Assembly (NCBI GenBank): GCA_030432875.1 | Contig: JAUILP010000011.1 | Coordinates: 1-64,000 of the forward strand | Origin: Oligoflexia bacterium | GTDB taxonomy: Bacteria; Bdellovibrionota_B; Oligoflexia; Oligoflexales; JAGOVF01 | DNA: 64,000 bases | Direction: 5' to 3' | Shown: positions 1-64,000 of the stretch, one piece after another | Position numbering within the stretch: the first letter of the stretch is position 1 | Layout of the letters: each line of letters opens with the position of its first letter | Notes under the pieces: model-generated | Seen by the model: the letters and a program-made list of their open reading frames with translations, nothing else | Databases searched by the model: none | Told to the model about the DNA's origin: nothing | Made by a program: the position numbers and the translations under genes

Positions 1-1
1 A

Positions 2-76
2 CATATGCCTATATTGGTTGATGCGTTGAGAAACAAAGATTCTGTCGTTAGGAAAGAAGAAAAGAAAGTTGCATAA
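2..76 (+). CDS. C-terminal tail of an unidentified protein (partial)
   Basis: An open frame enters from the left edge and ends at a TAA at 74-76. It gives 24 residues ending in RKEEKKVA. The mixed hydrophobic/charged start and Lys/Glu-rich end look like a real protein C-terminus, but there is too little to name a family. The frame has no visible start in the window. Confidence is low because a 75-base open frame can arise by chance. Confidence 0.35.
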   Translation, partial: HMPILVDALRNKDSVVRKEEKKVA

Positions 77-420
77 TTTGGCGGGGAGTTGTTAAATGAA
101 TTTCAACATTAAATGGGACATACCCCTCAGAAAAATCAACCCCACTTGAACACCATTTTTTTTGTTTATCAAACCATTAAGCATTTATATATTCCTTTGC
201 TTCCCTGCATTTTCTAGAATTTTCCTGGAAATAATCATAATCGATCTTTTTCCGGCAAATGACTCCTGCTTAGTTAGCATTATCTCTAGTTCTTTGCAAA
301 ACCCAATTCTGGAAAACGTCACATTCCGTTAACTGGCCTGCTGGACAACGTCCACTCATATTGTTTGTATAAAATCAAGATGGACTACCTCGGGTAAAAA
401 AGCAAGTGAAAAAAAGTTAT

Positions 421-436
421 TTGACTAGCTAGTCAA
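421..436. promoter_or_regulatory. Perfect 16-bp palindrome upstream of tkt, candidate operator
   Basis: TTGACTAGCTAGTCAA is a perfect inverted repeat without spacer. It lies 45 bases upstream of the tkt -35 box. Its left half reads TTGACT, so it could double as a weak -35. Position and symmetry suit a dimeric regulator site. No regulator is encoded next to it, so the role is inferred. Confidence 0.45.
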
Positions 437-480
437 TGAGATTATTTAAGTCAAAACTGGTCAAATTTAGGGATTATGCT

Positions 481-508
481 TTAACACAGGGCATTTCTTC
501 CCTATAAT
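481..508 (+). promoter_or_regulatory. Sigma-70 type promoter for tkt
   Basis: The -35 box is TTAACA (481-486, 5 of 6 consensus), the spacer is 16 bases and the -10 box is a perfect TATAAT (503-508). Transcription would start near 515, giving a leader of about 27 bases with AAGGA at 531-535 before the ATG at 542. Confidence 0.7.
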
Positions 509-541
509 AGAACGGATTTTTTACTTTTTTAAGGATTTCCA

Positions 542-2497
542 ATGAATGATCGCGATACGGTAAGTTTACTGAAAGGACTAATTGTCGATGGCGTAAATCA
601 AGCAAATTCTGGCCATCCTGGTGGCGCATTATCAAGTGCTGATATTGCCTATATTTTATTTTCCGAATTTTTAAATTTTGATCCCAATGATCCAAGTTGG
701 CTTGGTCGCGACCGATTTATATTAAGTGCAGGGCATGAGTCTATGCTCCTTTATAGCTTGCTTTTTGCCGCCAATTTTTTGTCTGTGGATGATTTGAAAA
801 ATTTTCGTCGTTTACATTCCAGAACACCAGGACACCCAGAAAATACACATACTCCCGGAGTCGAGTGCACCACAGGGCCTCTTGGTCAAGGGGCGGCGAT
901 GAGTGTGGGGTTTGCTTTAGCAGCAAAGCACTTTGCTGCAACGTTATCGAAGGAATTGTTTAGTTATAAGACCTATGCTCTTTTAGGCGATGGTTGCATG
1001 CAAGAAGATGTAACCCTAGGAGCCGCTTCTCTTGCTGCCCACCTAGGCCTAAACAATCTTATCTGGTTTTATGATAAAAACTCCAAACAAATTTCTGGAG
1101 ATATCAGCCGTGCGACCAGTGTTGACGAAGCCGCTATTTTTAAAGGATTGGGGTGGGATGTTCTTCATATAGATGGCCATGATCATGAGGCCGTTCGCAA
1201 AGCAATAAGCGAAGCAAAAACCAATGAAAAAAAACCCACTCTGGTTATCGCAAAAACTATTATGGCTAAAGACCTTGCTAATTTAGAAGGGTCGCACCAT
1301 ACACACGGAGCTCCTCTGAGCAAAGAGGAACTCCATGCCAGCAAAATAAAATGGGGTATCCCTGAAGGCGAATCTTTTTATTGGCCTGCTGAGGCGGCCC
1401 AACATTTTCAGCGCGAATTCAAAGTCAAAGCACAAACTGCGCAAAAATGGCGCAATCTTGCTGACGAGCTCAGCCAAAAAGATGCGTCGTTTAAGAAAAA
1501 ATTCACGCATTCCTTTATTGAGTTAGATAAGGAGGCTTTCCCTCTAGTTGATTTTTCTGCTGAAAAAGCGATGCCCACGCGTAACGCCTTCGGCAAAATT
1601 ATTGCTCAATGGGCTCAGACGGCATCTAACCTCATTGGGGGAAGTGCTGACCTTGAACCCTCTAACATGACCGAGTGGTTCGCCGAAAAAGTAGGTGATT
1701 TTACCGCCAATAACCCCCAAGGCAGAAATCTTGCTTTTGGGGTACGTGAATTTCCTATGGCTGCGATTTCCAATGGCATAGCCCTTCACGGTGGTCTCGT
1801 TCCATTTGATGCCACTTTTTTAGTATTTTCAGACTATGCTCGTCCGGCCCTCCGTTTAGGTGCGCTGCAACAGGCCCGCGTTATTCACGAATTTACCCAT
1901 GATTCTTTTTATTTGGGTGAAGATGGTCCCACTCATCAGCCCATTGAGCATCTTATGGCACTGCGCGGGATTCCTGACTTCCTGGTGATGAGGCCTGCCG
2001 ACGCACAAGAAACCGCCATATTAACCCGTCAAGCTGTTTTTGAAAAAAGACCGTCAGCTATTTGTTTGAGTCGCCAAAAGCTCCCGAGCCTTCAACTAAC
2101 GGATAAGCAAAAGCAAGATGTTTGTAACGGCGGTTACATTTTGCATGATGCACCTAATTTTGAAGCCATAATCATCGCTACGGGCAGCGAAGTCAGCCTA
2201 GCGCTAGAGGCCATCAAGAAAATGCCACAGAAAAAATTTCGCATTGTTTCTTTACCATGCTGGGAGCTTTTTGCTGAGACTGATCCTGCGTACCAAAATA
2301 ATGTGCTACCGCCAAACATCAGAAAGCGTATAGCGATTGAGGCCGGAACGGGAAGTGGCTGGCAAAAGTACGTCAATGATGGCTTAATTATCAGCATGGA
2401 AAGATTTGGCGCAAGTGCGAATGCTGATGACCTTGCTAGAGAATTTGGCTTTACTGCTGAGGCCGTTCAAAAACAGATCCTCGACTATTTGGATTAA
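542..2497 (+). CDS. tkt: Transketolase
   Basis: Transketolase moves two-carbon ketol units between sugar phosphates in the non-oxidative pentose phosphate pathway, using thiamine diphosphate in the cytoplasm. At 651 residues it has the family's usual length. Visible motifs are SGHPGG (residues 23-28), the diphosphate-binding GDGCMQ (149-154), GSHHTHGAPL for the catalytic histidines, and GGSADL at the start of the Pyr domain. The C-terminal domain includes an IIATGSE stretch. The ATG at 542 is preceded by AAGGA with 6 bases of spacing and by a good promoter. The gene stands alone, with no other pentose phosphate gene in the window. Confidence 0.96.
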   Translation: MNDRDTVSLLKGLIVDGVNQANSGHPGGALSSADIAYILFSEFLNFDPNDPSWLGRDRFILSAGHESMLLYSLLFAANFLSVDDLKNFRRLHSRTPGHPENTHTPGVECTTGPLGQGAAMSVGFALAAKHFAATLSKELFSYKTYALLGDGCMQEDVTLGAASLAAHLGLNNLIWFYDKNSKQISGDISRATSVDEAAIFKGLGWDVLHIDGHDHEAVRKAISEAKTNEKKPTLVIAKTIMAKDLANLEGSHHTHGAPLSKEELHASKIKWGIPEGESFYWPAEAAQHFQREFKVKAQTAQKWRNLADELSQKDASFKKKFTHSFIELDKEAFPLVDFSAEKAMPTRNAFGKIIAQWAQTASNLIGGSADLEPSNMTEWFAEKVGDFTANNPQGRNLAFGVREFPMAAISNGIALHGGLVPFDATFLVFSDYARPALRLGALQQARVIHEFTHDSFYLGEDGPTHQPIEHLMALRGIPDFLVMRPADAQETAILTRQAVFEKRPSAICLSRQKLPSLQLTDKQKQDVCNGGYILHDAPNFEAIIIATGSEVSLALEAIKKMPQKKFRIVSLPCWELFAETDPAYQNNVLPPNIRKRIAIEAGTGSGWQKYVNDGLIISMERFGASANADDLAREFGFTAEAVQKQILDYLD

Positions 2498-2510
2498 TAA
2501 TTTAGAGATT

Positions 2511-2576
2511 TTTACCTAAATGCCTAGCAAATATCCGGCGAAGAATTTTAGATTTCATGGCATTTAGCAGGGTAAA
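2511..2576 (+). repeat. Long-loop inverted repeat between tkt and the fadN-like gene
   Basis: The arm TTTACCTAAATGCC (2511-2524) pairs with GGCATTTA-GCA-GGGTAAA (2559-2576), leaving a 3-base bulge and a loop of about 34 bases. There is no T-run directly after it, so a simple terminator is unlikely. It could be a processing or regulatory structure in the tkt 3' region. Confidence 0.3.
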
Positions 2577-2624
2577 TTATTGTTTTTTAAATAATAGCAC
2601 AACGTGCAGAAAAGTGATGGAAAA

Positions 2625-5057
2625 ATGTCTTTAAAAATAAGGCGCGCAGCGGTTCTTGGTTCGGGGGTTATGGGATCTCAAATCGCCGCGCTTCTGGCCA
2701 CCTTAGGTGTCCGCGTGCATTTACTTGATCTTGTCACCGAAGATCCCACGACTGAAACCGCATCACATAAAAAATCAGCAAGCCTCAGAAGTCAAATAGC
2801 AATAAAAGCGCGTGATATTTTGCTAAGCACCAGTCCAAGCCCACTTTTTAGTGAGAAAGATCTAGATTTAATTATTCCGGGAAACTTCGAAGATGATATG
2901 GCTGTCATTTCTGAGGTCGACTGGGTTATAGAAGCCGTTACCGAAAAAATAGATATTAAACACAGTATTCATCGACGCATTCAGGAATATATAAAGCCGA
3001 CAGTACCTGTGACCACAAATACCTCAGGTATCAGCCTAGCGGAAATATGCCGTGATTTTCCAAATGAATACCAACAGATGTTTTTTGGTACTCATTTTTT
3101 CAATCCCCCGAGAGCCATGCATCTCCTAGAATTTATTCCAACCACCATGGTAGATATGCGTGTCTTTAATGACCTCAAAGATTGGTGCGAGGATAGGCTC
3201 GGCAAAGGCGTGATTATTGCGCGTGACACTGTAAATTTTATCGCCAATCGCATCGGAGTCTTCAATATCCAAGCGGCTATTCATCATATGACGACGCAAA
3301 ATCTTTCTATTGAAGAAGTTGATCTACTGACCGGAAGACTCGTTGGACGCCCCGGAAGCGCAACTTTTAAAACACTTGATATTGTTGGAATTGATACTTT
3401 TGCTTTAGTAGCACAAAATGTTTACAGCAGGGCTCCGAGCGACCCTTACCGCAACGTTTTCTTAATGCCTTCCTGGGTACAAAATCTCATTAATTCGGGT
3501 AGGCACGGCCATAAAACAGACCATAAAGGTTTTTATAGCAAGCAAATAGACCAACCTGGCGATAAACCACAAACACTAGTTTATTGCAGCGAGCGGGATA
3601 ATTATGCTCCCCCTAGTACTCGGGAAATTCCATGGTTAGCTGAAGCTCAAAAAATTACTACTGTTGGCGAACGGTTAAAATTTATTTTCGGGCAAAATGA
3701 TAAGTTTGCGCAATTTGTTTGGCTTATACTGCGCGATACCTTTAGTTACGCTGCACTTCTTGCAGAAGAAATCGCCGATGGTGATATACTAAGCATTGAT
3801 CAAGGGATGCGTTGGGGATTTAACTGGAAACTGGGTCCTTTTGCTTTGTGGCAAGCGATTGGTTTTGACTATATTTATGAGCGCATGCTGTTTGAAAAAA
3901 CACCTCGCCCACATTGGCTAAAAGCGCAAATTAAATTTTATGAGCCCCATCCTGACGAATCCCTAGAGCCTGATTTACATATAGAGGAGCTTAAAAGCTT
4001 TGATTGCCGCAGTGAAAAACTTTCCGCACCTAAACAGAAAAAGACCTGGGTTTCACTGCCGAAGAACCAAAATAGTCGGGATGCCCGCGTGCTTATATCG
4101 AATGAATCAGCAAGCCTCCTAGATATCGGAGATGAAATAGCTTGTGTTGTTTTTCATTCTAAAATGAACACCCTAAAATCAGACTCGCTTGAAATCATAC
4201 AAAAATCTGTCGCCATGGTAGGCAAGCATTTTCAGGGCTTGGTGGTTGCTAATTATGGCCCCTGCTTCTCCTCCGGTGCAGATTTACAGGTGATTTCTCA
4301 GCTAATTGCTAAAAATAAACTCAGTACCCTTGAAAAAATGATAAGGGAATTTCAAGGCACTTTTTCCCTCCTTAAATATGCCCCTTTTCCTATCGTCGCC
4401 TGCCCTCATGGGCTAACTTTAGGCGGAGGATGTGAACTTATTTTACATACTCAGTTTCACGTAGCTTATGGTGAGCTCAGTGCCGGTCTCGTAGAACCAG
4501 GAGTGGGCCTCATTCCAGCGGGTGGTGGAACAAAAGAGTTAGCGCTCAAAGCTTATGCCCTAAGCAACCAAGGCTTGCACTCAGATCCTTTGCCTTTTTT
4601 AAAAAAAGCTCTAGTCCTCATGCTGGGTGCAACCCCAAGCACCAGTGCTAAATATGCTGAAGCCTCTGGACTGCTTCCAAGAGCAACGCCTATTAGTTTA
4701 TCAAAAAAACATCTCATCACGACCGCGAAAAAAATAATTCATCATGCCGTCCAAATGAATTATATGGCCCCCCAAATCGCCCCAGCCGTAAGGGCGCTGG
4801 GACGAGATGGACAAAATCATTTGCGCTCATTTTTGCAAGAAAATAAGCAACTCCTCAAGCTTTCGCCCTATGACCTTTTTATTGGTGAACAGTTAGCTTA
4901 TGTCCTTTGCGGAGGCGATGTAAAAGAAAATACCTTCCTTTATGAACATGATTTTTTAGCTTTAGAGCGACGTGCTTTTTTAAATCTCTGCGAAAGGCCA
5001 GAAACTCAGGAACGGATAAAATATATGCTACAGGTTGGAAAACCATTAAAAAACTAG
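2625..5057 (+). CDS. FadN-like 3-hydroxyacyl-CoA dehydrogenase / enoyl-CoA hydratase fusion
   Basis: This is a bifunctional beta-oxidation enzyme of about 810 residues. The N-terminal half is a 3-hydroxyacyl-CoA dehydrogenase with a Rossmann loop (GSGVMGSQIA near residue 12) and HFFNPPRAMHLLE. The C-terminal part is a crotonase domain with SSGAD and HGLTLGGGCEL, then the EPGVGLIPAGGGTKE segment. Dehydrogenase first, hydratase last is the order of Bacillus FadN and the reverse of Escherichia coli FadB. No thiolase or acyl-CoA dehydrogenase neighbour is present. I chose the ATG at 2625. An in-frame GTG at 2604 would add 7 residues but has no ribosome binding site. Confidence 0.88.
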   Translation: MSLKIRRAAVLGSGVMGSQIAALLATLGVRVHLLDLVTEDPTTETASHKKSASLRSQIAIKARDILLSTSPSPLFSEKDLDLIIPGNFEDDMAVISEVDWVIEAVTEKIDIKHSIHRRIQEYIKPTVPVTTNTSGISLAEICRDFPNEYQQMFFGTHFFNPPRAMHLLEFIPTTMVDMRVFNDLKDWCEDRLGKGVIIARDTVNFIANRIGVFNIQAAIHHMTTQNLSIEEVDLLTGRLVGRPGSATFKTLDIVGIDTFALVAQNVYSRAPSDPYRNVFLMPSWVQNLINSGRHGHKTDHKGFYSKQIDQPGDKPQTLVYCSERDNYAPPSTREIPWLAEAQKITTVGERLKFIFGQNDKFAQFVWLILRDTFSYAALLAEEIADGDILSIDQGMRWGFNWKLGPFALWQAIGFDYIYERMLFEKTPRPHWLKAQIKFYEPHPDESLEPDLHIEELKSFDCRSEKLSAPKQKKTWVSLPKNQNSRDARVLISNESASLLDIGDEIACVVFHSKMNTLKSDSLEIIQKSVAMVGKHFQGLVVANYGPCFSSGADLQVISQLIAKNKLSTLEKMIREFQGTFSLLKYAPFPIVACPHGLTLGGGCELILHTQFHVAYGELSAGLVEPGVGLIPAGGGTKELALKAYALSNQGLHSDPLPFLKKALVLMLGATPSTSAKYAEASGLLPRATPISLSKKHLITTAKKIIHHAVQMNYMAPQIAPAVRALGRDGQNHLRSFLQENKQLLKLSPYDLFIGEQLAYVLCGGDVKENTFLYEHDFLALERRAFLNLCERPETQERIKYMLQVGKPLKN

Positions 5058-5093
5058 GCAAAGATTTCATTTCTGAGACAGTGAGACGGAGTA

Positions 5094-5888
5094 TTACAGC
5101 TGACTTTTCTCATACTCTATATCTTTTTTACTTTTTTCGGTTTCGATTGGTTTACCATAGGGCAAGGACATCCACCTCTGACTGTCAATTTCTAAAATTT
5201 GGCTCTTTTGGTTCTTTCCGAGTAGCTGCCCCTCAAGGAAAAGCCGTTTTTTACAATTTGAAATCAAATAAAGCTCATGATAGTAAGCAACTACCTTGCC
5301 CTCAAGACCTCGGCAGGCCTTATCGTAGGGGATAATGTCAAAACTGTCTTGAGCAAGCTCATTTTTAAAATAGGCATCTGTATCAGAAGGCATAGGGGGG
5401 CCCGGGACTATGGGCGTAAATTCCGTCCAATTGAGCTGGACTATTTTTTTTTGTGCTACACTTTTTTTCTTTGAGTGACTCTTATAACTCTCCCAGTCTT
5501 TAAAAAGTCTTTTTTTGCATTTTTCAACAACATAAACCTCATTCAAGGTATAGGTAATGTATTTTCCCTCTAGTTCGTGGCACGTTTTTCCTTCTAATTT
5601 TACAGTTAAAACCACTTCATCAGGTAATTTTTTTATAACCTGAGCATCAACATCGATTATTTTCCCGCCCTTAGCTTGAAAACTAAACAAGCTCGCATGA
5701 TCTTCAATATGGACTCTCACACATTTAACCACCTTAAAAATTTCGTCGTAATATGAGATATAATGACCTTCATATTTTTTGCATGTAGCAGCATCCACTT
5801 CACCTGATGCCGCAATGACACGCGTTGGAGCTAACGCAAAAAAAATACTAAAAAAAATAGTGCTATTAAAAAACATGTAAAAAGACAT
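5094..5888 (-). CDS. Secreted protein with three Cys-pair repeats, unknown function
   Basis: The protein has 264 residues with a hydrophobic signal peptide (about 1-27, ending near VIAAS). It contains three copies of a roughly 22-residue unit: C36-C56, C103-C124 and C192-C212. The shared pattern is C-x2-[YL]-E-G-[HK]-x-[IV]-x-Y, then a Glu and hydrophobics, then C; the last two copies continue KKRLF. The paired cysteines suggest one disulfide per unit in the periplasm or outside the cell. The spacers are Lys-rich. The ATG has AAGGA 7 bases upstream. I do not recognise the family. It converges on the fadN-like gene. Confidence 0.75.
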   Translation of the reverse strand: MSFYMFFNSTIFFSIFFALAPTRVIAASGEVDAATCKKYEGHYISYYDEIFKVVKCVRVHIEDHASLFSFQAKGGKIIDVDAQVIKKLPDEVVLTVKLEGKTCHELEGKYITYTLNEVYVVEKCKKRLFKDWESYKSHSKKKSVAQKKIVQLNWTEFTPIVPGPPMPSDTDAYFKNELAQDSFDIIPYDKACRGLEGKVVAYYHELYLISNCKKRLFLEGQLLGKNQKSQILEIDSQRWMSLPYGKPIETEKSKKDIEYEKSQL

Positions 5889-6012
5889 TTGGGATCCTTG
5901 TCCTAAAAAAACACTTAACAGTGATCATCCTACCATACATTCGCTAATTTTTTTATTATCGTAATAAATAACTGAATATTTAATTTTATCTTTTTGGGTT
6001 GGGAAACGGCAA

Positions 6013-6639
6013 TTAAAATAATGTTATGCCCATACTCCCAAGAACCGAAAACACCTCAAAAACTGGTAATCCCACGACATTGGTATAAGATCCTTCTATT
6101 TTTCGGACAATTGTCGCCCCAATTCCCTGAATGGCATAGGACCCAGCTTTATCCATAGGCTCTTTAGTATTAACATAAGCGATAATTTCACTTTTTGTCA
6201 TTTTTCGAAGCCAGACACTGCTTTCTACTGCCTTTGTGACGATCTTAGTTTTTTTTGACCGAGGATCTGAGACAATAACAGTGAACCCTGTAAAAACATT
6301 GTGTTTTTTTCCAGAAATTGCGCTCAACATGGTGACGGCATGCTGACGGGAGGAAGGTTTTTCTAAAATTTGCTTTTTATAAACGACAACGGTATCAGCA
6401 GCGAGAACAATAGTGGGAGATTTGTTACCAGGAGATTCTCCAATTTTGAGCATTTTAGAGCTGATAACACGCTCAGCTTTTTCGCGCGCATTTCTTTTAA
6501 CATACTCTACCGGGGATTCATGCTTTCGTGGACTTTCATGAATATCAGGAATCTTGATGATAAACTTAAGCCCCATATTCATAAGCATCTCTCTACGCCG
6601 AGGCGAAGCGCTCGCAAGGATAAATGTATATTCTTTCAT
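6013..6639 (-). CDS. maf: Maf family nucleoside triphosphate pyrophosphatase
   Basis: Maf proteins hydrolyse non-canonical or house-cleaning nucleoside triphosphates to monophosphates. The 208-residue length fits. The N-terminal LASASPRRREML is the signature phosphate-binding loop. LAADTVV carries the metal-binding Asp, and DKAGSYAIQGIGA followed by SYTNVVGLPV is the conserved C-terminal block. The ATG overlaps the stop of the tsaC-type gene (ATGA), implying translational coupling. It is the last gene of purD - tsaC - maf. Confidence 0.93.
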   Translation of the reverse strand: MKEYTFILASASPRRREMLMNMGLKFIIKIPDIHESPRKHESPVEYVKRNAREKAERVISSKMLKIGESPGNKSPTIVLAADTVVVYKKQILEKPSSRQHAVTMLSAISGKKHNVFTGFTVIVSDPRSKKTKIVTKAVESSVWLRKMTKSEIIAYVNTKEPMDKAGSYAIQGIGATIVRKIEGSYTNVVGLPVFEVFSVLGSMGITLF

Positions 6640-7271
6640 AATGCCTCCAGGTCAAAAGCCCCTTGACGGATAAGCTTGAATGTTCCATTTTCATTTAAGG
6701 AAATAATTGTGGAAGGCTGGGCGGGCGTTGAATTTAAATTAACTAAGCCTTCGCCTCCAGGAATAAAATACTCATTATCTTTCAGATTCGCTTGCAAAAA
6801 GGAACAGGCTTCTTGCCAATTATATATGGGGCTTTCCCCACTAACGTTTACACTCGTTGATGGAAGAGGCACATCTAGCGCACACAGAAGATCATTAAAC
6901 CACTGCTGCGCCGCCGCTAAACGAACAACCCTTAAAGCGATCGTAGAATTTTCATTTTGCTCTGAGCACAATATACTTGGAGCATCAGGTGATGCACGCC
7001 AAATCACGGTTAGGGGCCCCGGCCAATGAGCCATTAGCTTCTGTTTAAATAAAGAGGGAAGAGGCAACCAAAATTTTTCAGCACTTGGTAATGAATGACA
7101 TAAACCCAAAAATTTCTTTTCTGAAGTTCTCCCCTTTAACTTAGTAATTGTTTTTTGCGCTGGTTGTGAATTTGGGTGAAAGCTTAGTCCGGGTATGCCA
7201 TCAGTCGGACAAAGGATAATTTTGCCCTCTTTCAAAGCCTGTAAACAACGTGTAGTAATATCTTCTTGCAT
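6636..7271 (-). CDS. YrdC/Sua5-type L-threonylcarbamoyladenylate synthase
   Basis: This family makes threonylcarbamoyl-AMP from threonine, bicarbonate and ATP for the t6A37 modification of tRNA. The 211-residue product begins with the typical CPTDGIPGLSF. It also has KGRTSEKKFLGL, WPGPLTVIW and a late PSTSVNVSGE segment. It lacks the extra C-terminal Sua5 domain, so it is TsaC-sized. A longer frame back to 7478 exists but would lie inside purD in another frame. The ATG at 7271 sits 10 bases after the purD stop and matches the domain start. Family members not acting in t6A synthesis exist, so the exact role is inferred. Confidence 0.88.
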   Translation of the reverse strand: MQEDITTRCLQALKEGKIILCPTDGIPGLSFHPNSQPAQKTITKLKGRTSEKKFLGLCHSLPSAEKFWLPLPSLFKQKLMAHWPGPLTVIWRASPDAPSILCSEQNENSTIALRVVRLAAAQQWFNDLLCALDVPLPSTSVNVSGESPIYNWQEACSFLQANLKDNEYFIPGGEGLVNLNSTPAQPSTIISLNENGTFKLIRQGAFDLEAL

Positions 7272-7281
7272 AGAATTTTTC

Positions 7282-8598
7282 TTACCGAATATTTTTTGCA
7301 ATATCACGACGGAATACAGCGCCGGGCCAGACATATTTTTCAACAACGGAGTAAGCCTTTGCACGCGCCTCTTCAAAGCTGCTACCAGAAAAAACAACAG
7401 TACAAACTCTGCCCTTTGCGGCAACAAGCTGATCGCCATTTCGCTCGACACCACCAAAAAACACCTTGCCAGCTCCAAAATCCTGATTTAATGCGGGATT
7501 AACTGCACTTTTTTGCTTGGGAGTATTATATGGATAACCCTCTGCTGCCATTACAACTCCCACGGTCACTTTATTTGGAGCCTGTGTCGTTTTTTGGATA
7601 GCCTCATCACCAGCGCCATTGTCTTCCTTCGGCTTTAAAGAATTAAGAATAAGGGAGCCCCAGTCCCTATCATCATGAAAACAAAGGACCTGGGCTTCGG
7701 GGTCACCAAATCTCACGTTAAATTCAATCACTTTTGGACCCTCTAGCGTCCACATCAAGCCAACATAAAGGGTGCCGACATAGTCAATTTTATGCTTAGC
7801 CAAGGTCTTGAGTAACGGGGTCATGATTTGCTGTTCAACAATATTCGTAGCATGAGCTGGTAACCAAGGTACCGGAGTATATGCACCCATACCGCCAGTA
7901 TTAGGCCCTTCATCGCCATCATTTAAACGTTTAAAATCGACGGCAAACCCTAATGGCATACTTTTTTGCCCGGAAACCAAAGCAAAATAGGAACATTCGC
8001 GCCCTATCAAACACTCCTCCAAAATAATGGTTTTAGAGGCCTCAAGCATACTTGGACTTGCAAAATGTTCATGAGCAGCATCTATGTCTGCGATACTTTT
8101 ACAGACAAAAACCCCTTTACCCTGAGCTAAGCCGCTTGCTTTTAAAACCACGGCACCATATTTTTGTACATATTGGTACGCCTGCTCTCGTGGATTATCC
8201 TCGAAACTGATCTCTTGATAATTTGCAGTTGGTATCCCCGCTTCTTTCATAATATTTTTGGCAAAAGCCTTTGATCCCTCAAGTTGAGCCGCTTTTTGCG
8301 ACGGACCCCAAAATAAAATATTCTGGTCACGAAAACATTCTTCAGCGCCTTCCACTAGTGGGGCTTCCGGACCACAAATAACCATGTCAACGCCTAACTC
8401 TTTAGCTTTGACGGCACAATGGGACCATATATTTTCACCGTTTAGGTTTTCTAGGGATAATGAAAAAACTTCTGATCCTTCTGCGCCAAAAACCGGAGAC
8501 TTGGGATACATAAATAACTTTGTTACGATTTTTGATCTTTTTATCTTCCATATCAAGGCGTGTTCACGAGCGCCATTACCTAAAACCAGGATATTCAT
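7282..8598 (-). CDS. purD: Phosphoribosylamine-glycine ligase
   Basis: PurD joins glycine to 5-phosphoribosylamine with ATP, the second step of purine synthesis. The 438-residue length is normal. The N-terminal MNILVLGNGAREHAL is diagnostic. The ATP-grasp part shows VVLKASGLAQGKGVFV, GPNTGGMGAY and the metal site EFNVRFGDPEAQV. GAGKVFFGGVE and the rest of the C-terminal domain follow. The start has GAGGA upstream with good spacing. It leads an operon with tsaC-type and maf genes and is divergent from the receiver/TPR gene across a 203-base gap. Confidence 0.97.
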   Translation of the reverse strand: MNILVLGNGAREHALIWKIKRSKIVTKLFMYPKSPVFGAEGSEVFSLSLENLNGENIWSHCAVKAKELGVDMVICGPEAPLVEGAEECFRDQNILFWGPSQKAAQLEGSKAFAKNIMKEAGIPTANYQEISFEDNPREQAYQYVQKYGAVVLKASGLAQGKGVFVCKSIADIDAAHEHFASPSMLEASKTIILEECLIGRECSYFALVSGQKSMPLGFAVDFKRLNDGDEGPNTGGMGAYTPVPWLPAHATNIVEQQIMTPLLKTLAKHKIDYVGTLYVGLMWTLEGPKVIEFNVRFGDPEAQVLCFHDDRDWGSLILNSLKPKEDNGAGDEAIQKTTQAPNKVTVGVVMAAEGYPYNTPKQKSAVNPALNQDFGAGKVFFGGVERNGDQLVAAKGRVCTVVFSGSSFEEARAKAYSVVEKYVWPGAVFRRDIAKNIR

Positions 8599-8742
8599 AA
8601 ATATTCCTCTATCTCACTGTTATTAAAAAACTAAACCAATAACTTGGGGTATAAAAAGCTGGTATTACCAAGGTAGCGCTCATGGTAAAATAATAAAGGT
8701 TTGATTGCTAGGAAAAAATAGCAATTTGCTCGGATCATTTTA

Positions 8743-8758
8743 TCATTAACGATAATGA
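8743..8758. promoter_or_regulatory. Inverted repeat in the purD / receiver-TPR divergent region, candidate operator
   Basis: TCATTA-ACGA-TAATGA is a perfect 6+6 inverted repeat with a 4-base centre, 44 bases before the receiver-TPR start. A second stem nearby (8704-8725) has 7-base arms ATTGCTA/TAGCAAT around an A-rich 8-base loop. The region between divergent genes suits an operator. It resembles a Fur box only loosely. Confidence 0.4.
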
Positions 8759-8801
8759 ATTTAATGCTTTCAATCAAATATATTTTAGTTAGGAGTTAGG
8801 C

Positions 8802-9797
8802 GTGGTAGATGAAAATAGAAAGAATACTTCAGCACCAAATACGAACAAAGTTAATAAATGGCCAGCTTTGAAGATCGCTTTTGTGTCAAAAAATGAGATG
8901 ATCGCTAAAATTTTTGAGGATACAACCCGCAGCTTTCGCTGGAGCGTCGTTCGAGCAAAAACTGTTGAGGATGCTTTTAGTCTTATTAAAGATGGTAGCG
9001 CGTTTGCCCTTGCCATTGAAGACGAAAATATGCCAATCATCAATATTTTACGGTTGATGCAGTTTGACACACTCAAGCTATCAACACCCACCATGTTTAT
9101 TAGCAAGCGCAGTGCTCTCAATGATTATGATATCCTTAAGCAGTTAGCCACAATGCATTTGTGCTTTTTGCCGGTGACGCCCGTAAACATGGTAGCAGGC
9201 TTTAAAGAAATGATTGATATGTGGGAGCATAATGATTTTGCGGCCATTCGGTTTGTTAATTATTATGCGATGAGGGGAGAGCAAGATACAGGTATCCAAA
9301 TATTGTTTCAAGTCATAAAAAACAGGGGAATTAGCCGCAATTTAGCCGCCATCATTCTGGCCTTAAAACTGAGTGATTTGGGCAGACCCAGAGAAGCAGA
9401 ACAGGTATTATTTACGGCCCTGAGAGAACGTGAAAAACATCTTGGCTGCTTGTTTACCTTAGGGTACATTTACTTACGGCAGGGAATGCCCGTTCAGGCA
9501 AAAAGATTGTTTAGTTCTGCAGCAAAATCCTTCCCAAACTTTCAACCCCTGAAACAAGATTTAGTGCAAGCTGAGATTTTGCTCGGTGACTATTCTGAAG
9601 CAATCAACCACCTTAATATAATGATCGATGGAGATTATGATGTGGAAGTTAATGTCGACATCCTCATGCGCTTACTTCTCGTTAAAAACCTTGACAAAGG
9701 TGTCATGATGCTTGGCAAAAAATATCCAGAAATCACAGGCCCTATTGTCGCGGCTTGGAAGAAATTTGAATTGCAGAACATGATGCAAGCTGGATAA
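8802..9797 (+). CDS. Degenerate receiver domain fused to TPR-like repeats
   Basis: The protein has 331 residues. Residues about 23-145 follow the receiver fold. The phospho-acceptor region is kept as IED-EN-MP (Asp74). The N-terminal acidic pair is replaced (VSKNE instead of DDD/E) and the conserved Lys near the end is missing (FLPVTPV), so phosphorylation is doubtful. Residues about 150-330 are helical TPR-like repeats, including a TLGYIYLRQGMPVQAKRLF unit. It probably works as a scaffold or signalling adaptor. The start is a GTG with AGGAG 6 bases upstream. It lies just before tamB on the same strand (36-base gap). Confidence 0.72.
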   Translation: MVDENRKNTSAPNTNKVNKWPALKIAFVSKNEMIAKIFEDTTRSFRWSVVRAKTVEDAFSLIKDGSAFALAIEDENMPIINILRLMQFDTLKLSTPTMFISKRSALNDYDILKQLATMHLCFLPVTPVNMVAGFKEMIDMWEHNDFAAIRFVNYYAMRGEQDTGIQILFQVIKNRGISRNLAAIILALKLSDLGRPREAEQVLFTALREREKHLGCLFTLGYIYLRQGMPVQAKRLFSSAAKSFPNFQPLKQDLVQAEILLGDYSEAINHLNIMIDGDYDVEVNVDILMRLLLVKNLDKGVMMLGKKYPEITGPIVAAWKKFELQNMMQAG

Positions 9798-9833
9798 CAT
9801 GAAAAGAAATGTTGAGAAAAAAGTCAAAGTAGC

Positions 9834-12800
9834 ATGAAAGCATTCCTAAAATTTACGATCAGCATAATTCTTTTATTGACTATATTAGGATTATCTCTAA
9901 ATTTGGTAGTCAACAACTCCTGGCTCCAAAAAAAAATACTCGCAAAAGCCCTTGTTTTAGCCGACCAGTATACTGATTTAAGTATTAATGTAGAGGACAT
10001 TTTTTTAAACTTCCTGACTCTTTCATTGAATATAAAAGATCTAGAAATTTCAGATAAAGATACCCACGAAGTTTTTGTTAAACTAAACCGCGGGAGCGCC
10101 TCCTTCAGTTTCACGGGATTTCTGTTTGCTCGCGTTGATATTGCTGAAGTACGTTTTGATGGACTTTATGCCAATTTACGCGAAAAGCAACTTGGATATT
10201 ATTTGGGACAAATTTCAGCTTCTCTTGCTAAAAACATACCTTCAAAAGAATTGAATACAAATAACAGTATAGAAATACCTGTCAACCTAAGAAAAGTGAG
10301 TTTCAAAAACACTCACTTGGAATTTGGTACCGACTCCCTGTACAAAGGAAATACACTCGAATTTCTTACTGACATTGAAGATTTGACAGCACAAAGCACT
10401 TCTAATGGCTATCTATTCAATCTTGTTTGTAGCAAGTTTACGATGAAAAACAACAATTTTGTCTTTTTTGATGATACCGCTATAGTAGCCCAAGGCGACT
10501 TTGAAGGAGGTAATTTTAATTTTGAAAAAATTCACATCTCTTCACCGGTCAACGATATAGTTGTCATGGGATCAGTGATCCAAACATCTGCGAATAATTC
10601 CCAAGCAAATAATGATCTCGTTATAAAATTGAATGCTTCTATTGCGAAGGGTGATTTTTCTTTACTTGGGGCATTTCTTGATATTTTTGATACGTACGGA
10701 GAAGTAAAAGGCGAGGCATTAGCAGAAATAATTGTGCCACTCAATTCGAACCAAGACGTTCAGCTCAATATCGAGGTTGATGCAGGAGTGAGTAAAGCTA
10801 TTTTATACGGTTTTGACCTACTTGAATCCAAGGCAAAACTCACTATCGATATGAATAAAATTGTTTTTAGAGACGTCAAATTAATGAATAAGGGGAATGA
10901 TTTAGGAAGTGCGCAAGGAGATATTGCCTTTAAGGATAAAGGTGATATTAGTTTTATAGGCTCATTAGAAAAGATTTCTCTTTCAGAGCTATTTCGTGCA
11001 CTGGGAATTCAACAATCTGTCATTAATGCTGATTTAAGCGCTAAACATTTCAATCTCGTTGGGAGTACAACCCCGTTCCACCTTGATATTAATAGCTCTG
11101 GTCAGATAACAAAATTAAAGCTCCCCGTTATCGGTGAGGAACTTAGTGAAGAATATTCCAGGCATTCTCCTTCCTGTAATTATGACCTTAATTTACTCGT
11201 TCAAAGTGATAAACTGAACTTCGATGGTAGCCATCTCTCTTGCTTTTCAACACTTATAGACTTAGGGGGGGATCTTTATTTTGACGCAAAAAAAGGGCTC
11301 AAATTAAGAGTTTCTAGCGCCAACTTTGATTTAACAACCTTGGGGTTTATCTTAGGAAATCAGGTCCAAGGAGTCGGCACCTTAGATACTAAAATTGAAG
11401 GCCCTTATCAGGATTTCTTTTTTAATAATCATCTTGAGCTTAATGATCTTAATGTATATGGCATGAAGTTCTATAAGGGAATCATAAATTTGACCCTTGG
11501 CCTAGCTTCCATTAGCTGGGATAATATTTCTTTAAAACCCACAAAAAAAAGTGACGAAATACTATTATCTGATGGAAATTTGATTTTTGATAAGGATCTA
11601 ACCTTCTATACAAAAATTAGGGGCTCTAAGGTATCTCATCTTATTTGGGATATACCCAAATTAAACACATTAGGAAGCAAGCAATTAAACCTTGAAAGTA
11701 CTTCGATCTCAGGGGAAATATATGGACCAATATTAAAACCTCTTTTATGGCGTGGAGATGCTGATTTTTTGCTAAAAAATGTCGCAGTAGATGAACAGGT
11801 ATTTTCAAATTCTGTTATTGGTCACTTCTCTGGAACAACCACTAAATTAAAACTAGAATTTTCAGAAATCGCCTCTGGAAATGTCAATTTTAATGGACTC
11901 TTTACCCTAGAACATAAAGATGACTCCCCCTTAGATGTCCCTTCAAACAATTTTTTGGCGTCCTTATACCCTCTGGGACTAAAACCTGAAGATAATTTTA
12001 GTTTAAAATTTGCTACCGCATCAAAAGGAAATAGTCCCGGTAATCTGCTCAGCTCTTTAAGTTTTATAGAGGTCCTCAGGAAATATAATCTGCAAGAGGC
12101 CACCGTCGACCTCGCTCTATCCGTTAGTGGACATGCAAATACGCTATCTGGCGCATTGGATGGTAGCCTCACAACGATCATTATGCAGGGCAATTCTTGG
12201 CCTGGTATAAGATTTAAAGCATTTTTAAATAATGACGACTTAGATTTTTTAGGTCATTTTTCTAGCAACGCCTTAAATGTCAGATTTAAAACATCACTAA
12301 GCGATCCAAATAGACCTTATTTTATTTTTGCATCGGCAACTAATCTGGATTTGCGGTATTTACTCGGTGCTCAGTTTGCAAATAATCCAACCAATTTTGT
12401 TTATTTAACCGGCGATACACAGCTAGAGGGCTCAATGAAAACTTGGGAACATTCCCGTGGATGGATCAATTTAAAGGAGTTTTGGTTCAGCTTAAATCCA
12501 AAAGAAAGGCGAAAAATAGAGGGACACCTCGTTAAACCCCTGCAATTTACTTCAGATTCTGAGGGATGGGTAGAAAAGGATAATACCCCTATAATTGTTG
12601 AAAGCGAGGAGTTTAAAATTGAAATTCTTCCCAGTAGAATAGAACTCGGCAAAAAACTTAATATTGCTTTAAAGTCGCGCCTGAATTTAGAGAATATTCC
12701 AATATTTATTCCCTCAATTGAAAATGCTTCTGGTGAAATAATCGCCCAAGGAAATATAAGCGGCAATTTTTCAGACCCAGAAATAAATATCGACATTAAA

Positions 12801-14039
12801 GATGTCGCTAAAAATTCCTTCAATCTAGAAACCTGGAAACCGATCTCCCTAAGTATTGGCGATATCCGTCCCCCATTGAAAGATGTCAATATTCATGCGA
12901 CCGTGGAAAAAGATAAAATAGTTTTACACAATTTTTTTGCTAAAAAAGGCCATGGATATCTTAAAGCAACTGGAAAATATTTTTTCCGAGAAGAAGATAG
13001 AGCCGCATCAAACATTGATATCCAGGTTTCTAATGCAAAAATAATTTATCCTGTAGCCGTTTTTAAAAGCTTTGAAACTGATTTATCGGGACATATTGCT
13101 CTTAACATTGGTCAGGTTCCCATAGATGTTTCGGGAGAGCTGATTATTTCCAAAGCCCGAAATACTAGAGACTTTAATATTAGAAGTGAGATAATATCAG
13201 CTTTAAGAACTCGAAAATATGTTGATTCTGGATCACAAGAGCCACCATTAGCAAATCTTAACCTAAAGATTTCTTGCGATGAGGGGCTCACGGTAACAAC
13301 TAGAAACATCAATGCGCGCTTATCTGCAGATTTATTTATTAAAGGTACCGATAAAAACCCTAGCGCGCTTGGAAATATCGAGATTGTTAGAGGTAGATTT
13401 TTGTACAAACGTGACTTTGACATCACACGAGGAATGGTTACTTTTGACAATCCGAATAAAATTGAACCTATTATTGACCTAGTAGCAGAAAGTGAGGTGA
13501 GTCCTTACCGCATTTTTTTAACGATTGTTGGGGAAGCATCTAATCCAACAGTAGAATTATCAATAGATCCGACAATAAAACCAGATGGAAGCCCTATTTC
13601 TGTTGTGGATATTCTAGTACTTTTATCCCGTGGTAAATTTCCAGCAAATAATGCCTTATCTACCGACGCGAGCGAAGCGATATCCTCTGAAGCTTTAAGT
13701 TTGTTAATAGGACAAATTGAACAACCAGTAGAAAAACTTATTGAGCTCTCTGGTCAGGATGTTGTAAAACAAGTTTACATTGATACCTATGTTTCTGAAG
13801 AAACAGGGCAAACCGGAATAAAACTCGCTTTGCCTCTAAATATTACAAAAAACCTCGATGTCATCGTCAGCACTCAGTCCACAGCTTCTGAGTCATCGCG
13901 CCTTGGGGTATCTTCAGAATACAGTTTACATAATAATGTCGCTTTGTCTGCTGATTTAGAGGGGATAGGCCAGGCTGAGAGCAAAGAAAATCAATTGGAT
14001 GGTTCGATGAATATTAAATTTCGCTTTAACTTCCCATAA
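9834..14039 (+). CDS. tamB: TamB-like translocation/assembly protein (AsmA superfamily)
   Basis: This is a very large protein (1401 residues) with one N-terminal membrane anchor (about 8-26) followed by long repetitive beta structure in the periplasm. The last 300 residues match the TamB C-terminal domain: GNIEIVRGRFLYKRDF, then ITRGMVTFDNP, DLVAES, and DILVLLSRGK. TamB-like proteins form a hydrophobic groove between inner and outer membrane and work in phospholipid transport and outer-membrane assembly. The next gene, 7 bases after its stop, is the Omp85 partner, so the two are almost certainly co-transcribed. Confidence 0.9.
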   Translation: MKAFLKFTISIILLLTILGLSLNLVVNNSWLQKKILAKALVLADQYTDLSINVEDIFLNFLTLSLNIKDLEISDKDTHEVFVKLNRGSASFSFTGFLFARVDIAEVRFDGLYANLREKQLGYYLGQISASLAKNIPSKELNTNNSIEIPVNLRKVSFKNTHLEFGTDSLYKGNTLEFLTDIEDLTAQSTSNGYLFNLVCSKFTMKNNNFVFFDDTAIVAQGDFEGGNFNFEKIHISSPVNDIVVMGSVIQTSANNSQANNDLVIKLNASIAKGDFSLLGAFLDIFDTYGEVKGEALAEIIVPLNSNQDVQLNIEVDAGVSKAILYGFDLLESKAKLTIDMNKIVFRDVKLMNKGNDLGSAQGDIAFKDKGDISFIGSLEKISLSELFRALGIQQSVINADLSAKHFNLVGSTTPFHLDINSSGQITKLKLPVIGEELSEEYSRHSPSCNYDLNLLVQSDKLNFDGSHLSCFSTLIDLGGDLYFDAKKGLKLRVSSANFDLTTLGFILGNQVQGVGTLDTKIEGPYQDFFFNNHLELNDLNVYGMKFYKGIINLTLGLASISWDNISLKPTKKSDEILLSDGNLIFDKDLTFYTKIRGSKVSHLIWDIPKLNTLGSKQLNLESTSISGEIYGPILKPLLWRGDADFLLKNVAVDEQVFSNSVIGHFSGTTTKLKLEFSEIASGNVNFNGLFTLEHKDDSPLDVPSNNFLASLYPLGLKPEDNFSLKFATASKGNSPGNLLSSLSFIEVLRKYNLQEATVDLALSVSGHANTLSGALDGSLTTIIMQGNSWPGIRFKAFLNNDDLDFLGHFSSNALNVRFKTSLSDPNRPYFIFASATNLDLRYLLGAQFANNPTNFVYLTGDTQLEGSMKTWEHSRGWINLKEFWFSLNPKERRKIEGHLVKPLQFTSDSEGWVEKDNTPIIVESEEFKIEILPSRIELGKKLNIALKSRLNLENIPIFIPSIENASGEIIAQGNISGNFSDPEINIDIKDVAKNSFNLETWKPISLSIGDIRPPLKDVNIHATVEKDKIVLHNFFAKKGHGYLKATGKYFFREEDRAASNIDIQVSNAKIIYPVAVFKSFETDLSGHIALNIGQVPIDVSGELIISKARNTRDFNIRSEIISALRTRKYVDSGSQEPPLANLNLKISCDEGLTVTTRNINARLSADLFIKGTDKNPSALGNIEIVRGRFLYKRDFDITRGMVTFDNPNKIEPIIDLVAESEVSPYRIFLTIVGEASNPTVELSIDPTIKPDGSPISVVDILVLLSRGKFPANNALSTDASEAISSEALSLLIGQIEQPVEKLIELSGQDVVKQVYIDTYVSEETGQTGIKLALPLNITKNLDVIVSTQSTASESSRLGVSSEYSLHNNVALSADLEGIGQAESKENQLDGSMNIKFRFNFP

Positions 14040-14046
14040 TAAATAT

Positions 14047-16869
14047 ATGCCTAAATTTTATTTGTTATTAATTTTTTTATTTTTGGTAAACCCACATGCT
14101 TACTTTTGTGAAAGCCTGTTGGGAAATGAGACAAATGCCATAAGACTTCTCAAAATCAATAAAATTTCTCTTGTTACGCCAACATCAGAGCTTAATTCGC
14201 TTCTTAGTAGTAAACTACAGGATTTTGTTGGCGAGGAGTTTAATGATGCAAATATAGATAAACTTTTGCAAAAAACTCATTTGGAACTAAAATATTTGGG
14301 CTACCCCAGTCCTTCTGTAAGGTATGAACAAAGTGAAAAAAATAACCTTGTGACCATTGTAATTGTCATTGAACCTGGCGAAGCTTGTTATATTTCAGAA
14401 ATAAATTATTTTTTCAGGTTACCACCTGACACTGAATTTATACTTCCCCATCATAGCTTGTGCAGAAAAGATATCGTCAAATCAGCTCTAGAGAAGCTGG
14501 AACAAGACTTAAATAAGAAAAATTATAGAAATTATTTTTTCAGTGATCCTGAATTTATTTATGCAAAAAATTTAAAGTCAGCCGCTCTTCAGATCAAAGG
14601 TTCTATAGGAAAAAAACTAAGCTTTAGAGTAGAGGATGATCGCTATTCCTTATCGATGAGAGGGATCATGGGAGATCCTTTATTTGCAGAAGAGGAATTA
14701 AAAATTATTGATCCTGAAAGCATGCCGTCAGAAATCATAAAACGCTATAAAGATCTTGGCTATGATGATGTTAAAATTGAAAATACATCGGTTAACAAAA
14801 TTACTGATGATGAATTTGAATATTATTATGAAATAAAAACAGGGCCTAAATATGAGGTTAATTCTGTTAAATTTTTAGGCAATAAATATTTAAAAGATGA
14901 GATCGCCCTAGAAATTATGGGCTTTGATCCGACCTGGCAAGGAAAACCAACCTTAAATCAACAAGCATTAAACAATGGAATTAATGAGCTTAAAAATTAT
15001 TATGCTCGAAAAGGTTTTTGGGACATTAAAATCAAAGAACCAGAAATATTTAAAAAACCTGATCGCGCCAGTGTCAGCATAAGTGTTTATATCACTGAAG
15101 GCATCCAAAGGATTTTGGGCGAAGTAAAGATCATTGGAGCCACACATTTATCCCATGAAAATATCTTAGATTTGATGGACATTAGCCCTGGTCAAGATTT
15201 TGATCAAAGTCTACTGCCGACTTCTGAACAAAAAATTCGTGCTAAACTCATTGAATTAGGATACATCTACAGTGAAATAGAGTTTTCCATTGAAGCAGTA
15301 AAGCATCTTGAAAGCACTATTAAAGCAAATCTCATCTTGAAAATTATTGAAGGAAAAAAAGTTTTTATTGGAAATATCAATATTGTTGGGCTCAAAAAAA
15401 GCAAACCTTACGTTGTATCCAGAGAACTATTTATTAAGTCGGGAGATACCTATAATCCAGAAAATATCAAAAAATCAAAAAAAGCACTATTAGAGCTTGG
15501 TATTTTTAAAATTGTAAGCATTGTGCCTGAAGATAAAAATGCTATGAGTAAAAAATTGGAAGTTATCGATTTAATCATAAATATTCGCGAGGGAGAGCCG
15601 GGGAGCGTAACATTTGGCCCAGGTTATGACCTAGTGGAGGGCTTAAGGTTTAGTGCTGAACTGGGCTATGCCAATTTAGGAGGCAGTGGAAGACGTTATG
15701 TTGTCCGCGGAGAAGTCAGTGAACAGCAGAACCAAGAAGCCATAGATAACTCGACTTTACTTGGACGAAAAGCAAGTTTTAATTATTTGGAACCTTTTTT
15801 ACTAGGACTTCCCGTTGATGGACAGCTTGTGCTGCGCCACCAGGCACGCGTAACCCCACAGAACCCTGGATTATGGCAAATCAATTATGGCGGTGAACTT
15901 GGTGTCATTCATAAATTAAAATATTTGATCGAACAAGGTTTAATCGGTCTATATTATGGGCAAAAGGTAACCATTGAAGAAGGCAATCTTATTGATCGGT
16001 ATTATTATATTTCTGCTGGTAGCTTTCGTGTTGGTGAAGTAGGTTTGCGCTTTTCTATAGATAAACGAAATTCGCTATCGTGGCCAACTCGTGGGTTTTT
16101 ATTTGAATCTAAAGTAAGCAAAGCTGAATACGGTTTTGGTGGCAATCTTGCTTATGACCACTGGAGTTATCAAATAAGTGGCTATTACGGTTTTACAGAA
16201 AATTTTGTCCTGATGGGGGGGCTCGCTCTTGGTGCCTTTAGCAATGTCAAAAGAAAAGAAAGCGACTCTCTAGATATATTACCTGCTAGCGAGCGTCTGG
16301 AAGCGGGTGGGACAAGTGGCGGTATTGTACGTGGATTTCGCTACGCTTCTCTAGGTCCTTTTCTTCGTTATCCCAAATTTGACGCGGAAACAAATGAAGC
16401 AACTGGGGAATTTAATAAAAAAGCCCTCGGGGGTACACGCCGCACTAATGCGACTATAGAAGTAAGATACTTACTGCTAAAAGAGCTCGCGGTAGCGGCT
16501 TTTTTGGATAGTGGCACAGTGTTTTTAACGCCTGCAGAATTTCAAGTTTATAAAGAAAGGCTAGAACAGCAAAATAATGGTCTTAGCGATACTGAAAAAG
16601 CGAGTATTGAAGAAAATCTTGCTTACGACCATAGCGATATTTACCGAAACCCAAAAATTCTATTTAGCAAGCACAATGTTTCTTTTGGCGGTGCTCTAAA
16701 TTTTTTAACCCCCATAGGCTCGCTAGCACTCTCTTGTGGGTTCCCCATTAAAATTGCGACAACAGGTCGTTGCAATTCAGATCCTAGCCTTTGTTTCGAT
16801 CGCAGTAAATCCGAGAGTTTCTGGTACAATAATTATATTTGCAATTTGAACGTTGGAACCCAGTTTTAG
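14047..16869 (+). CDS. Omp85-family outer-membrane assembly protein (TamA/BamA-like)
   Basis: The 940-residue protein has a signal peptide (about 1-20), then five to six POTRA modules to about residue 510, then a 16-strand type barrel. POTRA units are clear around YEVNSVKFLGNKYLKDE, ILGEVKIIGATHLSHE and VFIGNINIVGLKKSKPYV. The barrel has the Omp85 lid-lock motif in GTSGGIVRGFRY and ends in Phe. Canonical TamA has three POTRAs and about 580 residues, so this is closer in size to BamA. Its position after tamB argues for the TAM role. There is no separate Shine-Dalgarno, so translation probably depends on coupling to tamB. Confidence 0.9.
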   Translation: MPKFYLLLIFLFLVNPHAYFCESLLGNETNAIRLLKINKISLVTPTSELNSLLSSKLQDFVGEEFNDANIDKLLQKTHLELKYLGYPSPSVRYEQSEKNNLVTIVIVIEPGEACYISEINYFFRLPPDTEFILPHHSLCRKDIVKSALEKLEQDLNKKNYRNYFFSDPEFIYAKNLKSAALQIKGSIGKKLSFRVEDDRYSLSMRGIMGDPLFAEEELKIIDPESMPSEIIKRYKDLGYDDVKIENTSVNKITDDEFEYYYEIKTGPKYEVNSVKFLGNKYLKDEIALEIMGFDPTWQGKPTLNQQALNNGINELKNYYARKGFWDIKIKEPEIFKKPDRASVSISVYITEGIQRILGEVKIIGATHLSHENILDLMDISPGQDFDQSLLPTSEQKIRAKLIELGYIYSEIEFSIEAVKHLESTIKANLILKIIEGKKVFIGNINIVGLKKSKPYVVSRELFIKSGDTYNPENIKKSKKALLELGIFKIVSIVPEDKNAMSKKLEVIDLIINIREGEPGSVTFGPGYDLVEGLRFSAELGYANLGGSGRRYVVRGEVSEQQNQEAIDNSTLLGRKASFNYLEPFLLGLPVDGQLVLRHQARVTPQNPGLWQINYGGELGVIHKLKYLIEQGLIGLYYGQKVTIEEGNLIDRYYYISAGSFRVGEVGLRFSIDKRNSLSWPTRGFLFESKVSKAEYGFGGNLAYDHWSYQISGYYGFTENFVLMGGLALGAFSNVKRKESDSLDILPASERLEAGGTSGGIVRGFRYASLGPFLRYPKFDAETNEATGEFNKKALGGTRRTNATIEVRYLLLKELAVAAFLDSGTVFLTPAEFQVYKERLEQQNNGLSDTEKASIEENLAYDHSDIYRNPKILFSKHNVSFGGALNFLTPIGSLALSCGFPIKIATTGRCNSDPSLCFDRSKSESFWYNNYICNLNVGTQF

Positions 16870-16945
16870 GGACTTGCGGAATGCTGCTCAATTATTGTGC
16901 AAAATGCTGGAAAGTCCTCTCGTCGCGATTTACATCAGGTACAAT

Positions 16946-16983
16946 AAAAAGTTATCCACCTCGCTTGTGGAAAACTTTTTTTT
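16946..16983 (+). terminator. Intrinsic terminator after the tamB-omp85 operon
   Basis: The stem pairs AAAAAGTT plus TCCAC (16946-16953, 16955-16959) with GTGGA plus AACTTTTT (16967-16971, 16973-16980), with a single A-A mismatch and a 7-base loop. A T-run of eight (16976-16983) follows. The A/T flanks mean it could also stop transcription on the other strand. Confidence 0.85.
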
Positions 16984-17481
16984 CTAAGAATTTTTTGTTG
17001 ACGATGATTTTAAGGGTTGCTACGCTTTCGTTAGAACTAACGCATTTTAAAAATTTTATACCCCAATATTTCTATCGGAAACGATGTTTATTTTGTAATT
17101 TTACTTCTTTCTGAACTTGCGTGGCTTTCTAGGGTATAAATTTATTTATATAAAACATTTTTGGCCAAAGCTTATTAAGCTTCTGTCAAGTCATATGCAC
17201 CTTTATTCTGCACATTTATTTTTTTTATTGATCCATAAGCCTAAATTTACCATTACGAGCACTTATTGAAGCGACACCGATGGAATAGTCTAATATTTTG
17301 GAATAATTTAAGAATGTTTTTAAAAAACACAAATTTGAACCAAATGTTATCGCAAACAGTAAATCCAATAGAATCCACTTTCAAAAATTTGCAAATGTCC
17401 CCTAAAGAAATGCACAAAAAAGACGATAGTCACTTATAGGCCATTTAGGTTAAGAACCTTATCTTTTATAGGTAAAAATTT
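16984..17481. other. Intergenic region before the STAS gene
   Basis: About 500 bases of AT-rich sequence without a supportable gene. It must hold the promoter for the STAS-GGDEF pair, but I see no box pair good enough to name. The ribosome binding region before 17482 reads AGGTAAA. Confidence 0.5.
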
Positions 17482-17967
17482 ATGAGTATTATTCTGCAAA
17501 TTACAAATCTTGGTGATGAAGAGCAAGTTAATTTTATCGGTTCCATAAACGAGGATTCAGAGGTCGTATTTTCTCCTTATATTAAGTCACTTGGAAAAAA
17601 GCTTATTTTTAATTTTAGCCAAGTTTCTTCTGTAAATTCCTGTGGTGTTCGCTCATGGATAAATTTTTTGCGGGAGGTCAACCCAGGACGCGAAATTATA
17701 TTTGATGAATGCACCCCAGAAATTATAAATCAAATAAACATGATACCTAATTTCAAAGGCGGCGCTAAAATTCGTTCCTTATACGCTGATTATACTTGTG
17801 AGGCCTGTGAGTTTCAAAAGCAGCAGTTATTTACCATGGGACAAAATATGCCCTCATCACCGAGTGATGAAATTCCGCCAATTGTATGTGATAAATGTGG
17901 CGAAACTATGGAAATGGATGAGCTCGAGGAGCAGTACTTTGATTTCCTTTCAGCTGCGGCAAGCTAA
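17482..17967 (+). CDS. STAS-domain protein with zinc-ribbon-like tail
   Basis: The protein has 161 residues. Residues 1-100 look like a STAS (anti-sigma-factor antagonist) domain: a beta strand with NFSQVSSVNSCGVRSW matches the DSSG phospho-site loop, with Ser53 at the usual position. The tail carries two CxxC pairs (C106/C109 and C136/C139), suggesting a bound zinc, then an acidic end. STAS proteins bind anti-sigma kinases or phosphatases. No partner kinase is adjacent, but a GGDEF protein starts 33 bases downstream, so the pair may link partner switching to cyclic-di-GMP. Confidence 0.7.
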   Translation: MSIILQITNLGDEEQVNFIGSINEDSEVVFSPYIKSLGKKLIFNFSQVSSVNSCGVRSWINFLREVNPGREIIFDECTPEIINQINMIPNFKGGAKIRSLYADYTCEACEFQKQQLFTMGQNMPSSPSDEIPPIVCDKCGETMEMDELEEQYFDFLSAAAS

Positions 17968-18000
17968 AATCGAGACTAACTAAAAAAGAGAAAAAATTCT

Positions 18001-18969
18001 ATGACTGATCTAAAAACCTACGTAAGCGAGGCATTTAAATTACAAGAATCATTTTGTAAAGTAACACTAGATGCTTATGTAGTGCTAGATATTGAGAAAA
18101 ATATCCTCAATCTCAATTCAATGTTTAGTCAAATTTGTGGTGTAAAACCAAAACAAATTTTAAAAACGGGGGACCTCAGTCAGATTATAAATTTTACTCA
18201 TGATGATAAAGAAGTCGATTTTAAAATTTTGTTTGGAAAAAGACGCGTTGTGCACCTTAATAAGGTAAAGGCAACACTGGTCCGTGATTCTGAAAAACAC
18301 ATCATTCTTAATATGGGACTTTTTCCGTTTGAGAAAGATGGCAACATAATCGGTGGATTTATTGTACTCCGCGATATTACAGCAGAATGTGAGCTGGTCG
18401 ATAAAAACAAATCTCGCGAAACCGAATCCTTGAGAGATGCCCTTACCGGAGCTTATAATCGAAACTTTGTCTCTTTATTCCTCGCTCGTGAAATCCCTGA
18501 TATGCTTGTTCAAGCAAAATCGGGTAAATTTCCAGATTTTTCTGTAATTATGGCTGACATCGATTTCTTTAAAAAGGTCAATGATGTTTACGGACATGTT
18601 GCAGGAGATGAAACACTTAAAATGATGGTTCAAGCGCTGCGAAAAGCAACACGCAGTAGCGATATCATATCGCGTTATGGTGGGGAAGAATTTCTTATTC
18701 TTTTGCCACAAACAAATTTAGATCGCGCCGTTGAAACAGCAAAAAGAATGAATGAACACATCGCCGCTCTAGAGATTTCACATGAGGCGCTAACATTTAA
18801 AATTACGGCAAGCCTTGGGGTCGCTCAGTGGCTTGTTGGTATCGAAGACTTTACTCAGGCCGTAGAACGTGCAGATTTAGCTCTTTATGAATCCAAGCAT
18901 AATGGCCGCAATCAAGTTACCTTTAGCGCCCAAGCTGATAATAGCTTTGTGGTCAAAAAAACCTCTTAG
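18001..18969 (+). CDS. Diguanylate cyclase (PAS-like sensor plus GGDEF)
   Basis: The enzyme makes cyclic-di-GMP from two GTP. It has 322 residues. Residues about 15-130 form a PAS-like sensor ending in GGFIVLRDITAE. The cyclase domain follows with DALTGAYNRNF (147-157), MADIDFFKKVND, and an intact active site GGEEF (227-231). The inhibitory I-site RxxD is present as RSSD (218-221), so product inhibition is expected. There is no membrane segment, so it is cytoplasmic. It is probably co-transcribed with the STAS protein. Confidence 0.93.
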   Translation: MTDLKTYVSEAFKLQESFCKVTLDAYVVLDIEKNILNLNSMFSQICGVKPKQILKTGDLSQIINFTHDDKEVDFKILFGKRRVVHLNKVKATLVRDSEKHIILNMGLFPFEKDGNIIGGFIVLRDITAECELVDKNKSRETESLRDALTGAYNRNFVSLFLAREIPDMLVQAKSGKFPDFSVIMADIDFFKKVNDVYGHVAGDETLKMMVQALRKATRSSDIISRYGGEEFLILLPQTNLDRAVETAKRMNEHIAALEISHEALTFKITASLGVAQWLVGIEDFTQAVERADLALYESKHNGRNQVTFSAQADNSFVVKKTS

Positions 18970-19019
18970 TTTAAAGTATTCACCACCCTGCTACACCCAT
19001 TAAAAATACGCCGAAGCTT

Positions 19020-19757
19020 TTAAAGCGAGATACCTAGATAGAATCTAAGGAGCTGGTATGTAGGGAGTTTTCCCAAGCGGTCGAGAGCATCTTCCATATC
19101 TTTACGGCTACTGGAGTCAACATCATCTACAAATGTATTATTTATAGAGCTTTTAGAACTGAGCGGAGCCATAACCCCTATCCAGTCACAACCAAGCGTA
19201 AAATAATCCCACTGCCATCTATTACCAATTGCAAAATCAACTACGGTGCTCGTCGCACTCAAATCAATTTCATAGGTAATGATATTAGAGGTCAGCGAAT
19301 CAAACGCATCTCTAACCCCAATTTTTCGACTCCCTAGTCCCAAATTGGTATAAAAAGAGTTGCCCCAGAATTTCTTAACGCGAAGATCATAAGTCGTTCC
19401 ATATATTTCAAAAAAAAGCATATTTTGGGCGCCTTGGGAATAATCCAGCTCCAGAATAGCATCAGGGTTCAAATAGTAGCCAGCGCTAAAACCCATTGAA
19501 ACAAGCGGTGCAACGGTAAAACCCAGAGGCTGTAAAGCAAAGCTGAATTTCTTGTTCTGCCTCATCGCCGCACTACTGTCATCCAAAGTTTGATCTGGGC
19601 TCATGACTTTATCACTGATGTTAGTATCACCAACCACTTCAATTTTTTTAGCTTTTTTGGCCTTTGAGTTTTTCTTATCAGGAGCCTCTGGTTGGGCAAA
19701 AATAACACTAGGGAACAAAAACAAAAACAAAGCCAAAGCTAACGCACGGTACATCAT
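19020..19757 (-). CDS. Outer-membrane beta-barrel protein, unknown function
   Basis: The protein has 245 residues. A signal peptide (about 1-21, cut near FAQPE) is followed by a Lys-rich linker and then alternating beta strands from about residue 70, such as MGFSAGYYLNPDAILELDYS and FYTNLGLGSRKIGV. It ends in FYLGISL, a typical barrel end. The start has two ATG codons in tandem, preceded by an 8-G run that seems to serve as the Shine-Dalgarno. It is the last gene of the 24.8-19.0 kb minus-strand surface cluster. Confidence 0.72.
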   Translation of the reverse strand: MMYRALALALFLFLFPSVIFAQPEAPDKKNSKAKKAKKIEVVGDTNISDKVMSPDQTLDDSSAAMRQNKKFSFALQPLGFTVAPLVSMGFSAGYYLNPDAILELDYSQGAQNMLFFEIYGTTYDLRVKKFWGNSFYTNLGLGSRKIGVRDAFDSLTSNIITYEIDLSATSTVVDFAIGNRWQWDYFTLGCDWIGVMAPLSSKSSINNTFVDDVDSSSRKDMEDALDRLGKLPTYQLLRFYLGISL

Positions 19758-19760
19758 ACT

Positions 19761-19768
19761 CCCCCCCC
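19761..19768 (-). repeat. G8 homopolymer at the ribosome binding site of the barrel gene
   Basis: On the minus strand eight G residues end 3 bases before the ATG at 19757. No other Shine-Dalgarno is present. A change in run length would alter its strength or spacing, so this is a possible slipped-strand expression switch. Confidence 0.5.
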
Positions 19769-19848
19769 AAATATAGAATCAAAAATGCCTTTCCTATAAC
19801 TTTAGACAATTATCCAGCTATAGCCATTTCAGAGCCAAAGATGAACGG

Positions 19849-21132
19849 CTAAATTTTTCCTGAAAATTTAAAACTTTCCCTAGGTATTATGAGGAAGGGA
19901 CCCGAAACACTTTGGCGACGCCAGAACAGCTGCAAAGCTATACGAACTTTGGGGCCCTGAAAATATTTCATCCTAAGGTTGTGTTCGCCCGCCGTTAAAA
20001 ATTTTGATTTTGATTTGGTCAAAGCGTCATGCATACCATCATTATCTATGATTAGCTCATTATCGATATAAAGCTGTGCTCCGTCATCACTGATAATTTG
20101 AAATTCCCAGGTATCAGTTTGAGGAATAATAATTTTTGCATAAGAATCAAGGGCGAACCATTCTATGATATTTAAGCTTGTTGAAGACCCACTCGCTTGA
20201 ACAAAGGGAAAACCATCTGTAAAGGGTCTATCTTGAACGTTAAAATTTTCCATACAAAAAGTATTAAAAAGTAGATTTGAGCTCAGTATTTTTCCATCCA
20301 CAAAGTTTTCTTTCATGAAAACAAGTTTTTCATAATCATGGTTAGGAGCTGTACCAGCATGCTGGTTAAAATCAGCTATTATAGCTCCCTGGTATGAAGC
20401 TATATTATAGGCATTTACAAAAATGGGGTATTTATTGGCATCATAAGCGAGACAGCGACAAAAAACAGGATTTTGATCTTTTGTCCCTCCGGTACACTGG
20501 GAAGCAGGAGAATTTTGATTGGGTGTGTTATCATCGGGGTCTAAATAGTTAGGAATACCATCGTGGTCGGTATCATCATCATTGAGATCGCCATTATTAT
20601 TAACATCTTCGTCTATAGTTAAAATACCGTCACCATCATCGTCAGGGTCTAGATAATTTGGAATGCCGTCGTGATCGGTATCATCATCTTGCAAATTGTC
20701 GTTATGATTTATATCTTCACCAGAGCTTGGGATACTATCATTATCATCGTCGGGATCTAAATAATCAGGAATACCATCATGGTCAGTGTCAGGAACAAGA
20801 ATACTTCCATCTGTACCTGCTGGAACTAAAGATACGCTATTTGCCGATCCCGGTCTATTGGCCTGACTTTCTGTTCCCTCGTATAAAGTCGCGACTCCGT
20901 CATTGTCATCATCAGGATCGAGATAATTCGGAATGCCATCTTTATCAGTATCGCCTTTGGGTTTTTCAATGATATCAGGGATACCATCTTTATCGCTGTC
21001 TAAGTTTTCAGAGATGGGATTACTTTTTTTAGGTCCTTTTCCGCCAAAAAATTGGGTTTTTGCACAGTTAGTCGCAAACAACATAAAGAATATCGATACA
21101 AAAAGTAACTGAAGAATTTTTAAAAAATTCAT
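19849..21132 (-). CDS. Lipoprotein with thrombospondin type-3 repeats and PA14 domain
   Basis: The protein has 427 residues. A signal peptide ends in a lipobox-like FATNC (Cys23). Residues 45-202 hold acidic Ca-binding repeats with DxDxDG cores (DTDHDGIPNYLDPDDD and variants). Residues about 265-415 match a PA14 domain: WEFQIISDDGAQLYIDNEL, then GEHNLRMKYFQG. PA14 domains bind carbohydrates or other ligands. This suggests a calcium-stabilised surface adhesin or lectin. It lies 69 bases after the TonB-dependent receptor and may share its transcript. Confidence 0.85.
   Translation of the reverse strand: MNFLKILQLLFVSIFFMLFATNCAKTQFFGGKGPKKSNPISENLDSDKDGIPDIIEKPKGDTDKDGIPNYLDPDDDNDGVATLYEGTESQANRPGSANSVSLVPAGTDGSILVPDTDHDGIPDYLDPDDDNDSIPSSGEDINHNDNLQDDDTDHDGIPNYLDPDDDGDGILTIDEDVNNNGDLNDDDTDHDGIPNYLDPDDNTPNQNSPASQCTGGTKDQNPVFCRCLAYDANKYPIFVNAYNIASYQGAIIADFNQHAGTAPNHDYEKLVFMKENFVDGKILSSNLLFNTFCMENFNVQDRPFTDGFPFVQASGSSTSLNIIEWFALDSYAKIIIPQTDTWEFQIISDDGAQLYIDNELIIDNDGMHDALTKSKSKFLTAGEHNLRMKYFQGPKVRIALQLFWRRQSVSGPFLIIPRESFKFSGKI
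20527..21000 (-). repeat. Coding repeats for thrombospondin type-3 units
   Basis: Within the preceding gene, near-identical DNA blocks encoding DTDHDGIPxYLDPDDD recur at irregular spacing of about 30 codons. They could recombine or slip, changing repeat number between strains. Confidence 0.7.
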
Positions 21133-21201
21133 AGGGACCTCTATAAGAATTTTTGCTAAAAATAATATGTGTTTACTATTGTAGCAAATTTCCTGTTTTG
21201 C

Positions 21202-23243
21202 TCAAAATTTAAGAGAAAGAGAAACCTGATAATTTCTCCCAGGCAGAGGATAACCTTCAACCTGCGCGTAGGCGACATAACCAGAATTTTGTTTAAAATC
21301 ATAGGCATATACAGGTGTTTTCGTTACATCACTTAGGTTTTGCACAAGGAATAGGATTTCGCTGGCATAAGTTTGCGACTTATTTTTGAGGGATATACTA
21401 AAATCATGGGTTATTTGGGAACTTAATGTCTTTACCCCAAGTTCGTCTAAACTAAGCTCCCCTCGGTAAAAAGATGTTAATCCTAAGCTAAAGTTGGCAT
21501 GAGTAAATATGATTTCATTAGAACCTTGATCATGGGGAATTCCTGCGATAAAGGCATACTCCGGTACCTCCATGTTGACAGGAAAAATCCTTGCATAATT
21601 TGTATTTAAAGTCCATTTACCTTTGAAAAAATTAGCATCGATTTCATAGCCCTCAATCTTAAAATTTCCATAATTTACGGCTTTGGTTGTGCCAAAGCTG
21701 GTCGGTACAAAAACAATTTTTTGCGTCAAATCATCGTGAAACAAGGAATAATTTAGTTTAATATTTTTTTCTGGAAAAAATTCTAAGACAGTGCCAATTT
21801 CTTTGTGGAGGATTTGCTCGTTATTTAGATCTTTATTGGGGGCAATAGTCGAGGCATTGCCCATTTGTGCGACTAAAGACGGAGGGAAATCGTTAACGAC
21901 AAAGTGTGTATAGATCACCTGATCATTTAGTGCGCTGACAAAGCCAATGCCTCCCCCTTTACCAAATGAGTTGGCGGCTTGATCGAAAGTAGCAACATCA
22001 TTACCATGATTTTTATCGCTGTTTTTAAGGTAGGTCCCCTTTAGCTGAACCTGCGTTTTTTCTGTGAGTTTGAGGCGAAAAGCGCAGTATAACCTTTTAT
22101 TATCTCTGCTGATTTCACTTGGAAAAAATGGTCCTATTTGCGCTGTAACGTGTGAGGTATTTAAAACATACTGGCAAGTAGAATTGAGAGCTAGATAGTC
22201 GTGTTCCATAAAGAAATTCATCGACTGCGTCGTCGCGGTCAAAGCGGCACTTTGTAAATTGAGAAGGCTTTTATCTTCATCATAACTTTCTAATACATCT
22301 TGATGATACTTAAGACCAAGCCCCAATTTTAAAAAATATTTGTTACCGCTAAATAAATAAGCAACATTGGTACCTGCTATATGATTGGCATTAACTTCGC
22401 GCGCATGGCTGGTAGTAAGGCGACTTGGAGCAGGGATACTACGCTGTTTTTCTACTTTACGGAGTGTCCCCCAAATTTGCCAGTTATGATAAAAGACTTT
22501 AAAATTGTGAGTAAATTTGTGTGATCTTTGGTCGTTATTATCCCGAGTTTCAAGGCGATCATCGCTCGAATTGTATGGGGTCATTTTGTCATCATAATAC
22601 TGGTAGCGACCATCTGTATATTGATAGGAAATAAATGACCTTCCTTGAAAAAGGATTTCGTCATTTTGTAAAATATTCCGCAAAATCGCCCAATGATTTA
22701 ATCCTTTCGCCTGCCCCCAATCTGTTCCGATTTCTATATCATTTTTATGGCTAAACACCGGAGAAAAACTAATCACTCCTAAGGGATTTAAGCTAGGCAA
22801 AGAATTATCAGGCCAACCTTGAAAGATACTCATTTCACCGAATTCACGAATATCAAGATCATCACTTAAGGTAAACCCTGTATAGGGATCTTGAAGCAAG
22901 GCATTTTGAAGAAATATTTCAGTGTAACGGGTGTCATAACCCCGAGAACGCGGCACGCTAAAACTTGAACTGCTATTTTTTCCCGTATCTGGCAAATAAA
23001 ATCCAGAAATTTTTTTTAAGGAATTATCGGTGCGATACCCGCCAAGCTGGGTAGGGCTAAGCACTTTATTTTTTCCGGGCTGAATAATTCGATGCTCTTC
23101 TGTCTGCTTTTTTTTCCCCCAGACGTCAATCACCGTGTCTTCACTGCCCTCTGAGCTTCTGGCAGTAGAGGATAAACACACTAGGGCTAAGAGAGCTAGC
23201 CCACAATAGTGTAAATATTTTTTTTTTTAAAGAGACTGATCAT
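21202..23243 (-). CDS. TonB-dependent receptor, apparent 1-base frame break in the signal peptide
   Basis: The body (about 660 residues from 23181) has a plug domain with VPRSRGYDTRYTEIFLQNAL and a barrel ending in YQVSLSLKF. It would import a ligand using TonB energy. Reading upstream of the in-frame GTG at 23181 gives a perfect signal peptide core (KKKYLHYCGLALLALVCLSS) with no start codon. An ATG at 23243 overlaps the previous gene's TGA (ATGA), but is joined to that core only if the A11 run (23218-23228) were 12 long. So either the gene is off by one base here, phase-variable, or misread. Starting at the GTG would cut the signal peptide in half. No TonB box is evident. Confidence 0.82.
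23218..23228 (-). repeat. A11 homopolymer inside the receptor signal peptide region
   Basis: Eleven A residues on the coding (minus) strand separate the coupled ATG (23243) from the signal peptide core. Twelve would restore a continuous frame starting MISLFKKKKYLHY. Runs of this length are prone to slippage and to sequencing error. Confidence 0.75.
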
Positions 23244-24751
23244 TGAGTAAAATATGATCCAAAAAAAGTAAGACGGGTGGGTAGCGTTTTTATAATGGCC
23301 CCATTTTTTATTATTTTTATTTGGCTCGTTCCGTCAGCAAATCTTTCCCCAACAAAAAGTTGCTCATTCGTCAGATCAATATTAAAACTGGGAAAATAAT
23401 ACAGGGCAAGATTTACAGGAAAATCATATAACTTCCCCATAGTTTCTTCACCATCTAAAGGATTTATGGCAACTTTGGCGACAAAATACTCACTTAGGTT
23501 ATCTGCCGTCTTTTCGTTAAGAAACATGGTATAAAACTCAAGGCGCTCGGGATCTAAAACGACGCTATAGGGGTTGGCGGAATACGGATATTTTTGCAAA
23601 GGAAAAGACATTGCTAATTTGAACTGTTCTACATTGATGACATCAAGAGCTGCGCGACAAGACTTCATATCCTCAGGATAAAACTCCCAAGCGGGGTCGG
23701 TACATAAACCTAAACTGAGAAGTTCGCCTCTAAGGTTCCACTGCAACTTAGTGGGGAAAGTGCTTGTTAAAAGAATGCCCTGTATACCCTCTTTAGCGGG
23801 ATCAGCATCCAAGGGGGTAAGCTGATCTGCTTCCCATACAAATAAAAATAAAGCTTGGCTATTATTTATGCGAGGCAAGGACTCATTATCCCAACCCTGA
23901 TGGGCAATGGCTAAATATATCTTGCCACCCATTTTAAACGAAGCCCCTTGCTCTGGGCGAAACTGGATGTTTTTTGTCTCCCCTAAATCCAAACTCTTTG
24001 TATCCACCGCCACCATTGACCCAGTTTCAACATTGAGGACGACTATTTTACCGGCGGTATACATACTTAAAGCAAGATGCTGGTCATCCAGAGCGGTGGC
24101 ATCATGAGGGTCATAATAAGTGAGTAAAGCATCGCTTTTTTGAGGTGACAAACTAAAACTCGTCCCATTTTTTTTTAGCAAACGAAAATTTGTATTTCCT
24201 GGACTTCTATTAAACAAAGCCCCAATTTGAGAGTGCCCCATCAAATAAGGATCACCTGACTCTCCCGAAGAAATGAGCGTCACCTTATCATCCGTAAAAT
24301 TCCAGTAATGAAGCTCAGAAATACGGTAATTCATATCAACAGACGTAAAAACCATCCCAGTTGTAGGCGCAAGGTCCGAAGGTTCAGGCATAATAGGGAT
24401 GATTTTTGTGGCTGGAGCGGCCACCAAGTTTAGTGCTTTGCCGTCCCCCTCAGTAGTAGCTCCTTGCTCCTCAGCGGAGGCTTCCGCGTGATTAGGGGAG
24501 CTATCTAATTTAGGGTCAACACGGGTGTTTTGTTGGCTGTCTTCTACCAGGGTAGGGGAACCATTTAAATCCTCTAAGGCACCTGGAGTTACCTGGTCCT
24601 CCAAATCTACTGTGTCCGAAGAATCCTCTGTAACTATCTGATTGTTATTTATTTTATCATTCTTCTTGGACCCACATCCCAAAATAAGCGCGCTGCAAAT
24701 GAGAAACCAGTACATATTTGTTAGTATTTTAGCAAATTTTATCAATTCCAT
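23240..24751 (-). CDS. Lipoprotein translationally coupled to the TonB-dependent receptor
   Basis: The protein has 503 residues. The signal peptide ends in LILGC (Cys26), followed by an acidic low-complexity linker (residues about 30-105) and a beta-rich domain that looks propeller-like (repeated HYWNF, HLALSMYTAGKIVVLNVETG). I chose the ATG at 24751 with GGGAAG upstream; a TTG at 24763 would add 4 residues. Its stop overlaps the receptor's upstream ATG. This pairing suggests a surface lipoprotein that captures ligand for the receptor. I do not recognise the family. Confidence 0.75.
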   Translation of the reverse strand: MELIKFAKILTNMYWFLICSALILGCGSKKNDKINNNQIVTEDSSDTVDLEDQVTPGALEDLNGSPTLVEDSQQNTRVDPKLDSSPNHAEASAEEQGATTEGDGKALNLVAAPATKIIPIMPEPSDLAPTTGMVFTSVDMNYRISELHYWNFTDDKVTLISSGESGDPYLMGHSQIGALFNRSPGNTNFRLLKKNGTSFSLSPQKSDALLTYYDPHDATALDDQHLALSMYTAGKIVVLNVETGSMVAVDTKSLDLGETKNIQFRPEQGASFKMGGKIYLAIAHQGWDNESLPRINNSQALFLFVWEADQLTPLDADPAKEGIQGILLTSTFPTKLQWNLRGELLSLGLCTDPAWEFYPEDMKSCRAALDVINVEQFKLAMSFPLQKYPYSANPYSVVLDPERLEFYTMFLNEKTADNLSEYFVAKVAINPLDGEETMGKLYDFPVNLALYYFPSFNIDLTNEQLFVGERFADGTSQIKIIKNGAIIKTLPTRLTFFGSYFTQ

Positions 24752-24952
24752 AGATCTTCCCAATCAGAGTAAAAATGAGTTCGTTTTAAACATCTTTACA
24801 TTAATGGGGAAATATAAGGCATGCAATGAGAAAAAGGCTCAAGATCGTATAAAACGAAAATCGCGTAAAGCAGGACGAATAAGTCGCTCCTAGCCTACGC
24901 GATACAGGTCATTTTGCTATGAAATCTCTAAAGCCATCATTCAACTAAACAT

Positions 24953-27202
24953 TTAATCTTTTATCTTAACCTTTATCAAAATTTTGTCGCTTGCCTCCAA
25001 ATTTGCCTCTGGGGCCAATATAACGTTATTTTTCTTTATGAGAAAATCTTTTGTTTCCTCACCATTGATAAAGACACTAACGCTATGATTTTCTATATTT
25101 TCCATCAAATCAAAAAGATAACTATAGTGAATTTCCTTGAGTATTTGATAACTTATCATTATTTTTTCATCTTGCTGGGCAGCACATTTTAGTATTATTT
25201 CTGTCGCTGAAACGGTAACATCATCTTCCTTGCAATCGGTCGAGACACCGGTCACTTTGATCGAGTCTTCCATGACATCTTGTCCTGAGATGTCGATCTT
25301 AAAAATATCCAGGTCGGTTTTATATTTTACTAGTATTTCTCGTTCCTCTAAAAAATCGTTCTCACTGATAACCACGCTTTCATCCTCTAAGAGAACATTT
25401 ACGGGATCCCCTGTTTTGGCATCAACAACGGTTAGGGTGTTTTTTGCGGTTTCATAATCTTTAGATTTTACATTAACTTGATATTTCAATTTCTTTCCGC
25501 GAAAAGCTTTGTACAAAAATTTTATTTCGTCTTTATCTTTAATATCAGCGAGAACTATAGCTTCACTCGTTTTTTCGTCGCACAAATAATCAATACCTTT
25601 AACGGCTTCACGATTATTGATCAATAATTTGCAGTCCTTTTTCTTCACATCTTTAGAGATTGTATATTTTTTTTCTTTGGGCTCATCACGTTTATATTTC
25701 ACCTGAATCTTGGCATAATCGGGGGGAGGAGTCATAAAACTAATTGTATCCCCCTTAATTTTATACTGGCTGCTGTGTTGTAAAACATCATTCACAAAAA
25801 CTTCCAATTCATTTTCTCGAATTTTGTAACTTCCCGAAGCCAGGGTAAAATCCTTCTTAAGAGGAGTTCCACCTACTTCATATTCGATTTTGATGATGGC
25901 ATCAGTCTTTATATTTTGGTCTTTTTCAATTTCAACAATTGATCCGCTGGTACTAAATTTTGAACTCGGTAAGACCTTGTTATCCACTAAAACTTTTACT
26001 GTTCCCGCATTCGGCACCGAAGCGAGCGGAAACTGCGTCCTTATGATTTGTTTCATATCCAAAGAAATTGCTCGCAAAATATCATCATAAGACTCAGCGC
26101 AAATGGAGCCATCTGTTCCTTTTGTCTCTTTAACAAGCCTCTGATAAATATTAGCTTGAGCATTACCCGTCGCACATGATTTGCCTTGACCTTTTTTTTC
26201 AGGCTGCCAGTAAAGACCGTAAACCCGGGCTGTTTCCCCCACTTCACGGATTGTTTTCAAAAACTCGATAAAGGGCTCTTCAGATTTCCAGGGAGAAGAA
26301 GGACACCCCAGTCCATTAGTACAGTTGTCTTCGTCACTTACGATAAGAATTGCAAGACTTGATCCGGTCCTTAGCCAAGGCGTTTGGGTACAAGTGAGTG
26401 CGAGATGGGCTTGACGAATGCCTTCCTCTTCTGTTCCGAGCTTAGTGCCAACATTAACCGCACTACGAAAATTTGCTGCTAACACCGATCGATCGGTACC
26501 TTTCTCGATAATGGCATGGAGACAGCTATTATCCACATGTTCAGTTTTAATAAAACCAATCCGCCAGTTAGTCTGATCAATATAACTCAGCAGGGGCTCT
26601 AACTGAGGGGCTAACTTTGCCTGTTCTTCACTCATGGAACTTGAATTATCAACAACAACAAGGATATCGAGAAGCCCAGCTTCTTTTGCCGTATATTCAA
26701 CTATTTTCTTTTCTCCTCCATGTCCCTGGGTAAAAGTATTGAGTTGGGTGGGGGTATCTGGAACAATATAGGTTTGAGATGCATCATCATATATACCTTT
26801 TAGCGTAATCGCCTCGCTGACTTCACTTGTGAGGCTGTCGACGATGCTTACTTGCGAAACCATTTCACCAGCCAAAAAGCTTCGTTCAAAAACGGCAGTA
26901 GTGGGGACTTTAGGTAGTGTTGCTAAAGGATCAGCCATAGGCGTGGGTAATTCACCGCCTTTTGTTTGGTCTGTCCCTACTGAGCCAGGAAGATCAGAAA
27001 CTTCACCTATGCCTTTCCCCACCTCTTCTGAAGTATTTTCCTGCAAATTATCGCTGGGCGGAGGCGAAAGCGTTTCCTCCGCGTGCGAGAGCAACGCCGG
27101 TTCCCCTGTCTGCCCATAAAACTTTGCGCCATCATTGCAGCTCGTTAAAACGCCACCCAATACCAATAACATGAACTCTAAGGAATATTGCCTTAGTCGC
27201 AT
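24953..27202 (-). CDS. Lipoprotein with von Willebrand A domain and tandem beta repeats
   Basis: The protein has 749 residues. The lipobox is in LGGVLTSC (Cys22), followed by a Pro/Ser/Glu-rich linker to about 100. The vWA domain begins near residue 178 with DILVVVDNSSSMSEE, an intact MIDAS DxSxS, and later LIVSDEDNC. From about residue 410 to the end come roughly six beta units of the type x-V-x-[VI]-N, a middle strand, then I-x-[VI]-x-Y. The design suggests a metal-dependent surface adhesin on a beta stalk. The ATG at 27202 has GGAG 8 bases upstream; an upstream extension to 27253 lacks signal-peptide sense. Confidence 0.82.
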   Translation of the reverse strand: MRLRQYSLEFMLLVLGGVLTSCNDGAKFYGQTGEPALLSHAEETLSPPPSDNLQENTSEEVGKGIGEVSDLPGSVGTDQTKGGELPTPMADPLATLPKVPTTAVFERSFLAGEMVSQVSIVDSLTSEVSEAITLKGIYDDASQTYIVPDTPTQLNTFTQGHGGEKKIVEYTAKEAGLLDILVVVDNSSSMSEEQAKLAPQLEPLLSYIDQTNWRIGFIKTEHVDNSCLHAIIEKGTDRSVLAANFRSAVNVGTKLGTEEEGIRQAHLALTCTQTPWLRTGSSLAILIVSDEDNCTNGLGCPSSPWKSEEPFIEFLKTIREVGETARVYGLYWQPEKKGQGKSCATGNAQANIYQRLVKETKGTDGSICAESYDDILRAISLDMKQIIRTQFPLASVPNAGTVKVLVDNKVLPSSKFSTSGSIVEIEKDQNIKTDAIIKIEYEVGGTPLKKDFTLASGSYKIRENELEVFVNDVLQHSSQYKIKGDTISFMTPPPDYAKIQVKYKRDEPKEKKYTISKDVKKKDCKLLINNREAVKGIDYLCDEKTSEAIVLADIKDKDEIKFLYKAFRGKKLKYQVNVKSKDYETAKNTLTVVDAKTGDPVNVLLEDESVVISENDFLEEREILVKYKTDLDIFKIDISGQDVMEDSIKVTGVSTDCKEDDVTVSATEIILKCAAQQDEKIMISYQILKEIHYSYLFDLMENIENHSVSVFINGEETKDFLIKKNNVILAPEANLEASDKILIKVKIKD

Positions 27203-27541
27203 GATACATTCTCCTCTAAAATCATCTTTTACAATGCCTGCGGTCCTCACCACAAGTCACTCCTTAGAATCGGGAAAACTTGAGCTAACTTTAAGAAATT
27301 AATAAATACACCATTAATATAAATATTATCATGTTGTTAAACTAAGAAAATCCCGCTTAATTCTTTGCGAATTTAATTGCGAATGCAAAAAGATTTTGCA
27401 CGACAACAAATATTATTCTTGTATTTACTAGAAAAATCTTATATGACGAATCCGGTCGTTGGCAGAGATGTAGATAAAGAAGACAGGGTATTGAGGTCAA
27501 AATATATGACATCTTTTAACCTTTTTTGGAGAATTTTTATT
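27203..27541. other. Divergent intergenic region of the surface locus
   Basis: AT-rich 339 bases between the vWA lipoprotein (left) and the PA14 lipoprotein (right). It must contain both promoters. I see several A/T-rich -10 like elements but no confident pair. An open frame runs through it in phase with the right-hand gene, but the lipoprotein signal sequence begins only at 27542. Confidence 0.45.
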
Positions 27542-28603
27542 ATGCAACTAAAACTTTGGAGTTCTTTTATAGGACTGGGCATGTTACTCGGAAGCTGCGG
27601 TGAAAACGGTGGAGAAGAAAGCAAGGCAAAACTACTAAGAGAAGATTCGCCTAAACTCGCTAATTACACAAATTTTAAAGGCGCTAAGGTACAGGAAGCC
27701 TGGAATGTTCGCTACACAAATAGCTTAAATGGAACCGGTACCACGCTTGCTTATGCTGAATATGGCTTTAATGATGCTGGTGTAGCCGCTTTTGACAACT
27801 TTGCCACATCTGAAGTCCCTGACGGTACTTATAATTTTCCTCGTCACCAAGCGAGCGCAACTCATCTTCAACATAACTGGCTAAACTTCAGCCCATTTAA
27901 TTCTGATGGTGCAGATCTTTCTTTTGTCGCAACCTATCAGAAAAAAATCGGCATCCTCCCCTATTCCCAGAAAGTCATCACAATGTGGGGAGCTGCGGAT
28001 GACGGCATTAGGGTTCGTATCGTCAATGCTCGCGGTGAAGAAGTGATGAGTGCCTGGAACGATAACCAATTTTGGTCCAATCATGGTTACCTAAATACTC
28101 CACGAGTTTCCTATACTTTTCCCGAAAGCAGCCAGTACGAAACGTACGCTGTCATCGTCGATTACTATGAGAATAGTGGCTTAGCACAATTTGATTTTGA
28201 ATTTGATATTAATGACAATGGTTATACACCTCCCGTCATCCCCACCATCCCCGCAGCTAATGTAAATATTTTAGATAGTTATGGGGTATGTGGTAGCGAT
28301 ATGATTCCTAATTGTTCTAATTCAGGTAACGGAAGTATCGCCCCTAGCAATGGCTTCAATATCAAGGTTGGTGCATGCCACATTACCGCATTTGAAATTT
28401 GGGAAGTTGTGCAAAAAAATGGCACTGCTTGCAAAGCAAAATGCGTCCTGAATTCTTTTGTTTCTGGAGTTCATACCAAAGTTGATGGACTTCCAAATTA
28501 TGCAGACAACAATAGCTTTTTTGTGGTGAAGTCTTCTGACAACTCTAAGGTTGTAAAAATTGACAATAAAACCGGTGATCAGACAGCCATAATGTGTAAT
28601 TAA
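27542..28603 (+). CDS. PA14-like domain lipoprotein
   Basis: The protein has 353 residues. The ATG at 27542 follows GGAGAA by 8 bases and starts a signal peptide ending in MLLGSC (Cys19). Residues about 55-235 resemble PA14: AADDGIRVRIVNARGEEVM and YAVIVDYYENSGLAQFDFEF. A Cys-rich C-terminal domain follows (VCGSDMIPNCSN, KVGACHITAFE, KAKCVLNSF), possibly disulfide-bonded. It is divergent from the vWA lipoprotein and probably belongs to the same surface system. Ligand unknown. Confidence 0.75.
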   Translation: MQLKLWSSFIGLGMLLGSCGENGGEESKAKLLREDSPKLANYTNFKGAKVQEAWNVRYTNSLNGTGTTLAYAEYGFNDAGVAAFDNFATSEVPDGTYNFPRHQASATHLQHNWLNFSPFNSDGADLSFVATYQKKIGILPYSQKVITMWGAADDGIRVRIVNARGEEVMSAWNDNQFWSNHGYLNTPRVSYTFPESSQYETYAVIVDYYENSGLAQFDFEFDINDNGYTPPVIPTIPAANVNILDSYGVCGSDMIPNCSNSGNGSIAPSNGFNIKVGACHITAFEIWEVVQKNGTACKAKCVLNSFVSGVHTKVDGLPNYADNNSFFVVKSSDNSKVVKIDNKTGDQTAIMCN

Positions 28604-28662
28604 TTTAGAATTAAACAATTAAAACATAGAGGTACACGGATATTTTTATCTAAAAAATTGAG

Positions 28663-28698
28663 GCCCTGTCCAGAAGTTGCTCTGGGCGGGGCTTTTTT
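28663..28698 (+). terminator. Intrinsic terminator after the PA14 lipoprotein
   Basis: A 12-bp stem GCCCTGTCCAGA (28663-28674) / TCTGGGCGGGGC (28681-28692), with two G-U pairs and a 6-base loop, is followed by six T residues. It lies 60 bases after the stop at 28603. Confidence 0.88.
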
Positions 28699-29013
28699 CC
28701 ACTCGCTTCCTTTTATTTAAGCCCTGGCAACTATCAATTGCTGTATCTGAATTCACTATGGGTTTATGGGGGCACCTATTCTCCCCACAGCCCTGTATAT
28801 TTGGTCCTAAATTTCACAAGATCACAATAACCTTCAAGGCGAGTGAACTCTGGAGATCCCAGTCTCACCAATAGCGATAGCTCACTGGCGCAATTCTAAA
28901 CTTAAAGCAAGTGGCAGACTATTTTTCACTATGATGACCACCTGTGTTTACGGGAGAATACTTTTTATTGAACACTGAAAACAGCCTAACCAAAGAGAAA
29001 CAGAAGAAAACAC
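28699..29013. other. Intergenic region with no visible gene
   Basis: About 315 bases between the terminator and the next gene. Short open frames exist but lack ribosome binding sites and recognisable sequence. I see no promoter good enough to name. Confidence 0.5.
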
Positions 29014-29844
29014 ATGTTCCCCAGCACCGAAATTTGCGCAAGTTTCCTGGTCTTACTAGGCCTAAATTGGATCCTCACCTCAAAAAAAACTCCTACGCTT
29101 GGGTATTTAAAAGAAATCCTTATGGAACTGCGCGGCTTCGCCCCAGCGAAACTGTTTCATTTGCTAAACCAAAATAAAGCCGATTATGACATCTCTGCAA
29201 TTTTGCAAAAACTAAAAACCAAAACCCAAGCAGGAGAAAATATCCTATTGTTCACCAGTCGCGCTCTTCAGCTGGTGCTTACGTTAGAAAAGCACCTAGC
29301 CAAATCTCGGCAGCTAAAAAAGGCCATTTTCGTCAGGCATTTTGTCTTACTTAACCTGCTTTTTTTTGCCAAAATATTTCTCATGAGTTTTATGCCAGTA
29401 TTACAGAATCCGCGTTCAATGGATGGCGACCAAATAACCAGCATAGTCTTCTTAGTGATTGCGGTCTTTATTCAGCAGCTTTCGGCTCGTTTTACTGTCC
29501 TTATGTTACCGCATTCATGGATAGGCACCTTGGCGCTCTCACCAATGGCCCTATCATGGGTGTTTATGGATAGGGATAAAAAAATAAGTCAAAAAGTGTT
29601 GCCCTGGGAAAAAGATTTTGAAGATATAAAATGCCTTGAAATAGCCAGTGGCCAGAGCATGCACCAAGACAAAATTCTAATCCTCAGCCAATGGCATGAT
29701 ATTTTGGAATATGACTATCAGAGCAAATTTGAGAGCTTTAGCGAAAAATTTCCGGCGATTGAATTTTTAACGTTTTTGATTCTGAGTGTGCTTTGGCTTG
29801 GCCCAACCATGCTGACCCTGCTTATATCGCTACCATTAACATAG
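29014..29844 (+). CDS. Multi-pass membrane protein, unknown function
   Basis: The protein has 276 residues and about four hydrophobic segments: 6-21, 105-124, 135-170 (possibly two) and 250-272. Between the first two lies a basic helical stretch (residues about 22-100). Between the last ones is a cytoplasmic-looking acidic loop with MDRDKKISQKVLPWEKDF. I do not recognise a family. The start has only a weak GA-rich ribosome site. It converges on the 143-residue protein with 13 bases between stops. Confidence 0.6.
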   Translation: MFPSTEICASFLVLLGLNWILTSKKTPTLGYLKEILMELRGFAPAKLFHLLNQNKADYDISAILQKLKTKTQAGENILLFTSRALQLVLTLEKHLAKSRQLKKAIFVRHFVLLNLLFFAKIFLMSFMPVLQNPRSMDGDQITSIVFLVIAVFIQQLSARFTVLMLPHSWIGTLALSPMALSWVFMDRDKKISQKVLPWEKDFEDIKCLEIASGQSMHQDKILILSQWHDILEYDYQSKFESFSEKFPAIEFLTFLILSVLWLGPTMLTLLISLPLT

Positions 29845-29857
29845 GAAATCAGGAATT

Positions 29858-30289
29858 TCAGCTATCAAAAGTCTTTTTATCTGCAGCGGCGAGAATTTGA
29901 TCAGCCAAATTTTCGAGTTTTTTGTTAAAAATCTGCCCACGCAAATAAATTTTTATATTGTTATGCTCATAATCAGCCCAATCAATGGGTAAAAAAACTT
30001 CGCCACCTGACTGAAAATACGTCTCTAAATAGCTATCAATATAATCGCTCAGGATAATTAAACCTTCTTCTGCCGAAAGATTAAACTCATTAAGTTCTAT
30101 GCGCCCATCGATAGGATAATAAAAACTTTGATCAGCCGTTGCCAAAGTGACCGTAACACTCGCCACATCTTTTTGATGATCGAAGAGAACGGTAAAAAAC
30201 CGGTCTCCCAGATAGCCTGTATATTTGCTATCTAAAAGATTAGCTATTTTAAGAGCAAGATCAGAAAAATCTTGGCTAACTGAAGTCAT
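29858..30289 (-). CDS. Unknown cytoplasmic protein
   Basis: This 143-residue acidic protein has no signal peptide or membrane segment. It looks alpha/beta, with a helical start (LALKIANLLDSKY), beta strands (FFTVLFDHQKDVASVTVTL) and a C-terminal helix. GGAAGG lies 10 bases before the ATG. It follows the 615-residue gene by 59 bases on the same strand, so the two probably form an operon. Family not recognised. Confidence 0.6.
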   Translation of the reverse strand: MTSVSQDFSDLALKIANLLDSKYTGYLGDRFFTVLFDHQKDVASVTVTLATADQSFYYPIDGRIELNEFNLSAEEGLIILSDYIDSYLETYFQSGGEVFLPIDWADYEHNNIKIYLRGQIFNKKLENLADQILAAADKKTFDS

Positions 30290-30348
30290 GGGTGCGTATC
30301 CTTCCTATGGAGAATTTAGATTGATCGGATGTTATTAAATCTCAACCT

Positions 30349-32196
30349 TTAAAGTTGGTGTTCTTTGCCTAAATTATCTTGTGGCTTAGGAGGAACATGA
30401 TGATCCCCAGATATGATGCTGCTTTCAAAGTCAAGCAAATCCTTCAAATCACTCAAGGCCTCTTCAGCAATTGCTGCAAAATTTATTGTTGGTACTAAAG
30501 GTGATTGCGGGGAAACCTGCCATGTTAAGTCTTTTAGAAGCGTCTCTTTTAGGTCTTTAAAAAAGCCAACATCAGACACCCCGTTCGGATGTTTTTCTTG
30601 ATTTAAAAATGCGGCTGTCTCGCGAAGATAACTCAGCAAATAACCCAAGGCATCAAGATTGCTATTCAGACCAAGATCATAACCATAGGAGCGAGCCAAA
30701 GTGAGTAAAGCTAAGGATTTAAGCGTCTCATTAATGAGAATATGAGCATCACGAACAGTGGCAATAAGATGAAATTTATTCGCATTTTCAGATACCTTTT
30801 TTCCCTGCGCCAGTCCGGCATCCTTAGGCAACTTTCGCTGAACAAATGAAGCCGGAATACAAGGAAAGCGATTAAACTGGTTAACAAAAAGAGAATACAT
30901 AGGCTCGTGAAACACAAAAGCAAAAGCCTTCTCAAGTTCACTCAAAAGAGATCCAAATTTTTGTGCATCGTGATACTTGAGTATTTTTTCCTTTAGGTCT
31001 ATGAGACCCATAAGGGAATTTAAAATATCCTTCTGGTAGGAGTGCATTACAGCATGGGAAAAGCGAAAAATTGACTTTAAAGGCAAAAAATCGACGAGTT
31101 CAACGCCACGACTTACTCTACCTTCGCTCAAAATTTCTAGCCCTAAACTTAGAAGCGCTTTGACACCCTGTAAAATACCCTTCATTTTTACGAGATCACT
31201 CGGCTCTACCTTACAGACTTGCGAAGCCGCATTAACAATAAATATCAACTGATCCTGACAGTTTTTTAGAGCACCGGATAAACTTTTATCGAGGGACTGC
31301 AAGTCCTTTGTTCTGAGTTCATCCATGACCTGATCAAAAAAATCTCCTTGAACATGGAGACCAGGCAAGGCCTCCTCAAAATGATTTACCTTGGAAAGTC
31401 TCTGGCCATCAGCCTGACCACGGCGCCGCAAAATCTCCTGCTTGAGATCACTAAAGGCAAGGGGTTTAAACAAATCTAAACTCTCACTAAAATCAACATA
31501 ACCATCTTCCTCCATTCTTGCCCGGCGAAACTGAGTCGCAAGCAATAATTGCTCTCCTGGTGGCAAACTATGGGCATGGAGTAACAAAGACATGGTATAC
31601 TCGAGATTAAATTCCAGTCCCTGCGTGATCAGCTGGTTAAGAAACTCCTCTTCCTCATTGCTCACATTGATGAAGGCATAATAAATTTCATTTCCTGGCA
31701 ATGGCGTAAATTTATCTTGAAACCCTCTCTGGAGATTTTCAAATTCTTCCTGAGTGCACACAACAACCTTTTGACTTAGGGCTGCGAGTTGAAACTCTTC
31801 CTCAAAAGCGAAGAATCGGGCTGGGAGCTGATCAGGTTGCGAGAAGCTTGCTAGACTAAGCCACTGCTTTAATTTCAGTAGACTTATTTCATCATCAACC
31901 CAGGCTTCTCGATCCATAACTTGCTGAAACTGCTCTGACGAAAGGCAAGAGAGTACCTCACTTAAGACCTCATCTTCTGTTTGCTTTAGGCTTAAATACA
32001 GCATATTAATATCAAGCCCTTCTACCAGTGAAACTAGGTCCTGATCATTTTGAATATGCTTAGCAAAATTTATAAGATTTAGAGCCTTAAACGAAGCCTC
32101 TTGCACAGAAGCCGCATCAGAAAAAACTTGCAATCCGGCATTCAGATGACGTGCCCTTGAGATGATTTCTGATTGATCGTTTAGAAGTAAACTCAT
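30349..32196 (-). CDS. Large helical protein, possibly DUF6178-like
   Basis: The protein has 615 residues, is mostly alpha-helical and soluble, with no signal peptide. The segments VMDREAWVDDEISLLKLKQW and LLATQFRRARMEEDGYVDF remind me of DUF6178 proteins found in deltaproteobacteria, but I recall only the style, so treat this as tentative. The ATG is preceded by GAGGAG. It is the first gene of a two-gene minus-strand unit and is divergent from the polyprenyl synthase. Confidence 0.6.
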   Translation of the reverse strand: MSLLLNDQSEIISRARHLNAGLQVFSDAASVQEASFKALNLINFAKHIQNDQDLVSLVEGLDINMLYLSLKQTEDEVLSEVLSCLSSEQFQQVMDREAWVDDEISLLKLKQWLSLASFSQPDQLPARFFAFEEEFQLAALSQKVVVCTQEEFENLQRGFQDKFTPLPGNEIYYAFINVSNEEEEFLNQLITQGLEFNLEYTMSLLLHAHSLPPGEQLLLATQFRRARMEEDGYVDFSESLDLFKPLAFSDLKQEILRRRGQADGQRLSKVNHFEEALPGLHVQGDFFDQVMDELRTKDLQSLDKSLSGALKNCQDQLIFIVNAASQVCKVEPSDLVKMKGILQGVKALLSLGLEILSEGRVSRGVELVDFLPLKSIFRFSHAVMHSYQKDILNSLMGLIDLKEKILKYHDAQKFGSLLSELEKAFAFVFHEPMYSLFVNQFNRFPCIPASFVQRKLPKDAGLAQGKKVSENANKFHLIATVRDAHILINETLKSLALLTLARSYGYDLGLNSNLDALGYLLSYLRETAAFLNQEKHPNGVSDVGFFKDLKETLLKDLTWQVSPQSPLVPTINFAAIAEEALSDLKDLLDFESSIISGDHHVPPKPQDNLGKEHQL

Positions 32197-32531
32197 CCAG
32201 ACTCCTCGTAATTAATTCGTGAGCTCAATTTATATATTTGTTCGCAGCCCCTTCATACAGGATTTTTGGCATTTTTTCCATAAAAAACAATCATCTTTGG
32301 GTCTTTAAGGGCAAAAAAAATCCATTTTAGAGGTCAACAGCTTAATATTGCCGTTCCGATAAAGAGCCTCCATAGATAAACTAGTTGACGGAATGTGATT
32401 TTATCCATATAAAATTGCATTAAAAAAGGATATACCCTATATTTCTTTGTTACTTAATAATACGCCTCGTTTAAAGGGCGTAACACGTATATCTGATTGA
32501 TTATATTAATTTTCTTGAGATACTGGAGCTT
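32197..32531. other. Divergent intergenic region before the polyprenyl synthase
   Basis: 335 bases with the plus-strand promoter at 32385-32413 (listed separately) and a leader of roughly 110 bases. For the minus-strand gene I see only a possible TTGACC near 32337 without a good -10 partner. Confidence 0.5.
32385..32413 (+). promoter_or_regulatory. Sigma-70 type promoter for the polyprenyl synthase / M16 operon
   Basis: -35 TTGACG (32385-32390, 5 of 6), 17-base spacer and -10 TATAAA (32408-32413, 5 of 6). The start would fall near 32420, about 110 bases before the ATG at 32532. Confidence 0.7.
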
Positions 32532-33596
32532 ATGAGCACTGAAAATCTTCAACCTACTGAAAACCCTGGAGCCCAAGAATCTGGCACCAGTTATACTTCA
32601 GTCTCCAGAGATATCACCAATCAAATCATTGCCTCGGCATTTGCTCCAGTAAAATCCCAACTAAATCAGCTAAATAAAAACATTTCCTCCTATGTGGTCT
32701 GTGAAACACAAGTCGCGCAAGATGTGCTCAACCATGTATTAAATGCGGGTGGAAAAAGGATAAGACCTGCCATATTTTTTATGTCCGCACGACTTTGCGC
32801 TTATGCGGGCGATCATTTGATCCCTATGGCAGCAGTCGCAGAGTTTATCCATACAGCTAGCCTTCTTCATGATGACGTCATAGACGATAGCAAACTCAGG
32901 CGAGGGCAGCCCTCTGGCAATGCTATTTGGGGAGACCGCGTCGCTATTCTTGTTGGTGACCTTATTTATGCGCGCGCGAGTGAGATGATGGCTGAAACCG
33001 GATGTATAGAAGTTGTGAAAACTTATGCAAAAGCAATTCGCATCATGAGTGAAGGTGAAATCCTTCAACTTGAGAGTCTTTTTTCCATTAACTTTAGTCG
33101 CGATGATTATTTTAAGGTCTTATTTGGAAAAACTGGCATTTTAATAGCCTCTCTCTGCCAAGTAGCAGGTATTTTAGCAAAACTACCCAAAAAAGAAACT
33201 CAGGCACTCTATGATTTTGGTCTTAACGTAGGTTATGCGTTTCAGCTACTTGATGATGCTCTCGATTACTCTGGCGATGATCTTACTTTAGGCAAAAAAA
33301 AATATACGGATTTAGTTGAAGGAAAATTTACTCTTCCGCTTATAATCGCTTATGAAAAATCAACACCCGGTGAAAAATCTTTAATTATTGATATTTTAAG
33401 TAAAAAAAGTAGGCTTGATGCTGATATAGAAAATATCATGGCTTTGATTAAAAAATACTCTTCTCGGGAAGAAACCTTAAATTTAGCTTCTGAATACACA
33501 GAGAAAGCCATGGCAAGCCTTTCAGTCTTTCCTCCCAGTCCTGAAAGAGAAGACCTGGAGAATTTAGCTCGATTTTTATTGCACCGCATATTTTAA
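32532..33596 (+). CDS. Polyprenyl diphosphate synthase (trans-isoprenyl, long chain)
   Basis: The enzyme extends allylic diphosphates with isopentenyl diphosphate to make the side chain of respiratory quinones. It has 354 residues, about 30 more than usual because of a polar N-terminal extension. Motifs are GGKRIRPA (73-80), the first Asp-rich site HDDVIDD (113-119) with KLRRGQPSGN, and the second site LLDDALDYSG near 245. Chain length cannot be read from sequence alone, so octaprenyl/IspB or heptaprenyl type both fit. It overlaps the M16 gene by one base (TAATG). Confidence 0.93.
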   Translation: MSTENLQPTENPGAQESGTSYTSVSRDITNQIIASAFAPVKSQLNQLNKNISSYVVCETQVAQDVLNHVLNAGGKRIRPAIFFMSARLCAYAGDHLIPMAAVAEFIHTASLLHDDVIDDSKLRRGQPSGNAIWGDRVAILVGDLIYARASEMMAETGCIEVVKTYAKAIRIMSEGEILQLESLFSINFSRDDYFKVLFGKTGILIASLCQVAGILAKLPKKETQALYDFGLNVGYAFQLLDDALDYSGDDLTLGKKKYTDLVEGKFTLPLIIAYEKSTPGEKSLIIDILSKKSRLDADIENIMALIKKYSSREETLNLASEYTEKAMASLSVFPPSPEREDLENLARFLLHRIF

Positions 33597-34954
33597 TGGA
33601 TCAAAATTTGGCACCGACTTCGCGAAATTTCCGCTTAGATACCAGTTTAAAACAAAGGTATAAAACCCTGACCGCTAACCTCATTCCTTTTCAAACGGAT
33701 GAGGGCTTAAAAGCTGTTTACGTACCTGTTACCAACACTCTAGATTTTCGTATCAATGCTTTTATCAAAGTTGGGGTCGTGCATGAACCTAAGGGCGAGA
33801 ATGGGATCAGTCATCTCCTTGAACATTTGATGTTTCGAGGAAGCGCGTCATATCCTGATGCTTTTAAGCTAGCGGCTGCTTTCGAGGCGCTTGGTGGAGA
33901 CTGGAACGCTTCTACAGCATATGAGTGTACCGAATATTGGTATCAAGGTTTGTTTAAGGATTATGGGGAAATCCTTAAGATATTTGCCGACTTTTTTATG
34001 AACCCGACTTTTCAAGATATAGATATCGAGAGAAAAATTATTTTGAGTGAGATTGAGGGGGATACAAACGAATATGGACACATTATTGATCCCTATTACC
34101 ACCTCAATGATCTCTATTGGCCAACGTCTTCACTCGCTCAACCCATATTGGGGAGCAAAGCGTCACTGGCTTCCATTGCCGTTCCAAAAGTAAGGGCTTA
34201 TTTTGAGCAGTATTACAATACGTCAAATACCGGATTTTGCTTACTGGGTCGCAAAAAGTCAGCTGATCGCATAATGCGCGACTTTTGTACCAATTTTAAA
34301 GGCTTTAATGCCAAAGGCACCGAGGCCAAGCATCTTCATCTCGATACTGAGTTTATAGGCCCTACATTTAGAGGTATTGAAAATCCTGATAGCCAGCATG
34401 AAGTCTATATTTCATTTCGCTTACCCCCACGTCACCACAGTGATTTGAACATTATCCGTCTCATTGTCAATTTGCTAACTGGTGGCTACTGCTCATTGCT
34501 TATGCGAGAGCTTCGTGAAAAAATGGCCCTGGCTTATGAGCTAGATGCCGAGCTTATCACCTATCATGATGCTTCTTTATTGGTTATTTCCGCTTCCGTG
34601 AGTCCTGAAAATTTGCACCCATTCGTCAAAAAAACTATTTCTCTCCTGAGCATATTTAAAAATCAGGGCCCAGAAAATGACGATCTTGACCGCGCTAAAA
34701 AACAAATAACTTATAGTTTTGGCCGTGTTTTTGAAGATGACGGTATCCTCATTGGACTAATTAGCAAAAAATTCACCGAAGCTAAGGAAACTTCACTTTT
34801 AGAAGATGTAGAAGAAATTCTTAGCGTATCAAGACAACAAATCCGCGCTGTTGCTGAAAAATATTTTGTCGCCTCTGAAGCTAGTATTCTTCTTATAGGC
34901 CCTGAGGCAGAATCAAAAAAAGCATCTTGTTTAGAAATTCTCATGAAAATTTAG
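33596..34954 (+). CDS. M16 family zinc peptidase
   Basis: The protein has 452 residues. The inverted zinc motif HLLEH (73-77) is followed by FRGSASYPDAF, then EALGGDWNASTAYECTEYW, and the third ligand in ILSEIEGD (about residue 152). These are the hallmarks of the active-type M16B processing peptidase. There is no signal peptide, so it is probably cytoplasmic. The ATG overlaps the stop of the polyprenyl synthase, so translation is coupled. M16B enzymes often act as dimers; a partner subunit is not encoded here. Confidence 0.92.
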   Translation: MDQNLAPTSRNFRLDTSLKQRYKTLTANLIPFQTDEGLKAVYVPVTNTLDFRINAFIKVGVVHEPKGENGISHLLEHLMFRGSASYPDAFKLAAAFEALGGDWNASTAYECTEYWYQGLFKDYGEILKIFADFFMNPTFQDIDIERKIILSEIEGDTNEYGHIIDPYYHLNDLYWPTSSLAQPILGSKASLASIAVPKVRAYFEQYYNTSNTGFCLLGRKKSADRIMRDFCTNFKGFNAKGTEAKHLHLDTEFIGPTFRGIENPDSQHEVYISFRLPPRHHSDLNIIRLIVNLLTGGYCSLLMRELREKMALAYELDAELITYHDASLLVISASVSPENLHPFVKKTISLLSIFKNQGPENDDLDRAKKQITYSFGRVFEDDGILIGLISKKFTEAKETSLLEDVEEILSVSRQQIRAVAEKYFVASEASILLIGPEAESKKASCLEILMKI

Positions 34955-35153
34955 GCGCGCCGATTGATTCGGATATAGAGCTACTCTCTCCATTTTAAAT
35001 AGACCCTCAATAAATATACTCCACTTCTCCATAATAAGAACATGGCGCTTTGATTTTCGCCACAACTCCAATCAGCTATCTACCTAAAAAATATACACTA
35101 ATTTAACATTCGCCCTTATGCGTACTCTATGGCGTCCTCTATATTGAAAAGTC

Positions 35154-35181
35154 GGTAATTATAAATTTCATTTAAATTACC
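35154..35181. promoter_or_regulatory. Inverted repeat upstream of a secreted protein gene
   Basis: GGTAATT (35154-35160) and AATTACC (35175-35181) are perfect 7-base arms 14 bases apart, centred about 100 bases before the ATG at 35270. The 315-base gap from 34955 holds nothing else I can name. It could be an operator for this gene; the AT-rich arms make chance possible. Confidence 0.35.
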
Positions 35182-35269
35182 AATTTGGCATATTCCACTC
35201 GTGAACGGCTCTTAACTAATATGAATATTAAGTGCGAAACTCAAAACAATTTTTTTAAAGGAATCAATC

Positions 35270-35833
35270 ATGAACATCAAACTCACCGCCACCATTAGCT
35301 CACTCATCCTTAGCTGCTTTGTTGCCTACCAAAACAGTTCCGCTACTGAAGCCCAAGGAAAAAATATGGACACTTTTCCAATTGATGAGAATCCCATGTT
35401 GTGTGCACAGATTTATGGCCACCTTATTAATAGTGCTGGCGAATGCCGTGAGTATAGGGATAGCTGTAAAAAAGCGATTTTAGAAGGTGAAGGGTTTAAA
35501 ACGGACATGCCCATGGGACATGTCTGTGCCAGTGCTGAATTACCTTATAATTTTGAAACTGTACAAGATCTTGCTGATATCGGGAACGCTTCAGCCATCA
35601 GTGTTATGGCTATCATGACAGAACTCATTGATAATAAAGGTTACACAGAAATTAGTTCAACAGGGGTAAAACTCGATAGCTCAGCTCGAGACCAGCGCGT
35701 TCAATTAACGAAAGAACTCAGGCATATCTCTGACGGACTAAAGATTGTCGTCACTATTTCACAACATGTTGCGGCAGCTTATCCTAGCATCGATAAAGTA
35801 GAGCTTATTCCTACTGTTTACCCTATGTATTAA
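35270..35833 (+). CDS. Small secreted protein, unknown function
   Basis: The protein has 187 residues. The signal peptide covers about 1-25. LILSC at 12-16 could be a lipobox, so it may be a lipoprotein. Five cysteines lie in the N-terminal half (NPMLCAQIYGH, AGECREYRDSCKKA, GHVCAS), then a helical C-terminal half. AAAGGA precedes the ATG. It stands alone with a clear terminator downstream. No family recognised. Confidence 0.7.
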   Translation: MNIKLTATISSLILSCFVAYQNSSATEAQGKNMDTFPIDENPMLCAQIYGHLINSAGECREYRDSCKKAILEGEGFKTDMPMGHVCASAELPYNFETVQDLADIGNASAISVMAIMTELIDNKGYTEISSTGVKLDSSARDQRVQLTKELRHISDGLKIVVTISQHVAAAYPSIDKVELIPTVYPMY

Positions 35834-35906
35834 TAATCATCTTGCACAGAAGCATCCGCTTGGTAAAACTTGAGCGTAAATCATAGCGGTGAAAAATTTT
35901 CAAAAG

Positions 35907-35941
35907 AAGCCTCCTAGAAGTTAAAAATCTGGGAGGCTTTT
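35907..35941 (+). terminator. Intrinsic terminator after the small secreted protein
   Basis: A 12-bp stem AAGCCTCCTAGA (35907-35918) / TCTGGGAGGCTT (35928-35939) with one G-U pair and a 9-base A-rich loop. The stem ends in T residues (35938-35941). The remaining bases up to 36142 hold no gene. Confidence 0.82.
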
Positions 35942-36142
35942 ACATTTATTGTGAAAATACCCATTGTTTGGGCCCCAAAACAGACCTATCTTGTCAGATT
36001 CTCCATAGTTGACGTTAGTATGAATCATTATTTCGTAATTTTATAGAATTTCGGAGCTTGAGCTTATTGTTTTCGATTTGCTAAAATAGCTAAAAATAGG
36101 GTATGTGTTCAAAAATATTTTTTCTATGCCTTAGATTACTTC

Positions 36143-36949
36143 TTAATCTTCTTCGGAATTTAGTTCCAAAATTTTTGAATTGACAGCTTCAGAGACATAT
36201 TTGTCAAGCAACACTCGCGTGTTGGATTGAATAAATTTGACATCTAAAGTTTCACAGGTGATCATCAAGTGGCTGTTCTTGTATATACCCAAACCCACTA
36301 TTTCCGCTATCGTCCCGATGACTCCATTCTCCGCCAATGATTGGTACTTTCCAGCAAAAAAATCATCTATAACTCTAGAATTCCGCCGCCACTTAATGGT
36401 GCTTTTAATTTCATGCATGACTTCTTGACATCCAGCCAACGGAGCGCATTCTGTTCCCAAGGAAAACATAACCGGAGTAAATGAGGAATCTCCATACTCT
36501 GCCACAAATGTCAGATCATCAACTTTCTCTTCTGTCGACAAGTCAGGTGATTCTGAAATTTGATTGATAACTCTATCTAGGTTATCGAAATTGAACAGGT
36601 TGACTGTTGAATGTAAACTAGTTTTCTTATTTGCCGTTGTATCAAATGCAATTGCGGCAGAGCCAAAATTAAGACCTGCAAACTTTTCTATATGCTTCTC
36701 ACCAGATTCATCAATGAAAACTAAATCTAGTTCCTCTGAACTTCTATTTTCTGAGAGTGTGAGGCTTGAATTTTCACTAATTTTACAATGCAGGTAGTCC
36801 TTTATCTGATCATTATCTCTTAGCGTTTGGTGAGTATCTTCTTGAGCAGATTTGACTTCATTATTAATCCCATTTTTTTTATCAACACTGCAGGCAATTG
36901 CTGTAAAGGCCAGAATTAATGATGATAGTTGAAGTAATAAGATACCCAT
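36143..36949 (-). CDS. Lipoprotein, unknown function
   Basis: The protein has 268 residues with a signal peptide ending in LAFTAIAC (Cys20). A charged linker leads into a beta/alpha domain. Two later cysteines (LGTECAPLAGCQE) and one near the end (LMITCETLD) may form a disulfide. No motif is recognised. The gene is monocistronic, with 193 bases and a terminator between it and the converging gene on the left. Confidence 0.72.
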   Translation of the reverse strand: MGILLLQLSSLILAFTAIACSVDKKNGINNEVKSAQEDTHQTLRDNDQIKDYLHCKISENSSLTLSENRSSEELDLVFIDESGEKHIEKFAGLNFGSAAIAFDTTANKKTSLHSTVNLFNFDNLDRVINQISESPDLSTEEKVDDLTFVAEYGDSSFTPVMFSLGTECAPLAGCQEVMHEIKSTIKWRRNSRVIDDFFAGKYQSLAENGVIGTIAEIVGLGIYKNSHLMITCETLDVKFIQSNTRVLLDKYVSEAVNSKILELNSEED

Positions 36950-37269
36950 GACAGTTCTCCTAAATAGGTTTGGGATTTATGGAATATTCTGTGTCAGAGC
37001 AAAAGTCATGCCACTATATAAGCGCAATAATTATTTACATATACACATTAATTGCCTGCCTACTTTATTGACATTTGCCTGTCCAAACTTCATATTCTGC
37101 AACCAGGGGATGCCCTGAAATTATTCATAGAATTTTCTACAATTTTCCCCATTGGGTGAGCAATCTAGCAAGATTTGTTAGAGTATCTTACCAATAATGC
37201 GCAGTATTCTCGTGTTTGTTTTGGGCAGGGAGGATCATAGCATTATATAATCAAGAAACGGGCAGCGAA
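36950..37269. other. Intergenic region with an orphan plus-strand promoter-like pair
   Basis: 320 bases without a gene. On the plus strand TTGACA (37068-37073) is followed after 17 bases by CATATT (37091-37096), a fair sigma-70 pair. No plus-strand gene follows: transcripts would run antisense into the 38.4 kb lipoprotein gene. It may drive a small RNA or be fortuitous. Confidence 0.4.
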
Positions 37270-38358
37270 TTAGAACCCAATAACCGGCTCAAAACTCAAT
37301 CGCGCGCACGTCAAAAGTTCGCCAGGAGTGAAATTTCTAAAATGGACGGCTAAACCCTCATTATTACTAAAGCCTAGGCAGTGATAATTTTTTTCTCTCA
37401 GGCCGGTACTGTGGTCCTGAAACGCAATAAATGTAAATTGCCGGTCAGGACTAACCCGGTCCAAGGGGAAATCGGCAGTAAGACGTAGGGTGTCGCCATC
37501 CTTAAGTATTAGCGATGGTGACTGCATTGTAAAATTCCACAGGGAATCTTTTCCCCCTGTTTTACTTGGATCATTAAGTAGACTCAACGCTTTGCCTACT
37601 TGCTGCACCTTGATGCGGTCATATTCCTGACTCATACTAAATATTTGCCTAGCATCCTCTTCTTCCCCAGGTATGCAGGGAGAAAAGAACAATCTATTTG
37701 CCTCCACCGTCAAACATTTTGGTACACGTAGCCCCACATAATTTGCGGTCTCTCGCCCATCGATGGCCATCACTCTTATTTTTTTTGAAAGCGTATTTCT
37801 TAATGACCGTGAAGCGAGACGCTCAGAATCATCTTTAACAAAATGTAAAACTGCGCATTCTTTGAGGCCGCTGCGAAGTGCATCTTTTTGCAAATGCATA
37901 CGCGCGATGGTTTTAGCGACACAGTCATAACGCCCTGGAGATTTCATAGGTTTTAGGTCACCAGAAATTTCCGGCAGACGTCCCAAATAAAACGTTTCAT
38001 CTGTGGTGCTATCTGGAGTTTTAGCCGAGATCATCTGCTTGAAGAAGGACAGCCTGCTTACAGGCACCGAAGGATTGACTAAGGTGACTTTCGCCATATT
38101 CCATTCGTTAATATTGAGTTGATTATCATATTTAATCCATTGCCGCGCGTCCCCTAGTTTTGCCCAAAAAAGCTCGCCATCTTCTCGCATAGACAGGCAA
38201 AAATCTTTTCCGGCACCTTCAGACTGACATAAGGCAAAGCGCTCCAAAGAATCAGCACCCTGCCATATGCCCAAATCTTTTTGTTTTTTAAAGGTACAGT
38301 TTTGGCACAATAAATTTGCGACAAGAGAAGCCATTAAAAGCTTAAGAATTTGGGCCAT
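37270..38358 (-). CDS. Probable lipoprotein, last gene of the protease operon
   Basis: The protein has 362 residues. The N-terminus is hydrophobic and ends in LLCQNC, so Cys18 or Cys21 could be lipidated; neither lipobox is ideal. The body is beta-rich with scattered cysteines (CAVLHFVKD, VPKCLTVEANRLFFSPC), reminiscent of a ricin-type or carbohydrate-binding beta fold, which is a guess. It begins 37 bases after the outer-membrane protein stop and probably ends that operon. Confidence 0.65.
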   Translation of the reverse strand: MAQILKLLMASLVANLLCQNCTFKKQKDLGIWQGADSLERFALCQSEGAGKDFCLSMREDGELFWAKLGDARQWIKYDNQLNINEWNMAKVTLVNPSVPVSRLSFFKQMISAKTPDSTTDETFYLGRLPEISGDLKPMKSPGRYDCVAKTIARMHLQKDALRSGLKECAVLHFVKDDSERLASRSLRNTLSKKIRVMAIDGRETANYVGLRVPKCLTVEANRLFFSPCIPGEEEDARQIFSMSQEYDRIKVQQVGKALSLLNDPSKTGGKDSLWNFTMQSPSLILKDGDTLRLTADFPLDRVSPDRQFTFIAFQDHSTGLREKNYHCLGFSNNEGLAVHFRNFTPGELLTCARLSFEPVIGF

Positions 38359-38395
38359 AATTAAATTCCTTCTATAGACAAAAATATATCACGCG

Positions 38396-39277
38396 CTAAA
38401 AAGTATAATTTGTCCCTAAAAAAACCTGCGTGGCCACAGGATCATAGGCGACCATTTGCAGTCCTCCAGAACGTTCGACTTGATCTGCTTGACCATAGCC
38501 AACTATAACGGACCACCAGCGACTAACCTGAACGGCTGCTTCGATGTCAAAGCTATAATTATGGCTGAGGGGCAGTTTATCAGCATTTACTGTATCCCTA
38601 TTCTTTTTTCCTATCCCCTCATAATAATTCTCTTGATACTGTAAAGAAGCTAGAAAAGAAATTCCCCGCGCCAAAGAGAGGCTCACTGTTCCAACAACCC
38701 CAAGATCACTACGTCGCAAAGGATCACCACCTCCTGCTCCAGCTTCAGTAGCCGTGGTGGTAAATTTATTGACGTAGTATCTCGCGTAAGGGTTTAAGCT
38801 CACATTTAGTTTTTGGTCAAAGAACCCTTTAACCCAAACTATGCCCAAATAAGGTTTAGTTAAAACCTCATGATCGCGAGAATACTCAGAAATGGGAAGA
38901 GTTGCTTGAGCTTTAAGAGTCCAATTTAATCCCCAGACATCGCGCCAAAAAAGGTGCTGATAGCTAAACAGAGTGTCCGCGCTTTGCACTTCTTTTTGAC
39001 CAGGATCAACGAGATAGAGCTTAGTCATCGTTTGCGTAATCCCCCAGCGCGTTCGCTCACTCAGCTTAAAGAAAAGAGTCGGGGAAAAAATCGTGCTATC
39101 TTCGGCAGCACTTTCCATCCCCCTGTAATGGAGCAAAGAAATATCTAATGAGAGTTTTTCCTTAATAGAACCTGAGTGAACCATAGCTAATGGTTCAGCC
39201 CGCAAAGAGGTTCCGATAAAGAGAACACAGGCAACCACCAGAAAGAATTCAAAGCGACCAAGTCGAGAGTATTTCAT
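38396..39277 (-). CDS. Outer-membrane beta-barrel protein
   Basis: The protein has 293 residues with a signal peptide (about 1-27, SLRAEP). Alternating strands follow, e.g. LSLDISLLHYRGM and WGLNWTLKAQATLPISEY, ending VFLGTNYTF, a typical barrel C-terminus. I chose the ATG at 39277 with AGGAA 5 bases upstream; the longer frame to 39328 would overlap the protease gene and lacks a signal peptide at its start. It is likely co-expressed with the protease. Confidence 0.75.
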   Translation of the reverse strand: MKYSRLGRFEFFLVVACVLFIGTSLRAEPLAMVHSGSIKEKLSLDISLLHYRGMESAAEDSTIFSPTLFFKLSERTRWGITQTMTKLYLVDPGQKEVQSADTLFSYQHLFWRDVWGLNWTLKAQATLPISEYSRDHEVLTKPYLGIVWVKGFFDQKLNVSLNPYARYYVNKFTTTATEAGAGGGDPLRRSDLGVVGTVSLSLARGISFLASLQYQENYYEGIGKKNRDTVNADKLPLSHNYSFDIEAAVQVSRWWSVIVGYGQADQVERSGGLQMVAYDPVATQVFLGTNYTF

Positions 39278-39318
39278 ACAGTTCCTACCACTATGCGATT
39301 GTTGTTCTAGCCTTACTC

Positions 39319-42300
39319 TTAACGACACTCAGGGATACGCCCAGATACGATAAGATTATAGATAGAATACAGTTCATTCATTTCAGCTTTATCCGTAACG
39401 ACGCTCAGGCTTGTATTCGTTATCGCTTCTATAAGGTCGAAGGCATATTGGTTTTTATTCTGCAGAGCGACAAAATAATTATCATAAATTTTTGTGACGC
39501 CTATTTTTTCGCGCGTACTACTAAAATAAGAATCGACACTTCCCATACCGCGCAAATCCAGGTCTAAGACAGCCGTATCAAGATTTTCAGGTGCGACATC
39601 TGGTGCACGCTGAAATGCATTAGGATCAATACCTAACTGAGCCTTTAGAGAGGCAGGAGTAAAACAGGTGAATTTTAGCTTGTCAATTAATGTTGCGTTA
39701 GTCCGCGTCCTATAATCATAAGCATTAATCGCATAAAGAATACGGGCAAAACTGTTAAAGCCTTGTTCCATATCAATATGGCGCAAGAGGGACTGTTCTA
39801 CGATTTTTGATATTGTATCCCCAATATCGCCGTCATTTAGGTATAATAAATATGTAGATGGAGATACGGCATTGTTAATATTGTAAATAAAACCATCATC
39901 ACCCATCAAAAAATACATCGCGTACAATTTGTCCCAGAGGATGCCTTTGCGCTGCAGGGCACCACTCCACTCGCTATAAACGTCAGTCCAAGGTCGATCC
40001 ACAAAGGACTGCTGAATAACGCCATGATAAAACGCCGCACCGAGTCTTACCGCCTGCTTAAAGTCTCGCCTAATCGTGCGCGTGATTTGATCAATGTGTT
40101 TGTCATCAAAATCTTTCCACTGAGAATCCACAAGTTTTTTTCTAATTTCATCATTGTCGTAAGCATTTTCCATGAATTTTAAAAACTTCTTGAGAGCCCA
40201 CATATCATTGGCAATTGCAGTGGGATAGCCAATGCTATTCCAATACGCGCGCCCATAGCGATAATTTCGTATCCAGTAATTTGCTTCATAGCGCTTAATT
40301 AGGCTAAGGGCAACTTCCGAAGGGGTGGTCCCACGGTCCCAAGCTCCGCACATTGCGTTAAAGACTCGGTGTTCATCTGTACAGTATAAATAAGTTGTAT
40401 TGAGTTTGCGGGTATAATCAATTTCGCCGTTACTGTAAGCATAGGCTAACGCCGCTTCATCATAGGCTTCCCAGTCCCACCTATCATGAACCTCATCGGT
40501 CAAATCAGCATAGTCCATAACTGATGAGCTATTTTGTGCGTAAACCTTTGGCGTCATTACCTCTTCACCCAGTTCGTTGGTATGGGTCTCCATGATCTGA
40601 TTTCCTTGATCATCGAGAGCGGGGATCGGCGTCGCAAAATGTTTTTCATCAACCGAACCATAAAAATTATGCCTAAGACCTAAGTTATGGCCGAACTCAT
40701 GGATTGCCACCCTAAACACTATTGTTTTAAGCATTTGCGCGGGATCTTCGCCAGCTATTATGCCTTCTACCGCCATAGCCAAGGGCTTGTCCATTTCAAA
40801 AATAGTGCTTTGATGATAATCCTGACGCATTTGCACGGCTGAATTTAAGTACGATTTCATATGGGCTTCTGCTTGAGGCAGTACCTTAGAAAATTCGGGA
40901 TAAAGTCCATCCTCCATGAGTTTTTGCGTGCGGCTTAAAGCGGAAACATTGAAAAAGTTCCGGTCCAAATCAGCCACAAACATCTCGTCATTTTTGATTG
41001 CGTGCATGGGCTTATAAGCATAAAGATTTCCGGGAAGTCCATAGGTAAACTGCGGAAGCAAAAAATTAAAGATATCATAGGCCTCTTTTTGTTCCTTTAG
41101 CTCAGTAGCTGTTTTTGTCCAGTCCTGCATGTATGAGCCCGTAGCATCAGCATCGGTATTACTGGCATTGTTGAGAAGGGACTTCATTTTTTGATACAAG
41201 GTAGAACGTACATAGCGGGTTTTGTCCTTGGCAAACTCATCGGCAATGCGCTGCAAATAGTAGCCTAGGTATCCCGTCCATACCATTGAATTAGATGAGA
41301 TAATTTCCCCAGTCAAAGGGTCAGCATCACTCGGCCCATAGCCTAGGGGTGAACCTTCATCAATTTCATCTATGTATTTAAAAAATGATTTTCCAAGATC
41401 ACCGAAAGTGACTCCTTCCGGAGCATCTTCGACCTTAAAACGCATACTGAGGCCATTGCGTTCTAAAAGTGAGTTGGTTTTGGCAATAATGCCCACTTCT
41501 GGATCTGCGTAAACCCATTTTTCAGCTTCAGGAAATCCTGGCGCAAAATATATCGTATGATCAACACTGGGATCCCAGCGATTCATCAAAAACTGATTTT
41601 GGAGGCGATGATTTTCATCAATTTTTTCAACTTGCGTCTTAAAATAGCCGAATTTCATATTTAAAGGATCTTCTTCACCCGCATATTTGTAAGGCACATA
41701 AGCACTCTGTTTTTGCGGGATAAAGGAATAACGCAGATGGATAGTATTCGTCATGTCATCATTGAGTAGGCGGCGAATATGGTCATAATCAAAACAATCC
41801 TCTTTTAGGGTATAGGTCACAGCTATGGTAAATCCAATATGTTCTGGTGTTATCACCTCAGTCCCATCCACTAAATTGGTTGCCGTTTTACTCCAGCAGG
41901 CGCTATCAGCCCAGTCAGTTGCCACGGACATTTCTGCAAATTTAATTCTAAAAAATCGTTTTTCCTGCCAATTTAAGTAGTCATTTTCTTCTTCTTTATT
42001 GGTAACTTTGCCGCCAGATTCGGCTAAACGATATTCAGAGTGTTCAATTTTCCAAGAATTGATGAGCTCGCGCTGGGTATCATCTTCATTGCCATAGACA
42101 CTGAGGCTATTATAAAAATAAAGATTGTCTTTACCAAATTCAAAAAAACCTAACTTAACCGTATTTTGTAAACCAACAAACCCAATGCCCGAGGCTGAAC
42201 TGGTTTTCACCATCGTAACTTTAGTTAACCACCTGACTGCGTTATTACCACCAGTCAAATTAAGCTGAGTCGTATCACCTGAAGCCCCTGGTTGCAGGAA

Positions 42301-42414
42301 AACAGATTTGTTCCAACGAGGATCGTTGATGTCGCTTTTTTTCTCGACAGGCCGCTCTTTGGCGCAGCCTGCGTATATAAGAAGGGATAGAGAAAATAAC
42401 AGTTTCAGTTTCAT
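39319..42414 (-). CDS. Zinc metalloprotease lipoprotein (metzincin-type)
   Basis: The protein has 1031 residues. The signal peptide ends in LIYAGC (Cys17). The catalytic site is HEFGHNLGLRH (His572 to His582), the long HExxHxxGxxH form, followed some 50 residues later by SSVMDY, a Met-turn. The architecture resembles large bacterial zinc-dependent metalloproteases with DUF5117/DUF4953-type regions, which I recall only approximately. It would act on proteins at the cell surface or in the periplasm. The ATG at 42414 was chosen because the signal peptide starts there. It is flanked by a lipoprotein and a barrel in one operon. Confidence 0.88.
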   Translation of the reverse strand: MKLKLLFSLSLLIYAGCAKERPVEKKSDINDPRWNKSVFLQPGASGDTTQLNLTGGNNAVRWLTKVTMVKTSSASGIGFVGLQNTVKLGFFEFGKDNLYFYNSLSVYGNEDDTQRELINSWKIEHSEYRLAESGGKVTNKEEENDYLNWQEKRFFRIKFAEMSVATDWADSACWSKTATNLVDGTEVITPEHIGFTIAVTYTLKEDCFDYDHIRRLLNDDMTNTIHLRYSFIPQKQSAYVPYKYAGEEDPLNMKFGYFKTQVEKIDENHRLQNQFLMNRWDPSVDHTIYFAPGFPEAEKWVYADPEVGIIAKTNSLLERNGLSMRFKVEDAPEGVTFGDLGKSFFKYIDEIDEGSPLGYGPSDADPLTGEIISSNSMVWTGYLGYYLQRIADEFAKDKTRYVRSTLYQKMKSLLNNASNTDADATGSYMQDWTKTATELKEQKEAYDIFNFLLPQFTYGLPGNLYAYKPMHAIKNDEMFVADLDRNFFNVSALSRTQKLMEDGLYPEFSKVLPQAEAHMKSYLNSAVQMRQDYHQSTIFEMDKPLAMAVEGIIAGEDPAQMLKTIVFRVAIHEFGHNLGLRHNFYGSVDEKHFATPIPALDDQGNQIMETHTNELGEEVMTPKVYAQNSSSVMDYADLTDEVHDRWDWEAYDEAALAYAYSNGEIDYTRKLNTTYLYCTDEHRVFNAMCGAWDRGTTPSEVALSLIKRYEANYWIRNYRYGRAYWNSIGYPTAIANDMWALKKFLKFMENAYDNDEIRKKLVDSQWKDFDDKHIDQITRTIRRDFKQAVRLGAAFYHGVIQQSFVDRPWTDVYSEWSGALQRKGILWDKLYAMYFLMGDDGFIYNINNAVSPSTYLLYLNDGDIGDTISKIVEQSLLRHIDMEQGFNSFARILYAINAYDYRTRTNATLIDKLKFTCFTPASLKAQLGIDPNAFQRAPDVAPENLDTAVLDLDLRGMGSVDSYFSSTREKIGVTKIYDNYFVALQNKNQYAFDLIEAITNTSLSVVTDKAEMNELYSIYNLIVSGRIPECR

Positions 42415-42491
42415 ATATAATATCCTTAAAAAATATTGATGGAGATTATCCATTTTTACACGGCAATTAAGATCAGTTAAACTTTATCTAG

Positions 42492-44600
42492 TCAATAGAG
42501 CGTCAACGCCGACAGCTCTCTATCCTTAAATATCACCTTGGTTCTTACTTGCGGAAAATATACCGTATCTTTTACATCAAGCCCCAAACTATTGAACGGC
42601 GTAAAAAACTTGCAGGTTTTAGGATTACTATTGTCGATAATGCTAAAAAACTCGTTGTCCAGCATGCCAAATTTAATCGGACTTCCCGCTTCAGCTTCTG
42701 TCGTATCAACAGTTGCGCCGCCCTCTCCCAGTCCATCTCCACTTAGAGAAGGCGTCATAAATTCACTCGCATCACACAGGTTTTCTATACTCCCACCATG
42801 GCCACTTGCGGTCAGAGCCAGAATTTGAGCATAGCTCTGCCCCTGATCTGTCGGCAGTCCCATAGCTTCTACGGTTGCATGATCAAGCATCGCATGAGCA
42901 ATTCGCACCCCACCAGCCCATACAACGTCATGAATCATATTTTTTTCCTGAACTTTATCAGCTTCAAAATAGGCGACCTTTATCACTTGTCTTTCTTCAA
43001 AAGCTGAGCGAATTTCTTCGCCATCGATGACAACTGTTGCCTCTTTACGCACGCGGTCAACATCCTTAAGAGTGAGGAGATCACCGACATTAAATCCCCC
43101 CAATGATCCGCTTCCGGCCACGGTTGGCTTTAGCACACCCATAAGAGCCCGAATATCAGCCATGTGCTGAATTTTGCTCGCATAAAAACTCACCGAGGGC
43201 AGTCCCAATGAGGTTGAGGCTTGAACCAGGAGTCCGTCCCCTTTATTGGTGTCAAAATATCCAGCTGTTGTGATAAATTCTGGATAAAGTGCCGTCGAGT
43301 ATTGGCCAGTCACTAAAGACGGCAGGATGATAACATCAGCCTCGCTACCTGATTTTGCATAAGTAGAGCGAAAGCCTTTTTCAAGCAATTTACCCAGTGA
43401 GGTTGCAAAATTTAATTTAACTGACCGATCCGTAGCAAAAGGGTTCTCCACCGCACTCGAACCGATAACAATTTGTGGCGTAAGAGCCACACTACTACTC
43501 CCTGAGCCCGAAGAAATACCCGCTGAAGATTTAACCGTTCCGGTTTTTGAAACGTAAGGAATTCTTCCATTTATTAATAGGCTAATAGTTACCCCAGAGG
43601 TAATCGCCACATCGGTAACGATTTCACTTGAGTCTGGCTGAATATACTGAAAATCAAATTTTGATTTGCTCAACCAGATATAAATGCCGTTGTAGGGCTT
43701 AAAAAAATTCGTGGCCGTAACGGACGTATCTGTTTTTGCGCTGACGATTTCATTCAATTCCCCCCAAGACTGACCAATACCAAATTTATAACGAACGATT
43801 TTGTCTTCTTCTTTTTTGGCCCCGTTAAACTCGCCCTTAACCAAATCAAAAGCTTGTCCAATACTAAAGCCTGGTAAATTTTGCTGCAGAAGCACAAGCC
43901 CCAATGCCTTGCGTTCATCGTTTGATAGGATCATGCCGCCATAACCCTGAAAAAATACAATAATTTGACCAGCTTCGTTATTTACTTGCAGGATACAGCT
44001 AGGTTGTTTTGCTAAATTGCCTTCTAAGCAATCTCCCTCATCCGCTGTGGGATTCATCATGCGCCACATATCATTGATCATTTTTCGGCCCTGAGGATCT
44101 TCAGCCGTAAAATATTCGCCAAGCTCAGAACCTATACGCACCTCTTTGTAGCCATCTGGCATCTGCAAAGGGCCGGTATATCCGTTATAAATGACCATAA
44201 GATCAGCTTTGCGAGGATCTTGCTCACGCCAACCTACAGCCAAAAACTCCCTATAGAAGGTGAGGCCATCACTGGTAAACCATTCTGGAGCCAAAATATC
44301 TCGCGACTCTTCATAGGTCGTGTTCATAGTGATACCACCTGCGCCAACCCCCAAAATAATGGGTTTGCTACTATTAAAGCGGATTTTATTGTCGATAGCA
44401 TTTGGATCTTCTTGAAGCACCCGGCCATCGACGAGACCACCGAGTTCATTGGTGGGCGCACTCGGTAGATTTTCACTTGCTAGTGTCAGTTGCGGTCCCG
44501 CTTTTGGCGGCTCCCCTCCTCCGTATTGCTGAGGAGAACGACTGCACCCAGTGCCTATCAATAAGGCAGCAACCCAAGTAGCTCGAAACCCATAAACCAT
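42492..44600 (-). CDS. Large lipoprotein leading the protease operon, unknown function
   Basis: The protein has 702 residues. The lipobox is LIGTGC (Cys19). After a Gly/Pro-rich linker comes ILGVGAGGITMNTTYEESRD at about residue 80, then a mixed alpha/beta region, a Ser/Gly-rich linker near 370 and a C-terminal domain. I recognise no catalytic motif. The ATG has an excellent GGGAGG ribosome site, fitting the first gene of an operon with the metalloprotease 77 bases downstream. It may be a surface partner or substrate receptor. Confidence 0.75.
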   Translation of the reverse strand: MVYGFRATWVAALLIGTGCSRSPQQYGGGEPPKAGPQLTLASENLPSAPTNELGGLVDGRVLQEDPNAIDNKIRFNSSKPIILGVGAGGITMNTTYEESRDILAPEWFTSDGLTFYREFLAVGWREQDPRKADLMVIYNGYTGPLQMPDGYKEVRIGSELGEYFTAEDPQGRKMINDMWRMMNPTADEGDCLEGNLAKQPSCILQVNNEAGQIIVFFQGYGGMILSNDERKALGLVLLQQNLPGFSIGQAFDLVKGEFNGAKKEEDKIVRYKFGIGQSWGELNEIVSAKTDTSVTATNFFKPYNGIYIWLSKSKFDFQYIQPDSSEIVTDVAITSGVTISLLINGRIPYVSKTGTVKSSAGISSGSGSSSVALTPQIVIGSSAVENPFATDRSVKLNFATSLGKLLEKGFRSTYAKSGSEADVIILPSLVTGQYSTALYPEFITTAGYFDTNKGDGLLVQASTSLGLPSVSFYASKIQHMADIRALMGVLKPTVAGSGSLGGFNVGDLLTLKDVDRVRKEATVVIDGEEIRSAFEERQVIKVAYFEADKVQEKNMIHDVVWAGGVRIAHAMLDHATVEAMGLPTDQGQSYAQILALTASGHGGSIENLCDASEFMTPSLSGDGLGEGGATVDTTEAEAGSPIKFGMLDNEFFSIIDNSNPKTCKFFTPFNSLGLDVKDTVYFPQVRTKVIFKDRELSALTLY

Positions 44601-44878
44601 AATGACCTCCCAAAAGTGTTTCTAAAAGTCATCCTTATCTAGTCCATTTGATACGGATGACCCTTACGCGCATATAAATACCAAAGACTAATAAAAAATC
44701 CTGTGATGAGAACACACCGGCTCTCGGTTCTGCCTTAATGGCTCAATTTTAAGCGCAAATTTTAAAAATCAATATTATGTGTCAAAATCCTACCAATTTT
44801 TGAGGCTTAGGGCAATTGCTGTTTTTTGCAATGATTTTTCCCGATCTAGGAGAGATTTTTGTATTGCCTTGGAAAAAT
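44601..44878. other. Intergenic region before the protease operon
   Basis: 278 bases between the operon start and the wrecked aldo/keto reductase. It must contain the operon promoter; a TATTTATAT element on the minus strand near 44675 may be its -10. No other structure is evident. Confidence 0.4.
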
Positions 44879-45269
44879 TAATGGCTTGTTTCTGGAAAAA
44901 ATGGTCCCAGGGAATTAATCAACTGACATTCTTTTTCGCTCAACCGAACTTCCGATGCTCGGAGATCTTGCTCCATATGGAGGGGTGAGCTCGTACCAGT
45001 TAAAGGGATTATGTGATGTTGGCACAAAAAGGCAAAGAATATTTGGGGAACTTCATATCCTGTCTTTTTAAACTAGAATTATAAGATCGTTTAAGGCCCT
45101 CACCAACCAAATCTTCACTATAATGCCTCGGCTGACAAGCTGTATCCACTGCTCGAAATCCCTTGCTCAAGGCAAGAGCGACAAGGTCTGCTGTTCTTTC
45201 TTTTTTCCAAGCCGTGCCATAAATTAAAGGAGGCATTTTATTTATTTCGTTTAAATCTGATGCTGGCAT
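44879..45269 (-). pseudogene. Aldo/keto reductase remnant (internal deletion plus frameshift)
   Basis: The first part (45269 to about 45090) encodes PLIYGTAWKKERTADLV, then KGFRAVDTACQPRHY, the N-terminal strands of an aldo/keto reductase, and stops at 45009. In another frame, from about 45078 down to a TAA at 44879, the C-terminal end appears: EVPQIFFAFLCQHHIIPLTG, then TSSPLHMEQDL. Together they cover only about 130 of some 270 residues. The catalytic Tyr-Lys-His core is missing. So the gene was broken by an internal deletion and a frame change and is non-functional. Confidence 0.85.
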
Positions 45270-45437
45270 CTTTGCTGTTCCTTTTTAAAGTAAAAGATAG
45301 AATCACACGCGACGGTGCTTGGAAATTTTCTTTTAAATAGCCTAGATGAGCGAAAAATAGCACCCGGGTGTTTATGTGCTAAAAAGTTTACTGCCAAAAT
45401 TGGGTCTTTGGCAAGCAACCGCAGACTCTCGATACAA

Positions 45438-46136
45438 TCAACCCGGTTTTTTTCCAATGTAAAGGCCTCGACCCAAAAGCCCCTCCGCATCAAACTCAAC
45501 TTCAAGTTGATTTGCAGTGAACGCTTCTTTCATTTGCCGTTTCGTAAATAGTCCCAGTTCATGCTCCTCCGTAAAATACTCAACCCCAGCTTTTGTTCCT
45601 AAGAGATAATGAAATTTTAAATAGGAGTTTTTACCTCGCATTTCACTGATATTCATCCGGCAAATCTTAACGTCAGAATTGTCAACAGGAGTCATATGTA
45701 GTTTACCCAATGCCCATTGGTCTGGGGTAAACCATGGTTCAACAAGTATTATGCCACCCGGACTCGTATGCCTATAGAAACAAGCTATGGCCTTGTGAAC
45801 ATTACCTTCAGTTAGCACGTATCCGATGGAGCTAAATAAACACATTACGACATCATAGGTTTTCCCTAAGTGAAAATCCGTCATGTCACCTTGATAATAT
45901 GATCCGGTCGTATTTTTGGTGTGAGCGATGTCAAGAAAGTCTTGGTTAATATCTAGTCCATCAATTCTAAATTGAGTGAGATATTTTGCATGCTCATGAG
46001 TACCACAGGCGACATCCAGTACCGTCGTAGCTTGTGGATGCCGCTCCTTTATAAAATCGGTGATTTTCGAGGATTCAGATTTATAATCTTTCCAACTATA
46101 AATTAAGTCATAGTATTTTGAACTGCCTTTGAACAT
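45438..46136 (-). CDS. Class I SAM-dependent methyltransferase
   Basis: The protein has 232 residues. Motif I is VLDVACGTHEHA (about 40-51), then DGLDINQDFLDIA for the ribose-binding acid, and YDVVMCLFSSIGYV as motif IV. GGIILVEPWFTPDQW follows. The pattern is that of small-molecule methyltransferases close to the glycine/sarcosine or sugar N-methyltransferase type, but the substrate cannot be read. It is cytoplasmic and shows no operon partner. Its 3' neighbour is a dead reductase gene. Confidence 0.88.
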   Translation of the reverse strand: MFKGSSKYYDLIYSWKDYKSESSKITDFIKERHPQATTVLDVACGTHEHAKYLTQFRIDGLDINQDFLDIAHTKNTTGSYYQGDMTDFHLGKTYDVVMCLFSSIGYVLTEGNVHKAIACFYRHTSPGGIILVEPWFTPDQWALGKLHMTPVDNSDVKICRMNISEMRGKNSYLKFHYLLGTKAGVEYFTEEHELGLFTKRQMKEAFTANQLEVEFDAEGLLGRGLYIGKKPG

Positions 46137-46795
46137 ATGTTCCCTCTATTTAAGTCCGTTGCTTCGGGTAACTTCAGTACCGAAATATTTCTTATGATGG
46201 CAGCTGCCAAAGGTCTTGCTAGGTGTATGGGAGCCATGGTGCCCTCTATATGAATTACGCCGCACTATGATTTTACAAGTAATTTTTATTAAGGTCTTTA
46301 GAATTAATTCCAAACCTTGGCAATGAGCTGCGCTTATGTCTGAAATCCCTGACACAAAAACCGCACAAGCCTTACACCCCGCTCACCAAAACTAAGTTTG
46401 TTTAAATCGATAGGTAAACCTAAATTTTTTCAGATAGATGATTTTTTTGCTTAACTTTCGATCTCACATCGATAAGATACTGACGTGGCTTCATTAATTT
46501 AAAAAGGTAAGAGGAAGCACCCACTACTATAAGGAGAGTCCAAACGGGTGAATGGCCAACCTCAAATGGTGAATCAGTGGTATTGGCGGTCCGGAGAGAA
46601 ACTCATAGCCATCGCCAAGGAAAGCGTTGACAAATTCGTAGAGAGAGATCTCTGATCTCTGGCCTAGCTACTTAATTCGACAAGTAAGACTCATATTGTA
46701 TGAGATTTAAAATAAGCGAAAACAAAAATCGCTTAAGGTAATTTAACACACCATCATCCACAGCATGATAAGTCATCTCAACACAGACTTGAAAA
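46137..46795. other. Gene-poor region with one short open frame
   Basis: 659 bases without a supportable gene. A 35-codon frame opens at a GTG (46548-46655, plus), with AAGGAG 11 bases upstream, but its sequence matches nothing I know. A small palindrome TAGGT-AA-ACCTA lies at 46411-46422. The region next to the dead aldo/keto reductase looks like eroded DNA. Confidence 0.4.
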
Positions 46796-47101
46796 TTACT
46801 CACATCGAAAATCAAGTCCTTCAGGGGTCTCACTAATCATCGAAACTTTTGATGTATAGATAATTATGCTTGCATTTGTCGAGCAAAAATATTCTGTTAC
46901 ATTCCATTTTTGCCAAACAGTCCATCCGCTATGATTTTTATCACAAATATTATAATAATTTTTTGTCGTATTATTGTATTGGAGCGTTCCCCCCAAATTT
47001 CGGCAATACGAACTCAATGAAGAAGTAGTCGATGAATTTCCTTCCTTGCCACAGCTACTCAAACAAAAAGATAAAATCAGAGCCAAATACGTTAATTTCA
47101 T
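46796..47101 (-). CDS. Small Cys-rich lipoprotein
   Basis: The protein has 101 residues. The signal peptide ends in SFCLSSC (Cys17), with a Ser/Thr-rich linker to about 30. The mature part has four more cysteines (SSYCRNLGG, YYNICDKN, TEYFCSTN, DFRCE), enough for two disulfides. The start at 47101 was chosen over 47140 because the signal peptide begins there. Function unknown; no operon partner. Confidence 0.68.
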   Translation of the reverse strand: MKLTYLALILSFCLSSCGKEGNSSTTSSLSSYCRNLGGTLQYNNTTKNYYNICDKNHSGWTVWQKWNVTEYFCSTNASIIIYTSKVSMISETPEGLDFRCE

Positions 47102-47598
47102 TTTTAAATCCTTTTCTAAATTGTAAAAGATTAAACTCAAGGGGACAAATATTTAATTTTTGCCGCTAATAAACTGCAGCACATTTCTGAGTGAAACTTT
47201 CGATTTAGTCTTTAACGGGATGCTAATCTAATGAACCTCAGCGTTTATATATACTATGATGAGAGGGAATTCAAAGTTTGTATTAAACAAGATATAAAAA
47301 ACGTTCCCAAATGGGAACACTCTCCTATTAGCATTTATCTTTAACCCGGATTAGATGTATTTCTAAGCAGAAAATTACGAAAGTAATTTATGTCAAGACA
47401 GCGGACCTAATTTCAAAAGAGCTAGAGTAATGTGAGGCGTAGACTTTAAAGAACAAGGAATTAGTTTTTCAATGGAAAATTTTTTCGCGACGCAGGAGCT
47501 AGCGATGCTTTAAAAGATAAACACCTTATCGTGCCACCAGATGTCATTAACATCTGGAGGCGCATGTTTCTCATCGCTTTTTATAAATAAAACAATCT
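47102..47598. other. Gene-poor region with two perfect inverted repeats
   Basis: 497 bases without a supportable gene. Two perfect hairpins stand out: GTTCCC-AAAT-GGGAAC at 47303-47318, and 8-base arms CCAGATGT / ACATCTGG around CATTA at 47537-47557. Neither has a T-run, so they look more like protein binding sites than terminators. A 38-codon plus-strand frame ending at 47590 spans the second repeat but lacks a start. Confidence 0.45.
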
Positions 47599-49632
47599 CT
47601 ATGGGTTTAAACAATTTTTCTTCATGATATCACTCCAGCGACTATAATCAAAAATAGGCGTACTAGCGGCCCATTTCATGGCACGAAAAGCCCCATCGCG
47701 GTTAATAATATTTTCTATAGCCTCTACCACATTGATGCCAAAACCAGTGCGGGGATCTTGATCCACATTCCACCAAGAATTTTTCCGATTGTCCTTAGAA
47801 ATTATGGGAGGCAGTTTTGCCAAACAACGACTCACCTCTCGATCAGGCACGTTAATTTTTTCAAAGCCACTTCTAACATTCAGCCACCAGGACTTACTAT
47901 AAAGCGATAGAGGTTCTGCCCACATTTCTCCGCCGGGACCAAACTTAAAAATGACTTCATGCCTTTGACCATCATCAGGTATATAAACCAAAGGGCCAAT
48001 GGGTCCGCGCATGCCAATCTGCACAGTATAAGTATATCCTGGGGTTAGGCCATCAAACTTAACATGAGTAGCCATTTCCTTGAGACTATGACAGCGAATA
48101 GCTTTTCTATTGTAGTGAGAATCAGGCGAATAGGCAAAGCCTGTGATTTTAAGCTGCTCAGGATGCCCGAAATCCCCTGCCGTCGTCATCTGATATAGGC
48201 AGTAGCTAATCTCACCCAAATTAGATGAATTTTCCTGAAAAAAAACTGGTTCCTTGCTATTGGCCTCCCCTTTCGCAGGTTCTTTCTTTTCGGCCAATTT
48301 TTTATCTGCTGCGCCAAAAGGCCCGGGATCTCCGTAGGCATCGCTGCCAATAGGATGTTCAATTAAAAGCTCATCTTCAGTTGGTTTTTGAGCAGTGGAA
48401 TTGGGGACGATAATCGTTTGAATATCATCGATAATACCCAAAAAATTTAAATGCTGAATTTCATAGGAAGCAGGACTATTCATCTCGACCCTATCAAAAA
48501 CTTCATAATAGCCGCCCTGAGGTTGGCCCGGATATTGAGCGGGCAAAAGAGAGTCACTCACCAAAACTTTTTTTCCGTCGACGGAAAGTCTATAAATGTA
48601 AAACCCCGCAGTATTACTTTCATTAACCGTCTCAAAATAAACCAGATAACCTTGATCATCTTTAGGTTTTACCCCCATGCTTGAGAAATTGACCGAAGTG
48701 GGTCCTAAAATCGTTATGGGTATTAACAATGACTGATACGAAATATCAATGTTACAGGGATCTTGGCCGCCAAATCCATCAGGGTCAACCATAACATTGT
48801 CAACATGGAAGAGACTTTCGGCGAAACCACCGATATTGCCACTGGTATCACGAAGCGCTTGTAAAGTAACCGTTTGGCTTACGCTCTCCCCTGGCTTTAG
48901 ATTTTTTTGATTAGCAGCCCAAGGATAATGCCACCCACCCGAAGGGGGCGCATTTGCAACAAAACTAAGAAAAGCAGAGTCGACATAATAACCCATAGAG
49001 AACTCACTGACATCGACTTGACCATTATTTGTTACCACTAACTCAACCTGAAACGTTTCCCCCAGACTCGCAACACCCCCCAAATCCGGAGTCGAAAAAT
49101 GCAGCGATAACTGAGGAAGCGGTGGATTAGCACACTGAGGAGGTTGTACTGGGCATTCGACCCAAAAAACCTTACTTTTTCGGGTGCCGTCGGTCGCTAA
49201 TATTTCTAACTTCGTGTGATATCCTTGGTTGGGATGAGCCTCAACCCCAGCAAATATTGATTGGATATCGAAAGAATGCCGGGCATCAAGACTGCCATCC
49301 GCGGGATCCTCTCCAATAAAGATACCACCCAACTCGAGAGTTCCCCCCGCAGTAGGAGCAATAGCGGTAAAATTTACTTGGCTTGTTAAATTGGGGCCTT
49401 CATCAAAATTATACCACTCGACATCAAACTCACAGCCAGGATGGGGGTCATTATCAGGAATAGAATCAATGTCTTGTCCTTGAATTTTTATAGTGCCATT
49501 TGATCCTGGTGGGTTGTTTGCTAAGGTCACAAAACTAAGAGAAGCTAAAAAAAATACCAAGATTAAATTTAAAAGGCTCGTAGTCCCATAGAGACGGTGA
49601 AGACCTTCAACATTTTTTAAGTTACGCATCAT
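47599..49632 (-). CDS. Large secreted multidomain beta protein
   Basis: The protein has 677 residues. A basic N-region leads to a hydrophobic signal segment (about 20-38, FFLASLSFVTLANN). Residues about 44-160 form a domain with NDPHPGCEFDVEWYNFDEGP and ARHSFDIQSIFAGVEAHPNQ. I recall this pattern from exported proteins of Gram-positive actinobacteria. A CARDB/DUF11-like domain follows (about 175-305), then a fibronectin-like part with GFYIYRLSVDGKKVLVS. The last 200 residues are unassigned. Export fits a surface or extracellular role. The ATG at 49632 has GGAAG upstream; the longer frame to 49716 is not favoured. Confidence 0.75.
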   Translation of the reverse strand: MMRNLKNVEGLHRLYGTTSLLNLILVFFLASLSFVTLANNPPGSNGTIKIQGQDIDSIPDNDPHPGCEFDVEWYNFDEGPNLTSQVNFTAIAPTAGGTLELGGIFIGEDPADGSLDARHSFDIQSIFAGVEAHPNQGYHTKLEILATDGTRKSKVFWVECPVQPPQCANPPLPQLSLHFSTPDLGGVASLGETFQVELVVTNNGQVDVSEFSMGYYVDSAFLSFVANAPPSGGWHYPWAANQKNLKPGESVSQTVTLQALRDTSGNIGGFAESLFHVDNVMVDPDGFGGQDPCNIDISYQSLLIPITILGPTSVNFSSMGVKPKDDQGYLVYFETVNESNTAGFYIYRLSVDGKKVLVSDSLLPAQYPGQPQGGYYEVFDRVEMNSPASYEIQHLNFLGIIDDIQTIIVPNSTAQKPTEDELLIEHPIGSDAYGDPGPFGAADKKLAEKKEPAKGEANSKEPVFFQENSSNLGEISYCLYQMTTAGDFGHPEQLKITGFAYSPDSHYNRKAIRCHSLKEMATHVKFDGLTPGYTYTVQIGMRGPIGPLVYIPDDGQRHEVIFKFGPGGEMWAEPLSLYSKSWWLNVRSGFEKINVPDREVSRCLAKLPPIISKDNRKNSWWNVDQDPRTGFGINVVEAIENIINRDGAFRAMKWAASTPIFDYSRWSDIMKKNCLNP

Positions 49633-49925
49633 AATAGTTTTCTTCCATGCAGTGAGTAATAGTAGGAATTTTTGCTTAAAACATGACCCATATAATAAAA
49701 AACTTCGTTTTGTCAACGATTATGATCTTTGAGCCTGGAGGCTCACGCCAAATAACACTGAGATTATAGCTTGTTAGAGAAAAGATCAGCCCCAAAAAAG
49801 CAACCCACCAAATTTATCTGACTCTTAACAGCTTAAATTTGGCAGGCGCTTAAATTATGCCGATCAATTAGGAGTAATTGGTGGTCAATTGTAGGTATTA
49901 CCCAATTTATTACACAAGCAGAGTT

Positions 49926-50570
49926 CTAAAAATAATAATGCGCCATCGCACTAAAAGTCTTACCTTTTACGCTCTGACCGTACATTTTGTCCTGAGTTTG
50001 CTGGGCTGATAACCATAGCTCAAAATGGGGATAGGGAAACCACTGAATTATAGGCCCATAGGCATCAGAAATATTATCCTTATCATCTCGGTTTGGTTGT
50101 TTATGCTCGTATCCAGCTTGCAGCATAACTCCCTGATATGCTTCCCAACCAAATTTTGTGTAGTTATAAATACCCGTCATATCATTAGCTTTATTTTCGG
50201 ACTTTAGAGCTTTAGTTTTATGCACCACATAATCAGATAACAAATATATATGAGCTCCCATACCCAAAACAAATTGTCCACCAACAGCGGTCCGCTGATT
50301 TACTGGCCCCTTTAAGCTGAGAGCACTAAAACCAATCTGGGAATTTTTTCCCACATAATAAGCCGTTTTTAAGGTTGCTCCAGACTCACTGGCAAACAAA
50401 TCTTCTCCTGACTTACCTATAACACCATCGATAATGAACTCTCCGATTTCATTGAAGTATCCTGCTTCTAAATTGTAGGATTCATTGCCCTCGTTGAAAT
50501 GGATGGGCTTACGTGATGCAACATTGTGCTCAGCAACTTGTAGACCAAAGGCAGGCATGAATTTGCCCAA
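49926..50570 (-). pseudogene. 5'-truncated outer-membrane beta-barrel gene
   Basis: 214 residues of clear barrel sequence that ends in AMAHYYF. It begins inside a strand (RLGKFMPAFGLQ) with no signal peptide. The frame can be followed only 6 residues further upstream before a stop, and there is no ATG at its start. So the N-terminal portion including the export signal appears lost, probably by deletion against the endonuclease gene. Translation from internal starts is possible but the product could not be exported. Homopolymers T9-A-G8 lie just upstream. Confidence 0.6.
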
Positions 50571-50617
50571 ACGAAAGACAAAATTATCGTATTACTGGAT
50601 ATTTTTTAAATTGTGAC

Positions 50618-50635
50618 TTTTTTTTTAGGGGGGGG
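50618..50635. repeat. Adjacent T9 and G8 homopolymers
   Basis: Nine T (50618-50626), one A, then eight G (50628-50635), between the endonuclease stop and the truncated barrel gene. The long G-run is unusual in AT-rich DNA. It is a slippage-prone site and possibly marks the break point that removed the barrel's 5' end. Confidence 0.6.
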
Positions 50636-50644
50636 CAAAAAATA

Positions 50645-51643
50645 CTAATAATCACTTGGGTCATAATCCCAAAGTTTCTCTTTTTTAGTTTTGAGTTTTT
50701 TGCTGAGCTTGGCATCCATGTCAGGGAAAAATGTGATGCGGGCCTGTTTTTCCACTTCTTCTAATTTGACCTGGTGGCGTTCAAAATTAGAGATATTGTC
50801 ACGGGGACACTTTTTCGACAAAGGATTGTAGATACTTTTCACAAAATCATCGCACTTGGGGTTTTGCTTGCTGTTGGGATATTCCACTGTACGGTGATCA
50901 ATATTGCGCATAATAAAAGCGAGGACTTTAGGAGAATTTACATCTTGAATGTTAACTATAACTTTGTAAAACGCATCCGGGACACGAATCGGATGATAGT
51001 ATCCGATAAACTGAATGTCTTTCGGGGCAGCGTCATCATATATGGGACCCGTGTAAATCAAAATCTTTCCTTTATTAACAGCCCAGCTACGCGAAGCCTT
51101 CTCCAAAGCTGCCCACAAATGCCTATTAAAACCAATACCAACCTGTGGAGAAATGTTGCTTGTATAAAAAGAATCTTCAACAGCCGTGCTCCCAAAAGCT
51201 TGAAAATCTTTTGCGGGTGCCAAATGCCCCCGATCGAAACCTGAGTTTGTGAAGTCGCTGGAATAAGTCCGGCAACTATAGGGAAGGGTTTCATCTGGTT
51301 TAAAGTCAAATTTTCGCCATGCACTGTTGTCTGGTCCAGATATCACAGACTGTGAATCGAGAACATGCATAATCCAAAGAGATGACTTAACATCACAGTT
51401 AAAGCCACCTGAAAAATAATGATAATCAACCGGGCGCATCACAACGCTTCTATCTCCGAGACTTACCGGCTCGCCCCAAGCAAACAGTGTTTTCCACAGG
51501 GGGTTATATTCATTAGATGTAGAAGAAGTGCTTTGAGCAGCATTTGCTGAGTCTTGGATTGATGAGGATGAATTTTCTACGGACCCACAGCTTAGAAGGA
51601 AGCTATAGAGAATAAAACTCGCTAGGCGCTGAGTGAACCTCAT
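50645..51643 (-). CDS. DNA/RNA non-specific endonuclease, lipoprotein
   Basis: The protein has 332 residues. The lipobox is SFLLSC (Cys19), followed by a Ser-rich linker. The nuclease domain (about 55-270) has the catalytic FDRGHLAPAKDF with His140 as general base and the downstream Asn region SFYTSNISPQVGIGFN. This is the NucA/EndoG type that cuts DNA and RNA with a metal ion. As a lipoprotein it would sit at the outer membrane and could digest external nucleic acids for food or defence. No inhibitor gene is adjacent, which fits export. Confidence 0.9.
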   Translation of the reverse strand: MRFTQRLASFILYSFLLSCGSVENSSSSIQDSANAAQSTSSTSNEYNPLWKTLFAWGEPVSLGDRSVVMRPVDYHYFSGGFNCDVKSSLWIMHVLDSQSVISGPDNSAWRKFDFKPDETLPYSCRTYSSDFTNSGFDRGHLAPAKDFQAFGSTAVEDSFYTSNISPQVGIGFNRHLWAALEKASRSWAVNKGKILIYTGPIYDDAAPKDIQFIGYYHPIRVPDAFYKVIVNIQDVNSPKVLAFIMRNIDHRTVEYPNSKQNPKCDDFVKSIYNPLSKKCPRDNISNFERHQVKLEEVEKQARITFFPDMDAKLSKKLKTKKEKLWDYDPSDY

Positions 51644-51987
51644 CGTTACTGTACCCCTTACACCCTAACCATTGCTATCATGACATTGGGCGCTACGAAT
51701 GAATCAAAACTACAGTATATCTAGTGTGTCCCTAAATTTTGTCACCGGCAAAAATCGCACATATAGTGTGACTGAATTTAGTATACTATATAGGTAGCGG
51801 ATAATCAAAATTGAATCTATAGGAAAAATGCAATTTTAGGATAAAACCACAAATAAATGGAAATGTAAGACATTTTTTTGAATATTCCTTGAATGTTCTC
51901 TGCGCTTGCGCACCGGGATCAATCGGTTTAATATTTTAAAAAAATTGATTTTTTTTCCTATAACCTTGCTAGAGAAAGGAGTATAAA
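51644..51987. other. Divergent intergenic region before elbB
   Basis: 344 bases between the endonuclease and elbB. TAGTGTG occurs twice as a direct repeat (51722-51728 and 51764-51770), each followed by an AATTT core, exactly 42 bases apart. elbB has a strong AAAGGAG ribosome site at about 51975. No promoter pair is certain. Confidence 0.45.
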
Positions 51988-52659
51988 ATGCGCCATAAAA
52001 TCGGAATTATTCTCAGCGGCTGTGGATTCCAAGACGGATCAGAAATTCATGAATCCGTTCTCGCCATGCTTGCCTTAAGTCAACAAGGACATGACCTCAT
52101 TTTTGCAGCTCCTGAACACTCTCAGGTACGCGTGGTCAACCACCTCTCGGGAGAAAGGGCGCAGGAGGAAGAGCGTAATGTCCTCATTGAAAGTGCGCGT
52201 ATAGCACGAGGAGACATTGAAGAAATTAGTCTTCTCAAAGCGGATGATATCGATGCTCTTGTTATTCCCGGCGGATTTGGCGCCAAAGCCAATCTCTCCA
52301 CCTTTGCTCGCGATGGGGTGAGTATGGAGGTCGAGCCCAAGCTGCAAGCACTTATAAAATCGATGTATCTTTCTAAAAAGCCGATTGCAGCTATTTGTAT
52401 TGCGCCGGTAATTCTAGCCAAAGCCCTTGGGGAATTCGGAATTGAAATAACTATAGGAGACGATCAAGATATTGCCTCAACTCTTGAAAAAATGGGTGTA
52501 CGCCACGTCAAGTGTTCTGCTGATCGCTGTGTTGTTGATCATAAGCATAAAATCATTACAACTCCGGCCTATATGATTGGAAAAAATATCGCAGATATTT
52601 ATCCAGGGATTACCCAGGCTATGCTTGAACTCGGTAAACTCCTAAAGATGCCAACCTAA
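51988..52659 (+). CDS. elbB: ElbB/ES1 family glyoxalase-like protein (DJ-1/PfpI fold)
   Basis: The protein has 223 residues, the usual length. It begins with IILSGCGFQDGSEIHE and contains DALVIPGGFGAKANLSTFA. The nucleophile elbow is AAICIAPVI with Cys137. Family members show weak glyoxalase activity and were linked to isoprenoid synthesis in Escherichia coli; the in vivo role is unclear. It is cytoplasmic. The methyltransferase-like gene follows after 25 bases and is probably co-transcribed. Confidence 0.94.
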   Translation: MRHKIGIILSGCGFQDGSEIHESVLAMLALSQQGHDLIFAAPEHSQVRVVNHLSGERAQEEERNVLIESARIARGDIEEISLLKADDIDALVIPGGFGAKANLSTFARDGVSMEVEPKLQALIKSMYLSKKPIAAICIAPVILAKALGEFGIEITIGDDQDIASTLEKMGVRHVKCSADRCVVDHKHKIITTPAYMIGKNIADIYPGITQAMLELGKLLKMPT

Positions 52660-52684
52660 AAGGCGAGCAGCGAAGCTCGGCGAC

Positions 52685-54517
52685 ATGAGGATTTCTGTGC
52701 AGGATAAAATTCTCCAAGTTTTAAAAAATGAACCAATAAATTTGGACCTAGCGAGGCATTTTGTTGATATTTTGCTCAGTGAAACCAAAATGTCTACTGC
52801 TGGTTATCCTTTTCTCACCGAATCGGCTTACAGGTGTTTAATTGAAAATGTTTCTTATTTATTTAAACAGGGTGAAGAAGCTTTAGAAGTCCTGCTTAAA
52901 CTAGAGCATCTTTTTAATAGTAGCGGGCTAATAACTGATCCCGATCAACATGCTTCTGTCCAAAGAGCTCTAGCCGTATGCCGACAGGTTATCTTTACGG
53001 CCAATATTTGTGCGCCAACAGATCTTTGGGTCCTCAAAAATATTCTATCCAATTGGACCGAATTAGGTATTGACGTCAAACATTTACCTGAAGAATTTTC
53101 GCTCAGCAATATTGCTCAGCAATTTGACCTAAAAGAAAAACGCATTAAAGTCGATCTTGATTTTTTGTTTTCCCGTGGACTCATAGATAGGGCGGAGAGT
53201 CTTTACAAAAAACCTGCATTTTTCCACGCCTATTTGGATAGCCCTAGCTTAAAGCATATTCCCCAAAACCTTAAAGGTGATATTGTTGACACGATTAAAT
53301 ACTTCATTTTGGGAAAACTCACCGACGAAGATTTTGTAAGGGATTTTTTTACTGTACCTTCCTTACAAACCCATGAACAGGGATGGCATGCTGATAGCTT
53401 AAAAACAGAACTCGGTTTTAGAATTGTGCCTCTTCTTATAGCGACACATCAGCTTAAAAAAAATGAACTTCTTACTCTTGGAACTTCCTTTTTTGAAGTC
53501 TTCACTGATTCAAATCATTACCTTTTATCTCTACTGAAATACTTGGGATACTTTAACGCAAAAGGAAAAGTCAATTTACTAGGCGAGCGAGTATTTAGTC
53601 GTGGTGCCGGGCCATTTGGCATTATTTATGCGTATCAATCATATTTTTCTCATCCCCAATCTCAGTATAGGCACGCAAAAGCCACCGCGTGGGTCAGCCG
53701 CAGAGCTAATATCGACGCAAGCCAAAAAGCGAATGCTAAAGCCTTTACTGCAGCACTGCATGCCCTTGAGCGGTTCAAAAATGATACTAAGTTTGCGTAC
53801 GATGTCTTTATTGAACATGCTGTTGGCAAAGGAGAAGCAACAAAACAGCATTGGAATAGTCCTCTACACACAGAAGATATGCTTTATATAGGAGCGGATT
53901 TAGAAGAAGATGCCATAAAGGGCGCTGCTGAAGCGCAAAAAAAAGGCGAGCTTCCCCCGCAAATGCTACTCCTTTCTAATGCTGATATCGGTAAACCAGA
54001 AACACTTTATGACTTCCTAAAAGCAAATGTCACCACTTCACAAAATATCGTAATGTTTGTTGGCAATGGTTTTCATGAAGTACGGGAGCAAACTGACGCC
54101 TCCATGATTGCGGTTTTCAAAGCCTATCACGATATGGGAATACTTCTTGTATTTATTGAAGAATCAAGCTTAAGCGACCATGACATCAGGCAGACAGCCT
54201 GGAATACCTATCATGCTGGTTTTAAGTATGTTCACGAAATTTCAGGACAAGGACTGAGGCCCGTTTTTGATACACCAGAATCCCCTGATGCTGAAAGTTT
54301 ACTGAGCTGGCGCAGCCTAGCAACCAAGGCAGGGTATTTGGTCCTTGATCATTATTCGGTAAAGACCCGCACTATATACCCCTACCCCAAACCTGACGGT
54401 AAAAACCCTTCCATCAGTATGACCTATTTTTGTGTTCCTAGTAGCTTATACGCCCGTTTCCCAATATCAGAACACCAGAAGCTCGGTACGCTCGTCAAAA
54501 CCAAGTCTGTCAAATGA
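52685..54517 (+). CDS. Methyltransferase-like protein with helical / winged-helix N-terminus
   Basis: The protein has 610 residues without signal peptide or membrane segment. The N-terminal half is helical; residues about 138-175 (LSNIAQQFDLKEKRIKVDLD) look like a helix-turn-helix. The C-terminal half looks like a Rossmann SAM methyltransferase: YIGADLEEDAIKGA as motif II, PPQMLLLSNADIG, NIVMFVGNGFHEV as motif IV, then GILLVFIEES. No clear glycine-rich motif I is seen. Substrate unknown. It follows elbB by 25 bases and overlaps the uvrA-like gene tail-to-tail by 8 bases. Confidence 0.6.
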   Translation: MRISVQDKILQVLKNEPINLDLARHFVDILLSETKMSTAGYPFLTESAYRCLIENVSYLFKQGEEALEVLLKLEHLFNSSGLITDPDQHASVQRALAVCRQVIFTANICAPTDLWVLKNILSNWTELGIDVKHLPEEFSLSNIAQQFDLKEKRIKVDLDFLFSRGLIDRAESLYKKPAFFHAYLDSPSLKHIPQNLKGDIVDTIKYFILGKLTDEDFVRDFFTVPSLQTHEQGWHADSLKTELGFRIVPLLIATHQLKKNELLTLGTSFFEVFTDSNHYLLSLLKYLGYFNAKGKVNLLGERVFSRGAGPFGIIYAYQSYFSHPQSQYRHAKATAWVSRRANIDASQKANAKAFTAALHALERFKNDTKFAYDVFIEHAVGKGEATKQHWNSPLHTEDMLYIGADLEEDAIKGAAEAQKKGELPPQMLLLSNADIGKPETLYDFLKANVTTSQNIVMFVGNGFHEVREQTDASMIAVFKAYHDMGILLVFIEESSLSDHDIRQTAWNTYHAGFKYVHEISGQGLRPVFDTPESPDAESLLSWRSLATKAGYLVLDHYSVKTRTIYPYPKPDGKNPSISMTYFCVPSSLYARFPISEHQKLGTLVKTKSVK

Positions 54518-57068
54518 CATATCGAGGAAATTCCTCAAAGCCCCAACTCACTAAATGCCCTCCATTGATTCCAGAACCTGGCCCTAAGCGTAGTGTCCAA
54601 TCGGCGATATGCTGAAAGGCCGAATGATTATCGATAACAATAGTGGTAACTTTTTGCTGTTTCAAAATCCTTAAGACGGCGGCAAACTTCTCAATGTCCG
54701 CGTTATGCAACCCGAGACTAGGTTCGCTAATGATTATTAGAGTCTTGTCATCAAAATATTTCCGAGCTAAGCCCGCAGCTAATTTAATTCTTTGTGCTTC
54801 TCCTCCAGAATAAGTACTCGTGGATTGGCCAAGCTTCAAATAGCCTAGCCCAATGTCACAGGCAATTTTTAAGCGATGAGAGATTTTGCGATGGTTTTTA
54901 AAAAAAACACTCGCCTCATCTAAGCTCATTTCTAAGACATCAAAAAAATTACGATCATGGTAGAAAACATGCAAAACTCGGTCGCTAAACCTCTTACCAC
55001 TACAGGTGAGACATAGTACTTCAGCGTCAGCAAGAAACTTAACTTTGCGAACTATATAACCGCGACCACGACAGTCTGGGCAGCGTCCCTCTCCCCCCTG
55101 AAAACTAAGATCACGAGAACTTAACCCTAAAACTTGAGCCTGCGAAGTTGCGAGAAATAAACTACGAACATCACTCATAATCTCTAAATAAGTTATGGCC
55201 ATAGACTGAGAAGATTTCCCAACAGGCATACGGTCAATCACTTTTAAGGTTTCAATAAATGAAAGCCCACTCACTTCTTTGCAGTTTTCAAACTGCATCA
55301 GTGAGCCTTTTGACTTCTGCAAATATTTCTGAACATTCTGAGCCAAAATTTTTAACACCAATGAATTTTTTCCCGACCCAGAAAATCCCGTCACAAGATT
55401 GATTCCGTTTAGTAAAAACCGAGCCTCCGCCATCTTTAAGTTAAATAAGCGCGGCTGCTCAATCTTTAAAAACTTAGGATCTGGATGAACAGCTGAGTTT
55501 TCCCGCCATACCGGGTTTATGTTTTTTTTTAGGTTCTGTTTTTGAAAGGCCGAAAGAAAATAAGCCGTATTTGATAGCTTTGCATTTTTTGAAGCTTCAT
55601 CGGGTCTAAACTCCGCGACCACCCTACCTCCTTTAGTCCCACCACCGGGACCAAGATCGATAATCCAATCAGCTGATGCGATGATAGCAAGCTCATGTTC
55701 GATAAGAACTACCGTATTGCCTCTTTGTTTGAGATCATTAAAAACGGTGCGCAAGATATCCAGTTCATCGTCATGCAAACCCTGGCTTGGTTCATCAATT
55801 ACGTACAAAATACCGCATAAATCTGTAGCAAGTATTTGTGCGAGCCTTAGCCTCTGCAACTCGCCGTAAGAAAGCGTCTGAAGTCGTCTTTTTAGTGACA
55901 AAGCCCCTAAGCCAAGTTGGCAAAGTCGTTTTAGTCGCTGCTCGATTTCTAAGTAAAGTATTTTTTGACTATTAGGTAGCCCAACACCTGAAACTAATGA
56001 AACCCAAATCGGCAGGAGTTCCTCAGGCGTTTTTTGGTAAATATCGGCCAAACGAAAACCATGGTGGCGCGCAAAAAAGCCTACCGTACCAAGTCCGGTC
56101 CCTTGACATTTGAGACAGGGCGAATCTAAAGGCGGCAAATCATCCTCACCATGTGTTGCTACTTCTTCCCTGTTCTTCAGAGAACCAATACCGTCACAAG
56201 CATCACATCTACCAATTGAGTTTGTAGAAAAATACCGACCATCTAACTTAGGCCAGGTGTACTGACAAAGAGGACAGCCACCCTTAGATGAAAAATGGAC
56301 GTTTTTTTTAAGGGAACCTTCGCTAGTATTATCGAGAAGCGCGTACTCAGCAAAACCCTTCCCTTCCTTTAGTGCCGTGGCAAGTGCCCTGCTGAGTCGC
56401 GCGCGATTTGTTTCACTGACTTTAATAGCATCAACTAAAAGTTTGAGGGTATGTTTTTTATTTTTGTCGAGGACTGGTAAAGGAATTAAAGATGTTAAAG
56501 CCCCATCAATCCAAACTTTGCTAAAACCTTTTTCTGCGTATTGGGTTAGGGTCTCGACAAAAGCTCCTGTCCGAGAGGTAACGATGGGAACCATAATGGC
56601 AATAATATCGCTCTCATGATCAGCAATAATTTTTTGCGTCCGCTGATCAAGATCTTCTGCCTCAGTGGGAAGATCATGCTCTGGACAATAGGTTTGCGAA
56701 AAATTAGCAAAAAGAGCCCCCAAAAGCTCTCCAATATCTGTAAATCCCGCGATATGAGAACGCACTGAAGGGCGGGTTTCACGCTGTGTTAAACCTATTG
56801 CGGGCGAAAGACCGGTAATTTTGACCACACTGGCTTTTGCAGACAAATCGAGAAATTGCCGCGAATAATTGGACAAGGTCGCAAAAAAAAGCCGATTTGC
56901 TTCACCCAAAAGAACATCATAGGCCAAACTGCTCTTCCCAGAACCGGAGACTCCAGTGATTACAGTTATTTTGTTTTTAGGAATTCTGACCGATATATTT
57001 TTTAAATTATGCTGTGATGCTCCAATTATATGGATATAGCTATTTTCGATTGGTAGCTTTGATTTCAT
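54510..57068 (-). CDS. UvrA-like ABC ATPase (UvrA paralogue)
   Basis: The protein has 852 residues, about 90 shorter than typical UvrA, which recognises DNA damage in nucleotide excision repair. Walker A1 is GVSGSGKSS and Walker A2 GFSGSGKNS. The signatures are LSYGELQRL (first, Gly to Tyr) and YSGGEAQRI (second). Zinc pairs CPLC/CDAC and CPDC/CLTC are kept. The second Walker B reads IIISEPSLGLH, so the Mg-binding Asp is Ser781, while the catalytic Glu stays. The first is intact (VIDEPSQGLH). It is likely a specialised paralogue rather than the housekeeping copy. It follows pdxA by 7 bases. Confidence 0.9.
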   Translation of the reverse strand: MKSKLPIENSYIHIIGASQHNLKNISVRIPKNKITVITGVSGSGKSSLAYDVLLGEANRLFFATLSNYSRQFLDLSAKASVVKITGLSPAIGLTQRETRPSVRSHIAGFTDIGELLGALFANFSQTYCPEHDLPTEAEDLDQRTQKIIADHESDIIAIMVPIVTSRTGAFVETLTQYAEKGFSKVWIDGALTSLIPLPVLDKNKKHTLKLLVDAIKVSETNRARLSRALATALKEGKGFAEYALLDNTSEGSLKKNVHFSSKGGCPLCQYTWPKLDGRYFSTNSIGRCDACDGIGSLKNREEVATHGEDDLPPLDSPCLKCQGTGLGTVGFFARHHGFRLADIYQKTPEELLPIWVSLVSGVGLPNSQKILYLEIEQRLKRLCQLGLGALSLKRRLQTLSYGELQRLRLAQILATDLCGILYVIDEPSQGLHDDELDILRTVFNDLKQRGNTVVLIEHELAIIASADWIIDLGPGGGTKGGRVVAEFRPDEASKNAKLSNTAYFLSAFQKQNLKKNINPVWRENSAVHPDPKFLKIEQPRLFNLKMAEARFLLNGINLVTGFSGSGKNSLVLKILAQNVQKYLQKSKGSLMQFENCKEVSGLSFIETLKVIDRMPVGKSSQSMAITYLEIMSDVRSLFLATSQAQVLGLSSRDLSFQGGEGRCPDCRGRGYIVRKVKFLADAEVLCLTCSGKRFSDRVLHVFYHDRNFFDVLEMSLDEASVFFKNHRKISHRLKIACDIGLGYLKLGQSTSTYSGGEAQRIKLAAGLARKYFDDKTLIIISEPSLGLHNADIEKFAAVLRILKQQKVTTIVIDNHSAFQHIADWTLRLGPGSGINGGHLVSWGFEEFPRYVI

Positions 57069-57075
57069 TTTGATT

Positions 57076-58062
57076 TTATCCAGACTGTTTTACAGATTTT
57101 GCGTATTTCATGCAAAAATCCAATGCTCGTTTTGTGCTCCGCCCATCGGCAGTACCACTCAAAAAGATATCCTCCCCTGGTCCATGATCAGGAGATACCC
57201 GCAAAAAAGGCAACCCCCAACTCACATTGACAGCTGTAGAAAAATCAAGCAGTTTTAGGGGAGCTAAACCTTGGTCATGATACATAGCAAGGATGCCATG
57301 ATATTTCTTTTTATGCGTTTGATAAAACACAGTATCAGCAGCCAAAGGCCCTTCAAGATTGATTTTATGAGATGATTCGCTCCTAAGCTGTAGGATAGCG
57401 GGGTTAATGATTTTTTTTTCTTCTGTGCCAAATAGTCCCCCATCGGAAGCATGGGGGTTTAAACCGCAAACGGCAATTTTTGGCGAACGAATACCCTCCA
57501 AAAGACGCAAAACCGCATCGAGTTGCCTCAGTTTACTCTTCAGTAATTTTATGCCTAGCTGGCCCGGCACATCGCTAAGCGGGAGGTGACTCGTAGCCAG
57601 ACCAAGCTTTAATTTTTTACCACTAAAATACATCAGTGCCTCTGCCCCTCCGAGCTCACTAAAATATTCTGTTTGACCTGGATAATTAAACCCGGCTAAA
57701 GCAGTATACTCCTTATTTATAGGCCCCGTGAGTATAGCATGTCCTGAAAGTGAAATTTTTTTAAGCGCTAGAAGGGCTTTAAACGCCAATTGCCCTCTTT
57801 GTTTGGCTGATAAATCTTTGGCGTTTTTTTTCAAACGCGGAGCAATATCAAAAAAGTAAAGTCCGGGTCCGTTCCAAATTTCCGTCAGTTCATGTACTGG
57901 CGTTTCAAAGCCTCTAAGCATTCCAAAATGCTCGGTTTGATCCTGCCAAAGCTTTCGCGCACCTATGAGCACAACTGCGTGATTTTTGACGGCCTTTTTC
58001 AAATGAGGAAGCAGGCATTCAATAAAAATACTGACCGGGTCACCAAGAGTGATAAAAATCAT
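57076..58062 (-). CDS. pdxA: PdxA-type 4-hydroxythreonine-4-phosphate dehydrogenase, divergent
   Basis: PdxA oxidises 4-phosphohydroxy-threonine in vitamin B6 synthesis. The 328-residue length fits. Kept motifs are GPINK, SHLPLSDVPGQL, GLNPHASDGGLFGTEE, MYHDQGLAPLK and GLPFLRVSPDHG. Two parts deviate: the N-terminal GDPxGIGPE is GDPVSIFIE, and the metal-binding His of GHTE is Gln (PGQTE). Activity may therefore be altered. The ATG at 58062 has AAGGAA 5 bases upstream; an extension to 58086 adds 8 residues. It lies between the SRAP and uvrA-like genes. Confidence 0.88.
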   Translation of the reverse strand: MIFITLGDPVSIFIECLLPHLKKAVKNHAVVLIGARKLWQDQTEHFGMLRGFETPVHELTEIWNGPGLYFFDIAPRLKKNAKDLSAKQRGQLAFKALLALKKISLSGHAILTGPINKEYTALAGFNYPGQTEYFSELGGAEALMYFSGKKLKLGLATSHLPLSDVPGQLGIKLLKSKLRQLDAVLRLLEGIRSPKIAVCGLNPHASDGGLFGTEEKKIINPAILQLRSESSHKINLEGPLAADTVFYQTHKKKYHGILAMYHDQGLAPLKLLDFSTAVNVSWGLPFLRVSPDHGPGEDIFLSGTADGRSTKRALDFCMKYAKSVKQSG

Positions 58063-58123
58063 AGAGTTCCTTGCCTTATGTCGCATTTACCATGCGATAA
58101 TTTTTTTACGCGATTAAATTTGC

Positions 58124-58825
58124 TTATGCTTGTGCCGCAATAACCTCAAATGTGGGACTTAGTCCCTGATCCAGTATTTGATAGGCTTCTTTTTCGGTAA
58201 TGTGTCCAGGAATTAGCCATTTTAGCGCCGCCGATCGGTCCAAAAAAGCTGGGGATCGATCGTGTCCAGCAGCAAGTATTTCTGGAGTTGGCTCCCGCGT
58301 CACGATAGCAAATGATTTTATGATACTTGTGTCCCTACCTTTTTCGCTATCAAGGGAAGGCCTCCACTCATCCCATAAAACAGGAGCATAGAGCGAATTT
58401 TCGCCTTGCGCACTAAAAAAAACAACCTGTTTCTTTTGCGTACTTTTCTCGACGACCCATTCATAAAACCCCTTAAGGACAATGATTCCATGCTGGCGCA
58501 TAAATAATTTTCGCCAAGTTTGGCGGCTTGATAAGCTATCACTCCGACAATTAAACATATTGAATTTAGAGGGGACTTCCGCAGCACTGCCTTTAGGCCG
58601 AATTCGGTACCTCATCGGCACCACGATATTTTGGCCTCTATTGCTCAAAATAATGGGACTCCAGGTGTTGGGATAGATCCGCCCCTCGGAGGAGGGAAGT
58701 TTGAAAGATTTCGGAGCTTCTTCATGGTTATGGTTTAAACGAGAAAAAGCCTGCTCATTTATTTTGGCCGCAAATATTTGGGCGATTTTTCGCAGATCCT
58801 GCTCAATCATAACACTATAGCACAT
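58124..58825 (-). CDS. SRAP (YedK/HMCES) family abasic-site protein
   Basis: SRAP proteins crosslink to abasic sites in single-stranded DNA through Cys2 and shield them. The 233-residue protein starts Met-Cys, giving the catalytic Cys2 once Met is removed. It has FNCRSDS, GFYEWV with the active-site Glu, and AGHDRSPAFL in place of the usual HxRMP, keeping the His. It is 61 bases upstream of pdxA and probably heads SRAP - pdxA - uvrA-like, putting two DNA-damage proteins in one transcript. Confidence 0.92.
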   Translation of the reverse strand: MCYSVMIEQDLRKIAQIFAAKINEQAFSRLNHNHEEAPKSFKLPSSEGRIYPNTWSPIILSNRGQNIVVPMRYRIRPKGSAAEVPSKFNMFNCRSDSLSSRQTWRKLFMRQHGIIVLKGFYEWVVEKSTQKKQVVFFSAQGENSLYAPVLWDEWRPSLDSEKGRDTSIIKSFAIVTREPTPEILAAGHDRSPAFLDRSAALKWLIPGHITEKEAYQILDQGLSPTFEVIAAQA

Positions 58826-58876
58826 TGCCTATAATCCTTAAGATATTACAATAGCGTTTCTTGGAAGTAAAATAAT

Positions 58877-60247
58877 TTACTGATCTTTGATGTGGTCACT
58901 ACTTGATAAGCCATGCTTGGATAGGAGGCGGTAAATATCGGTACGATACCTACCAGACACTTTTGCCATTTCTGTTACATTACCTCCCGTGAGCTCCATT
59001 AATTGTTTGAGATAATGCCGCTCAAACATCTTTCGGGCTTCGGTCAAATTGACTTGATGGATATTTTGGGGGTTTTGCATAAGATCCACGGAAGGCTCAA
59101 GAAATAAATCCTCTTCCAGTAAGGTGCCTTCTTCACTCAAAACATAAGCCCGCTCTATGACATTGCGTAGTTCCCTAATATTTCCCGGCCAGGCATAGTG
59201 CAAAATTTTATCAAGCACTTTATCGCTAAAGGCATTTAGCGGTTTTCCATATTTTTCTCTTAATTCGTCCACAATGATCGTGATCAAATCTGGGATATCA
59301 TCACTGCGCTCCCTAAGCGCTGGCACATTAACTTCTACGACAGCGATGCGAAAGAATAAATCTTCGCGAAAAACTTTCTTTATCGCATCTTCACGTAAAT
59401 TGTGATGGCTAGCAGAAATCAAACGAAAATCCACCGGAATAAGTTGACTCGAACCCAGTGGCTTGACACTACGTTCTTGCAAAACGCGCAGCAATTTTAC
59501 CTGTAAACCAAGAGGCATATCACCAATTTCATCAAGGAGAAGGCTTCCTCCTTGAGCTTGTTCAAATATACCTTTGTAGTCATTCTTAGCGTCAGTAAAA
59601 GCGCCTTTCTTATACCCGAACAATTCAGATTCTAGGAGCTGTTCAGGGACGGCGGCGCAGTTAACAGCAATAAAAGGTCGTGATCGCCGAACTGATAAAT
59701 CATGAATTGCACGAGCGACAACTTCTTTGCCCGACCCTGATTCACCTTGCAGTAAAACATTGACATCAACCGCAGCGAGTTTTTTTACCACTGTCCAAAG
59801 TTTTTTACTCTTCGAGGACTTGAGTACAAATTTTTTCTTTAAAACTTCTTGCCGCGCGAGTTCGTCTGGAGAGCTCCTCAGGTCCTGGTTATCATTTAGG
59901 CGTTTTTGCACTTGCTCTACGATTTCTTTGGGATCATGACTCTTCGTGAGAAAAGTACTCGCCCCTTTTTCCATCGCAGTGACGGCAAGGCTGACCGTGC
60001 CCTGAGCACTCATGATAATAATTTGAGCATTAGAGTATTCATGAACAATATCAGGAAGGACATCAATCGAAGATTCTTGGCCTAAAAACAGATCGAGGAG
60101 CAAAGCGTCGAAGGTGCGCCTGGCGAGAAGAGGCAAAATTTCTGCGACGCTACTTACCGCGTGGACCGTAAAGCCACTAGCCCTAAGATAGAAGCAGAGA
60201 AGCTCACTGTAAATCGGTTCATCTTCTGCGACAAGGATACTTGCCAT
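58877..60247 (-). CDS. NtrC-family sigma-54-dependent response regulator
   Basis: The protein has 456 residues. The receiver domain (1-120) has VAEDEP acidic residues and the phospho-Asp in ALLLDLFLG, with TKSHD for the Lys. The AAA+ domain (about 145-375) has GESGSGKE (Walker A), LLLDEIGDMP (Walker B) and GAFTDA (Asp219) in place of the usual GAFTGA sigma-54 contact loop. A Fis-type helix-turn-helix ends it (MAKVSGRYRTDIYRLLSKH). It should activate sigma-54 promoters; one lies upstream of its own cluster at 63597. It is the third gene after the receiver and kinase. Confidence 0.93.
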   Translation of the reverse strand: MASILVAEDEPIYSELLCFYLRASGFTVHAVSSVAEILPLLARRTFDALLLDLFLGQESSIDVLPDIVHEYSNAQIIIMSAQGTVSLAVTAMEKGASTFLTKSHDPKEIVEQVQKRLNDNQDLRSSPDELARQEVLKKKFVLKSSKSKKLWTVVKKLAAVDVNVLLQGESGSGKEVVARAIHDLSVRRSRPFIAVNCAAVPEQLLESELFGYKKGAFTDAKNDYKGIFEQAQGGSLLLDEIGDMPLGLQVKLLRVLQERSVKPLGSSQLIPVDFRLISASHHNLREDAIKKVFREDLFFRIAVVEVNVPALRERSDDIPDLITIIVDELREKYGKPLNAFSDKVLDKILHYAWPGNIRELRNVIERAYVLSEEGTLLEEDLFLEPSVDLMQNPQNIHQVNLTEARKMFERHYLKQLMELTGGNVTEMAKVSGRYRTDIYRLLSKHGLSSSDHIKDQ

Positions 60248-60368
60248 TAGGTTACCTTACCCCTCATACTAGCACCGACTGGCTGCATAGCATCCTAAAA
60301 AATATAAAATCGCCCCCAATGCCCTATGATTTTGAATTTTTCAAGGTTTGGCTTTTGGATATAAGGGT

Positions 60369-63038
60369 TTAAACATCACCTCCCATATTATGTGCAATGA
60401 TAGATGCTGTCAATTGTTCAAGCTTACGAGCTCTATCAATAATCACTTCTTCTTTTTGATGATCAAAGATCGCATCTTCGACCAAAGCCGCATCACTGGC
60501 GAGGTTTTCATAACCGCAGGCGCCAGCAACACCCCGTATTTTATGAGACTCTTCCCTAAGAATGGCTAAATTTTTGGTGTCTATTGCTTTTGAAATCAAA
60601 CTGAGACGATCAGAAAGGTTGTGTACAAATTTTTTCTTAATACCCTCGACAATCGGGTTGGCAACCAAAGTTTTTGGCAGTAGCTGATTTTCAGTCTTTT
60701 TCTGCTGCGCTTTAGTGGAATTTGCCAAACTTTTAATGCGCTGGCTTACAATGTGAAAATCAATAGGTTTGACCAAATATTCATCAAACCCGGATTGCAA
60801 ACATCGCTCTTTTTCCTCACGGAGCGCATGGGCGGTGGTGGCTATTATTCCGCCGTTAAAACCATTGGCACGTAAATGTTTAACTGCGGTGTGCCCATCC
60901 ATTTTTGGCATTTGAATATCCATGAGAATAACATCTGGTTTAAACTGCGGGGCTTTTTCCAAAGCATCGTAACCATCAACCGCGACCTGAATTTCTGCCC
61001 CCGCTAAGCCAATAAAGTGGACACATAAATCGCGATTTTCTTCGACATCCTCTACAATCAGAACCTTTATACCCTCCAGATTATCTAACTTTGCGGGACT
61101 TTTATAGGTTGATAACTTTGATTCTATAACGGGTATGTCCGCTAATAGCTCATTTTCATCGATTTTTCCCGGATCGATAGAAACAACAAACATACTCCCC
61201 AAATTTAGGTTTGAAGCAGCTAAAACGATGTCGCCACCCAAGGCTCTGGCTAAATTTCGTGACAGAGCCAACCCAAGACCACTTCCCCCAAAACTTCTTG
61301 CTGTCGTGCTATCTGCTTGTGCAAACGGGAGAAATAAACGAGATTTTCCTTCAGAGGACAGACCAATGCCGGTATCTGAAACGATAAATTGAAGCCGCCC
61401 CGCCCCCTCATCACACTGTACCATCCTTAGTCGCACAAACACATGTCCTGACGGGGTAAATTTAATAGCATTGCTAATGACATTGATGAGTATTTGTTTT
61501 AAGCGCAGCTGATCTGTCTCAATAATTTTAGCCACTGGGGTATCAGCATATATTTTAAAGTTAAGCTTTTTTTCACGGGCCTTTTCCACAACTGTTCCAT
61601 AAACTTCATTGATCAAATCATGGAGATTGACGCGAGATTTTTCAATTTGCAGTTGTCCTGCTTCAATTTTTGAAATATCTAAGATCCCATCGATGAGTTC
61701 TTTCAAATTTCGGGCATTTCTAGCAATTGTATTTAATGATGACTCTATTTCTTCAGGTTTTTGATCAGTCAGAAGAAGCTTATCAATAAAACCCAGTATA
61801 ATAGAAATTGGTGTTCTGATCTCATGACTCATATTGGCAAGAAACTCTGACTTTGCCTTGTTAGCTCTTTCAGCTTCACTGCGGGCCTTTTCAACATCTT
61901 TATCGCGGTTAATACCCTCGGTTAAATCTGTAAACGAAAAAATAGCGCCTTTTTGAAAACCTTCTTCATCAAAGAGCGGCGTAGAATGTAATTTTAATTG
62001 AAGACCATCTGAATATTTATCATTGATTAAGATCATGCGCCTTTCTACCATAGACCGGCTTTGCATGATTTGCGAGAGGATATCTTCTTCATCGCTATCG
62101 CCAGGTTTACTTTCTGCCCTGTTAGCATTTTTTAGATAGCTAAAGCTCTTTTTTAGGCCATTTTCTTCATCCAAAACTCCAAATATATTTTCTGCGCTTT
62201 TATTTTGCAAAATAATCTTTTTTTTCTCATCAACCACAATGATGGCATTGCTTAAACCATAAAGCATTGACTTTAATATCCGTGTTTGCTGACGGAGGGA
62301 CTCCCGCGATAAAGCCAGTTCCGTGTTGCGTTTTCCCAAAAAATCTGTCGCTTTGTTTTGCTCATTTTCTCTAAAAACGACATTGCGTACCATGGGCCTA
62401 AAAAGGAACAAGGCAACTAATATAAGAGTTAAAATAGTTGCCGAATAAAATATTAGGTCCCATTTAGAAAATGTGGAAATAGCTTCATGCCCCACATAGC
62501 TTAAGGTAGAATCGAGAATTTTATGGATTTCTTCTATTTCTAGGTATTTTTTTGTGTTGTGAAAGGCGACTAAATCCCTTGTTTGCTTAAGAGTTGCCTC
62601 ACTGCTTAAAATAACTTGATCTACATTGTCAATAAAAAGCTTTACCTTTTCATTTAGGTCATTAATAGCAAGCCTTAGAATCGGAATATTTTTTTCAAGA
62701 GGAATACTTTTATGAATATCCTCTATATTTTCTTTTTCTCGATTTTGTAAGGTCTTTTTTAAGTGCGCGAGTTCCGAAATAAGATTTGGCTTTATGCGAT
62801 TATGTACTCTTACGTCATCAGTCAATAGCAAACCTTCGACAAGCAGCTCCACTTTTAGTAAGCTTGCTCGCTGCTCATTTATGGTATCAGAGAGGTTCTG
62901 CAAAGCGATCTGCGCGCTAAATTCAGATTGGCGTGAAAGGGTGCGAAATGTCGAAATCACCCCAATAAGTGATAAAGCGAAGACGTACCGCAATGTCATC
63001 TGAAATTTTGGCGATCGCCAAAAAAATGAAAGATTCAT
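60369..63038 (-). CDS. Hybrid sensor histidine kinase with receiver and HPt domains
   Basis: The protein has 889 residues. Two membrane helices (about 16-33 and 196-214) frame a helical periplasmic sensor. A PAS domain follows (about 255-370), then HisKA with NMSHEIRTP, HATPase with VSDTGIGL and GGSGLGLALSR, a receiver with ILMDIQMPKMDGH, and an HPt domain with the phospho-His in ESHKIRGVAG. The full phosphorelay chain is thus present in one protein and may pass phosphate to the NtrC-type regulator. The ATG at 63038 has an AGGTAAG site; a TTG at 63068 is less likely. Confidence 0.93.
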   Translation of the reverse strand: MNLSFFWRSPKFQMTLRYVFALSLIGVISTFRTLSRQSEFSAQIALQNLSDTINEQRASLLKVELLVEGLLLTDDVRVHNRIKPNLISELAHLKKTLQNREKENIEDIHKSIPLEKNIPILRLAINDLNEKVKLFIDNVDQVILSSEATLKQTRDLVAFHNTKKYLEIEEIHKILDSTLSYVGHEAISTFSKWDLIFYSATILTLILVALFLFRPMVRNVVFRENEQNKATDFLGKRNTELALSRESLRQQTRILKSMLYGLSNAIIVVDEKKKIILQNKSAENIFGVLDEENGLKKSFSYLKNANRAESKPGDSDEEDILSQIMQSRSMVERRMILINDKYSDGLQLKLHSTPLFDEEGFQKGAIFSFTDLTEGINRDKDVEKARSEAERANKAKSEFLANMSHEIRTPISIILGFIDKLLLTDQKPEEIESSLNTIARNARNLKELIDGILDISKIEAGQLQIEKSRVNLHDLINEVYGTVVEKAREKKLNFKIYADTPVAKIIETDQLRLKQILINVISNAIKFTPSGHVFVRLRMVQCDEGAGRLQFIVSDTGIGLSSEGKSRLFLPFAQADSTTARSFGGSGLGLALSRNLARALGGDIVLAASNLNLGSMFVVSIDPGKIDENELLADIPVIESKLSTYKSPAKLDNLEGIKVLIVEDVEENRDLCVHFIGLAGAEIQVAVDGYDALEKAPQFKPDVILMDIQMPKMDGHTAVKHLRANGFNGGIIATTAHALREEKERCLQSGFDEYLVKPIDFHIVSQRIKSLANSTKAQQKKTENQLLPKTLVANPIVEGIKKKFVHNLSDRLSLISKAIDTKNLAILREESHKIRGVAGACGYENLASDAALVEDAIFDHQKEEVIIDRARKLEQLTASIIAHNMGGDV

Positions 63039-63085
63039 CGGGAACTTACCTATTTCTAAAAGATCCAATTTGATTAATCAAGAAA

Positions 63086-63553
63086 TCATGCAAAATTGTC
63101 CCTTTTGCGCGACACCTTGCTGTCTCGATTATGAGACACGCCCTTAATTAATTTTTGATGAGATTCTGGGCTCATTAAACGCATTTGTATTGTCGCTATT
63201 ATGTTGGCAAAACCTAATGATTTTGAAATATATTCGATTGTAGGATGATTGACAAGATAAGGTTGAATTCTTTCTTTGCTATAAGCGCTCACTAAATAAA
63301 TAGGAATGTTCCCAAACAAGGCAGAAAGATAATTCACTAAATCTGGCCCCACGTGGGCACCCAGATCAAAATCTATGATCACAACATCATAAGCAGAATT
63401 AGTCGTAAACGCCTCTAGATCAAGAAGTGAAGTGTAAAAATCTAAAGTCATTCCGATAGAATGGGCATAACGACTGAAATAGGTACAAAATTCAGTATCA
63501 TCATCGATAAGTAAAAAACGTCTGCTTTCTTTGGATACAGAAAAGCTGTTCAT
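63086..63553 (-). CDS. Stand-alone receiver (CheY-like) protein
   Basis: The protein has 155 residues. LLIDDDTEF gives the acidic pair and VVIIDFDLG the phospho-Asp. IYLVSAYSK supplies the Ser, and ISKSLG the Lys. There is no output domain, only a basic tail (VSRKRDNF). It may act as a phosphate shuttle or sink for the adjacent kinase. GAGGAG precedes the ATG by 7 bases. It is the first gene behind the sigma-54 promoter. Confidence 0.88.
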   Translation of the reverse strand: MNSFSVSKESRRFLLIDDDTEFCTYFSRYAHSIGMTLDFYTSLLDLEAFTTNSAYDVVIIDFDLGAHVGPDLVNYLSALFGNIPIYLVSAYSKERIQPYLVNHPTIEYISKSLGFANIIATIQMRLMSPESHQKLIKGVSHNRDSKVSRKRDNFA

Positions 63554-63596
63554 AGCATGTCTCCTCAGCTAAATTTTTATTAGTATGCCTTCACGC

Positions 63597-63613
63597 TGCA
63601 ACTTTTATGCCAA
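63597..63613 (-). promoter_or_regulatory. Sigma-54 promoter upstream of the phosphorelay cluster
   Basis: On the minus strand TTGGCATAAAAGTTGCA matches the YTGGCACGrNNNTTGCW consensus: the -24 GG and -12 GC are present at exact spacing, with only the C and G after TGGCA differing. The start would be near 63586, 33 bases before the receiver ATG at 63553. The cluster encodes a sigma-54 activator, so auto-activation is plausible. Confidence 0.72.
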
Positions 63614-63801
63614 TAAATCCTATCGGTTTTGTTCGGGGCGTAATTGCAGGCCAAACACTTCCCTAGGATTCACAACCTGTCAATCTAACAGCTATTTAGG
63701 CTCATATTGGTTGGTAAAAATCTAAAACTGATATATATTAAATAAAAGGTCTCGCACTTAAATTTATTGTTTTATTTTTTATCACGGAAGGTAAAAACCT
63801 T

Positions 63802-64000
63802 ATGCGTTGCAACGCTTTATTCTTAGCTTCTTTTATTCTCTGGGCTGCAGCGTGCGGCTCCTCACAACAGTCCACTGTATCCCCTCCAACTCCCGACAAG
63901 AGCTACCAATTTGTGGGCGATAGCTGTGATACGGGTTCGCATATTTTTTCAGGCACTGACAAACACGAGGTCCTTTTAGAGTATTGCCGCACCTTGCTCA
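63802..64000 (+). CDS. Lipoprotein, N-terminal part only (runs off the right edge)
   Basis: 66 codons are visible. The signal peptide ends in LWAAAC (Cys18), followed by a Ser/Pro-rich linker and a start of a mature domain with DSCDTGSHIF and EYCRTLL. GGAAGG lies 10 bases before the ATG. It is divergent from the phosphorelay cluster. Function unknown. Confidence 0.8.
   Translation, partial: MRCNALFLASFILWAAACGSSQQSTVSPPTPDKSYQFVGDSCDTGSHIFSGTDKHEVLLEYCRTLL

Follow-up and report, generated by a model that had tools for sequence, protein, structure and literature searches.

In the genome of an Oligoflexia bacterium (GenBank assembly GCA_030432875.1), a predicted sigma-54 promoter stands before a gene cluster encoding a stand-alone receiver (RR), a hybrid histidine kinase with an HPt domain and an NtrC-type sigma-54 activator (bEBP). 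The explanation we favour, with moderate confidence, is that this promoter drives the three genes as one operon and that the operon is raised by its own bEBP. The window, i.e., the whole stretch of DNA analysed, comprises 64,000 nucleotides (contig JAUILP010000011.1, positions 1 to 64,000 of the forward strand). In the related loci collected from the same order, a sigma-54 site likewise tends to precede receivers encoded near a bEBP. Only this association, seen within the order, takes the finding beyond routine annotation.

The -24/-12 element, TTGGCATAAAAGTTGCA, lies on the minus strand at 63613-63597 and is an exact fit to TGGCAYRNNNNTTGCW. Its GG is read at 63611-63610 and its GC at 63599-63598 with 10 nt between them, and the element conforms to TGGCAYR-N4-TTGCW with GG and GC 10 nt apart. 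Counting about 12 nt past the GC of the -12 half places the predicted transcription start at 63587-63586 and leaves a leader of 33 nt (63587..63554, minus strand) before the RR start codon, ATG 63553, with GAGGAG at 63566-63561 as a good ribosome site. A consensus search of the minus strand from 63554 to 63803 found no sigma-70-like site. The intergenic region is shared with a divergent gene (63804..64000, plus strand; 905 aa including its continuation on the contig) that encodes HEAT repeats behind a lipoprotein-like start. The initial annotation had proposed an element with exact spacing and TTGGCA/TTGCA halves and a 33-base leader before the receiver gene, and both are borne out. Its wider proposal of a sigma-54 promoter fronting a phosphorelay is well supported by the exact element, the presence of rpoN and the genome-wide excess of such sites. 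Overall, the predicted promoter at 63613-63597 is very probably genuine.

Exact matches of the TGGCAYRNNNNTTGCW type number 9 in the whole 4.0-Mb genome versus 1 for the reversed pattern, and 169 versus 72 when one mismatch is allowed. Within the window, two sites scored 16.9 or more with a weight matrix that is our own approximation and not a published one, whereas 60 Markov resamplings averaged 0.18 such sites and never gave more than 1. Because of these three excesses, the fit of the element is not an artefact of composition. A relaxed one-mismatch search of the window alone would not reach significance (5 matches versus 2.3 expected, a count that 6 of 100 shuffles also reached). Of the nine exact sites, eight precede a gene start or likely start, and the site at L010 is intragenic. 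The genes concerned include the RR cluster, a flgF-type gene (L011), a gene for a secreted-looking protein (L009) and lipoprotein-like genes at L003, L004, L005, L007 (trypsin-like) and L008 (peptidase M23), where "lipoprotein-like" denotes a reading of N-termini made without a signal-peptide tool; at L003 the listed ORF starts just before the site and a later start was assumed. The occurrence of lipoprotein-like genes behind five of the nine exact sites (L003-L005, L007 and L008) hints at a surface regulon. One of them, L005, is the second exact site in the window (36998-37014, minus strand), about 48 bp before a gene at 36143-36949 on the same strand whose lipoprotein-like product of 268 aa has no Pfam match.

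The genome carries two RpoN genes. Besides the usual protein of 508 aa, encoded at L001, there is a compact one of 408 aa (L002:715-1941, G000:C122), which contains each of the three sigma-54 domains and ends in an RpoN-box-like sequence. Among 43 genomes of the order, a close match to the compact protein was found in the window's own genome only. Matches in 40 other genomes were about 30% identical or less, mostly one per genome, as would be expected of ordinary RpoN. Because the close match is confined to one of the 43 genomes, the second RpoN is not tied to the receiver-bEBP module.

The RR gene (63086..63553, minus strand) encodes 155 aa and was assigned by its Pfam domain and by alignment. 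The phosphorylation and catalytic residues D17, D18, D19, D61, S89 and K111 are all kept, and a tail of about 30 aa at the C-terminus matches no Pfam family. The hybrid kinase gene (60369..63068, minus strand) encodes PAS, HisKA, HATPase_c, receiver and HPt domains by Pfam; its start was taken as TTG 63068, and an in-frame ATG at 63038 is also possible. The RR gene ends just 17 bp before this start, and the kinase is therefore probably co-transcribed. The third gene (58877..60247, minus strand), already described as an NtrC-type activator in the initial annotation, is confirmed as such: its product of 456 aa has a receiver, an AAA+ domain with a GAFTDA loop and a Fis-type HTH, and the receiver, Sigma54_activat and HTH_8 domains all score over the Pfam cut-offs. 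It is separated from the kinase gene by 121 bp. A sigma-70-like TTGACA-17-TAATAT (60413-60385, minus strand), matching 10 of 12 positions by consensus only, could allow separate transcription of the bEBP gene. Another sigma-70-like sequence, TTGTCA-17-TATATT, also a consensus match only, lies inside the RR gene at 63227-63255 (minus strand) and points toward the kinase gene.

The sigma-54-contact loop of the window bEBP reads GAFTDA instead of GAFTGA. In a tree of 38 bEBPs, from which the G022 and G034 proteins were left out, the window protein and 14 others form a clade with 100/99 support, drawn from families f1, f5, f6, f8 and f9. In all 15 members the second G is replaced by D (GAFTDA, GSFTDA or GAYTDA). 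The bEBPs of G023, G024, G028, G030 and G031 and the second bEBP of G020 were assigned to the clade by similarity only. The bEBPs that adjoin RRs with sigma-54 sites appear to belong largely to this one clade. GAFTDA-type loops have been listed as a still active variant, with functional bEBPs among their carriers, in the available part of PMC4641369, and NorR G266D has been described as retaining promoter opening (PMC2941729, in part). A dead or exotic activator was rejected, given D in 15 of 15 members and the published variant.

The RR query matched 34 of 56 genomes at E<=0.001, many of the hits being generic receivers, and a profile of 11 RRs matched 33 of 43 genomes at E<=1e-12. Members score about 85-213 bits with this profile, and sequences at about 50-60 bits look generic. 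The scores point to a recognisable receiver subfamily that includes the window RR, its edge blurred by continuous in-between values. In the same genome the subfamily comprises the window RR, C33 and C38. The C33 locus (L096:2345-8509, G000:C33) is a paralogous cluster with an RR (2693-3127), a kinase with receivers and HPt (3256-6057) and a bEBP (6067-7476) that is 42% identical to the window bEBP and 51% identical over the HTH region. No sigma-54 site lies within 300 bp of the C33 RR; a one-mismatch site, TTGGCACGGAGTCTGCT, occurs at 2345-2361, 331 bp upstream of it, and a second, at 7571-7587, precedes an HSP20 gene (8003). Upstream of the first of these sites there is also an inverted repeat of 11 bp, GCGTTAGGAAA...TTTCCTAACGC. 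The third member, C38 (L097:1109-3619), has no sigma-54 site in front of its RR and has an exact one just downstream of it, ahead of a lipoprotein-like gene. Searches of the named relatives' contigs gave only three distant receivers. Footprinting of the window's own site on orthologs is impossible because the nearest relative, G001 of the same family, has no ortholog, with no RR match and, at E<=1e-85, no bEBP match.

Three arrangements recur in other genomes of the order. In g9 (G008, G015, G019, G022, G026 and G034) the genes and sites run bEBP, site, RR, RR, site and a large ORF, which is an OmpA-family gene in both members scanned (G008 and G015). In g10 (G009, G020 and G042) a site lies ahead of the RR, from which the bEBP gene runs divergently. 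The bEBP gene is thus upstream in g9 and divergent in g10, and therefore the site there cannot feed it. In g15 (G023 and G031) the site precedes the upstream partner of the bEBP, which is an Hpt gene in G031, the genome in which this ORF was domain-scanned and on which the call rests. In G020 there is also a second, clade-like bEBP, preceded by a site and by a DUF2171 gene. Two g9 bEBP genes look damaged or shortened: the G008 ORF (L099:7478-8482) is without a receiver and the G034 gene (L118:9857-10834) is split by a TAG. On these sequences, what the relatives have in common is that sigma-54 is predicted to control the stand-alone receiver and not the bEBP.

The pattern was first noticed in the initial loci and counted afterwards in loci L096-L132 (L068 left out), over receivers of 100-215 aa matched by the RR query; "near a bEBP" meant any AAA+ match within three ORFs, of any clade. 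Of 20 RRs near a bEBP, 10 had a same-strand site scoring at least 14 with the approximate matrix in -300..+60 and 2 had one on the opposite strand, compared with 1 of 22 RRs away from a bEBP and 16 of the 447 remaining ORFs that had full flanks. The Fisher values (0.001 versus RRs away from a bEBP and 6e-9 versus other ORFs) overstate the case because the rows are related: the ten positive RRs represent seven distinct site sequences in families f1, f8 and f9, with one sequence common to G015 and G019, one to G022 and G026, and one to G008 and G034. The later loci (G019, G022, G026, G034 and G042) were all added from genera already represented. Six of the ten misses are g9 RRs that follow a first RR. 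The other four are C33, G005 (whose upstream region is truncated by the end of the contig), G006 and the third G034 ORF, which scored 12.7 only.

For 18 of the 27 collected sites, the 200 bases immediately upstream were searched for dyads, and no shared enhancer motif rose above shuffles. In the window, the imperfect dyad GATTGACAGGTTGTGAATC (63667..63685, minus strand), which lies about 53 bp before the element, was considered as a candidate. It is one of three equal-scoring dyads in this upstream stretch, and its only matches in the window are itself and one sequence with 3 mismatches, where 0.94 are expected. As a possible enhancer it is no better than chance, and it has no second close copy in the window. 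In the g9 loci a dyad, GTGGGYGGYGYR...(inverted), lies in the stretch that separates the bEBP gene from the RR, and its two arms change in step. This dyad, at L099:7330-7600, L118:9670-9980 and L113:8500-8990, is a candidate enhancer or RNA hairpin, and it is absent from the window's upstream stretch.

In the explanation that we favour, a signal would cause the kinase to hand phosphate via its own receiver and HPt domain to the bEBP receiver and probably also to the RR. The phosphorylated bEBP would then bind upstream and open the sigma-54 promoter, and its own operon would rise (gain). This scheme supposes one transcript over all three genes and this direction of phosphate flow. bEBPs usually act near their own genes. 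The cluster's own bEBP is the likely activator of the site because its clade repeatedly adjoins sigma-54 sites, because of this local mode of action and because close analogues activate themselves. Positive feedback, as suggested in the initial annotation, stands as plausible in that the site heads an operon containing the bEBP gene, a single transcript being assumed across the 121-bp gap. Simple feedback is weakened by that gap and the sigma-70-like site before the bEBP gene, which make a separate promoter possible, and by the g9 and g10 sites, which miss the bEBP. In g15 and, with one mismatch, at C33, a site does stand ahead of the genes that include the bEBP. The favoured explanation also has against it the negative search for a shared enhancer, the C33 and C38 RRs with no site closely in front, the lack of a G001 ortholog and the ten or more bEBP-type genes that might supply the activator. 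A receiver made upon activation probably tunes the relay as phosphate sink or adaptor, because it is control of the receiver that the relatives share; such control may add a brake (phosphate sink) besides gain.

It is possible, though unlikely, that the sigma-54 promoter is real and served by another bEBP, such as the C33 paralog or a flagellar one, in a cascade without self-regulation. The genome has at least 10 bEBP-type genes, the HTH region of the C33 bEBP is half identical to that of the window bEBP, and the enhancer search gave no assigned site, all of which such a cascade would accommodate, but the repeated adjacency of clade bEBPs to sigma-54 sites is the usual sign of a local target. 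We also regard as doubtful a real promoter whose main role is to produce the receiver as a phosphate sink or adaptor, giving negative feedback or output branching, with the bEBP made from its own sigma-70 promoter. The sites that serve the RR in g9, where the bEBP is upstream, and in g10, where it is divergent, the TTGACA-17-TAATAT before the bEBP gene, the complete catalytic residues of the receiver and the analogue NmpT, proposed as a phospho-sink beside an NtrC-like regulator (PMC6211767, in part), are consistent with this role; the 17-bp RR-kinase gap, with probable co-transcription of the kinase, and the residues past the acidic cluster, which by eye differ between the RR and the bEBP receiver, argue against it. 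A chance match, with the cluster expressed from an unrecognised promoter, is very unlikely, as the one-mismatch count in the window lies within shuffles but the exact sites genome-wide, the position of the element and its recurrence before related RRs speak against it. Improbable, too, is an order-restricted relay module in which the signature target of the GAFTDA-type clade would be a sigma-54-controlled receiver made only on activation. The receiver would drain the HPt domain, so that gain and brake together would give pulses and no latch, and GAFTDA would mean easier activation offset by the brake.

ZraSR is a simple two-component pair and is not known to include an HPt relay or a stand-alone receiver. 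Self-activating bEBP operons are already known, and the cluster joins the ZraSR, Nla28 and NmpRSTU kind. The bEBP of ZraSR is said to autoregulate its own operon (PMC12316311, in part). Nla28S-Nla28 is likewise an autoregulated operon of kinase and bEBP genes that has a sigma-54 promoter; further targets of Nla28 include lipoprotein and envelope genes, its enhancer half-sites are known, a point of difference from the present cluster, and a stand-alone receiver is not mentioned in the available part of the source (PMC9765219). NmpRSTU of Myxococcus xanthus also combines an NtrC-like bEBP, a hybrid kinase and a receiver-only protein at one locus, and NmpR has been described as activating its own promoter via a sigma-54 site (PMC11841059, in part). 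In contrast to the present cluster with its stand-alone receiver and one hybrid kinase carrying receiver and HPt domains, NmpT has two receivers, NmpS has an N-terminal receiver with no HPt mentioned, and there is an extra separate kinase, NmpU, as far as the accessible portions of PMC6211767 and PMC11841059 describe them. VemR of Xanthomonas, compared by partial description, is a receiver-only regulator tied to sigma-54 (RpoN2) and flagellar genes, and it differs in being described as an orphan regulator. A published description of this receiver-bEBP module was not found in the open-licence literature.

The lineage is apparently untreated in the available part of the comparative regulon paper PMC12316311, judging by one name looked up, and its sigma-54 sites have probable envelope and lipoprotein targets. 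A sigma-54-controlled receiver that recurs beside one bEBP clade in three families of one order is a clean, testable circuit design. Such a circuit could reveal whether induced receivers are brakes or output branches.
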